A DNA stretch of 39,542 nucleotides. Source: Omnitrophica bacterium GWA2_41_15. GTDB lineage: Bacteria; Omnitrophota; Gorgyraeia; Gygaellales; Profunditerraquicolaceae. The notes beneath the pieces are model-generated. The model saw only the letters and a list, made by a program, of their open reading frames with translations. It made no database searches and was not told where the DNA came from. This document shows, one piece after another, positions 1 through 39,542 of this stretch. Both the position numbers and the translations under genes were made by a program. Where the stretch lies: NCBI GenBank assembly GCA_919901915.1, contig CAKKQB010000053.1, positions 200 through 39,741 of the forward strand, given 5' to 3'. Positions within the stretch are counted from its first letter, which is position 1, and the number at the start of each line of letters is the position of its first letter.

Positions 1-23
1 TCGGTCGCCGGAATCTAGAATCC

Positions 24-50
24 CTGGACCCCGGCTTTCGCCGGGGTGAC
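24..50. repeat. REP-like palindrome, GTCACCCCGG family
   Basis: Arms CCCCGGC and GCCGGGG enclose a TTTC loop, followed by GTGAC. The same unit recurs in both orientations at 8120-8145, 15421-15444 and 18848-18873, always between genes. It is probably a dispersed repeat and shows no coding content. Confidence 0.75.
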
Positions 51-65
51 ACCTAATTCCATTTA

Positions 66-185
66 GGACCGTTGCGAAATACCTTTTTTCGTCATCCTGA
101 GCGAAGCGAAGGATCTTATCAGCGTCGAGATTCTTCGGCCTTCGGCCTCAGAATGGACGCAAAGTTTGGCATTTTGCAACAGTCC
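66..185. repeat. 120-bp MITE-like inverted-repeat element
   Basis: Terminal inverted repeats of 18 bp (66-83 and 168-185) both read GGAC-GTTGC-AAAT-CC with three mismatches. The interior holds a GTCATCCTGAGCG-type repeat and a small hairpin with GGCC arms near 130-155. The element begins 15 bases after the stop codon of the PPDK fusion gene and has no ORF. It may also end that transcript, but there is no clear T-tract on the minus strand. I know of no family name. Confidence 0.55.
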
Positions 186-199
186 GATAAGCTAACAGG

Positions 200-3100
200 C
201 TATAGTTCGGCGTAAGCCAATTTTTTGTTTTCTTTTTTCTCCTCTTTTTCAGGAGAGATACCTGCGAACGCGCTTGCGTCTTTTATGTCCTCTAAGGTAA
301 CGCTAAAGCTAATGCCCTTGTCAAAAAAACTCGGGTCAAAGAAACGCGTATTTATCGAACTCGACGTTGGTGATGAGGTGATCTTATTATCTACTCCCTC
401 TAACGAAATACCACCTTTTTTTAATGGCTCTTGAATTTTTATCGCGCTGGAGACGGTTCCTTCAGCTTTGGCAATAGCCTCTGCTGCTTTGCCGTCAAAA
501 AACGTATTTATGTATGCAGCTTTTGGACCTATGAGGATATAATCTTTTATATCCTGCTCATCTGCTTTATTCCCAAATGAAATTACAACTTTTTTGTTAT
601 CGTCCGATAATTCTGTCGTTATTTTTCTGCCAAGTTCAGGCTGGCTAACTATAGAGAGAGAAAAATGGCCGTATTTTATTTTCTCTAAAGCTGTCTTCAG
701 CGCTCGCATAGTTAAAGGAGCAGATTTTCTAATCTGTGCCTGTGCCGCGGCCAACCAAGCGCCTAAGATGCGGTATGGTGAACAGCTGGCATAATCTAAT
801 CCGGTTTCATGGAAAAATTTGATAGATTCCGGATCTCCGCCATGTTCGCCGCAAACCCCAATTTTTAAATCAGGTTTTGTTTTTCTTCCGTCTTGCACCG
901 CCATACGGACAAATTTGCCAATTCCCTCCACGTCAATCGTTTCAAATGGATTATCGGGATAAATACCTAATTCTTTATATAGCTCCAGGAGTTCTGTGGT
1001 ATCATCGCGGCTGAATCCAGCGCCATATTGAGTTAAATCGTTTGTGCCAAAGGAGAAAAAATCTGCTTCTTTGGCTATTTCACCGGCAGTAATAGCGGCG
1101 CGCGGAACCTCAATCATTGTTCCTACTTTATATTCAAAATGCGTTTCTTGTTCTTGCATAACTTTTTCAATAGCATCGACCACAACTTTTTTCTGATGAG
1201 TAAACTCTTCTGTTTTTCCCACTAAAGGAATCATAATTTCAGGAATGACGCTTTTTCCTTCTTTAATTATTACGATGACTGCTTCGGCAATTGCTCGTGC
1301 CTGCATCGCGGTAATTTCCGACATCGTAATTCCTAAGCGCGCTCCTCGCAATCCCATCATTGGATTAAATTGGTGTAATGCGTTAATTCTATCAAGTAGT
1401 TTTTCTTTTTGCTCGATAACCGCGAGATCCCCTTGATTTGATTTTAAATGTTCGATTTCAACCATTAACTCTTCACGTTTGGGTAGGAATTCATGCAAAG
1501 GTGGATCCAGCAAACGAATCGTAACAGGGTAACCACGCATTTCACGGAAAAGCCCGATAAAATCTTCTTTTTGCATTGGAAGAAGTTTCTTTAGAGCGTT
1601 TTGGCGCCCCTCAAGCGTATCAGCTAAAATCATCTCTTGCATAATAGGCAGGCGGCTTTCTTCAAAGAACATATGTTCAGTGCGGCAAAGACCGATCCCT
1701 TCAGCGCCAAACTCGAAAGCCATTTTAGCATCGCGCGGAATATCAGCGTTTGCCCGTATTCGCAATTTACTTATTTCTTTAGCCCAAGACAAGAAAACTG
1801 CTAACTCACTACCCATAGATTCTGGCCGCGCAATTTTTTTCTTGCCTAAAATCAACTGGGCTCTCTCTCCGGAAACCACATTCAAGGTAACGCAATCCCC
1901 TTGTTTTATAGTTCTCCTAACCCCTTGTCCATTTGTAATATATGCTTCCTTCTTTTCTCCATTAACTTTAACTTGTTCGGCGCCCACCATAGTTACTTTA
2001 CCCATGGATCGGGCTACTACTGCCGCGTGCGAAGTCATTCCGCCTCTGGAAGTTCCTATGCCCACCGCGGAATCCATTCCCGCGATATCATCAGGGCAAG
2101 TTTCTTCGCGCCAAAGAATGACTTGCTTACCATCATTGGTCCAAAGAACCGCGTCTTCTGATGTAAAAACAATTTGACCTGTAGCCGCGCCCGGCCCAGC
2201 TGATAATCCCGTAGCTAGCACATCCTCTTTAGTTAAATTTTTCTTTTCTGTAGGATCTAACATAGGAAACAAAACTTCGTTAATTTGCTTAGGATCAACG
2301 CGCATTAAGGCCTCTTCTTTAGTAATCAGGCCTTCTCTTACTAGGTCTACAGCAATTTTAACTGCTGCTACGCCAGTACGTTTGCCCGAACGCGTTTGCA
2401 AAAGATACAACTTACCGTTTTCAATTGTATATTCAAAATCCTGCACATCTTTATAATACTTTTCAAGGCCGCTGGTAATTTCCATAAGCTGATCATAGGC
2501 CGCAGGCATTACTTTTTGTAATTCAGATACAGGCCGCGGAGTGCGAATACCCGCTACCACATCTTCTCCTTGAGCATTAACTAAGAATTCACCAAATGAC
2601 TCTTTTTCGCCGGTAGAGGGGTTACGAGTGAAGCCAACGCCTGTCGCTGAATCATCTCCGCTGTTGCCAAAAACCATAGCCTGGACATTAACTGCTGTGC
2701 CTAAATCGTGCGGGATTTTATTCAAATTACGATACGTAATAGCGCGTGGATTACCCCACGATTCAAAAACAGCATTAATTGCCATTTTTAGTTGTTGCCG
2801 CGCGTCTTGCGGAAATTCTTTTTCATGAGCCTTAAGCAGTGCTTTGAATTTAACCACTAAATCTTTTAATGCCGCTACATCTAAATCCACATCTTGCTTA
2901 ACGTTTAGTTCTTCTTTTTTGGCTTCAATAATTTCTTCAAATGCCTTCTTTTCTATGCCTAAAACTACATCGGAAAACATCTGGATAAAGCGGCGATAGC
3001 TATCCCATGCAAGCCGTTCATTGTTGGTCATTCGCGCGAAAACTTCAACCGTTGTGTCATTAAGGCCTAAATTAAGGATAGTGTCCATCATCCCCGGCAT

Positions 3101-6100
3101 AGAGAATTTCGCGCCGGAACGCACGGAAACCAATAACAATTTTTCATTACTCCCCAATTTTTTATTTGAATCTATTTCTAATTGCGTTATGCCAGCAGCT
3201 ATCTCTTTTTCTAATTTCGCAGGCCATTCTTTATTATTATCGGAATAATACTTACAGGCCTCTGTCGTAATAGTAAAACCCGGTGGGACAGGAATTCCCG
3301 CTCGTGTCATTGAATGTAGGCCTTCACCTTTACCTCCTAAGAGTCCTTTGCGCGTATTTAGGTCTATCGCGTCACTAAACAATTCTTCAGCTGTAGTTTT
3401 CCCCTTGCCAAAAGATTCAACAAGTTTTAGTTCTTTTGTAGATAAAGCGCTGGAGGCAAGGCTCAAGTTTTCTAATACCTCTAGTTTACCGTCAGAAGCA
3501 ATAAAATCTAAACTCGCGCCTCCGCCAGTAAGCACCGCTTCTTTAAAAAAAAGACTATCTTCAGAAATGCCTGATTGCTTTATAGCCGGGCCAGTATCTC
3601 CGCCGCCAGCGATTACTGCTATATTTTTTTCTTTCCATAGTTTCTTAATTCCTTCTGCAACTGCTTTCGTTCCATCGATAAAACCGCCATTTTTCTTTTC
3701 AAAAGCGCCTAAAGGCCCATTCCAAACAATGGTTTCTGTTCCATTCATTGCTTTTAAAATTTCATTTATGGTTGCTGGGCCGATGTCTACCCCCTTATAA
3801 TTTTCCGTTATTGACTCCCCATCTGAAGTTTTTGCGTATATGCCATCATAAAGTTCCTCGTCGGGAACCATAATATGGTCAATTGGCAGGATAACGTTTA
3901 CTTTCTTCTCGGCTAACTTAGCAAGAATCTCCTTTGCTATAGGTATACTTCCCTGGTCAATAAAAGAGTTGCCTAAAAGAAGATCAGAGTTCTTTGCTTT
4001 TATAAAAGTATATGCCATTGCTCCGGCAATAACTAAAGTATCCCCTTCCCGCATTTTACTAACAAGGGTTTCAAGTACTTTAGTTTTGTCCGATACTTTA
4101 AAGCCTCCTACGATAGCCATGAAAGGATGTTTAGGTAAAATTGTCTTGGATAAAATATTTAATTCTTTTTCCAAGAGGAAACCGATTGCTTTTTCTATAT
4201 TTTTTCCATTCATTTTGCTTAATGGGTACATTGAAGCATGTTTACGATGTATTGTCGCCGCCGCGTCTATAACATAAATATCCGCTAACCCTGCTAATTG
4301 CTTCCTTAGGTTTTCACCTGTGTTTTCACCTGCCTCTTTTTCTCCCTTAGCAAAACGGATGTTTTCTAAAAGACATATCTTCCTTTTCCCTTTGTTAATT
4401 TCACTAATTGCATCCTCGCTTAAGCCGTTTTGATTCACTGAACCCTTCAAGAATGCAACACTGTTCTGGAATCCCGTTGGTTGCAATAGTTTCTGTAATT
4501 TTTTCGCGATTATTTCCGTAGAAAAATCTTTTTTTGAGCCAAAATGGGTAACCAGAGTTACGCTCTTGGGGTTCTGGCTTGTAATATATTCTAATGTCGG
4601 CAATATTTCTCGTATCTTACGGTCATCCGTTATATCCTTAACCGCGCCATTTTCATCAACTTCTACGGGAGTATTAAGGTCAACTCTTAGTACCACTCTT
4701 TGCCCATCAATATTAACATCCCTGATACTATGAAATTTTCCCACTCCGGGTATTTCAATCGATGAGCTGGTTTTTTGTTTATTGAGGTATGCCGCTGCTT
4801 TATTGCTAACGCTTTTTATGGCTGATAGGCTTACATCCAAATCAGCAGTCTCCATCGTCGTCTGAACCATGAACGCGCTGCCATCACGAGTTACTATAAG
4901 GGTATTGGCGGTGATGGTGCCTCGTCCATTGCTTTGCGGAAGAATCTTAACGCATTTAAATAGATCAGCGTAATCATGGCCAAAAATATCAGGAGATGCC
5001 CCTGTAACCGAAGTCGTTACCAGAATACCGTTTCCGTTAATCGCTTTCTCGGTTCTTGGGTTCATATATTGCTGTTTAGAGATACCAAAATTTTTAAACG
5101 TAGTTATCTCTTCAGGTGTGTACGCATACGCAGTTTCTTTACTGAAATTAAACTCAGTAGCTTTCTGGGAAACGTAAGTATGAGAAAAATGGCCATCTTT
5201 AATATTCGCTGCTGCTAAAAGCGCGGCTGTTTCTTCTGCTGAACCTCCACGGCCAAAGGTAATCATGGTGCGTCCATCCAAATTTAGCCCTAAAATAGAA
5301 ACTAAACGCGGTTTAAAACCACCATCACTAGGCGTTACAAGCTTTAAGTCTATAAATTCTCTCTGCATTTTTTTCGCGTCTTCAATAATCGCGTCATGTT
5401 TATGCGCAGCTATTCCTTGTTCATGGATTTTTTTGTCTTTATCATCTCGGGGGCCCATAACGGAAACAGTCACGTGGTTCATAAAATAGTTATATTCTTT
5501 CGTGTCTTTTTTAAAACCTTTTGCCGCGGCTATTTTAGGCAAAGCAACAGAAGGCAAATCAAAAGGAGTAACTCCCGCGTCTTTAGGCGCATTATAACCT
5601 ATGCCGCCAAAGCGCGAAAAATCATTCACTGGAAGATTTTTTTTATCAAAAAAAGTAATCAAGTTACAGCTGTTCGTGGGTTCCGAAAAAGCCTTTTTAT
5701 CCGCTAGGCCATTAGTAAGTTCTAAGGCATCGCCTACGAAATAACGCAGGAGAACTCTTCTACTTTTCAAAACATTTAATTCGTTATTTAATTCCACGAT
5801 ATTAATTTTTTTACGCGTATCCTTATAACCGGAATAATAAATAGTACCTATATTTAAGGAAACAGAGTTATCTCGGAGTCCTTCATCTCCCAGTATAACT
5901 ATTGCTATATCTTTATGGGTCTGCACATAAAGTAGAATCGCGTCTTCTACCATTTTAACAGCATTAGCATCCGCTACTTCTTTTATGTTTTTTCCGCCTG
6001 TGGCAAAAACCCACGAACCTAAAGCCGCGGCTATGGAAGCTCCAATAGCAAAAGGAGCTTGTGGTTGCTTAAGAAGGCTCTTAAGGGGCATGTTACCTTT

Positions 6101-7696
6101 AAGACGCCTTATGTTAACTTTTGTTGGAGCAAGGTCAAATGGAGATAAATTTTTCGCGAAATCCTTTAATTCCGCAGGAGGTATTTCTATTTGCTCTGTT
6201 TTTGTTAAAACCTTCTTTTTTTCTATAACATCGGATAGTATGCTTATTTTCCATTTTAAGGCACTATGAAAGGGAACAGTCATACCGTCGAATCTACCTT
6301 TTTCAAGTTCAATAAGATCTTTTTCAAACTTGGTTTTTAATTCTAGAAGTACGTCTATAGCGACGTTTGTTTCGAGATCTTTTTTGAAAGCCAGTATTTT
6401 GTCAATATCACTACTAAGCGTGCCATTTATGTTTACAACAGCGTTGAGCCCAGCGATAATATTTCTAATAATAGTTTTTTTTGGATCCGAAGCACCATAG
6501 CTTATTATTGCTTCTGTGTTGTTGCCGCCGGACAAATATGCGCTAATTATACTGCTTGAGGCAAAAACGACTTCTAAGTTGGAGTTCCGATCTCCAAAAT
6601 TAGTGCCAGTATTTGAAACTCTAATATCAATACCCCCTGAAAAATACCGTCTTTTTATCTGTTTTTTAGTAGCGAGTTCCTGCTCTGGCTTGATGTAGTT
6701 GTATAGCCCTTTTTGAAAAGCCTGTAAATAAAGGTTGTAAACCTTTTCTTTGGCTTGAGGGTCGCTTAGGTCTATGCCTTTAATTTTACCTTTATCTATG
6801 TAATTGCTGTAGAGGGATTCCTTGAATTTCTTTTTAAACCAACTCGCTAGAATAATGGAATAGTATATTTGACGCAAAGTGGCGAAATTCTTGCCTTTGT
6901 TGATATCCGCGTTTATTTTAGGTAAAATTTGCTCCCTCATTACATTGGATGAAGCCTTATTGATATCTTGGATTAAGTCGCGCGTATCGCGTATTGCGTC
7001 GCGTGTATTGCGTTTCGGAATTTCTTTCTGGATAGCGGAAACGTTATTCTTTAAAGCAAGAAAATCTTCTTCTAACATTGCCTTTAGGCTTGCTTCAGCC
7101 ACAACCGCAAGGTTTTCGTTTTCATAAACTACCATTTTATCCGGGACAATCCAGATTTTATTAAAGGTATTTACCGGGATATTGGTGGTTTTGGCGATTT
7201 TTAGGACCTCATCGTAGGTCTTGTTCCAAAAGTCCTTGCCAGTTTGACTTTCCGGATAGGTTAAGGATGCGGAGATTTGTTTTAGAATATAATCCTGCGA
7301 TAATAAGCCTTCGCCTAATTCAGTTGAAGTAAGAATATCAGGAAGAATACGGTCTTTTTCATAAGGAGATAAGTTAACCCAGAGGTTTTCCGGAGGAACA
7401 GTTAAGCCAGCTAAGAAATACCTCACTAAGCGGGAGACCTCTTCTTTGCTTACCTTTTTAGCATCGCCATTATTGATAATAAATTCCATTGTTAAAGGAT
7501 TTGCCGGATCAAACTTCAACCCCTTTAACACCGGAAAAGAATAAGTGCCGGATAAATTAACGAATTCCTTAGGGCTGGGCAAGCCAAAGGCTTCCGCGGC
7601 AAACGCGGCGTTGGGTAAAATAGTATTGCAGAGAAAAACTACTGCGATAAACAGTGAAGCGAGTTTTTTGAAACCTTTGGTTTTGGCGAACTTCAT
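200..7696 (-). CDS. Signal-peptide fusion protein: N-domain, GlpX-like FBPase, phosphoglycerate kinase, pyruvate phosphate dikinase
   Basis: A 2498-residue protein. The start chosen is the second ATG: GGAGG at 7702-7706 lies 5 bases upstream of it and overlaps a spurious earlier ATG at 7708. Residues 1-33 are a Sec signal peptide ending AFA/AEAF. Residues ~34-355 are the N-domain shared with the next two fusion genes, ending KRRYFSGG. Residues ~541-953 resemble GlpX (DALE at 656-659, GRGGSAEE near 817, HKHDAII), but the GDKN metal motif reads GGKN. Residues ~986-1401 are PGK (RVDLN, IVWNGPLGAFE, TGGGASL); the substrate loop HLGRP reads HFGSK. Residues ~1440-2321 are a full PPDK with phospho-His1890 (GGMTSHAAVVAR) and catalytic Cys2282 (CGEHGGDP). 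About 105 unassigned residues follow, then the shared C-tail. PPDK interconverts pyruvate and PEP, PGK 3PG and 1,3BPG, and FBPase makes F6P. Domain identities are firm for PGK and PPDK and good for GlpX. The cellular location is inferred. Confidence 0.93.
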   Translation of the reverse strand: MKFAKTKGFKKLASLFIAVVFLCNTILPNAAFAAEAFGLPSPKEFVNLSGTYSFPVLKGLKFDPANPLTMEFIINNGDAKKVSKEEVSRLVRYFLAGLTVPPENLWVNLSPYEKDRILPDILTSTELGEGLLSQDYILKQISASLTYPESQTGKDFWNKTYDEVLKIAKTTNIPVNTFNKIWIVPDKMVVYENENLAVVAEASLKAMLEEDFLALKNNVSAIQKEIPKRNTRDAIRDTRDLIQDINKASSNVMREQILPKINADINKGKNFATLRQIYYSIILASWFKKKFKESLYSNYIDKGKIKGIDLSDPQAKEKVYNLYLQAFQKGLYNYIKPEQELATKKQIKRRYFSGGIDIRVSNTGTNFGDRNSNLEVVFASSSIISAYLSGGNNTEAIISYGASDPKKTIIRNIIAGLNAVVNINGTLSSDIDKILAFKKDLETNVAIDVLLELKTKFEKDLIELEKGRFDGMTVPFHSALKWKISILSDVIEKKKVLTKTEQIEIPPAELKDFAKNLSPFDLAPTKVNIRRLKGNMPLKSLLKQPQAPFAIGASIAAALGSWVFATGGKNIKEVADANAVKMVEDAILLYVQTHKDIAIVILGDEGLRDNSVSLNIGTIYYSGYKDTRKKINIVELNNELNVLKSRRVLLRYFVGDALELTNGLADKKAFSEPTNSCNLITFFDKKNLPVNDFSRFGGIGYNAPKDAGVTPFDLPSVALPKIAAAKGFKKDTKEYNYFMNHVTVSVMGPRDDKDKKIHEQGIAAHKHDAIIEDAKKMQREFIDLKLVTPSDGGFKPRLVSILGLNLDGRTMITFGRGGSAEETAALLAAANIKDGHFSHTYVSQKATEFNFSKETAYAYTPEEITTFKNFGISKQQYMNPRTEKAINGNGILVTTSVTGASPDIFGHDYADLFKCVKILPQSNGRGTITANTLIVTRDGSAFMVQTTMETADLDVSLSAIKSVSNKAAAYLNKQKTSSSIEIPGVGKFHSIRDVNIDGQRVVLRVDLNTPVEVDENGAVKDITDDRKIREILPTLEYITSQNPKSVTLVTHFGSKKDFSTEIIAKKLQKLLQPTGFQNSVAFLKGSVNQNGLSEDAISEINKGKRKICLLENIRFAKGEKEAGENTGENLRKQLAGLADIYVIDAAATIHRKHASMYPLSKMNGKNIEKAIGFLLEKELNILSKTILPKHPFMAIVGGFKVSDKTKVLETLVSKMREGDTLVIAGAMAYTFIKAKNSDLLLGNSFIDQGSIPIAKEILAKLAEKKVNVILPIDHIMVPDEELYDGIYAKTSDGESITENYKGVDIGPATINEILKAMNGTETIVWNGPLGAFEKKNGGFIDGTKAVAEGIKKLWKEKNIAVIAGGGDTGPAIKQSGISEDSLFFKEAVLTGGGASLDFIASDGKLEVLENLSLASSALSTKELKLVESFGKGKTTAEELFSDAIDLNTRKGLLGGKGEGLHSMTRAGIPVPPGFTITTEACKYYSDNNKEWPAKLEKEIAAGITQLEIDSNKKLGSNEKLLLVSVRSGAKFSMPGMMDTILNLGLNDTTVEVFARMTNNERLAWDSYRRFIQMFSDVVLGIEKKAFEEIIEAKKEELNVKQDVDLDVAALKDLVVKFKALLKAHEKEFPQDARQQLKMAINAVFESWGNPRAITYRNLNKIPHDLGTAVNVQAMVFGNSGDDSATGVGFTRNPSTGEKESFGEFLVNAQGEDVVAGIRTPRPVSELQKVMPAAYDQLMEITSGLEKYYKDVQDFEYTIENGKLYLLQTRSGKRTGVAAVKIAVDLVREGLITKEEALMRVDPKQINEVLFPMLDPTEKKNLTKEDVLATGLSAGPGAATGQIVFTSEDAVLWTNDGKQVILWREETCPDDIAGMDSAVGIGTSRGGMTSHAAVVARSMGKVTMVGAEQVKVNGEKKEAYITNGQGVRRTIKQGDCVTLNVVSGERAQLILGKKKIARPESMGSELAVFLSWAKEISKLRIRANADIPRDAKMAFEFGAEGIGLCRTEHMFFEESRLPIMQEMILADTLEGRQNALKKLLPMQKEDFIGLFREMRGYPVTIRLLDPPLHEFLPKREELMVEIEHLKSNQGDLAVIEQKEKLLDRINALHQFNPMMGLRGARLGITMSEITAMQARAIAEAVIVIIKEGKSVIPEIMIPLVGKTEEFTHQKKVVVDAIEKVMQEQETHFEYKVGTMIEVPRAAITAGEIAKEADFFSFGTNDLTQYGAGFSRDDTTELLELYKELGIYPDNPFETIDVEGIGKFVRMAVQDGRKTKPDLKIGVCGEHGGDPESIKFFHETGLDYASCSPYRILGAWLAAAQAQIRKSAPLTMRALKTALEKIKYGHFSLSIVSQPELGRKITTELSDDNKKVVISFGNKADEQDIKDYILIGPKAAYINTFFDGKAAEAIAKAEGTVSSAIKIQEPLKKGGISLEGVDNKITSSPTSSSINTRFFDPSFFDKGISFSVTLEDIKDASAFAGISPEKEEKKENKKLAYAEL

Positions 7697-7701
7697 TTTA
7701 A

Positions 7702-7706
7702 CCTCC
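7702..7706 (-). promoter_or_regulatory. Shine-Dalgarno that decides the start of the GlpX-PGK-PPDK gene
   Basis: On the minus strand the sequence reads ATGGAGGTTAAAATG. GGAGG is spaced 5 bases from the second ATG and lies inside the first ATG's codons, so translation should begin at MKFAKTKG. The FBA fusion gene has the same arrangement. Confidence 0.75.
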
Positions 7707-7735
7707 ATTTTTGGTATTCACGAATATGGTCATCT

Positions 7736-8098
7736 TTACGGCGCCCTTAAAATCCGGGAAAATCTTACTAATTCCGCTTTTTTTAATTCAATTCCTACCT
7801 GATATTTGTCCTTGTTTGATTTTAATTTTTTTGACCAGACTACGTCTCCTCGAGTATAAAGCGGTTCACCTTTATCCGGAATTTGAAGCCATATCTCTAA
7901 AGGAGTACGGTTAGTTAGGTCTTTATTTGTGGTGAGAAATCCTATGCCCTTACCGCTAATATCGCAAGTTACGGCTGAATCTTCTTCTTGATTCGTATCA
8001 AGGTTTAAAAATCTTAAAGGGAACTCTACGGGAAATCTAGCAAATATGCGCCTGTCTTCCATTGCCGCGTTCTTTTTCTCTTTCATTGGTTTTGTCAT
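7736..8098 (-). CDS. PilZ-domain protein
   Basis: A 120-residue protein. DRRIFARFPVE near residue 15 is the RRxxxR arm of the PilZ c-di-GMP site, and CDISGKGIGF near residue 45 is the D/NxSxxG arm. The length fits a single PilZ domain. The family binds cyclic di-GMP and acts as an effector through partner proteins. It sits between the TIM-enolase and PPDK fusion genes on the same strand, 39 bases before the latter, so it is probably co-transcribed with the glycolytic fusions. No Shine-Dalgarno is evident at this ATG; the internal ATG at MEDRRIF is an alternative start. What it controls here is unknown. Confidence 0.85.
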   Translation of the reverse strand: MTKPMKEKKNAAMEDRRIFARFPVEFPLRFLNLDTNQEEDSAVTCDISGKGIGFLTTNKDLTNRTPLEIWLQIPDKGEPLYTRGDVVWSKKLKSNKDKYQVGIELKKAELVRFSRILRAP

Positions 8099-8119
8099 TA
8101 TTAAAAAATATATAAAATC

Positions 8120-8145
8120 GTCACCCCGGTGAAAACCGGGGTCCA
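8120..8145. repeat. REP-like palindrome, GTCACCCCGG family
   Basis: The unit reads GTCACCCCGGT, then GAAA, then ACCGGGGTCCA. It matches the units at 24-50, 15421-15444 and 18848-18873 with small changes. It lies between the TIM-enolase stop codon and the PilZ start. Confidence 0.7.
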
Positions 8146-8172
8146 GACTGGGCTCGACTTTGCGTCGGAATG

Positions 8173-8210
8173 CATTTGCGCCTAGAGGTAAAGTCCTCTA
8201 GATGCAAATG
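8173..8210. terminator. Strong stem-loop just downstream of the TIM-enolase gene
   Basis: Arms CATTTGC-gc-CTAGAGG and CCTCTAG-at-GCAAATG form 7 + 7 base pairs around a 2x2 internal loop, with a TAAAGT loop. It begins 9 bases past the stop codon on the minus strand. There is no T-tract, so it may be an mRNA-stabilising hairpin or part of a repeat rather than a true intrinsic terminator. Confidence 0.45.
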
Positions 8211-8218
8211 ATTAATCC

Positions 8219-11200
8219 TTATTTTTTATACGCTAGTTCCTGTCTTTTTGTTTTATTTTCTTTTTCCGAAGGGAGATTCAACGCCATTTTAATAGTTTCT
8301 GTTCTTTCCCCCGTAACCTTAAAAGTAAACCCGTCAAAATTCTGCAAGTTATCAAGGAAAAAAGGTGTCTCCACAGGACTAGACGAAGGCGATACAGGAA
8401 TATCTATGCTTTCTAAGTTGATACCACCGTTGTCGTTGGCAATTTTCAAACTGCTAGCTACAATTTGCATGTTTTCTTCAATTCTCAACAATTCATTATA
8501 TTTAGCGTTTCTATCCGTGCGATTAGGCGCGCCTGTTTTTAGAAATCCTCCGCCTAATCCTACGGAAAGATGAGCAATGGTAACATCTTCTGTCTCGCCT
8601 GAACGATGGGACACGAAAAGATTCCAACCATTCCCTAAGGCTAAATTTCCGGCCTCAGCTGCTTCGGTTAATGTGCCTATTTGGTTAATTTTATCAAGCA
8701 GGGCATTGCCTGTTTTAGCGGTAATAGCTTTTTCAGTTAATGTTGGGTTAGTAGACGTAGGATCATCGGTAACAACCTGTAATCCATTCAAAACAATTCC
8801 ATAATTCTCTTTTAATAGGGAGCTAATCTGGTTGTAGAAAGGTACTTGCGAAATAAAATTCGGATCTGTCATTTCTTCTGTTAATTTTTCCCAGCCATAA
8901 GCCGGTTTTTCAGCTCCGCTCCAATCCTTTTCTCCTAAGCCGTCTTCAATAGAGAATAAATAAGCGACATTCTTTGTATCTAAAATAAGATCTTTATAGA
9001 AACGAATTAGATCAAGAGATGTAATTTCCCATTTCTTGTTTTCTAATTGTTTACCCAAAATAGTTTTATCAGCTAAAACTAACGGTTTCTTAAAGTGATA
9101 TATACGATACTGACCGTCTTTAGTTGGGCCTTCGTCCCATTCACTTAAGGCGCCATCCATTCCTAAGGCGACGTCAATTTTACCATTCTGGTTATAGCCG
9201 GCTAATCTAATAGCGGCAGTAATGGCAAGAAAAGGTTCGCGGTTATTCTCGAATGCTGGGACATAACCTCCCTCATCACCGTAGGCTGTGCCTAATGAGC
9301 CTGTTATTCCTCTACCCAATACATTTGAAAGGTTATATTTTTTATATGCTTCATCGGTGTATTTTTTCCGTAATTCTTCTTCATCATTTTTGAGCAAGTC
9401 TCCAAAGGTATGAAAAACTTTTGTTGTTATCTCCATTTGTTCTAACATTGTTTTAGCGCTTCCTACTGCTCCAATCATAAATTCTTGGATGTCAGGGCCG
9501 TCCGGCGCATGCTTACCGCCATTTAAGACATTCTGCATACATATAGGAATCCGGGGGTTTTTTGCGCCAAAGGTTTCATGAATATATTTATAAAACTCAA
9601 CATCCCCATATCCTGATAAATAAGCGCCTATTCTGGCCGTTAAAAGTGACACTGCCAGTGTAGCATTAGCGCCAAGGTTGGATTTATTCTCGGTGCCATC
9701 TAACTTAATAAGAAAGGCATCTATTTTTTTCTGTTCAATAATAGTAAATTCGCCTTTATTCAACGCCTCAATTAACAAAGGAATAATAATATTACTAGCA
9801 TTGTCAGCCGCGATTAAAACACCTTTTTTTTCGTATCCTGATCCCAGTATCTTATATAATTCTTCGTCTGATGATATGGTTTTATTAGGGAATATTTTTT
9901 TTAAACGATTTATTTGTTCAGCAGAAAGTTCAGGTCTTTTTCCTTGCCCAATATCTTTTATAACCTGGCCATCTCTTAACTCCAAAGCTTCGGCTTTACC
10001 AGTAGAAGCGCCTGAAGGAACTATAACGCTAATTGTTTTTCTGTCTGGTAAAGTAACTTCCATCTCAACCGTCGGGAAACCACGGGAATCAAGAACTTGC
10101 CGTGCCTTAGTGGTTTTTAAAAGTTCTACAGTAGTTATGTTTTGCGCTATCGCGCTGGAAGCGCGGGCTTCGAAAATCGCTTTTGCGATGTTAACAAAAC
10201 CTTCTGGTTTTAAGGCTTCTCCTCCTACGAGAGCGCCATCGATACCCGGTTGAGCGATTAAATCCGCAACATTACCGGGTTTAACGCTTCCACCATATAA
10301 AATTTGTATTCTTCCTGCTATGTCAACACCGAATTTATTTAACACCCATGCTCGGATAAAAAGGTGTGCTAATTTTGCATCTTCTGGAGTGGCGGGGGTT
10401 TTCCCTTTACCTATAGCCCAAACCGGTTCATAGGCAATTACGATTTTTTCCAGATCTTCTTTAGTAAAACCCGCTGTACTCCCACGTAGTTGTTGAGTAA
10501 GAACTTTATAAGCGTTACCATTTCCACGCTCTTCAAAGGTTTCTCCTATACAGATAATTGGCTTAAGCTCTTCATTTAGCACTTGTCTTGCCTTGGCATT
10601 TACTAATTTACTGGTTTCCGGTGTCCATTCATGATGACGCCTTTCAGAGTGTCCTAGAATTACATATTCTACACCCAAATTTCTAAGCTGTGTCGCGGAA
10701 TTTTCTCCGGTCCTTGGGCCCTTTTCGTAAGCTGAAGCATTTTGAGCGCCTAAACGGATTAATCCCTGGGGGAGACTTCCCGAATCTTCAAGTTTCTTTA
10801 TCTCTGCTTTAACTAAATAAATGTGCACGGAAGAAGGGCTGATTGGAATAATGAAATCCATGTTTTTTCCTTTGTCGCGCCATGTATTTTTATCATGGTC
10901 TTGAGCAATTAGATTAGCTATACCATTGATTAGTTTTATAGCCTCTTCTGCTGTTGTTAATTCCATCTTCCAGTTGCCAGCAGGAAGGTATTCCCGTTGT
11001 GTTTTTACCGCTTCTTGCAAGCTAGCAGGCACTGTTAGAGTTTTAAGATCTATTTTATTAGCTAACATATCTTGCAGAAATTTACGAACAGCAGCAACCT
11101 CTTGTTTTTTGGCGCTTATTGTCGAGCCAGCCGTTGTTTGAGAGCCGGCAGTAAAAGTTCCCGTTCTCGTTCCCTTTGCCACAATTGTTGTTGGAAATAT

Positions 11201-12370
11201 TGAGACTTTTTTACTAAAAATAGTGCCCGACAAAGCGCTTTGATTTGTCGTTGCCTGAACAGTAAGATTGCGGTTATCGAAGCTAGATCCCCCTGAAAAA
11301 TACCTTCTCTTGATATTCTTTCTACTGCCCTGCTCCGGTTCAGTCTTTATATAGTTATAAAGCCCTTTTTGGAATGCCTGTAAATAAAGGTTGTAGACTT
11401 TTTCTTTGGCGTTTTTATCGGTTAAGTCTATGCCTTTGATTTTACCTTTATCAATGTAATGCTGGTATAAAGACTCTTTGAATTTCTTCTTAAACCAGAC
11501 TGCTAAGATAATAGAGCTGTAAATCTGGCGCAGGGTGGCAAAGTTTTTGCCTGTGTTGATATCCGCGTTTATCTTGGGAAGGATCTCTTGGCGCATTACA
11601 TCAGATGATGCCTTGCTGATTTGTTCAATCGCTCCTTGTTTCAGATCTTTTCTTTGGCTTCGGCTACGATTAAAGGAAGCCGAACCACGGTCTTGTGACC
11701 AGTCCTTTTGAATAGCCGAAACATTATTTTTTAAAGAAAGATAGTCTTGTTCTAACATTGTCTTAAGGCTTGCTTCAGCCACAAAAGCCACATTCTTATT
11801 TTCATAGACCACTGCCTTATCCGGCACGATCCATATTTTATTAAAGGTGTTTACGGGAATATTGGTGGTTTTGGCAATTTTTAAGATTTCATTATAGGTT
11901 TTATTCCAGAAGTCTCTGCCGGTTTGTGATTCAGGATAGGTTAAAGAGGCGGAAATCTGCTTTAGGATATAATCCTGTGATAATAAACCTTCGCCTAAGT
12001 CGGTTTGAGCAAGGTTATCATTGATAATACGGTCTTTTTCATAAGGAGAAAGGTTTACCCAGAGATCATTTTGAGGTATGGTTAGCCCTGCTAAGAAATA
12101 CCTAATAAGGCTGGATGCTTCCTCTTGACTTACCTTTTCTTGGTTACCATGGTCAACAATAAATTCCATTCGCAAAGGATTAGCCGGGTCAAATCTTAAT
12201 CCCTTTAACGTTGGAAAGGAATATGCTTGTGAGAGATTAACAAATTGGCTAGGCCCGGGTAGGTCAAAAGCCTCTGCGGCAAAGGCGGCGTTGGGTAAAA
12301 TAGTGTTGCAGAGAAAAACTACCGCGACGAACAGTGAAGCGATTTTCTTGAAACCTTTGAACGTACTCAT
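8219..12370 (-). CDS. Signal-peptide fusion protein: N-domain, triosephosphate isomerase, enolase
   Basis: A 1383-residue protein whose ATG is preceded by GGAGA about 7 bases upstream. Residues 1-31 are a signal peptide (AFA/AEAF). The shared N-domain runs to KRRYFSGG (ending 361), followed by a Ser/Thr-rich linker to ~430. Residues ~460-735 are a complete TIM: AGNWKM with Asn466 and Lys468, catalytic His574 (ILGHSERR), Glu648 (AYEPVWAIG) and YGGSVKPGN. A short ASSA linker leads to enolase at ~746-1313: DSRGFPTVE, PSGASTG, DGTENKSNLGANA, GDEGG, SIEDGL (Glu1142, Asp1143), Lys1227 in KINQIGT, and SHRSGETED with His1255. The enolase part is longer than the usual ~430 residues, with insertions near 985-1015 and 1080-1115. 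The shared C-tail follows (GGINLESIDI to the end). Both enzymes look catalytically complete. The reactions are DHAP to GAP and 2PG to PEP. The predicted export is what is odd. Confidence 0.93.
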   Translation of the reverse strand: MSTFKGFKKIASLFVAVVFLCNTILPNAAFAAEAFDLPGPSQFVNLSQAYSFPTLKGLRFDPANPLRMEFIVDHGNQEKVSQEEASSLIRYFLAGLTIPQNDLWVNLSPYEKDRIINDNLAQTDLGEGLLSQDYILKQISASLTYPESQTGRDFWNKTYNEILKIAKTTNIPVNTFNKIWIVPDKAVVYENKNVAFVAEASLKTMLEQDYLSLKNNVSAIQKDWSQDRGSASFNRSRSQRKDLKQGAIEQISKASSDVMRQEILPKINADINTGKNFATLRQIYSSIILAVWFKKKFKESLYQHYIDKGKIKGIDLTDKNAKEKVYNLYLQAFQKGLYNYIKTEPEQGSRKNIKRRYFSGGSSFDNRNLTVQATTNQSALSGTIFSKKVSIFPTTIVAKGTRTGTFTAGSQTTAGSTISAKKQEVAAVRKFLQDMLANKIDLKTLTVPASLQEAVKTQREYLPAGNWKMELTTAEEAIKLINGIANLIAQDHDKNTWRDKGKNMDFIIPISPSSVHIYLVKAEIKKLEDSGSLPQGLIRLGAQNASAYEKGPRTGENSATQLRNLGVEYVILGHSERRHHEWTPETSKLVNAKARQVLNEELKPIICIGETFEERGNGNAYKVLTQQLRGSTAGFTKEDLEKIVIAYEPVWAIGKGKTPATPEDAKLAHLFIRAWVLNKFGVDIAGRIQILYGGSVKPGNVADLIAQPGIDGALVGGEALKPEGFVNIAKAIFEARASSAIAQNITTVELLKTTKARQVLDSRGFPTVEMEVTLPDRKTISVIVPSGASTGKAEALELRDGQVIKDIGQGKRPELSAEQINRLKKIFPNKTISSDEELYKILGSGYEKKGVLIAADNASNIIIPLLIEALNKGEFTIIEQKKIDAFLIKLDGTENKSNLGANATLAVSLLTARIGAYLSGYGDVEFYKYIHETFGAKNPRIPICMQNVLNGGKHAPDGPDIQEFMIGAVGSAKTMLEQMEITTKVFHTFGDLLKNDEEELRKKYTDEAYKKYNLSNVLGRGITGSLGTAYGDEGGYVPAFENNREPFLAITAAIRLAGYNQNGKIDVALGMDGALSEWDEGPTKDGQYRIYHFKKPLVLADKTILGKQLENKKWEITSLDLIRFYKDLILDTKNVAYLFSIEDGLGEKDWSGAEKPAYGWEKLTEEMTDPNFISQVPFYNQISSLLKENYGIVLNGLQVVTDDPTSTNPTLTEKAITAKTGNALLDKINQIGTLTEAAEAGNLALGNGWNLFVSHRSGETEDVTIAHLSVGLGGGFLKTGAPNRTDRNAKYNELLRIEENMQIVASSLKIANDNGGINLESIDIPVSPSSSPVETPFFLDNLQNFDGFTFKVTGERTETIKMALNLPSEKENKTKRQELAYKK

Positions 12371-12390
12371 TTTATTTCTCCTTTTGTTTT

Positions 12391-12409
12391 GGGCCGGATG
12401 ACCCGACCC
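12391..12409. repeat. Imperfect palindrome in the FBA to TIM-enolase spacer
   Basis: GGGCCGGAT and ACCCGACCC form an imperfect hairpin followed by CCTAC. It belongs with the GTAGGGGTCGG/GTAGGGGCGGG palindromes at 15376, 16225, 19512-19616 and 37641. It fills most of the 77-base spacer. Confidence 0.5.
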
Positions 12410-12447
12410 CTACATTTATTTCATTGGTATCTGTTTTTCGGTTTTTT

Positions 12448-15354
12448 TTACCTCGCGTAAGCCAGTTTTACGTTCTCTTTTTTCTCTTGCTTTTCAGGAG
12501 AGATACCTACAAATGCCGCGGTATCCGTTATCTCACCCAAAAAGGTAATCTTGAAACTAACGTTGTCAAAAATGTGCGGGTCAAGGATGATTGACGAACC
12601 AGACGAAGGCAACGCAGAGACATTGATACTTTCCATGTTGATACCGCCTATACCGCCTGATTTTTCTGAGGATAGACTGCTGGAGGTGGCGGCTAACCCT
12701 AAGTTCTTAAACACTGCGTCAAATTGTTTTTCTAGGCTGATCCTTATTGCATCTTGAATATAATCAGGTAGGTTCCATGTAGGTAATTTGAATGTTCCCC
12801 ATACATTTTTTCTATTGCTCACAAATGCCTCTTTAGGATCTTGACTTTCTTTTATTGGATACCACTTAAAGATTTGTTCCTCCATTTCTCTACGTAAGTC
12901 TTTAGGGAAATAAGGACTATCCAGGATAGTATCCTGATAAGCAGTAGCCAGATGAACTTCAGCAAGAGGATGTTTATCCAGAGTTAACTGCCCATCTTGA
13001 TTTAAAAGATCCGGATCTATAGTAAGGCCTTTGGGTATCTTATTGCCGGCAAAAATAGTGAAGTAGTCTTCAGGCAGAGTAGATGCGCCATGTTGAACCA
13101 CACCAGCAAGGCCAAATTCTGTCCTGGCCACTTTACCGATCGCGGCTAAAGTATTAAAACCTACCTTAGCATTGATTACATTACCATGAGCATCCCTAAC
13201 GCCGCCGTGTTTAGTCCCGCTTTGCACAGCAACTTTAGTTATTCCTAGAAGCTGAAATCCGGCTTTTTCACTAAGCGCCTGTAAGACAATATTATATCCG
13301 GTCATAAAAGCCGCGAGGTCTTCTATTGAGCTGTTCCTCTCTTTGCCTTTTTCTAAGCCTGTGCCAATTTCACCTATTTCCCCGCCTAAATTTACTACAA
13401 TACCTTGCTTATCTAAACCAAACTCTTTTTCTAAATGGCGAATATAGCTGGTCATTTCAGCTGTCATTTTGTAATTAAGTTTCTGTTGCTCGGGAATAGT
13501 CTGCTTAGACCAATCAACTAATGTAGACATATCTAAGTCTATTTGGTAGAAGCCTCCTTCTATAGCTTCACGGATAAGTTTTTGTAGATTTATTATTGCC
13601 TTAGGAAGATCTGCATCGCGCTCCTTGGCAGTTATTTGAAAGTGGTCACCTTGTAGATATATAGGGTGATTATAACCTTCTTTGATGGCTGCAGCTAAAA
13701 TTGAAGTAGTAAATTCTACGGGTCGCTGGCCAGTATAGCCTATTTCTGATCTAGCAATCTCAAATATAAAAGGATCAGTTACTTTATTTCTAACGGCTGC
13801 ATGGAGTACTGCTCTCGCGGAATTATAAGCCATACCTCTAATGTTTATAGCCGGAATCGCATAGTGCCTTGGATCGGTAGCCTTTTTAATATAGAGATCA
13901 TAAGTTGAAGCAGGCTTAATACCAAAAGAAGCGGCTATATCTTTAATTAGTTTACGGGTTTTATTGACTATGTCAGTATTCGGATTAAAGGTAGCATCGT
14001 AGACTAATTTATCAATCAACCCATTACTTAAGGCAGTTACATTGGTTATTTTAATGCCATTAGAGGTAACTTCTACTATGTCTTTTAAGGCACTCTCAAT
14101 TGCTGATAAGTTAGCGAAGTTAAGCTTGAGTTGGGTAAGAGAGTCGTAAGATATCTCTTTTGTTCGCGGGCCAGTTTGAGTTCCAGTAGTAGCGGTACCT
14201 GATAGAAGATTTATTCTTAAATCTGTAGTACTGCCGACGAGAGAGAGATCTCCTAATTGTTGTTGCGGAGTAGTAGCAGTTATGTTCGGGAAATTAGTTT
14301 GAGAAAGTATTGCCCCCCCCGAAAAATACCTTCTCTTTATCTGCTTTTTAGTTGCTAATTCCTGCTCCGGCTTGATATAATTGTAAAGCCCTTTTTGAAA
14401 GGCTTGTAAATAAAGGTTATAGACTTTCTCTCTTGCGGCTTTATCGCTTACATCTATGCCTTTAATCTTGCCTTTATCTATATAATTGCTGTATAGGGAT
14501 TCCTTAAACTTATTCTTAAACCAACCAGCCAGAATAAGGGAATAGTATATCTGGCGCAAGGTGGCGAAGTTTTTGCCTTTGTTGATATCCGCGTTTATCT
14601 TAGGAAGAATCTGCTCCTTCATTACGCCTGATGATGCTTTGTTAATATCAGAAATAAGAGGTTCCTGCACATCTTTCCTTTCCTTCTGAATAGCGCCAAC
14701 GTTGTTCTTTAGGGATAGAAAATCTTCCTCTAACATTGCCTTTAGGCTTGCTTCAGCTACCACCGCTAAGTTTTGGTTTTCATGAACCACCATTTTATCC
14801 GGGACAATCCAGATCTTGTTAAAGGTATTTACCGGAATATTCGTGGTTTTGGCTATTTTTAGAACTTCTTGATAGGTTTTGCCCCAGAAATCTTTACCAG
14901 TTTGACTTTCCGGATAGGTTAAGGATGCGGAGATTTGTTTTAGAATATAATCCTGCGATAATAATCCTTCGCCTAATTCAGTTGAAGTAAGAATATCGGG
15001 AAGAATGCGGTCTTTTTCATAAGGAGATAAGTTTACCCAAAGATTTTCCGCGGGAACAGTAAGTCCAGATAGGAAATACCTGACTAAACGGGATGCCTCT
15101 TCCTTGGTTACTTTTTTAGTATTACCGTTGTCAATGATAAATTCCATTGTCAAAGGATTAGCCGGGTCAAACTTTAGCCCCTTTAGCACAGGAAACGAAT
15201 AGGCGTCAGATAAATTAACGAATTGAGCGGGCCCGGGCAAGCCAAAGGCCTCTGCGGCAAACGCCGCATTGGGTAAAATAGTGTTGCAAAGAAAAACTAC
15301 TGCGACGAACAGTGAAGCGATTTTTTTGAAACCTTTGCTTTTGGTGAATTCCAT
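12448..15354 (-). CDS. Signal-peptide fusion protein: N-domain plus class II fructose-bisphosphate aldolase-like domain
   Basis: A 968-residue protein. The second ATG is chosen because GGAGG lies 8 bases upstream of it and overlaps the first ATG (15369). A signal peptide ends at AFA/AEAF (~33). The shared N-domain runs to KRRYFSGG (~347). A Ser/Thr-rich linker follows, with an unassigned stretch to ~485. Residues ~490-885 resemble class II aldolase: YAIPAINI opening, QGDHFQ with His571, KVAVQSGTKHGG with His716, and VVQHGAST with His755, the pattern expected of the three metal ligands. The GYTGQRP motif also recalls the KbaZ/GatZ side of the superfamily, so tagatose-bisphosphate specificity cannot be excluded; the neighbours favour FBP. 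A SSSLSSEKSGG linker leads to the shared C-tail. It is the first gene behind the leader and promoter at 15475-15626. Confidence 0.87.
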   Translation of the reverse strand: MEFTKSKGFKKIASLFVAVVFLCNTILPNAAFAAEAFGLPGPAQFVNLSDAYSFPVLKGLKFDPANPLTMEFIIDNGNTKKVTKEEASRLVRYFLSGLTVPAENLWVNLSPYEKDRILPDILTSTELGEGLLSQDYILKQISASLTYPESQTGKDFWGKTYQEVLKIAKTTNIPVNTFNKIWIVPDKMVVHENQNLAVVAEASLKAMLEEDFLSLKNNVGAIQKERKDVQEPLISDINKASSGVMKEQILPKINADINKGKNFATLRQIYYSLILAGWFKNKFKESLYSNYIDKGKIKGIDVSDKAAREKVYNLYLQAFQKGLYNYIKPEQELATKKQIKRRYFSGGAILSQTNFPNITATTPQQQLGDLSLVGSTTDLRINLLSGTATTGTQTGPRTKEISYDSLTQLKLNFANLSAIESALKDIVEVTSNGIKITNVTALSNGLIDKLVYDATFNPNTDIVNKTRKLIKDIAASFGIKPASTYDLYIKKATDPRHYAIPAINIRGMAYNSARAVLHAAVRNKVTDPFIFEIARSEIGYTGQRPVEFTTSILAAAIKEGYNHPIYLQGDHFQITAKERDADLPKAIINLQKLIREAIEGGFYQIDLDMSTLVDWSKQTIPEQQKLNYKMTAEMTSYIRHLEKEFGLDKQGIVVNLGGEIGEIGTGLEKGKERNSSIEDLAAFMTGYNIVLQALSEKAGFQLLGITKVAVQSGTKHGGVRDAHGNVINAKVGFNTLAAIGKVARTEFGLAGVVQHGASTLPEDYFTIFAGNKIPKGLTIDPDLLNQDGQLTLDKHPLAEVHLATAYQDTILDSPYFPKDLRREMEEQIFKWYPIKESQDPKEAFVSNRKNVWGTFKLPTWNLPDYIQDAIRISLEKQFDAVFKNLGLAATSSSLSSEKSGGIGGINMESINVSALPSSGSSIILDPHIFDNVSFKITFLGEITDTAAFVGISPEKQEKKENVKLAYAR

Positions 15355-15375
15355 TTTACTATCCTCCATTTTTTT

Positions 15376-15394
15376 GGGTCGAATAATTCGACCC
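15376..15394. repeat. 19-nt palindrome in the leader of the FBA fusion gene
   Basis: GGGTCGAAT-A-ATTCGACCC is a perfect 9-bp stem around one base. It lies 22 bases upstream of the ATG, so it could form a hairpin near the ribosome-binding site. It matches the GGGTCGGAT-AA-ATCCGACCC palindrome at 19597-19616. Confidence 0.6.
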
Positions 15395-15420
15395 TTACGT
15401 TTATTTATCTATGTCATTTC

Positions 15421-15444
15421 GACCCCGACTTTCGCCGGGGTGAC
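15421..15444. repeat. REP-like palindrome, GTCACCCCGG family
   Basis: GACCCCGAC, TTTC, GCCGGGGTGAC. It is another copy of the repeat at 24-50, in the 5' untranslated region of the FBA fusion gene. Confidence 0.65.
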
Positions 15445-15474
15445 GTCTAATTCCATCCCCTAAACCCACAAAAC

Positions 15475-15508
15475 AAAAAACCGGACTGACTCTTTTTGTC
15501 AATCCGGT
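15475..15508 (-). terminator. Intrinsic terminator within the leader
   Basis: ACCGGATTGAC and GTCAGTCCGGT form an 11-bp stem (one G-T pair) around a 7-base loop, followed by six T on the minus strand. It lies 121 bases upstream of the FBA fusion start and downstream of the promoter at 15599-15626, which is an attenuator position. Confidence 0.8.
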
Positions 15509-15592
15509 TATGAGAAACTTATTCCATAACTTATCTCAAAGCTACCTCCATAACTTTGAGACATACCGGATAAAAACTATTTTTTAAAGCTT
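15475..15592 (-). promoter_or_regulatory. Candidate riboswitch or attenuator leader ahead of the fusion-enzyme operon
   Basis: On the minus strand, downstream of a good promoter, TCCGGTATG (15562-15570) can pair with CATAACCGGA (15503-15512). This closing stem encloses an 8-bp hairpin TCTCAAAG/CTTTGAGA (15534-15561) with a 12-base loop TTATGGAGGTAG. The ACCGGAT strand of the closing stem is also the 5' arm of the terminator at 15475-15508, so the two folds exclude each other. AAGTTATGGA occurs twice. If a ligand stabilises the closing stem, the operon is read through. I do not recognise a known riboswitch class. A stand-alone small RNA of ~115 bases is the main alternative. Confidence 0.5.
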
Positions 15593-15598
15593 AAACTA

Positions 15599-15626
15599 AG
15601 TCTACCATATCTTTTTGTTTTGTCAA
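15599..15626 (-). promoter_or_regulatory. Sigma70-type promoter for the leader and fusion-enzyme operon
   Basis: TTGACA (15621-15626) is a perfect -35 box, with a 16-base spacer to TAGACT (15599-15604), which matches TATAAT at 4 of 6 positions. Transcription should begin near 15592. Confidence 0.65.
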
Positions 15627-15664
15627 GTTATTTTTTTTAAAAAACTTTAAAGTGAGAGAGAAAA

Positions 15665-16171
15665 TTAAGGGCTGGGTGGTTTTCGCGAAGTTATTTTTTT
15701 ATGCGTGAATATCGCGAGAATTATTAGGTATGCTATAAAACCTAAAAATAAACTAACTATAAAATATCCAACTATTATTGGAAAAATAATTTTTAAAAGA
15801 GATAATTTTAATAAATTCAGCCAGTGAAAATCTTTTAGAAATTTTGACCAGTCTCGCAAGACATCTTGCGGGTTTATTTTTAATATAATAGAACTTACTT
15901 TTATGGATACGATAAGCGTAAAAAAACTCATCCAAGTATTGGTAAGAAGGGCGCCTAATAACGCGCTCGCGCGGTTTAGTCGTAATACCCATGCTAAAAA
16001 TAAAGCCGCGATGGGGCCCGTGCCGGGAAAATTTCCTAAAAATACGCCTAAACCAAATCCTAAAGCAATTTTTTGCGGCGTATCGTTAATTTCAAAAAGC
16101 TTGGCGTATAGTGATTTAAAAAATTGTTTTATAGTGTTTGTTTTTTTGTTTTTCATATTGTCCGTGTTCAT
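15665..16171 (-). CDS. DUF2062-family membrane protein
   Basis: About 168 residues from the chosen ATG (MNTDNMKN), which has a G-rich stretch 3 bases upstream. An ATG 24 bases earlier (16195) has no ribosome-binding signal. The block TPQKIALGFGLGVFLGNFPGTGP, with a following hydrophobic segment and ALLTNTW, is the typical DUF2062 core. Three or four hydrophobic stretches span the protein, and the C-terminus is basic. The family function is not established; members often sit near glycosyltransferases or envelope genes. It lies upstream of the leader promoter, on the same strand. Confidence 0.85.
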   Translation of the reverse strand: MNTDNMKNKKTNTIKQFFKSLYAKLFEINDTPQKIALGFGLGVFLGNFPGTGPIAALFLAWVLRLNRASALLGALLTNTWMSFFTLIVSIKVSSIILKINPQDVLRDWSKFLKDFHWLNLLKLSLLKIIFPIIVGYFIVSLFLGFIAYLIILAIFTHKKITSRKPPSP

Positions 16172-16224
16172 TACCCCCCTGTGCAAGTGAAACATTGTTT
16201 ACATTTTAGAGATTATAGTGAATT

Positions 16225-16325
16225 GCCGCGTAGGGGCGGGCTTGCCCGCCCTTTTCTTTTTCGCTTGTATGAGATCATTCGAATCGTCACGTTTTTGTGG
16301 GCGGGCAAGCCCGCCCCTACGCGGC
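16225..16325. repeat. Paired 27-bp perfect inverted repeats
   Basis: The arms at 16225-16251 and 16299-16325 are exact reverse complements, built from GCCGCGTAGGGG plus the self-palindromic GGGCGGGCTTGCCCGCCC core. A 47-base non-coding interior separates them. Each arm can also fold on its own. It sits between DUF2062 and the radical SAM gene. Confidence 0.75.
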
Positions 16326-16348
16326 GACAAAAAACTATGAGTGGTATT

Positions 16349-17320
16349 TTATAGATTCGCCTTAATATTTGTGCCTAGAAATCTTTCTAGGCCTCCTGAT
16401 TCCTGAATCCAGCCGTTATGTAAACCTAGCTCTTCCATTACTGCCTGAGCATATTCATATTCTTCATAGGTTATGCGCCGAGAGAGCTCTCCTTTAATAT
16501 TAGGAGCTTTATGGCAAGGCTGATATTGACTCATTAGGCTTATATAAGTATCTTTTGAAATATTTTTGGCAATAAATTCCATTATTTTTTTTGTGCCCGC
16601 GATATCGCCGGGCAGGACTAAGTGCCTTATAATAAGCCCCCTAGTCAATATGCCTTTAGCGTCTATTTCAGCGATACCAACTTGTTCATGCATTTGCTTA
16701 ACTGATTCCTGGTTATACTTAGGATAATCCGGAGCGTGAGAATAACTATCTGCCTGTTTATTATCCGCGTAACGCATATCGGGAAGATAGATATCTACTA
16801 TGCCATCCAGCAGTTTTATAATCTCCGGCAGTTCGTAACCGCCGGTATTATACACCAAGGGTAAATTTAGGCCTTTGTCAATCGCGATTCGCAGGGACTT
16901 AAGAATCATCGGCATAATATGCGTGGGTGTAACCAGATTTATATTATGACAGCCAAATCGTTGTAATTCTAGCATAAATTGCGCTAGTTTTTCAGGGTCC
17001 ACTTCTTGGCCTACATCTTTTTGACTAAATTCATAGTTTTGACAATATACACACGCCATATTGCAGTGAGAAAAAAAGATTGTGCCTGAGCCTCGCGTGC
17101 CTGATATAACGGGTTCTTCTCCTCGATGCGTCATATAACTGTATACTTTGGGTTTTAGGCCTGTCTTGCAAAATCCCTCTTCATTTTTTAAGCGATTTAC
17201 TCCGCATTTACGCGGACAGATACAGCAAGATTCAAGCAAACTAAACGCTTTTTCTATCGCTTCATCTAAAGAACCATCTTGGGAAGATTTAAGGTATAAG
17301 GGGCGCATTTTTTGGGTCAT
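16349..17320 (-). CDS. Radical SAM protein, pyruvate-formate-lyase-activating-enzyme-like (COG1313 type)
   Basis: A 323-residue protein. An N-terminal CCICPRKCGVNR plus GFCKTG Cys cluster precedes the radical SAM motif CNMACVYCQN (CxxxCxxC) near residue 90, which binds the 4Fe-4S cluster that cleaves S-adenosylmethionine. NLVTPTHIM and LIIRHLVLPG are typical of this PflA-related group. No pyruvate formate-lyase or other glycyl-radical enzyme is in the window, so the partner is unknown. The ATG lies inside the left terminal repeat of the element at 17314-17578 and has no Shine-Dalgarno; the internal ATG at residue 5 is an alternative. Confidence 0.88.
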   Translation of the reverse strand: MTQKMRPLYLKSSQDGSLDEAIEKAFSLLESCCICPRKCGVNRLKNEEGFCKTGLKPKVYSYMTHRGEEPVISGTRGSGTIFFSHCNMACVYCQNYEFSQKDVGQEVDPEKLAQFMLELQRFGCHNINLVTPTHIMPMILKSLRIAIDKGLNLPLVYNTGGYELPEIIKLLDGIVDIYLPDMRYADNKQADSYSHAPDYPKYNQESVKQMHEQVGIAEIDAKGILTRGLIIRHLVLPGDIAGTKKIMEFIAKNISKDTYISLMSQYQPCHKAPNIKGELSRRITYEEYEYAQAVMEELGLHNGWIQESGGLERFLGTNIKANL

Positions 17321-17578
17321 TCGTATTTAAGGTTAAGAAATATCCCTAACTCTTTGATAAGCAACAGGATAACGAAAGTTTCTGTTTGCGCACGAAATTT
17401 TTTGCCGTGCGCTGCGGTTTACTCCTCGTTTCCGCAGTGACTTACGTAAGAAAGAAGTGCTTCAACTCGTCGTAAATCCTTGCGCGCTTATGGCAAAAAA
17501 ATTTCTAATTGTGCGCAAACTTCAAACTTTCGTTATCTGATAATTGTCACTCCTTACTACCTTAAATACGAAAGACCC
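17314..17578. mobile_element. MITE-like non-coding element with terminal inverted repeats
   Basis: The outer arms 17314-17332 and 17560-17578 both read GGGTC-TTCGTATTTAAGG (18 of 19 match). An inner pair near 17368-17412 and 17490-17537 shares GATAACGAAAGTTT, GTTTGCGCAC and AAATTTTTTGCC. No transposase or ORF of note lies inside. The left arm includes the start codon of the radical SAM gene, and the right arm ends 14 bases before the DUF4416 stop codon. It could be a MITE or a large structured RNA. Confidence 0.6.
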
Positions 17579-17591
17579 CATTTTTTTGTAT

Positions 17592-18128
17592 TTACGGTAA
17601 TTCGTTTTTTATCTGTTGCGCGTAAATATTTCTTATGTTATCAAATATTTCGAGGTATTCATTAGACGCGTAATCTGGGTAAGTCCATGTCCAGGGCTTA
17701 AAGGATTTATCTTCGTAAAAAAGGGTTACTTCCGCGTAGATACCCTTGTCTAAATATATGCGGTGTTTGTGGTCTTTGGTTGTAGCAAGAACGAGTTTTC
17801 CTAATTCCAGGTAACCCGGGTCAATGTTTATCAGGCGAACGGTTTTCTTTAGCAGGAACTTATCTTCAATTTTATTCGTAAAAATTTTTATTTTTGCTAT
17901 TGACTGCGGATAAATTAATTTTTTAAAACTAATGAATTTTCTTTTTAGGCCGGTTCCGAATTCTTTTTCATAATAATCGGTATATTTAAAAGGCAGAGTT
18001 TGGCTTTGGAAATCAATCGTCCCAAAACGTTTTTTTAAGATAGTTTTTACTTTTTCAAAAAAAACCTCTTCTTTAAAAATGAGACCGATAATTAGTTTTG
18101 TTGGGTTGCGTTTTTTTACTTTACCCAT
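17592..18128 (-). CDS. DUF4416-family protein
   Basis: A 178-residue protein. It contains PFKYTDYYEKEFGTGLKRKF, INIDPGYLELGKLVLATTKD, HRIYLDKGIYAEV and PWTWTYPDYAS, which I recognise as the conserved blocks of DUF4416. The length is typical. No biochemical function is established for the family. It is the last gene of a minus-strand operon after the zinc-ribbon and PilZ genes, with an 11-base gap to PilZ. Confidence 0.85.
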   Translation of the reverse strand: MGKVKKRNPTKLIIGLIFKEEVFFEKVKTILKKRFGTIDFQSQTLPFKYTDYYEKEFGTGLKRKFISFKKLIYPQSIAKIKIFTNKIEDKFLLKKTVRLINIDPGYLELGKLVLATTKDHKHRIYLDKGIYAEVTLFYEDKSFKPWTWTYPDYASNEYLEIFDNIRNIYAQQIKNELP

Positions 18129-18139
18129 AAAATAAAAGA

Positions 18140-18514
18140 TTACAACGGGACGGGCGAACTTGGGGGTATGAATTGGCTTATATAAAGGTTTATTTTTTTA
18201 CGTTGATTTTCCGAAATCTGATTAAAGAATATGGCGACATTAAAACCACTTTCTTTTTTTTCATCTTCTGTTCGAACCACTACGCCGATACATTTAATCA
18301 AAAGATTCTTATTGACTTTTTTAATTTTGACGGGCAGGCTTAATTTAACTGAAACCTTTGTAAATGGCGGGACATATTTTTTTAAGTGGCAGCAAACCCC
18401 TACACAGCTTACGTTTTTAGTAGTAGTGATAAAATCATATCCATTGACCGCTACTTTTATCGGTAAGTTGTGACCTATCCTCGGGTATAACCTTTTTTCA
18501 ACCTTCTTTCTCAT
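18140..18514 (-). CDS. PilZ-domain protein
   Basis: A 124-residue protein. EKRLYPRIGHNLPIKV near residue 6 provides the RxxxR arm and KNVSCVGVCCHL near residue 33 the NxSxxG arm of a c-di-GMP-binding PilZ domain. Its start overlaps the stop codon of the zinc-ribbon gene by 4 bases (ATGA), so the two are translationally coupled. It is the second PilZ protein of the window and diverges from the one at 7736-8098. Confidence 0.82.
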   Translation of the reverse strand: MRKKVEKRLYPRIGHNLPIKVAVNGYDFITTTKNVSCVGVCCHLKKYVPPFTKVSVKLSLPVKIKKVNKNLLIKCIGVVVRTEDEKKESGFNVAIFFNQISENQRKKINLYISQFIPPSSPVPL

Positions 18515-18696
18515 TTATTTTCTTGGCTGGATTTTTCTACAAATTTTTGGAAGCATCTTTTGTTACAATAAAATTTTCCGTTACGGTAATATCGTTTTAA
18601 TTTTTTTATAGGCTTGTTGCAACTTAAGCAGTTCGTTTGTTTTTCTATCTTTGGCTTCTCTTCCTGGGCGGCCGCTTTAACTTTTTCTGCTGGCAT
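18511..18696 (-). CDS. Small zinc-finger (TRASH/treble-clef-like) protein
   Basis: A 61-residue protein. CLSCNKPI followed by YYRNGKFYCNKRCF gives a CxxC...CxxxC metal site of the treble-clef or TRASH type. The N-terminal third is charged and Ala/Lys-rich. AAAGGA lies upstream of the ATG. It is the first gene after the strong promoter at 18752-18780. The function is unknown; a metal- or RNA-binding accessory role is possible. Confidence 0.7.
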   Translation of the reverse strand: MPAEKVKAAAQEEKPKIEKQTNCLSCNKPIKKLKRYYRNGKFYCNKRCFQKFVEKSSQENK

Positions 18697-18751
18697 CGTT
18701 TTATCCTTTCTTGAGCGTTTAATTTTATAATTCTATGCTTATTTCAAGCTA

Positions 18752-18780
18752 ACTATAACATATTTTTATGGGTATGTCAA
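18752..18780 (-). promoter_or_regulatory. Sigma70-type promoter of the zinc-ribbon/PilZ/DUF4416 operon
   Basis: TTGACA (18775-18780), a 17-base spacer, and TATAGT (18752-18757) form a near-consensus promoter 56 bases ahead of the zinc-ribbon start. Confidence 0.8.
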
Positions 18781-18783
18781 TTA

Positions 18784-18811
18784 TTTACAAATTTTTTATT
18801 TTTGGTATAAT
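18784..18811 (+). promoter_or_regulatory. Sigma70-type promoter of the GspB-like gene
   Basis: TTTACA (18784-18789), a 16-base spacer, and TATAAT (18806-18811). It is back to back with the minus-strand promoter, the two -35 boxes being 3 bases apart, so one regulator could touch both. Confidence 0.7.
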
Positions 18812-18847
18812 AAGTGGGCGCGTAAGTTATGGAATGAAGCGGCGCGC

Positions 18848-18873
18848 GTCACCCCGGCGAAAGCCGGGGTCCA
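18848..18873. repeat. REP-like palindrome, GTCACCCCGG family
   Basis: GTCACCCCGGC, GAAA, GCCGGGGTCCA: the cleanest copy of this repeat in the window. It lies in the 5' untranslated region of the GspB-like gene, 37 bases before its ATG. Confidence 0.75.
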
Positions 18874-18909
18874 AAGGTGTGTTGAAGAATTACTATGGGG
18901 GAATAAACA

Positions 18910-19500
18910 ATGAGCATAATATATGAGGTTTTAAAAAAGGTTGGAGAGTTAACGAGTATCCGGTCTTTAAAGGATGATTCTCAGAAAAAGGAGGAAGTAA
19001 ATAAGTCAAAAATCAAAACCTATATTATATACGTTGTTACAATTATTATTGGATTTGTAATAGCAAATTTCATTTTTAGTTATTTGAGCTCTCTTTTGAT
19101 CGTGCCTTACGCGAAAGGCTCTTCCGTGCCCCCTGCCGTTATTGTTAGCGCTGTTCCTGCCGCTAGAATTACTCTTATAGGTAATTCTACGGCCGGAGCG
19201 CCTGTGAAAGAAGAATTGTCCGCGCCCGCGAAAGAAACGCTTCCTATGACTATCTTGACCAGCCGAGGCCGAAATGCCCATGGAAATGTCGGAGCCCAAC
19301 CGGGTTCGGTCGAAAACAGGCTCTCGTTAACGTTAAATGGTATTTTTTTCGCGGAAGATAGTAATAGTTACGCTATTATAAATAATCAGATTGTAAAAGA
19401 AAAAGATATGATTGGAGATTCTATTGTAAAGCGGATTACCTTAAAAGAGGTAGAAGTTGAAACCGACGGCGTAAGTTTCAAGCTTTCAATTTCTCGTTAG
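18910..19500 (+). CDS. GspB-like inner-membrane protein (type II secretion/assembly-associated)
   Basis: A 196-residue protein and the only plus-strand gene here. A GGGGGA ribosome-binding signal precedes the ATG. A cytoplasmic N-terminus (~1-35) is followed by one membrane segment (~37-62), an Ala/Pro-rich linker (~70-125), and a C-terminal ~60-residue domain with LNGIFFAEDSNSYAIINNQIV, DMIGDSIVKRI and a closing VSFKLSI. That end resembles the periplasmic T2SSB/GspB domain, which supports the secretin-linked ATPase GspA. No other type II secretion gene is in the window, so GspC-like or pilus-assembly roles remain open. Confidence 0.6.
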   Translation: MSIIYEVLKKVGELTSIRSLKDDSQKKEEVNKSKIKTYIIYVVTIIIGFVIANFIFSYLSSLLIVPYAKGSSVPPAVIVSAVPAARITLIGNSTAGAPVKEELSAPAKETLPMTILTSRGRNAHGNVGAQPGSVENRLSLTLNGIFFAEDSNSYAIINNQIVKEKDMIGDSIVKRITLKEVEVETDGVSFKLSISR

Positions 19501-19511
19501 AAATCACTTTT

Positions 19512-19616
19512 GGGCGGGGACAAGCCTCGCCCCTACTACAAGCCTCTATCAATTCTGTAGGGGCTTGATTTATCAAGCCCGTGGTTATATCTTTGCGGGT
19601 CGGATAAATCCGACCC
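19512..19616. repeat. Cluster of three palindromes between convergent genes
   Basis: Three hairpins follow one another: GGGCGGGG/CGCCCC (19512-19533), GGGCTTGAT/ATCAAGCCC (19561-19580) and GGGTCGGAT/ATCCGACCC (19597-19616), each bordered by CCCCTAC or GTAGGGG. They lie between the ends of the GspB-like gene and aroB and may act as a two-way terminator. Confidence 0.65.
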
Positions 19617-19636
19617 CTACAAAGCCAAAGCCACAC

Positions 19637-20731
19637 TTAATTTTGCAACAACCTTTTTTTGATAGCTGCTTTTATTATCCCAATAGGTACATTTTTTACA
19701 ATTTGGGCCTTACCAATTCCCTTAATAAGAACAAGTCTATTTTTATCTCCAGTAAATTTTTTGTCGTGGTAATGCGCGTTTATTATATCATTTAAATTAA
19801 TCTTTTTTATCCGGGTAGGTAAACCTGCCATTAGTATTAAATCAGAAATTCTTTCGAAGATACGATTACTGATAAATCCCATTTTTCTGCTTATTTCTAT
19901 GGCAACAAGCATGCCTAAGGCTACAGCTTCGCCATGGCTGTAATGTTTGAAGTTAGATGCCGCTTCAATCGCGTGGCCCGCGGTATGGCCAAAATTTAAG
20001 ATTGTTCGTATCCCCTTTTCTTCTCTTTCGTCCATTTGGACTATTTTGGATTTGATCTGGCTAGCGCGTTGCACGATATGCTCCAGGGCAGAGTTTTTAC
20101 GCAGAAGGATATTTTTATAATTTTTTTCAAGATAAAGAAATAATTGCGGATCTTTTATCAGGGCGCACTTTATTACCTCTGAAAGCCCGCAGCATAATTG
20201 TCTTTGAGACAGGGTTTTAAGAAAGTTTATATCGCTAAGTACCAACCTAGGTTGATAGAAAGCGCCCACTAAGTTTTTGCCTTCCGGCAAATCAACCGCG
20301 GTTTTGCCGCCTATGCTAGAATCTACCTGTGCCAGTAATGTTGTGGGTATCTGTATATAAGGAATCCCCCGTTTGTAGATAGACGCCACAAACCCTGCCA
20401 AATCGCCAATTACGCCTCCGCCGAAGGCAATTATGAAAATTTTTCGCTTTATATCGTAACTGGCTAGATCTTTTATTACGCGAGAAACCTCTTCCAGGGA
20501 TTTACTTTTTTCGGTATCAGGCACTGTTTTAAACCGGACGCTAAATCCGCTTGCCTTAAGCGTCTTGCTTAACAGGCCGCCAAATTTATTTTTTACTAAT
20601 GGATTGGTAATTATATAAGCATCGAGGCCGATATTTAGGCAAGTAATATTTTTACCTAAAATATCTATCGCGCTGTTGCCGATAATTATATCGTAAGAAC
20701 GTTTTTTTAGGTTAACTTTTAAGGTATGCAT
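19637..20731 (-). CDS. aroB: 3-dehydroquinate synthase
   Basis: A 364-residue protein of the usual length. FGGGVIGDLAGFVAS (~103-117) is the NAD-binding signature. Glu185 (GLSEVIK), His249 (NFGHTAGHAIE) and His266 (SHGEA) are the zinc ligands, and the motif SSIGGKTAVDLPEGKN is intact. It converts DAHP to 3-dehydroquinate, the second shikimate step; aroQ for the next step is at 37662-38102. The ATG has no Shine-Dalgarno. The bases upstream are AAAAA and then the heptamer-repeat hairpin, which suggests coupling to the M50 gene or unusual initiation. Confidence 0.96.
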   Translation of the reverse strand: MHTLKVNLKKRSYDIIIGNSAIDILGKNITCLNIGLDAYIITNPLVKNKFGGLLSKTLKASGFSVRFKTVPDTEKSKSLEEVSRVIKDLASYDIKRKIFIIAFGGGVIGDLAGFVASIYKRGIPYIQIPTTLLAQVDSSIGGKTAVDLPEGKNLVGAFYQPRLVLSDINFLKTLSQRQLCCGLSEVIKCALIKDPQLFLYLEKNYKNILLRKNSALEHIVQRASQIKSKIVQMDEREEKGIRTILNFGHTAGHAIEAASNFKHYSHGEAVALGMLVAIEISRKMGFISNRIFERISDLILMAGLPTRIKKINLNDIINAHYHDKKFTGDKNRLVLIKGIGKAQIVKNVPIGIIKAAIKKRLLQN

Positions 20732-20735
20732 TTTT

Positions 20736-20828
20736 AGCGTAGAGCGTATAGCGTATAGCGTATAGCGTATAGCGTATAGTAAAAAAACTAAACGCTCTAC
20801 GTTACTCTACGCTCTACGCTATCCGCTA
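20736..20828. repeat. Inverted array of 7-bp repeats between the M50 gene and aroB
   Basis: On the plus strand, about five tandem GCGTATA units lead through a TAAAAAAAC loop to CTCTACG units in the opposite sense, giving a long imperfect hairpin. The array contains the TAG stop codon of the M50 gene and ends 4 bases from the aroB ATG. A sister array is at 22241-22307. Confidence 0.8.
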
Positions 20829-21451
20829 TTATATATTCCTAGTAAATTAAGTATAAACCCTGCTATGGGCCAGATGATATTTCCGATGACATTGAACCAG
20901 ATAAGACCCATGAGAAGAAAAAAGGAATATGGCTCAATAAGCGCGTATTTTTCAGAAAGATTATAGGGAAGTAATCCCATCAATACGCGAGAACCATCAA
21001 GAGGCGGAATCGGTATAAGATTAAAAACGCCCAAAACTACGTTTATGATAGCTAATCTTAGAAGAATTGGGTTTATAGTAGGTAAAGATATATTCCTAAC
21101 TATAATGCTTAGAATAACAGCAAAAATAAAATTTGCCAAAGGCCCGCTTAAGCCTACCCAGATGATATCTTTTTTGGGATTTCTTAACGCCCAGTAATTT
21201 ATGGGAACGGGTTTTGCCGCTCCAAATACAAACCGTCCTTGCGTGCTAATGAAAAGAAATAATGGTAAAATAAATGTCCAAATAACATCTATATGCGCTA
21301 ATGGATTAAGGGTTAGCCTGCCTGAATTTTTCGCGGTCGTGTCTCCTAATTTATACGCGGTTAAGGCATGCGAAAATTCATGCACGGTTACAGCGATAAT
21401 TAACAATCCAAAAGAAATAAAGAAAGAAATTAACAGTGTTATTAGGCTCAA
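20819..21451 (-). CDS. M50-family (site-2-type) membrane metalloprotease
   Basis: A 210-residue protein with about five membrane segments. His24-Glu-Phe-Ser-His28 is the HExxH zinc motif in the first segment and Asp152 in NLIPIPPLDG is the third ligand. This small rhomboid-like M50 group cleaves within the membrane; targets cannot be inferred. The start is TTG, overlapping the TGA of the SH3b gene, with GAGGTG just upstream. The last two residues and the stop codon come from the heptamer repeat that follows, so the repeat has rewritten the C-terminus. Confidence 0.88.
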   Translation of the reverse strand: MSLITLLISFFISFGLLIIAVTVHEFSHALTAYKLGDTTAKNSGRLTLNPLAHIDVIWTFILPLFLFISTQGRFVFGAAKPVPINYWALRNPKKDIIWVGLSGPLANFIFAVILSIIVRNISLPTINPILLRLAIINVVLGVFNLIPIPPLDGSRVLMGLLPYNLSEKYALIEPYSFFLLMGLIWFNVIGNIIWPIAGFILNLLGIYNSG

Positions 21452-22233
21452 TCCGTCACCTCTACTTTTTTGACATTAATAATAGGAGGGTTCAAGCTCT
21501 TTTTTTCTTGCCCTTCACTCAACTCTCCGGTTATTTTTACTTTTTGATAGTTAAAAGAATTAAGGCTTACTTCAGAGCTTTTTAGTAAATATAATTTTTT
21601 ATCTTTATCGATTAGTTTATGGGTGGCTACGCGTTTAAATGTTTTAGGCAGTATTACGCCTTCAATAGTTAAGATGAGCGTGTCATGAGTTTCTTTTGCC
21701 GCGGTATTGGCGGGTTCTTTTTGAGATTGGATTTTCTGGGACGACGGGATTTTTTTGACAAATTTTTTATTTATCCAACCAAAGCAATTCAGTGTGGGTT
21801 CGATCTCGTACCAGTCATCTTTTTCAGCTTTTATATATATTACGTCATCTTTTTTAGCCTTACCTATAATTGGTTCTGATTCAGAGGCTCCGAGCCTTAT
21901 ATTTACTATTTCTTTTAAGACTTTCGCGCTGCGGTATGAATTTTGTGTTTGAGTAGAAACGTAATCAACGCATTCAAGCAGATTTTTTTTTATGTAGGCA
22001 GAAGCATGCTTAGGGAGCAAGACTTTATACCAGTCGTAAAGCTCCGCGACTACATCAAGTTGAGAATTCTTATTAACAGCGCAGATAACTTGAGAACTTA
22101 TTGTTGAATCTGTTCTTATGTTTATATTATCAGCGCATAATTCGCCCAAAAAAGGAAAATCTTCTTGCGCGAAACAAGCGCCAAATAATAAAAGAATTGA
22201 TGTTGTTATGATAAAAATAGTTTTTAGCGGCAT
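21448..22233 (-). CDS. Exported protein with two SH3b domains
   Basis: A 261-residue protein with a signal peptide (residues 1-22, ending ACFAQED). Two bacterial SH3-like units follow: ADNINIRTDSTISSQVIC to ~70 and KEIVNIRLGASESEPIIGK to ~150, each with the NIR-then-turn pattern and a W-Y strand (DWYKV, DWYEI). The C-terminal ~80 residues are unassigned. Such domains usually bind peptidoglycan or peptides in the envelope. The gene overlaps the start of the M50 protease, so a periplasmic partner role is plausible. It has no Shine-Dalgarno, because the heptamer repeat abuts its start. Confidence 0.75.
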   Translation of the reverse strand: MPLKTIFIITTSILLLFGACFAQEDFPFLGELCADNINIRTDSTISSQVICAVNKNSQLDVVAELYDWYKVLLPKHASAYIKKNLLECVDYVSTQTQNSYRSAKVLKEIVNIRLGASESEPIIGKAKKDDVIYIKAEKDDWYEIEPTLNCFGWINKKFVKKIPSSQKIQSQKEPANTAAKETHDTLILTIEGVILPKTFKRVATHKLIDKDKKLYLLKSSEVSLNSFNYQKVKITGELSEGQEKKSLNPPIINVKKVEVTD

Positions 22234-22240
22234 ACAAGAT

Positions 22241-22307
22241 TAGCGGGTAGCGTATAGCGTTTAGCGTTTCTATTCGCTCTACGCTCTACGCTCTACGCTC
22301 TACGCTA
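22241..22307. repeat. Inverted array of 7-bp repeats between the small basic protein and SH3b genes
   Basis: Left arm TAGCGGGTAGCGTATAGCG..., loop TTTCTATT, right arm of about four CTCTACG units. On the minus strand the array begins with the TAG stop codon of the small basic protein and ends 7 bases before the SH3b ATG. It is the same design as 20736-20828. Confidence 0.8.
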
Positions 22308-22568
22308 TTTCTTCTCTCCACCTTTAGCGGCGGCGCCTTTGGTTGCTCCGCCCGCGGCGGCAGCGCCTTCAGCGGGAACAGCTGCTTTTTCCGTCTTTTC
22401 TTTTTTGATCTTGATTCTTAAGGCCTTAATCTTTGGCAGGTTATAAACGTTACTGCCCTCTTTCCACTGCCCTTTTTCCAGCATAATTCTTAAGCGCTCG
22501 CTGCGCTTTAACACGGACTTTTGTTTTTTGTTTTTGTCTGAAACAGCTAACGATGGGTGTATAGACAT
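22305..22568 (-). CDS. PVC-type small basic protein
   Basis: An 87-residue protein. The ATG at MSIHPSL is chosen because AGGAG lies 9-10 bases upstream; an upstream in-frame ATG has no such signal. MSIHPSLAV, LKRSERLRIMLEKGQWKEG and VYNLPKIKALRIK match the small, very basic protein reported from Chlamydiae, Verrucomicrobia and Planctomycetes (TIGR04137, from memory). The role is not settled; a ribosome or nucleic-acid association is suspected from its charge. The C-terminal ~28 residues, rich in Ala, Gly and Lys, look like an added low-complexity tail. The stop codon lies in the heptamer repeat. Confidence 0.8.
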   Translation of the reverse strand: MSIHPSLAVSDKNKKQKSVLKRSERLRIMLEKGQWKEGSNVYNLPKIKALRIKIKKEKTEKAAVPAEGAAAAGGATKGAAAKGGEKK

Positions 22569-22581
22569 TTTCTGATCTCCT

Positions 22582-23163
22582 TTACATTTGTTTGCGCCCT
22601 GTGGATTTAGGCGCTGTTTTTTTAATACAACAATCACGGTAAGTTTTTTTAAACTCTAACAAAGACGCTTGAGCTGTTTTTTTGTCTTTAAAGCCTCCTA
22701 CGCAAAGTACCAGATAATTCCCTTTAGATAAGATTATAGGGGTAATGCCTTTTGTTTTTAAGTTTGAGGCTTCTTTTTGCGCGCTGGCTTTCCCCTTGTA
22801 ACTAGCCAGTTGAATAATATAATTCGTTTCTGCCGTGAGAACGACAGGCTCCGCGGGGAGGGGGAGTTTTTTTGTGAGAGCGCTTTTAACCGTTGAGTTA
22901 ATAGGGGTTTTTTGCTGTGCTAGTGTTACTGTCGAGTTTATACGGGGAGCGGCATTATTTAGTAAAGGGATTCTCTTGCCTCTTTCGACGCCTAAGGAAA
23001 ATGAGATTATGCTAATAATCAATATGCCAACAACCAAAAGCGCCTTTTTTTCATAATTCCTCAAAAATTTGGCAAGAGGATTAATGCTTGCGTTGTTCTT
23101 TGTTTCAAGCGCTAAGCCAGAATCATTAAATAACTCTAATTGGCAATTATATGTTTTGTCCAT
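22582..23163 (-). CDS. SPOR-domain membrane protein
   Basis: A 193-residue protein. A ~40-residue cytoplasmic part precedes one membrane helix (~41-60), a ~50-residue linker, and a C-terminal SPOR domain (~110-185): NYIIQLASYKGKASAQKEASNLKTKG, then YLVLCVGGFKDKKTAQASL. SPOR domains bind denuded glycan strands at division sites, so the protein probably acts in the periplasm at the septum. It ends 13 bases before the small basic protein start. Confidence 0.85.
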   Translation of the reverse strand: MDKTYNCQLELFNDSGLALETKNNASINPLAKFLRNYEKKALLVVGILIISIISFSLGVERGKRIPLLNNAAPRINSTVTLAQQKTPINSTVKSALTKKLPLPAEPVVLTAETNYIIQLASYKGKASAQKEASNLKTKGITPIILSKGNYLVLCVGGFKDKKTAQASLLEFKKTYRDCCIKKTAPKSTGRKQM

Positions 23164-23191
23164 GGTATTATTTTTTGGTAGTTAAAGTTTC

Positions 23192-23262
23192 TTTAGATCC
23201 CTCGGCTCCCTTCGGTCGCTCGGGATGACAAAAGGTTCCTTCGGTCGCTCGGGATGACAAAT
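23192..23262. repeat. REP-like TTCGGTCGCTCGGGATGAC repeat, one full and one partial copy
   Basis: A 41-base unit (23192-23232) beginning TTTAGATCCCTCGG and ending CGGGATGACAAA, then a truncated second copy (23238-23262). Near-identical full units are at 29129-29169 and 35500-35540. Confidence 0.8.
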
Positions 23263-23278
23263 TGGCAGTTAAGGCCTC

Positions 23279-24334
23279 TTATTTTAAATAATTTTTTGTC
23301 TTTATTTTCTTAACCGCCCTTAAAAATGCTTCTACTACTTTAGGGTCAAACTGGCTGCCGCTTTTTTTCTTAATTTCTTTTATCGCGGAAGATGTATCTT
23401 TTCTTTCGCGGTATGGCCTGCCATAAACCATTGCCTCAAAGGCGTCTGCTACCGCCATAATCCTCGCGCCCAAAGGAATCTGGCCTTTTTTCAGTTTGGA
23501 AGGATAGCCTGTGCCGTTATATTTTTCATGGTGGTACATTATTATAGGTATAACAGGTTTCAATGCCTGTAAAGATTTTAAAATCTGCGCTCCTTTTGCG
23601 GGGTGCCGTTTGATAATATTGTATTCTTTTTTTGTTAGTTTTGTTGTTTTGGTAAGTATCTCCAGCGGAATGTCCGCTTTTCCGGTATCGTGCAAGAGGC
23701 TAGCAAATTTTAAACTCTGGATTTGTTTTTCATTTAAATGCATCTGTATTCCTACCGCGGCTACTAATCTGCTGAAATACGGAGAATGCGCGTACTCTCG
23801 CGGAACGCGGGTATCTAATAAGGTTACAAGCGATTTTATGCTTCCCAATACGATTTTTTGTTGTTCTTCATAAAGTTGTAAATTTTTAATTCCTACTATT
23901 GCCTGCTCAATTATGGTCATGAGTATTTCGCAATCAAACGCGTCAAAGGGGGATTGATTTTTTGCTCTTTTTATGACAACCATTCCCACTATATCTTCAC
24001 AAATCATTGGCAAAGCTAAAAGTTTTTCCTGCTTTAGAGAGTTGAAGTTTTTCAGTATCTTTTTTTCGGTTCTGCCCGTAAGAAGAATTTTTTTGTCAAA
24101 GATGCGCCTTTTTTTGCCGTTGATCTGGCACTTGAGAATTGAATATTTTTTTGTCGGATCTAAAAGCAAGACCATACATTGCTGTGAACTAAGAATTTGG
24201 CTAATAAGCTTAGACAGCCTGTTGATTAATTCCTTTAATTCATAGGTTGTAGTAACTAAGCGAAAAACGCTATGAATGGCCGAAATTAAAATTTTATACT
24301 TTTTCGTATGGGTTGAAAAGTTTTTTATATTCAT
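23279..24334 (-). CDS. GAF plus HD-GYP protein (putative c-di-GMP phosphodiesterase)
   Basis: A 351-residue protein with no membrane segment. Residues ~20-155 form a GAF-like sensor. Residues ~165-345 are HD-GYP: His215-Asp216 (LLHDTGK), HPAKG near 244, HHEKYNGTGYP (268-278) and ADAFEAM. HD-GYP enzymes hydrolyse c-di-GMP. The GYP motif is intact, although the usual HHER-DG reads HHEKYNG. The start lies 41 bases inside the dGTPase gene with no Shine-Dalgarno, so a slightly later start or translational coupling is likely. Confidence 0.88.
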   Translation of the reverse strand: MNIKNFSTHTKKYKILISAIHSVFRLVTTTYELKELINRLSKLISQILSSQQCMVLLLDPTKKYSILKCQINGKKRRIFDKKILLTGRTEKKILKNFNSLKQEKLLALPMICEDIVGMVVIKRAKNQSPFDAFDCEILMTIIEQAIVGIKNLQLYEEQQKIVLGSIKSLVTLLDTRVPREYAHSPYFSRLVAAVGIQMHLNEKQIQSLKFASLLHDTGKADIPLEILTKTTKLTKKEYNIIKRHPAKGAQILKSLQALKPVIPIIMYHHEKYNGTGYPSKLKKGQIPLGARIMAVADAFEAMVYGRPYRERKDTSSAIKEIKKKSGSQFDPKVVEAFLRAVKKIKTKNYLK

Positions 24335-25448
24335 CTAGAGCGTATCTGTCCGTCATTCCGGCGATATAATCACAAACCGTCCGATGGACTCCATCTTTGG
24401 TTATTTTTTTCTGTATTTCCGTGGGAAGCTGTTCAGGTTGAGCCGTGTAGGCATTAAACAGTTCCTGAATGAAGCGCTTTGCTTTTATGCTCATTCTCAT
24501 CACGCGAAAATGAGAATAAAGTTTTTTCGTCAGAAATTCCCTTAACGGCTTTCTTGAGTCTAGCAGAGTTTTACTAAAAGACACAATTTTCTGGTCAGTC
24601 TTTTTTACATCCAATTGAGACTTAATTTTAAATTTTAATATATTTTTTTCAGTTTCTTGAATTAAATTTGTAACTTGCGTATTAATAAGTGAACGAATTA
24701 TCAGGTATTTCTTTTTTTTGTCATTAATCGCGGTATATTTTTTACTGATAGCTCCATTTATTTTATTCCATATTTCTATATCCAATAGCTCTCTTTCTTC
24801 AAGTAATCCGGATGCAAGGCCGTCATCAAGGTCATGGTTGTCGTAAGCTATTTCATCGGCAATATCAACCACTTGAGTTTCTAAGGAGGGCGGTTCACCC
24901 GGCGCGAGATCTTTCACTTTTGTTGGAACGTCAAATTTTGAAGAATGTTTTGCGATACCTTCTCTGACTTCCCATGTCAGATTAAGGCCGGGGAAATCCG
25001 GATATCTTTCTTCCAGATAATCAACAACTCTTAAGCTTTGCAGGTTATGGTTAAAACTGCCAAATTCGGACATGAGTTCGTCAAGCGCTTCTTCTCCTGC
25101 ATGGCCAAATGGCGTGTGCCCTAAGTCATGGGCTAAGGCGATTGCTTCAGTAAGGTCAGTATTTAACCGTAAAGCAAAAGATATCGTCCTGGCAATCTGG
25201 GCAACTTCAAGGGTGTGAGTTAGCCTTGTGCGGTAATAATCCCCTTCATGGTTTACGAATACCTGGGTTTTGTATTCCAACCTTCTGAAAGCGGCGCAAT
25301 GCACTATTCTGTCGCGATCCCTTTGATAAACGGGCCTATACGCGTGCTCATCTTCTTTGTAAACCCTTCCTTTTGTGCCGCAACTTTTTACCGCGTAAGG
25401 CGCGAGAAAGGAATTTTCAAATTTTTCTATTTGTTTTTTGTTTAACAT
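24294..25448 (-). CDS. dgt: Deoxyguanosinetriphosphate triphosphohydrolase-like protein (dGTPase)
   Basis: A 384-residue protein. DRDRIVHCAAFRRLEYKTQVF, His78 (RTRLTHTLEVAQIAR), His107-Asp108 (ALAHDLGHTPFGHAGEEAL) and DIADEIAYDNHD are the standard dGTPase/HD-superfamily motifs. It hydrolyses dNTPs to nucleoside and tripolyphosphate. Substrate preference cannot be read from sequence, and type 2 homologs may act on several dNTPs. The gene runs into the GAF/HD-GYP gene, pairing two HD-superfamily hydrolases. Confidence 0.92.
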   Translation of the reverse strand: MLNKKQIEKFENSFLAPYAVKSCGTKGRVYKEDEHAYRPVYQRDRDRIVHCAAFRRLEYKTQVFVNHEGDYYRTRLTHTLEVAQIARTISFALRLNTDLTEAIALAHDLGHTPFGHAGEEALDELMSEFGSFNHNLQSLRVVDYLEERYPDFPGLNLTWEVREGIAKHSSKFDVPTKVKDLAPGEPPSLETQVVDIADEIAYDNHDLDDGLASGLLEERELLDIEIWNKINGAISKKYTAINDKKKKYLIIRSLINTQVTNLIQETEKNILKFKIKSQLDVKKTDQKIVSFSKTLLDSRKPLREFLTKKLYSHFRVMRMSIKAKRFIQELFNAYTAQPEQLPTEIQKKITKDGVHRTVCDYIAGMTDRYALDEYKKLFNPYEKV

Positions 25449-25500
25449 AGCATCTTGTTAGTTTACCTTATAATTTCTACCTCTCATCCAAAGTTCTTCA

Positions 25501-25989
25501 TCAAATTCTAATAATTCGCGCTTCTATTAAGTCGCCGATTTCAATTATACCAAAAGAGTTATACGGAGCGAATATTTTATCTGTTGGGCTACCCGGATTA
25601 AAAAATAAGATTTTTCCTTTTTTTTCGTTTACCGGCGCGTGAGAATGCCCGAAAACAATTAAATCCACGGCTTCATTTTTAAAAACATTGGTTAAAAAAT
25701 CAATTAATGTGGCGGGCGCGCCGCATCCATGCGTTAGGCCGATCTTATATTTTCCTATAGAAAAAATTTGTTTTTCGGGGAGGCTCTTTTTTACTTCGGC
25801 ATAATCCATATTTCCCCAAACCGCCCTGACGTCAGGACAAACTTTTTTTAATTTTTCTAACACACTTAGATCCACAAGGTCGCCGGCACAGAGAACCATG
25901 TCAACGCGCTTAAATTCATCCAGTATCTTTTGCGGGATATTCGCCGCTTTTTCCGGTATATGCGTGTCTGAAATAACGCCGATTCTCAT
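25501..25989 (-). CDS. YfcE/MJ0936-family metallophosphoesterase
   Basis: A 162-residue protein. ISDTHIPE (Asp8, His10), GDLVD, WGNMD, THGCG and FGHSH are the five metal-binding blocks of the calcineurin-like YfcE group. The compact size is typical. Characterised relatives are Mn-dependent phosphodiesterases on model substrates with unclear natural roles. It lies between the dGTPase and the ATPase, with short gaps on both sides. Confidence 0.9.
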   Translation of the reverse strand: MRIGVISDTHIPEKAANIPQKILDEFKRVDMVLCAGDLVDLSVLEKLKKVCPDVRAVWGNMDYAEVKKSLPEKQIFSIGKYKIGLTHGCGAPATLIDFLTNVFKNEAVDLIVFGHSHAPVNEKKGKILFFNPGSPTDKIFAPYNSFGIIEIGDLIEARIIRI

Positions 25990-26005
25990 ATTATGTATTC
26001 GTGTT

Positions 26006-27634
26006 TCATGCTATCACCCATGGTTTAGAATATAAATCAAGAAGGAGGTTTAAGTTGTTAACATCCCAGGCCCAAACTTTTTCTTCTAATGCCTTGAGGC
26101 GCGTATTCGCGTTTATGTCTTCAAGCGTAACAATGATTTTTCTTTGAAGCTTATGCCGGTATTTCTTACATTCTTTGGCAAATTCCGAAACATCTTCTTC
26201 AGTCAGCTCTCCATGCTTAAGCCCCATTATCCAAAGGCAATCATCAGAGCGGCCAATAAGACCGTCTTTTAGCTGGGCGTTATTAAATTCCAGGGGTTTT
26301 ATTTCTCTGAAATGATTGAGGCGTATTTTTCTTTTTTTAATCTGCATAGTTTCATCTTCAAAAAGCCGCAGTAATTCAGACATTCTTTCCATCAGAGGTT
26401 TTTGAGCGCTTAAAAGAAAATCATGCAGTATGTTTTGCGTATTTTTTCTAAATTGTTCTTTTTGACTCTTTGTGTCGAAAGAAAAGGAACGCAGTTTTTC
26501 TTGATAGACAAACCTTAGCCAAAAACCAAAAACACGGTCATTAATTTTAATAAAATCGGCGTTGCGAGTTATAATATCGAGCTCTAAGAGGTGGTTTATC
26601 TTTAAAACCAAGTCTTTTTTTTGGAGTTTCAGGATGTGCGCAATATCCTTAATTTTATTTCTGCCTTCCGCGATCAGGCAAAGGATGGAGATATGGCTAT
26701 TAGAAAAGCCAGAATCTAAAAAGCGTTTAATATAAACGCTAAATTTCTGATTCAGTATTCCTGACGAATCAAACAGCAAGTTTTCAAGTACACCGGTTAA
26801 TAGAGCTGGCTGTGCTGATAACTTTAAGGCTCTCCCTTGCGCGGTATTGTCCTGCTTTGACAAGGCTTCAGATATAAGCCTTAAGTATATCGGATAACCG
26901 CCGGCGAAATGCACGATAAAATTTCTAAAATCGCTGTTTAATTCTTCGCCCTGCGGCATCTTTAAGAGGTATTTTTCGCTTGTTTTTATGTCAAGCGGCT
27001 CTATTGTAAGCACTTCAAAATTACCAAATAATAAAGACAGATTTTTCGCGAGTATTTCTCTTGCCTTGTATTTCGCGGAACTGATAATGATATGCAGGGT
27101 ACTCTTTTGGGTCATTAATATTTTTGACCATTCATGATAAAGGTTTTTGAATCCCAAATTTTCCAGGTTTTGGAATTCGTCAAAAATAATCACGCAGAAT
27201 TTTCCTGTTTCCTGATGAAGAGATTCGCATAAAAACAATAATTCCGCGAAGATATCATTTTTTTTTCTTTTGTTAACACTGTTTAAGATATGCCGTATCT
27301 TCTCAACTGTCTTAGGGATATATTTCTCGGATTTACTGATCAGGAAATCGGTATTTTCTTTTGGGGCAGTATCGCTGTTAAGTAGAAAATTATAAAGTAA
27401 GGCGCCGACATACCTTTTTGCGAAGTCGCTTAATCGTTCCGGCCTGATTTCTAAATACACGTTAACGATAAGATTATCGCAGAATTTATCAAGGAATTTA
27501 AAAACCAAAGAAGTTTTTCCTATTTGCTCATCGCCAATAATAGCAATGTTTTGCCGGTATCCTTCTTTTAGGCCGTTTACGCGTTTCCTTAAAATATCAA
27601 GATAAATTTCTCGATCGAAAATTTTTTCTTCCAC
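26006..27634 (-). CDS. AAA/STAND-like ATPase with C-terminal winged-helix and unassigned domain
   Basis: A 542-residue protein starting at GTG, with GGAG 7 bases upstream. Walker A is GDEQIGKTS (34-42) and Walker B is CVIIFDEFQ near 170. IIISSAKYK and HFAGGYPIYLRLI match the archaeal-type ATPase_2 fold. Residues ~310-370 look like a winged helix (ISILCLIAEGRNKIKDIAHIL). The C-terminal ~80 residues carry KDGLIGRSDDCLWIMGLK and RKIIVTL, reminiscent of a nuclease-like fold as in DUF234 relatives, but I cannot show a catalytic triad. The function is unknown. Confidence 0.75.
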   Translation of the reverse strand: MEEKIFDREIYLDILRKRVNGLKEGYRQNIAIIGDEQIGKTSLVFKFLDKFCDNLIVNVYLEIRPERLSDFAKRYVGALLYNFLLNSDTAPKENTDFLISKSEKYIPKTVEKIRHILNSVNKRKKNDIFAELLFLCESLHQETGKFCVIIFDEFQNLENLGFKNLYHEWSKILMTQKSTLHIIISSAKYKAREILAKNLSLLFGNFEVLTIEPLDIKTSEKYLLKMPQGEELNSDFRNFIVHFAGGYPIYLRLISEALSKQDNTAQGRALKLSAQPALLTGVLENLLFDSSGILNQKFSVYIKRFLDSGFSNSHISILCLIAEGRNKIKDIAHILKLQKKDLVLKINHLLELDIITRNADFIKINDRVFGFWLRFVYQEKLRSFSFDTKSQKEQFRKNTQNILHDFLLSAQKPLMERMSELLRLFEDETMQIKKRKIRLNHFREIKPLEFNNAQLKDGLIGRSDDCLWIMGLKHGELTEEDVSEFAKECKKYRHKLQRKIIVTLEDINANTRLKALEEKVWAWDVNNLNLLLDLYSKPWVIA

Positions 27635-27671
27635 TATCGCGCTCCGTTAAATTAATTTTTACTAAAAAATC

Positions 27672-29075
27672 CTAACCAGGCTCGGCCAAAACTTTAAAAA
27701 ATGCTTCCACGACCACAGGGTTAAATTGCGCGCCGCAGTTTTTTTCAAGTTCTTTAATGGCGCTCTCTTTGCTCATTGCTTGTCTATAGGCCCGCGCGGA
27801 TGTCATAGCGTCATAGGCGTCAGCAATTGAAATAATCTGGATATCTATACTTACGTGGTTTCCGCTGATCCCATCAGGGTAACCCTTTCCATCAAAACGT
27901 TCATGATGCGACCGGACTATTGTTAATAGCTCTTCATCAACAGAAACTGACTTTAATATATCTTCTCCGATAAGAGGGTGCATGCGGATTATTGTCCACT
28001 CTTCATCACTTAGTTTTTCCTGCTTATTTAATATATCCTCATGTATTCCTAATTTTCCTATATCATGGAGCTGGGCGGCTTTTTTTAATAATTCTATTTT
28101 TTCTGAAGGAAGATTCATCTTAAGGGCGATTTTTTTCGTATATTCGGCAACCCTGTCAGAATGGCCGCGTGTATAGGAATCTTTTGCTTCTAAAATACGC
28201 ACCAGCGATTGAGTTACGTGATAAAAATAATCCTGTAGTTTTTTTCTTGATTCAAGGAGGTTAGCCGCCATTTTGTTAAAAGAATCGGCTAATTCGCCTA
28301 TTTCGCCGCTATCTTTAACCTCAACTTTATGTTTTAGGTCATCGAGCCCAACGCGGCGGGTTCCTTCCAGGAGTTTTTTAACAGGGTCGGTAATCTTTCT
28401 TGAGATTAACAGGCCCAAAATGATAGAAATAAAAATTCCGATAAATAATACAAAAATACTTCTATGATTAATTTCTTTTTGGGTATCACGCAGGTCCTGC
28501 GCGGACATGTCTATTCCTAATATTGCTATTGGTTGGCCATCTTTGTTAATGATAGGGGCGTAACCTGAAAGAAAAACACCCCATCTATCAAGAGTTAATT
28601 TTTTATCCGCGGTTGGTTCAAGAAACGCTTTAAGCATTTCCGGGGATGACTCCGCGTTATATATGTCTCCCGGATATGAAGTGGGAAATTTTTTACGGTT
28701 GCTCAAGGTGACTGGTTCAGGGTCAACGATAAATTGCAGGAGGTTAGTTTTATCAGTTTTTTTTAAGGTGTAAATATATTTTATAAACGGATTTGCCTGT
28801 TTAATTTTATTTAATTTTTCGGCAATAGTTTTATACGCGGCGGAATTTACCCCATCTTTGTTTAAAGGAACATGGGAAAGCGCCTCCGCGTCAACCATTA
28901 TTATAGACATACGGGCAAGCGTCCGAAGTTCATTTCTTACCTGGTTGAACTGTGAATTAAGGCTGAATCTATAAATAAGGAAATTACTTAATGTCATTAC
29001 GAAAAGCAAAGATACCATTAAGATTAATGTAACCTTCACGCGAAAACTGCTAAAAATTTTATGTATTTTTTTCAT
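27672..29075 (-). CDS. Membrane receptor with extracytoplasmic sensor, HAMP and HD-GYP
   Basis: A 467-residue protein. TM1 is at ~14-34, an extracytoplasmic Cache-like sensor at ~35-205 (DRWGVFLSGYAPIINKDGQPIAILGIDM is typical), TM2 at ~206-226, HAMP at ~227-280 and HD-GYP at ~290-465. The HD-GYP part has His337-Asp338 (AQLHDIGKLG), MHPLIG and HHERFDGKGYP, all canonical. It should bind a small extracellular ligand and hydrolyse c-di-GMP in response. No chemotaxis genes are nearby. Confidence 0.92.
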   Translation of the reverse strand: MKKIHKIFSSFRVKVTLILMVSLLFVMTLSNFLIYRFSLNSQFNQVRNELRTLARMSIIMVDAEALSHVPLNKDGVNSAAYKTIAEKLNKIKQANPFIKYIYTLKKTDKTNLLQFIVDPEPVTLSNRKKFPTSYPGDIYNAESSPEMLKAFLEPTADKKLTLDRWGVFLSGYAPIINKDGQPIAILGIDMSAQDLRDTQKEINHRSIFVLFIGIFISIILGLLISRKITDPVKKLLEGTRRVGLDDLKHKVEVKDSGEIGELADSFNKMAANLLESRKKLQDYFYHVTQSLVRILEAKDSYTRGHSDRVAEYTKKIALKMNLPSEKIELLKKAAQLHDIGKLGIHEDILNKQEKLSDEEWTIIRMHPLIGEDILKSVSVDEELLTIVRSHHERFDGKGYPDGISGNHVSIDIQIISIADAYDAMTSARAYRQAMSKESAIKELEKNCGAQFNPVVVEAFFKVLAEPG

Positions 29076-29128
29076 TTGTTTAATTGCGCGATAGTTCCTT
29101 CATGATAACTAAAAAATACTTTTGCTAC

Positions 29129-29169
29129 TTTAGATCCCTCGACTCCCTTCGGTCGCTCGGGATGACAAA
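29129..29169. repeat. REP-like TTCGGTCGCTCGGGATGAC repeat
   Basis: A 41-base copy differing from the one at 23192-23232 by one base (CTCGAC for CTCGGC). It lies 19 bases past the 3' end of tRNA-Gly and may form the end of that transcript. Confidence 0.8.
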
Positions 29170-29188
29170 TAGATAGTTGAGTTTAACT

Positions 29189-29262
29189 TGGAGCGGGTGA
29201 GCGGAATCGAACCGCCATATACAGCTTGGGAAGCTGCCATTCTGCCACTGAATTACACCCGC
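29189..29262 (-). tRNA. tRNA-Gly (anticodon CCC)
   Basis: 74 bases folding as a cloverleaf. The acceptor GCGGGTG pairs with CACCCGC, the D arm is ATTC/GAAT, and the anticodon stem GCAGC/GCTGT encloses loop TTCCCAA, so the anticodon CCC reads GGG. The T arm contains GGTTCGATTCC. The discriminator U and the 3' CCA (29189-29191) are encoded. Confidence 0.93.
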
Positions 29263-29285
29263 ATGTAAAAATTTCGGTTTTTCCG

Positions 29286-30599
29286 TTAAGTTTTCCACCC
29301 TTCCATCAATTTTATGGAGCAATATTTACCGCACATTGTGCAAACATCAGGAAGATGCGGTTTTGAAGAATCCCTGTAACAGCGCGCCTTGTCAGGGTCT
29401 ATTGATAATGAAATTTGTTTTTTCCAATCCCGTTTTCCGCGGGCAATGGAAATTTCTTTATCAAGTTTAATGGCTGATTTTACCTTTTTTACTATATCTG
29501 CCGCGTGCGCCGCGATTTTAGCGGCAACAACCCCTTCCTTAACATCTTCTATAGTTGGATGCCGTAAATGTTCAGCGGGAGTTACGTAGCATAAAAAATC
29601 CGCGCCAAAACTAGCTGCCAATGCCCCTCCGATTGAAGCGCTGATATGGTCGTAACCAGCCGCAATGTCAGTAACTAATGGCCCTAAAACATAAAATGGA
29701 GCGCCATTACAAATTTTTTTCTCCAGCTCTATATTTTCTTTGATTTGATCTAAGGGAACATGCCCCGGCCCTTCAATCATTACTTGCACGTTTCTTTTTC
29801 TCGCGCGGTTGGCAAGCGAACCCAAAGTTTTAAGTTCGGAAATCTGCGCTTTGTCGGTCGCGTCTAATATTGAACCGGGCCTTAAGCCGTCGCCAAGACT
29901 TAAGGTTACATCGTATTTATAGGCAATGTCGAGCACTTTATCAAAATACTCAAAAAATGGATTTTCTTTTTTGTACCGATTCATCCAGTTTGCCAAAATT
30001 GCCCCGCCTCTTGAAACAATACCTAAGAGCCTTTTGTGTTTTTTTAAAATTCCGAGGCTTTCATTTGTTACACCGGAGTGCACGGTAAAAAAATCTATGC
30101 CATCTTTTGCCTGATCTTCAAGAATATTTAAAATATCTTCGCCCTTAAACTTTAAGAAATCTCCTGTTCTTTCCGCGGTACTCACCGCGACCTCATAAAT
30201 AGGGACTGTTCCCACAGGAACATAGGCGCGTTCCAATATTTGTTTCCTGATTCTTCTAAGGCTACCTCCTATGCTTAAATCCATAATCGCGTCAGCGCCA
30301 TACTTTAAGGCAATTTCTAATTTTTCCAGTTCGCCTTCAGGGCACGGTTTATCCGTTGATGTGCCGATATTGGCATTCACTTTTGTACGCATTCCCCATC
30401 CTATGCCGCAGGGTTTTTCTATGTTGTGTTTTTTGTTTAATGGCACAACAACCTTTCCTTCTTTAATAAGATTCATGACTATCTTGGGTTCAATGCCCTC
30501 ATCTCGCGCGATCTTTTTAATTAGAGGCGTTACTTGGCCGTTTTTTGCGTATTCTAATTGAGTCATTTTAAAGGGGGTTGTTCGTGTCTCGTTGTTCAT
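29286..30599 (-). CDS. thiC: Phosphomethylpyrimidine synthase
   Basis: A 437-residue protein of the short bacterial ThiC form. CGIGWGMRTKVNANIGTS, DAIMDLSIGG, HSGVTNESLG, EGPGHVPLDQI and the C-terminal VCTMCGKYC (CxxCx4C motif region for the 4Fe-4S cluster) are all intact. It converts aminoimidazole ribotide to HMP-P by radical SAM chemistry. It is the last gene after gmhA-rfaE2-thiD2-thiE. No TPP riboswitch is visible. Its ATG directly abuts a 26-base palindrome, and no Shine-Dalgarno is present. Confidence 0.97.
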   Translation of the reverse strand: MNNETRTTPFKMTQLEYAKNGQVTPLIKKIARDEGIEPKIVMNLIKEGKVVVPLNKKHNIEKPCGIGWGMRTKVNANIGTSTDKPCPEGELEKLEIALKYGADAIMDLSIGGSLRRIRKQILERAYVPVGTVPIYEVAVSTAERTGDFLKFKGEDILNILEDQAKDGIDFFTVHSGVTNESLGILKKHKRLLGIVSRGGAILANWMNRYKKENPFFEYFDKVLDIAYKYDVTLSLGDGLRPGSILDATDKAQISELKTLGSLANRARKRNVQVMIEGPGHVPLDQIKENIELEKKICNGAPFYVLGPLVTDIAAGYDHISASIGGALAASFGADFLCYVTPAEHLRHPTIEDVKEGVVAAKIAAHAADIVKKVKSAIKLDKEISIARGKRDWKKQISLSIDPDKARCYRDSSKPHLPDVCTMCGKYCSIKLMEGWKT

Positions 30600-30624
30600 A
30601 GGGGGTAGGCATGCCTACCCCCTA
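30599..30624. repeat. 26-nt perfect palindrome bridging the thiE stop and thiC start
   Basis: Self-complementary, with GGGGGTAGGC/GCCTACCCCC arms around a central AT step and TA at both ends. On the minus strand its first three bases are the TAG stop codon of thiE, and its last base is the A of the thiC ATG. Confidence 0.8.
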
Positions 30625-31269
30625 CACGCACGGACACGAAGGGAATCTTTTTTCAAAAAATTTAACTCTTGATGAGATATCTTTATCGTCTAATATTGCC
30701 CTGCAAATAGCTACCCTGTTTGCTCCGGCTAAAATCACATCGTCAATATTGTCTTGATTTATACCGCCAATCGCGAAAAATGGTATATGAATCTTTTTTC
30801 TTACCTTTTTTATTAAATCTAAACCTACAGCCTTATATTCAGGTTTGGTAGGGGTAGAGAAAATGGGGCCTATGCCTATATAATCCGCTCCTTTTTTTTG
30901 CGCTTCAATGGCTTGATCTAAACTATGGCAGGATATGCCTATAATCTTATGGGCCCCAAGAACTTTTCTCGCGAGTTTTATCGAAACATCCTTTTGCCCA
31001 ATGTGTAAACCGTCGGCGAGAGAAAGTTTTGCTATGTCCAGATAATCATTAATGATAAATAAAGTTTCGCTCTTTGATAGCAGTTTAGAAAGCCGCAACG
31101 CCTCTTTTAAAACATCTCCTTCGCTTGAATTTTTATCCCTAAATTGAATAATACTAATCCCTGAATGTCTCAATCGGTTAACTATACCGTATACCGATAT
31201 TTGAAGAGCTTTTTTATCAACGACCGCGTAAAGATAGCAATCTTTCAGCAGTTTTTTTTTCAATTTCAT
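30622..31269 (-). CDS. thiE: Thiamine-phosphate synthase
   Basis: A 215-residue TIM-barrel protein. QFRDKNSSEGDVLKEA, FIINDYLDIA, DGLHIGQKD, IGISCHS, YIGIGPIFSTPTKP and FAIGGINQDNI are the ThiE signatures. It joins HMP-PP and THZ-P to thiamine phosphate. The start lies 53 bases inside thiD2 in another frame, with no Shine-Dalgarno, directly at a run of nine A. Homologs are commonly a ThiD2-ThiE fusion, so this may be the second half of a frameshifted single gene. Confidence 0.93.
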   Translation of the reverse strand: MKLKKKLLKDCYLYAVVDKKALQISVYGIVNRLRHSGISIIQFRDKNSSEGDVLKEALRLSKLLSKSETLFIINDYLDIAKLSLADGLHIGQKDVSIKLARKVLGAHKIIGISCHSLDQAIEAQKKGADYIGIGPIFSTPTKPEYKAVGLDLIKKVRKKIHIPFFAIGGINQDNIDDVILAGANRVAICRAILDDKDISSRVKFFEKRFPSCPCV

Positions 31270-31663
31270 AAACGCGGTATCTTATTTTTTTAAATCCTAT
31301 AGCGGAATCTTTACTTATTAATTTGCTAAATTCTTCCAGGACCCTTATTGATTCTTTTACCCGCTGAATATTCGCGAAAAATATATCTTTAAAATTTTCT
31401 CTTTTCAGCTCATTTACGTAAATATTTTTTCCGACGTCTAAAAGGCTCTCTCTTTCTTTAAGCAGGCGAGTTTTAATAAAAATGGTTCTGGTGATTTCGT
31501 CTATCTTGTGCCGTATCTTTTTAAATTCTAAAGTATAAGGCCGGTTATTAAGTAAAAACCTGGTTATCTCTTCGCAAACCCGCAAACCTTCTTTCGCGCG
31601 GTTTATATTCGCGTCAAGGATCCGGTAGATATTCTTTTCAGGATAGTTGCAAGCTTTTAGCAA
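31217..31663 (-). CDS. ThiD2-domain protein (putative HMP-P kinase), possibly the N-terminal half of a ThiD2-ThiE fusion
   Basis: A 148-residue protein. DANINRAKEGLRVCEEITRFLL, LDVGKNIYV and ANIQRVKESIRVLEEFSKL match the ThiD2 domain, usually fused to the N-terminus of ThiE and proposed to phosphorylate HMP-P. Family sequence ends at about KIRYRVYEIEK; the last ~13 residues read a different frame from ThiE. Removing one A from the run at 31252-31260 would read straight into LLKDCYLYAVVD of ThiE. It overlaps rfaE2 by 26 bases at its start. Confidence 0.82.
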   Translation of the reverse strand: MLKACNYPEKNIYRILDANINRAKEGLRVCEEITRFLLNNRPYTLEFKKIRHKIDEITRTIFIKTRLLKERESLLDVGKNIYVNELKRENFKDIFFANIQRVKESIRVLEEFSKLISKDSAIGFKKIRYRVYEIEKKTAERLLSLRGR

Positions 31664-32150
31664 TTTTTTCTATTAAGCTCGTAGTGGAACGGCCTTTAGC
31701 TAATTTTATTGTGAACACATTTCCGCCCTGGCCTTGCACGAAAGAAGAGCCTATTATATTGTTTTTCTGCCAATCTGAGCCTTTGATGAGTATATCCGGA
31801 TTAAGTAATTTTATAATCTTAAGCGGTGTATCTTCTTTAAACGCGGTAACGTAATTTACGCTTTCCAGCCCCGCGATTGTCAGAAGCCTGTCTTTTTGGG
31901 GAATAATAGGCCGAAACTTGCCTTTTAGCCTTCTCACAGAGCTGTCGCTGTTTATAGCTACAACTAAAATATCGCCTTTTCTTTTAGCCTCTTCTAAATA
32001 TTTAACGTGGCCCCAGTGCAGTAAATCAAAACAGCCATTGGTAAAAACAACCCGTTTGCCTTGGGATTTTAACCGGTAAATTATTTTTTTTAATTCCGCG
32101 AGGCTTTTTATTTTACTTCTTGACAAAGCTCTTGTTCTACGAGTTCGCAT
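31638..32150 (-). CDS. rfaE2: D-glycero-beta-D-manno-heptose 1-phosphate adenylyltransferase (RfaE2 type)
   Basis: A 170-residue single-domain nucleotidyltransferase. VVFTNGCFDLLHWGHVKYLEEAK contains the HxGH motif. INSDSSVRRLKG, RPIIPQKDRL and KGRSTTSLIEKI complete the family pattern. It makes ADP-heptose for the LPS core; the kinase (RfaE1) is not in the window. The start overlaps gmhA by 43 bases without a Shine-Dalgarno; a TTG at 32126 is an alternative. Confidence 0.92.
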   Translation of the reverse strand: MRTRRTRALSRSKIKSLAELKKIIYRLKSQGKRVVFTNGCFDLLHWGHVKYLEEAKRKGDILVVAINSDSSVRRLKGKFRPIIPQKDRLLTIAGLESVNYVTAFKEDTPLKIIKLLNPDILIKGSDWQKNNIIGSSFVQGQGGNVFTIKLAKGRSTTSLIEKIAKSLQLS

Positions 32151-32686
32151 ATAATATGGCCTATGGTGATATGCGCTTCCTGAATTCGGGCAGTTACAGA
32201 TGATGGAACCAGCAAAGATAAATCCGCGAGCTTTGCTAATTCTTCTCCTCCCGAGCCAGTTAAGGCAATTGTTTTTATGCCCATTTTTTGGGCTTGTTTT
32301 ATGCCTAAAGTAACATTTTTTGCTTTGCCGCTTGTGGATAAGCCTATCGCGATGTCATTTTTTTTGCCTAGGGCCTCAATCTGGCGCGCGAAGATTATTT
32401 CATAACCGTAATCATTCGCCAGAGATGTTAAAACAGAAGTATTTGTGGTAAGCGAAATCGCGGCTAAAGCGGTTCTGTCTTTTTTGAACCTGCCTACAAA
32501 TTCAGCGGCAATATGCTGACTGTCGCTGGCCGAACCTCCATTGCCAAAAATAATTACTTTGCCGTTTTTCTTAAGACAATCGATTACTGCTTGAGCGATA
32601 TCAAGAATATGAGTAATATTCTCGCGCAACAGCTCTTCCTTAACTTGAATACTTTCTAATAATATGTCCTTAATTTTTTCTCTCAT
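32108..32686 (-). CDS. gmhA: Sedoheptulose-7-phosphate isomerase
   Basis: A 192-residue SIS-fold protein. FGNGGSASDSQHIAAEFVGRF, AISLTTNTSVLTSLANDYGYE, IGLSTSGKAKNV and IQEAHITIGHIICE are GmhA hallmarks, including the His and Glu active-site residues. It converts sedoheptulose 7-phosphate to D-glycero-D-manno-heptose 7-phosphate, the first step of ADP-heptose synthesis, with rfaE2 next. It is first in the gmhA-rfaE2-thiD2-thiE-thiC run. Confidence 0.95.
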   Translation of the reverse strand: MREKIKDILLESIQVKEELLRENITHILDIAQAVIDCLKKNGKVIIFGNGGSASDSQHIAAEFVGRFKKDRTALAAISLTTNTSVLTSLANDYGYEIIFARQIEALGKKNDIAIGLSTSGKAKNVTLGIKQAQKMGIKTIALTGSGGEELAKLADLSLLVPSSVTARIQEAHITIGHIICELVEQELCQEVK

Positions 32687-32753
32687 ATAATCCTCATTAA
32701 TGCTATGGTTCGATTTTTTAGGTTCGGCTTCCTATCTGAATTCACTGACATCT

Positions 32754-32832
32754 AAGATTTCTCCCTTCGGTCGAAATGACAGTTTGAGATTGAGCCTTGT
32801 CACATTTCGAGGAGCGAAGCGACGAGAAATCT
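32754..32832. repeat. Inverted repeat, AGATTTCTC...TCGAAATGACA type
   Basis: Left arm 32754-32782 (AGATTTCTC, CCTTCGG, TCGAAATGACA) and right arm 32797-32832 (its reverse complement, with a longer GAGGAGCGAAGCGAC middle). It is a dispersed repeat filling the spacer between the phosphofructokinase stop and gmhA. GGTTCGGCTTCC just outside (32721-32732) recurs, inverted, inside the TIM-enolase gene. Confidence 0.65.
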
Positions 32833-32851
32833 TTCCCACTAGCCGAAGCTG

Positions 32852-33886
32852 TTATTTAAAGAATACCTTGGCGACATCGTAGAGATCCATATCTACTGTC
32901 TTTAGAACTCGTACTGCTTCCTCAATCGGAACATCTATAATTTTTGCGCCTGCTAAAGCAACCATCCTGCCGTATTTTTTATCTTTTACTAATTCTATCG
33001 CTTTTACTCCGAATCTCGTGCCTAAAATTCTGTCAAACGCGGTTGGTGTTCCGCCTCTTTGAATATGGCCGAGGACGCTCACCCTTGTTTCATAACCTGT
33101 TTTTTTCTCTATTTCTTTTGCCAGGGCTTCACCGATGCCGCCTAGCCTGACATGTCCGAACGCGTCTAAATTTTGCTCTTGAAGAACTGCCGCGCCTTTT
33201 TTAAATTGGGCGCCTTCCGCCACCACTATGATACTAAATATTTTTCCCCTGCTATGCCTTTTTTCTATGGCCGCGCAAACTTCGTCAATATCAATGGGGA
33301 TTTCAGGAATCAGAATCATATCCGCGCCACCCGCGATTCCGGCTTCTACCGCGATCCAGCCAGCGTGCCTGCCCATAATTTCAACGACAATAATACGATG
33401 ATGACTTTCCGCGGTCGTATGCAACCTGTCAATGCACTCCATAGCAATATTTATTGCTGTGTCGAATCCGAAAGTGTAATCTGTGGCAGAAAGGTCATTA
33501 TCTATGGTTTTGGGCACGCCTATAACATTTGCGATGTTGTCTTTAACTAATTTTGCCGCTACTCCTAAGGTGTCTTCTCCTCCGACCGCGATTAACGCGT
33601 CAAGGCCAAGTTTCTTGTAATTATCTTTTAGTTTTTGCAAATCACCTTCTTTTTTATACGGATTTGTCCTGCTTGTGCCTAAAATTGTCCCACCCTTAGG
33701 CAGTATCCCTGAAACAGTTTCGATGTTTAATGGTTGTGTATCAAGCTCAACCAAGCCTTTCCACCCATTTTTGATACCAATAATCTCGTATCCTTCATTA
33801 GCGCCCTTTCTAACGACTGCCCTAATTACGGGATTTAATCCCGGGCAATCGCCGCCGCCTGTAAGTATGCCTATTTTTATTGCCAT
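32852..33886 (-). CDS. 6-phosphofructokinase, probably pyrophosphate-dependent
   Basis: A 344-residue protein with GGAGGT six bases before the ATG. TGGGDCPGLNPVI, VGGEDT (102-106), PKTIDND (125-131), MGRHAGWIA and HIQRGGTPTAFDR are PfkA-family motifs. Two positions point to PPi as phosphoryl donor: Asp105 where ATP enzymes have Gly (GGDG), and Lys126 in PKTIDND where ATP enzymes have Gly (PGTIDND). The reaction would then be reversible F6P/FBP interconversion. That fits the PPDK fused in region 1, since PPDK makes PPi in the gluconeogenic direction. Confidence 0.92.
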   Translation of the reverse strand: MAIKIGILTGGGDCPGLNPVIRAVVRKGANEGYEIIGIKNGWKGLVELDTQPLNIETVSGILPKGGTILGTSRTNPYKKEGDLQKLKDNYKKLGLDALIAVGGEDTLGVAAKLVKDNIANVIGVPKTIDNDLSATDYTFGFDTAINIAMECIDRLHTTAESHHRIIVVEIMGRHAGWIAVEAGIAGGADMILIPEIPIDIDEVCAAIEKRHSRGKIFSIIVVAEGAQFKKGAAVLQEQNLDAFGHVRLGGIGEALAKEIEKKTGYETRVSVLGHIQRGGTPTAFDRILGTRFGVKAIELVKDKKYGRMVALAGAKIIDVPIEEAVRVLKTVDMDLYDVAKVFFK

Positions 33887-33927
33887 GTTTTAACCTCCGT
33901 ATAAGCTCTGTCAGATAGTTGACACTG

Positions 33928-33943
33928 AGCCCGGATGGGCTCG
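33928..33943. other. Short hairpin upstream of phosphofructokinase
   Basis: GAGCCC and GGGCTC enclose a GGAT loop in the spacer between accC and phosphofructokinase. The flanking GTCATTACGAGCCC resembles the GTCATTGCGAGC repeat near 35415, so this is probably a repeat remnant. No T-tract follows. Confidence 0.4.
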
Positions 33944-33966
33944 TAATGACACTTTTTCAGGGTAAA

Positions 33967-35316
33967 CTAAATAACAGTCTCTAGCATTTCATTAACAAAA
34001 TGAGTTGAAAAATCGCCTTTTAAAAATAAAGGGTTTTCCATTACTTTAATATGAAATGGTATGGTTGTTTTTATCGGCGCGATATGAAATTCATTTAAAG
34101 CCCTCTGCATTATTTTTATTGCCTGCTGGCGGTTATTTCCGTATGTTATCAATTTAGCCAGCAAAGAATCGTAGTGCGGGGGAACTTCGTATCCTGAATA
34201 GATATGCGTATCAACCCTTACTCCCGGGCCGCCCGGCAGATAAAGCGATTCTATTTTTCCGGGACAGGGCATAAAATTATTTTCGGAATCTTCCGCGTTA
34301 ATGCGGCATTCAATAGCGACTCCTTTAGTCTGAATTTTATCCTGTTGTATTTTTAGGTGTTCTCCGAATGCCACACGAAATTGTTCTTTAATTAAGTCTA
34401 TTCCGGTTACCATTTCAGTAACAGGATGTTCAACCTGAATCCGGGTATTCATTTCCATAAAATAAAAATTGCCGCTTTTATCTAACAAGAATTCAATTGT
34501 GCCCGCGCTTACGTAACCAACAGATTTGGCGCCCTTTAATGCCGCTTCGCCTAAGCGCTTGCGAAGCTTATCGTCTAAACCCGGCGAAGGAGATTCCTCT
34601 AGCAACTTTTGGTGTTTTCGTTGTATACTGCAATCTCTTTCTCCAAGATGAACGATGTGCCCATATTTATCTCCTAATATCTGTATTTCGATATGGCGGG
34701 GTTTTACGATATATTTCTCAATATAAACACTGGGATTGCCGAAATTTGCTTCTGCTTCTGCTTGGGCAGTCATAAGGCTTGAAACCAGGGTTAAATCATT
34801 ATGGCATATCCGCATGCCTTTACCGCCGCCGCCAGCAGTCGCTTTAATAATTATAGGATAGCCTATGGTTTTAGCTATTTTTAGCGCTTCTTCTTTATTT
34901 TTAATTATGGACGCGCTGCCGTTAATTATGGGCAGTCCTGCTTTTTGCATAGCAGAACGCGCTGCCATTTTATCGCCCATAAGCCGGATATTTTTAGGAG
35001 TTGGGCCTATAAAGGTTATCTTACAGGATTCGCAGATTTCAGCAAAGTGAGAATTTTCAGCTAAAAAACCATAACCGGGATGTATCGCTTCCACATCGGT
35101 TATTTCTGCGGCGCTTATTATCGCGGGGATATTTAAGTAACTATTCGCGCTGGCTGGCCGACCGATACAAACAGCTTCATCGGCAAAGCGCACGTGTAAG
35201 GAATTCTTGTCCGCTTCAGAATAAACAGCTACGGTACGAATTCCTAGTTCGCGGCAGGCGCGAATTATTCTAAGGGCTATTTCGCCCCGGTTAGCAATTA
35301 ATATTTTAGAAAACAT
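33967..35316 (-). CDS. accC: Biotin carboxylase subunit of acetyl-CoA carboxylase
   Basis: A 449-residue protein of normal length. [22 protein letters not shown] opens the protein. GGGGKGMR (ATP-grasp loop), [53 protein letters not shown] and [17 protein letters not shown] are all intact. It carboxylates biotin on AccB, the first step of fatty-acid synthesis. accB lies upstream, separated by a 231-base repeat-filled spacer; accA/accD are not here. Confidence 0.97.
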
Positions 35317-35374
35317 TAACTTACTTGTATGTGTAGTGTTTTATTAGTGTCTTTTTTTAGCTGTGCCGCAATTC

Positions 35375-35490
35375 CTATCGTGTCATTCAGACTGCGTCAC
35401 AATCCCTATCGTGTCATTGCGAGCCCGCCGAAGGCGGGCGTGGCAATCTTTTTTTGACGAAGAAAATTAAAAAGATTGTTTCGCTGACAC
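35375..35490. repeat. Dispersed GTCATTGCGAGC...GTGGCAATCTTTTT repeat
   Basis: The unit GTCATTGCGAGCCCGCCGAAGGCGGGCGTGGCAATC carries an internal GCCCGCC/GGCGGGC hairpin. TTTTTTT follows, and then the inverted AAAAAGATTGTTTCGCTGACAC. ATCCCTATCGTGTCATT occurs in two partial copies before it. It lies between accB and accC and may form a hairpin within the operon mRNA. Confidence 0.6.
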
Positions 35491-35499
35491 AAACACTTC

Positions 35500-35540
35500 T
35501 TTAGATCCCTCGGCTCCCTTCGGTCGCTCGGGATGACAAA
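35500..35540. repeat. REP-like TTCGGTCGCTCGGGATGAC repeat
   Basis: A 41-base copy that appears identical to the one at 23192-23232, ending 7 bases from the accB stop codon. Confidence 0.8.
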
Positions 35541-35547
35541 AAGTGGG

Positions 35548-36003
35548 TTAAATTGGTTCAATAAGAAAAAGCGGTTGTCCAAATTCAATTGGTTCAGCAT
35601 TACCAACAAAGACTTCTAAAACAGTCCCTTTAATTTCAGATTTTATTTCATTCATTAGTTTCATTGCTTCAATGATGCAGATAACCTGGCCCGCTTCAAC
35701 AGTAGAGCCCATTTCAACATACGGCGGAGACTCTGGAGAAGGCGAGCGGTAAAATGTCCCTACCATGGGGGATTTAATCTCGATTGTTTTTATATTTGAT
35801 TTTTCCGCAACCTCTGAAATTTGTTTTGATGTTGTTTCAGGCGCATTTTGCCTCTCAACTATTATCGGTCCGCCGTTAAATCCTTCGGCCATTGAGCCGG
35901 TTTTTTTTAACCTAATGCGCATGCCGTCCTTCTCCACCTCTAATTCCGCGAGACTGTTTTCATTCATCAGGTTTATCATTTCTTTTATTTCTTTTATATT
36001 CAT
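35548..36003 (-). CDS. accB: Biotin carboxyl carrier protein of acetyl-CoA carboxylase
   Basis: A 151-residue protein. The N-terminal ~45 residues (IKEIKEMINLMNENSLAELEVE) are the usual BCCP helix region. A linker follows, then a biotinyl domain opening SPMVGTFYRSPSPESPPYV, with EAMKLMNEI holding the biotin-accepting Lys near 118. It overlaps the efp stop by 4 bases, giving the common efp-accB-accC order. Confidence 0.95.
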   Translation of the reverse strand: MNIKEIKEMINLMNENSLAELEVEKDGMRIRLKKTGSMAEGFNGGPIIVERQNAPETTSKQISEVAEKSNIKTIEIKSPMVGTFYRSPSPESPPYVEMGSTVEAGQVICIIEAMKLMNEIKSEIKGTVLEVFVGNAEPIEFGQPLFLIEPI

Positions 36004-36569
36004 TTTACATTGGCCCTTTCCACATATTGGCTTACGCGCGTATCTACCTTGATTGTGTCTCCTTCATTAATAAAAAGGGGGACCTGAATAATTGCCCCTG
36101 ACTCTAATTCAGCGGGTTTAGTGCCGCTTTTAGCGGTATCTCCTTTTACCCCCGGGTCACTATGGGTAATCTTATATTCTACAAAATTAGGGAGATTGAT
36201 AGATAAGGTTTCTTGTTTGTAAAAATAACCGGTTAACTCGAGGTTGTCTTTTAGAAACTTTTTTTGGGCGCCAATATCATCTTCAGAAACAACTACTTCT
36301 TCAAAATTCTCTATGTCCATAAAATAATACATACCGCTGGATAAATATTGATATTGCAGTTTTCTTTCTTCAACGTATGCCTCTTCTATTTTTTCATCGC
36401 CTCTAAATGTCCTCTCTAAAACGTTGTTATTTTTAAAGTTCCGTATCTTTGCCCGTGTAAAGGCCGCCCCTTTACCGGGCTTTATATGTTGAGTTTCTAA
36501 AATAACAAATACTTGATTATCAATTAATAGGGTCAGCCCAGACTTCAGTTCATTTATTGACAAAGCCAC
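36000..36569 (-). CDS. efp: Elongation factor P
   Basis: A 189-residue, three-domain protein of standard size. HIKPGKGAAFTRAKIRN carries the loop-tip Lys33 that reaches the peptidyl-transferase centre and is modified in many bacteria. YLSSGMYYFMD, ITHSDPGVKGDTA and GAIIQVPLFINEGD are conserved blocks. It relieves ribosome stalling at poly-proline. It overlaps the upstream peptidase gene by 20 bases. No EF-P modifying enzyme is in the window. Confidence 0.97.
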   Translation of the reverse strand: MALSINELKSGLTLLIDNQVFVILETQHIKPGKGAAFTRAKIRNFKNNNVLERTFRGDEKIEEAYVEERKLQYQYLSSGMYYFMDIENFEEVVVSEDDIGAQKKFLKDNLELTGYFYKQETLSINLPNFVEYKITHSDPGVKGDTAKSGTKPAELESGAIIQVPLFINEGDTIKVDTRVSQYVERANVK

Positions 36570-37611
36570 TTAACACCTCGCATTCTTTCTTGTTTACCAA
36601 AACCATATCTTCTATTCTTATGCCAAATTTTCCGGGAATATAAATTGCCGGCTCAACAGTGAATACCATGCCCGCTTCTAATTCTATTTTTTCTCCGCCA
36701 GAAATAGTCGGCAGTTCATGTATTTCTAAACCTACGCCATGCCCAAGATTATGCCCAAAAAAATCAGCATAACCATTTTGGGCTATAAATTGCCGGCTTG
36801 CTTTATCAACTTCACTTATTAATCGACCCGGCGAAGCTATTTTTATTGCCTGTTCTTGCGCCTTTAAAACTATATCATAAATCTTCTGGGCAAGAAAATC
36901 TATTTTACCTAAAAAAAAGACTCGTGTCAAGTCAGATTTATAACCTTTATATTCAACACCAATATCAATTAATACCGGTTCGGAGTTTTTAATCTTTTTT
37001 TCTGATGAGCGATGATGTGGGAAACTTGAATTTGGGCCTGAGGCAACTATTATATCAAAGGCCTCGTCTTGCCCGCCATGGTATCTGATAAACCGCGCTA
37101 ATTCCGCGGCAATTTCAAGTTCTTTTTGGCCGGGTTTTATAAAACTTTTTATAAATTCAAGGGCCTTGTCGGTTATCTTTATTGCTTCCCTTATATTTTC
37201 TAATTCTTGCGGTTCTTTGAATTGCCTTAATTCTTCGATCAGGCTATGGCTGTTAACTAAGCAGGCCTTTTTATTAAGAGTCTTTTTAATCTTTTCATAT
37301 TCAGCAAATGGCAGGTATCTCTCTTCAAAGCCAACGCGCTTTAGCCCAAGGTCAAGCGCGGTTTGAGCGATCAGCCTAAAAACAGAACCATTTGTTTTCT
37401 TTAAGGTAAATGCTTTTTTAAGTTTTTCTTTTGTCTCTTCGATGTATCTTGAATCGGTAAAATAGACGTTTCCTTTTTTTGAAATCAAAAGATAGGAATC
37501 GCGGCTTATAAATTCAACAAGGTAGGATATATTGGCTGGCAAAGAGACGATAAGACCGTCTAAATTTTCTTGTTCTAATTTTAGAAAAAGCTTTTTTACG
37601 CGTGAATTCAT
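36550..37611 (-). CDS. Xaa-Pro aminopeptidase-like M24 metallopeptidase
   Basis: A 353-residue protein. A creatinase-like N-domain (~1-125) is followed by the pita-bread domain with metal ligands in LIDIGVEYKGYKSDLTR, GHNLGHGVGLEIHE, VFTVEPAIYIPG and GIRIEDM. It removes N-terminal residues next to proline. The order aroQ-pepP-efp-accB-accC is widely seen, especially in Firmicutes. PepQ-type dipeptidase activity cannot be excluded. Confidence 0.93.
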   Translation of the reverse strand: MNSRVKKLFLKLEQENLDGLIVSLPANISYLVEFISRDSYLLISKKGNVYFTDSRYIEETKEKLKKAFTLKKTNGSVFRLIAQTALDLGLKRVGFEERYLPFAEYEKIKKTLNKKACLVNSHSLIEELRQFKEPQELENIREAIKITDKALEFIKSFIKPGQKELEIAAELARFIRYHGGQDEAFDIIVASGPNSSFPHHRSSEKKIKNSEPVLIDIGVEYKGYKSDLTRVFFLGKIDFLAQKIYDIVLKAQEQAIKIASPGRLISEVDKASRQFIAQNGYADFFGHNLGHGVGLEIHELPTISGGEKIELEAGMVFTVEPAIYIPGKFGIRIEDMVLVNKKECEVLSGFVNK

Positions 37612-37640
37612 TGATTATTAAAACGTAAAATCGCGTTTCT

Positions 37641-37658
37641 GGGCGGGCAAGCCCGCCC
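37641..37658. repeat. GGGCGGGCAAGCCCGCCC palindrome
   Basis: An 18-base perfect palindrome identical to the cores at 16234-16251 and 16299-16316, in the 50-base spacer between aroQ and the Xaa-Pro peptidase gene. Confidence 0.75.
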
Positions 37659-37661
37659 TTT

Positions 37662-38102
37662 TTATTTATGAATCAAATCTAATAACGCTTCGAGGCCTAA
37701 AATATAACTTTTAGCGCCAAACCCCATAATCGTTCCCTGGACAACCGGACTAATCAGCGATTTTTGCCTGAATTCCTCGCGAGAATAAATATTAGAAAGA
37801 TGCACTTCTACGGTAAGCATATTGGCGGCGGCAATAGCATCTCTAATCGCGACACTCGTATGCGTATAAGCGGCGGGATTTATCAATAACGCGCTATATT
37901 TAGCCTTGCTTTTGCCTATCAAATCTACTATCTCCCCTTCATGATTAGACTGAACAATTTTAAGGTTTACCTTTTTTTTCTTGGCAACCTTGATTAGTTC
38001 ATTGTTTATCTGTTTAAGGGTTATCCTGCCATATACCGCCGGTTCCCTTTGCCCTAATAAATTCAGGTTAGGGCCGTGGATGACGAGAATTTTTTTTAGC
38101 AT
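37662..38102 (-). CDS. aroQ: 3-dehydroquinate dehydratase, type II
   Basis: A 146-residue protein of the small type II class. [19 protein letters not shown] includes catalytic Tyr24, [15 protein letters not shown] is the substrate loop, and [15 protein letters not shown] has catalytic His101. It dehydrates 3-dehydroquinate to 3-dehydroshikimate, one step after AroB. It heads the aroQ-pepP-efp-accB-accC series. Confidence 0.97.
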
Positions 38103-38109
38103 ATATTTT

Positions 38110-38144
38110 ACGGTAGAGACGAGGCATTGCCTCGTCTCTACCGT
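38110..38144. terminator. Perfect 16-bp stem-loop after the propeller gene
   Basis: Arms ACGGTAGAGACGAGGC and GCCTCGTCTCTACCGT with an ATT loop, two bases after the propeller gene stop codon. No T-tract follows on the minus strand. It could end the transcript by another route or be a REP-type repeat. Confidence 0.5.
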
Positions 38145-38146
38145 GA

Positions 38147-39542
38147 TTAACTATTACAACCAAAAAAAATAGCGTTATTATTATCGGATTCGTTATCTGT
38201 TAATTTCTTAACAGTACTACTTGCGTAACCAACCATGTAAATATTCTTCCCACTTACAGCCAAAGCTCCGGGTGGATAGCCTGGTAACCATTGACCCCAT
38301 CTTAATCTAGGCATGTCGCCAGCATCAGTAATTTTTACGACAAAAGGACCCCCCCCAATGTAATCGGGCGGTGTCTGACTGTTCCATTTAATGGCAGTTT
38401 CTCCTAACCAGCTAGTATAACCAGTAGTCCATCCGCCAGCATAGATTGAGTTGCCTCTCACGGCTAAACAGCTAACACGCTCTGCTTCTTCTTTTCCTCC
38501 CAACCATTGGCCCCAGCCTAAGTTAGGTTCCCATCTAGATGTGGTAGTATTAAAATTATCAATGATTTTTACGACAAAACCTTCATCATTACCAGAATGT
38601 AGGGTTTGCCAGGAAATTTTTTCTTCCCCAGCCCATGGATTAGAACTAAAAGACCCCCCACCTACGTAGATGCTATTGTTAACCTTGTTCACAACTAAAT
38701 CATGAACAAAATCACGTTTTTCTCCTCCTAACCATTGAATCCAATCTAATCTAGATGTAGTGATAGTATCAGTAACTCTTATGATAAATACTTCACCGCC
38801 GCCGCTGTTTGTACCATACTCATGGGGTCTTTCTGTTTCCCATGTAAAGGCTCCACCCCCAATACCTCCGCTCACGTAGATGCCGCAATTTTTTTCATTT
38901 ATAGCCAAAATGCAAGTAACGCCATAAGTGGGTGAATATCCTATCAAGTCTAACCATTGGCCCCATTTTAATGTAGGTGAAGCGCCACCATCAGTGATTT
39001 TTACGACAAATAGTTTCAATTTTTTATTAACATTATCGCCCTTCCAGGAAATTCCATCTTCTCCATCTTCCCCGCCCCATGTAGAACTTTGAGATCTCCC
39101 GCTAACGTAGATATCGTCGTTCTTTTCATTTATAGCTAAGTCATAAACATAGTCAAAATTCGCCCCCCCTAACCATTGCCCCCAGACAGGTTTAGGCGTA
39201 GTGCCATTATCAGTGATTTTTATAACAAATCCTTCGACATATCCACTGTGTGTGCCGTACCAAGCAATATTTTTCTCATTGCCCGCATCCGTGTTTTTAT
39301 TCTTAGCATTATCCCATGGAACAGAATTACTAGCAGGGCTAGCAGAATATCCGCCAATGTAAATGTTATAACCCTTTACAACTAAGGCAGTAACAAAGTC
39401 ACCGGAACTTCCTCCTAAATATTGACCCCATGGGAGTGAAGTCGTAGAACCATTATCAGTAATCCTTACGATGGATCCTTCTGCATAGATGGATCCTTCT
39501 GCATAGTTGGGACTGTCTGTACCACACTTTTTAATAATACCT
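38147..39542 (-). CDS. Repeat-rich, beta-propeller-like protein (5'-truncated by the window edge)
   Basis: At least 464 residues; the frame is open through the window edge, so the N-terminus is missing. A TTG at 39019 would give 290 residues but breaks a repeat, so I reject it. Six units of ~60-75 residues repeat: W-G-Q-[WY]-L-G-G, then V-x-D/C-L-A-[IV], IYVGG/IYVSG, a Trp-rich loop, and [FI]VVKITD. This resembles SBBP-type propeller repeats of surface or exported proteins. A short in-frame duplication ([10 protein letters not shown]) lies near 39475-39505. The C-terminus ends FFGCNS with no obvious anchor. The function is unknown; adhesion or surface display is plausible. Confidence 0.72.

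Follow-up and report, generated by a model that had tools for sequence, protein, structure and literature searches.

A probable family of cis-acting transcription attenuators ahead of exported-protein genes in Omnitrophota

Introduction

Terminator-type riboswitches and attenuators, such as the LicT/SacY, PyrR and T-box systems, act through a structured leader that is close to a promoter, lies near a start codon and contains a pairing that excludes an intrinsic terminator. In LoaP/dfn and RfaH/ops, a hairpin and a terminator likewise stand ahead of long operons, whose products are exported or belong to the surface, and leaders bound by CsrA/RsmA have a hairpin-loop GGA. The leader RNA described here resembles them in these traits, the excluding pairing being predicted for most of its copies, and many copies have a second ANGGA close by.

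A role in adhesion, or in preying on other cells, has been proposed for the giant proteins of Omnitrophota, and for one of these proteins the peptides were 3-fold more abundant in attached cells (PMC10066038). A literature search that covered few subscription papers found no paper treating Omnitrophota together with riboswitches. The leader probably belongs to a so far undescribed Omnitrophota family of transcription attenuators that act in cis, for which we infer the switching step and the signal. Comparison shows a predicted arrangement in which a promoter is followed by a leader of ~120 nt, with a covarying hairpin (P2), a GCC-AC-GG motif and a strong terminator, before a gene for an exported protein.

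Layout of the leader

The window, which is the whole stretch of 39,542 nt that was analysed from Omnitrophica bacterium GWA2_41_15, carries the leader on its minus strand from 15626 to 15471, in the order promoter, hairpin P2, competing closing stem and strong terminator. The gap between this copy and the gene for a 973-aa exported protein is ~100 nt. The parts are as follows.

15599..15626, minus strand: sigma-70-type promoter, with -35 TTGACA (15626-15621), a 16-nt spacer and -10 TAGACT (15604-15599)
15565..15570, minus strand: strand 1, UCCGGU, able to pair with strand 2 (local) or with the 5' arm of the terminator (antiterminator)
15570-15562 with 15512-15503, minus strand: closing stem, TCCGGTATG with CATAACCGGA
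15533..15562, minus strand: hairpin P2, GUCUCAAAGUUA-UGGAGG-UAGCUUUGAGAU, from the fold and family covariation
15545..15550, minus strand: P2 loop UGGAGG, family consensus RGRGG
15523..15530, minus strand: strand 2, GUUAUGGA, by alignment a decayed version of the family motif GCC-AC-GGA, the partner of strand 1
15503..15512, minus strand: 3' strand of the closing stem, CAUAACCGGA, overlapping the 5' arm of the terminator
15479..15509, minus strand: intrinsic terminator, AACCGGAUUGAC-loop-GUCAGUCCGGUU, of 12 pairs with the U-tract next to it; its arms are AACCGGATTGAC (15509-15498) and GTCAGTCCGGTT (15490-15479)
15471..15480, minus strand: U-tract UUUUUUGUUU

These parts give the leader the layout of an attenuator, with a promoter, a structured leader and an intrinsic terminator in the same direction as the downstream gene. 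An earlier, sequence-only reading of this DNA had described a consensus promoter followed by a closing stem that shares a strand with a terminator, and both are borne out: TTGACA-16-TAGACT has 10 of 12 consensus matches on the minus strand, and the 3' strand of the closing stem (15512-15503) overlaps the terminator arm at 15509-15498. The internal hairpin it had put at 8 bp is present and was sized too small, folds giving 12-14 bp with the loop TGGAGG. The duplication of AAGTTATGGA that it had pointed out is real, though it probably does not represent a true repeat: P2 arm and loop make up the first copy, and the second aligns with a separate conserved motif of relatives, GCCACGGA, which has decayed to GTTATGGA in the window copy. 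The form GCCACGG was not found in the window sequence.

A family of related leaders

The leader is one copy of an RNA family in Omnitrophota without a match in Rfam. None of 4227 Rfam families matched it at the cut-off, and permissive thresholds, applied to the window and to relatives, gave sub-threshold chance matches only. This agrees with the earlier remark that the leader matches no recognised class. A match to a known small RNA would have spoken against an attenuator, and the Rfam scan returned none.

The host genome contains 6-7 copies of the element. BLAST of that genome gave partial copies at three further places, a sister species has three more copies, and a search with the loop pattern added one more. 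A first covariance model was built from 8 sequences, three of them trimmed in variable parts or in the stem to ease alignment, and matched 64 of 147 relatives at E<=0.1. Inspection of these matches brought out GCCACGG as a further conserved motif, which has been lost from the window copy. A second model, made from 18 unmodified sequences, matched 75 of 384 Omnitrophota genomes at E<=0.01, mostly within the family and order of the host; 52 were counted at E<=1e-4, these E-values being rough. A control scan of 17 genomes from other groups gave nothing below E=0.0019, so that 52 of the 384 sampled Omnitrophota genomes score above every match in the 17 controls. Five of the 23 matches from a pattern scan of named genomes are from Candidatus Omnitrophota, and the other 18 are probably chance.

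Promoters are a regular part of the element. A promoter-like site with at least 10 of 12 matches precedes 63 of 74 copies, compared with 6 of 74 after shuffling, and the -10 box is mostly TATACT.

Covariation and conserved motifs

In an alignment of 76 copies, 23 of 25 pairs vary on both sides, and the overall covariation score is 0.565, compared with 0.205 for shuffled alignments and at most 0.115 when partners are slid. Covariation is strongest in P2 (0.929, shuffled 0.260) and lower in the local stem P1, in which CCGGY pairs with RCC-AC-GG (0.378, shuffled 0.181). The antiterminator pairing has a score of 0.162 against 0.142 shuffled, and 29 of 500 shuffles equal it. Covariation had earlier been proposed as a test of both the closing stem and the hairpin; the outcome is strong for the hairpin and at background level for the closing stem. 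The homologs do covary, so the reading as a regulatory leader is not refuted on this ground.

A tree-based test, in which substitutions were redistributed over a FastTree tree in 20 simulations, gave a similar picture. Of the ten strongest column pairs, nine are those of P2 and the tenth is the outermost terminator pair in the model, and none of the 20 simulations reaches them; one P1 pair comes next (E=0.45), and the top 34 pairs include no antiterminator pair. The model to which this alignment was fitted already contained the pairs of P1, P2 and the terminator. When the same sequences were realigned with MAFFT, blind to structure, pairs of P2 and of the terminator again came out on top, with one terminator pair alone clearly significant; P2 probably loses clear significance because its length varies.

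Two short motifs recur in the family. The P2 loop reads GGAGG in 61 of 76 copies and RGRGG in 70 of 76, and GCCACG is exact in 41 of 76, within a GCC-AC-GG motif that pairs with the 5' strand UCCGG; leaders of the L031 or L040 type carry all of the motifs. Their arrangement is loose. The distance from GGAGG to GCCACG varies from 8 to 17 nt and hits all three reading frames, and in L119, L262, L269 and L300 GCCACG is located in the terminator loop, a type of variant that the models score poorly. Five copies have GCCACGG without the GGAGG loop (L127, L129, L295, L301 and L302), and the reverse is seen in one genome, G093 (L100, L106 and L142). This variation in spacing, location and presence suggests that the motifs may be short recognition sites rather than parts of a compact aptamer.

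Predicted competition between stems

The window leader folds more stably than its shuffled versions. With the terminator, z = -5.96 (136 nt) and -7.03 (106 nt); without the terminator 3' arm, z = -4.25 and -6.12; and none of 200 shuffles folds as well. When the 3' arm is kept, the terminator is the minimum-energy fold, and when it is removed, the closing stem UCCGGUAUG/CAUAACCGGA takes its place.

The same two folds were sought in the family, where an antiterminator was counted if at least half of the first eight nucleotides of the terminator arm paired with the region 5' of P2. The terminator is present in 74 of 76 full-length minimum-energy folds, and the antiterminator in 53 of 76 folds of copies without the terminator 3' arm. 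Both form in 51 of 76 copies, and mutual exclusivity is therefore predicted for most copies, not all; the antiterminator pairing is missing, for example, in L107, L109, L144 and L148. Its mean base-pair probability is 0.52, compared with 0.30 when the upstream region is shuffled (p about 4e-10) and 0.45 when upstream regions are exchanged among copies (p about 0.004). The closing stem had been proposed as the ON state. The complementarity that such a role would need is kept, well above the shuffled level, and covariation lends it no weight, so that the ON role would rest on complementarity conserved in most copies.

Genes downstream of the element

The leader is followed in the window by genes for class A proteins, which have a conserved N-domain of ~240 aa after a signal-like segment and several of which are fused to glycolytic enzymes.

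12448..15369, minus strand: first gene, an exported 973-aa class A protein with a GatZ/KbaZ-like region
8219..12370, minus strand: second gene, a fusion of the class A N-domain to triosephosphate isomerase and enolase
7736..8098, minus strand: PilZ-domain protein, flanked by two class A genes
200..7708, minus strand: 2502-aa fusion of the class A N-domain to phosphoglycerate kinase and pyruvate phosphate dikinase

For the first gene, the ATG at 15354-15352 is a likelier start codon than the start of the open reading frame at 15369, because GGAGG is found 8 nt before it (15367-15363). A profile of the class A N-domain has 15 matches in the host genome. In relatives, phosphoglycerate kinase, iPGM and triosephosphate isomerase are also fused behind this domain, and an apparent export signal ahead of glycolytic enzymes is not what one would expect.

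Across the family, 70 downstream open reading frames of at least 100 aa start at a median of 54 nt past the end of the model. A hydrophobic N-terminus is found in 64 of these 70, compared with 53 of 126 background frames (p about 1e-12). BLAST clustering of the downstream genes gave 33 of class A, 22 of class B, 5 of class C, 2 PilZ genes and 10 singletons; the singletons include polysaccharide export, possible glycosidases, a transglutaminase-like protein and a PAS histidine kinase. Class B is the first gene of an operon ending with a TPR/pilus-N-domain/SdrD_B-like protein of the class C type, and this terminal protein suggests that the operon may encode a surface fibre.

The element is directly upstream in 20 of 30 class B loci. 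Eight other class B loci were inspected: in several of them the promoter lies at the gene itself, and L225 has a reduced element. Comparison of these loci indicates that the element acts like a cassette between promoter and gene. At class A loci it is found in ~10 of 30, and many of the others have a GAAAGCGCTTTC-like palindrome ahead of a different promoter. Such palindromes, which we take to resemble LacI/CcpA-type operators, also occur near class A promoters in the leaders L002 and L005-L007 and upstream in L260-L285, several of which are without the element.

Control of a fusion-enzyme operon, as first suggested, is thus right for the window copy and too narrow for the family, in which pilus-like operons and further exported proteins also lie behind copies of the element. 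The element family marks a common regulon of class A glycolytic-fusion proteins, the class B pilus-like operon, polysaccharide export and PilZ genes.

A model for switching and its possible readers

In the attenuator that we propose, strand 1 (UCCGGY) would choose between strand 2 (GCC[AC]GG) and strand 3, the 5' arm of the terminator. Pairing of strands 1 and 2 would close a local hairpin on P2 and leave the terminator free (OFF), and pairing of strands 1 and 3 would block the terminator (ON). The P2 loop and the AC bulge would form the sensor, and the signal, going by the downstream genes, may have to do with attachment or with the use of carbohydrates. The decay of strand 2 in the window copy counts against this scheme. 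Of the alternatives in the earlier phrase "new riboswitch or attenuator", the attenuator is supported by its novelty to Rfam, the covariation, the promoter and the near-universal terminator; riboswitch is a candidate label, and the looseness of loop and bulge argues somewhat for a reader that acts in trans. The loop and bulge motifs tolerate variable P2 length and occur in other structural contexts, and a trans-acting RNA-binding factor is therefore somewhat favoured, with a chance that we put a little short of even. A small molecule as the reader of loop and bulge is possible and a little less likely. Although the organism is uncultured, the element RNA can be made in vitro to fish for a ligand or a binding protein.

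In a true riboswitch, the P1/P2 hairpin with its AC bulge and GGAGG loop would be a small-molecule aptamer (for c-di-GMP or a sugar phosphate, for example) in direct control of the terminator. We regard this as a minority possibility. The expression platform is riboswitch-like, the unpaired motifs are conserved and the leader has a conserved covarying structure, as riboswitches do, while matching no described class. Against an aptamer, the conserved positions are few, loop and bulge lie a variable 8-17 nt apart, and GCCACG falls within the terminator loop in the four copies named above.

Several observations bear on c-di-GMP as the ligand. The surface, polysaccharide-export and PilZ genes downstream are typical of its control, GGDEF proteins occur in 147 of 147 relatives, and c-di-GMP-I riboswitches in 137 of 147. 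However, 20 sampled genes controlled by c-di-GMP-I have no family in common with the genes of the element, and scans of 13 class B and 20 class A loci turned up no c-di-GMP-I element. The element did not reach the gathering cut-off of RF01051 or RF03167, true copies of which were found elsewhere in the same genomes. Equivalence with c-di-GMP-I was rejected on the grounds of these other downstream families and the lack of replacement at the scanned loci. GCCACGG presumably resembles a stretch of the GEMM consensus and the 16S 530 loop, probably by coincidence.

The host itself has 11 matches to c-di-GMP-I or c-di-GMP-I-GGC riboswitches (L177-L180 are examples in G000). In five genomes (L157, L181, L182, L183 and L184), the class B operon faces convergent small genes under c-di-GMP-I control at a distance of ~6-7 kb: either a pair encoding a protein of ~80-110 aa and a small exported protein, or the gene for the exported protein by itself. 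GGDEF matches were also seen inside open frames of 70,450 residues (G033:C2 near 82064) and 42,913 residues (G094:C2 near 444880).

More tentatively still, the element might be a new, Omnitrophota-confined riboswitch class with a sugar metabolite or signalling nucleotide as its ligand, which would determine whether the cells produce exported glycolytic fusions and attachment fibres. If true, such a riboswitch would amount to a decision to enter a host- or surface-attached state.

A terminator or insulator that acts constitutively, or a small RNA in its own right, in each case with no regulated readthrough, would explain the very high stability and high conservation of the terminator. It appears improbable given the constant site directly upstream of particular gene families, the enrichment in hydrophobic N-termini, and the complementarity between an upstream strand and the terminator arm that most copies have.

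Control by a leader peptide or ribosome is very unlikely. Here, GGAGG would be a Shine-Dalgarno sequence and NUG-CCA-CGG the start of a short open reading frame; the loop matches the anti-SD, and several copies have ATG, TTG or CTG before CCACG at ~9 nt. The start codon is variable, AAG, ACG, AGG and TCG also occurring, and the idea was rejected on its lack of conservation and on spacings in all three frames.

Processive antitermination of the LoaP/RfaH type was considered because GGAGGUAG resembles ops; a specialised NusG paralog would read this sequence or the P2 hairpin, the loop of which presumably resembles the ops sequence GGCGGTAG. The layout of promoter, hairpin, terminator and long operon would suit it. 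There is very little room for such a paralog, and it was rejected, since element-bearing genomes have one NusG-family domain gene where any was found (G028 has two partial hits, both at contig edges).

CsrA/Rsm-type control through ANGGA motifs (AUGGAGG and ACGGA, with a duplicated AUGGA in the window copy) is the least credible reading: many copies have two such motifs, the first in the hairpin loop, and yet GGA is missing from many copies (GGGGG, AGAGG, GCCACGAG), and it was rejected because the host lacks CsrA (PF02599), as do nearly all of the relatives that carry the element. One open frame of 3,988 residues (G121:C26:23253-24407) has four CsrA-like domain matches.

Comparison with known systems

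The known systems differ from the element in different ways. Unlike CsrA/RsmA-bound leaders, it occurs in a host without CsrA and can dispense with GGA, and unlike LoaP/dfn and RfaH/ops, it is carried by genomes without a second NusG-family gene. The c-di-GMP-I (GEMM) riboswitches RF01051 and RF03167 resemble it in setting, being abundant in the same genomes, associated with surface-type genes and convergent with the class B operon, but the element does not match their covariance models, has another topology and shares no gene family with the 20 sampled genes. Terminator-type riboswitches and attenuators are alike in overall design; the element differs from them in falling outside all the Rfam families scanned and in having its own P2 loop, its own GCC-AC-GG motif and its own set of genes.
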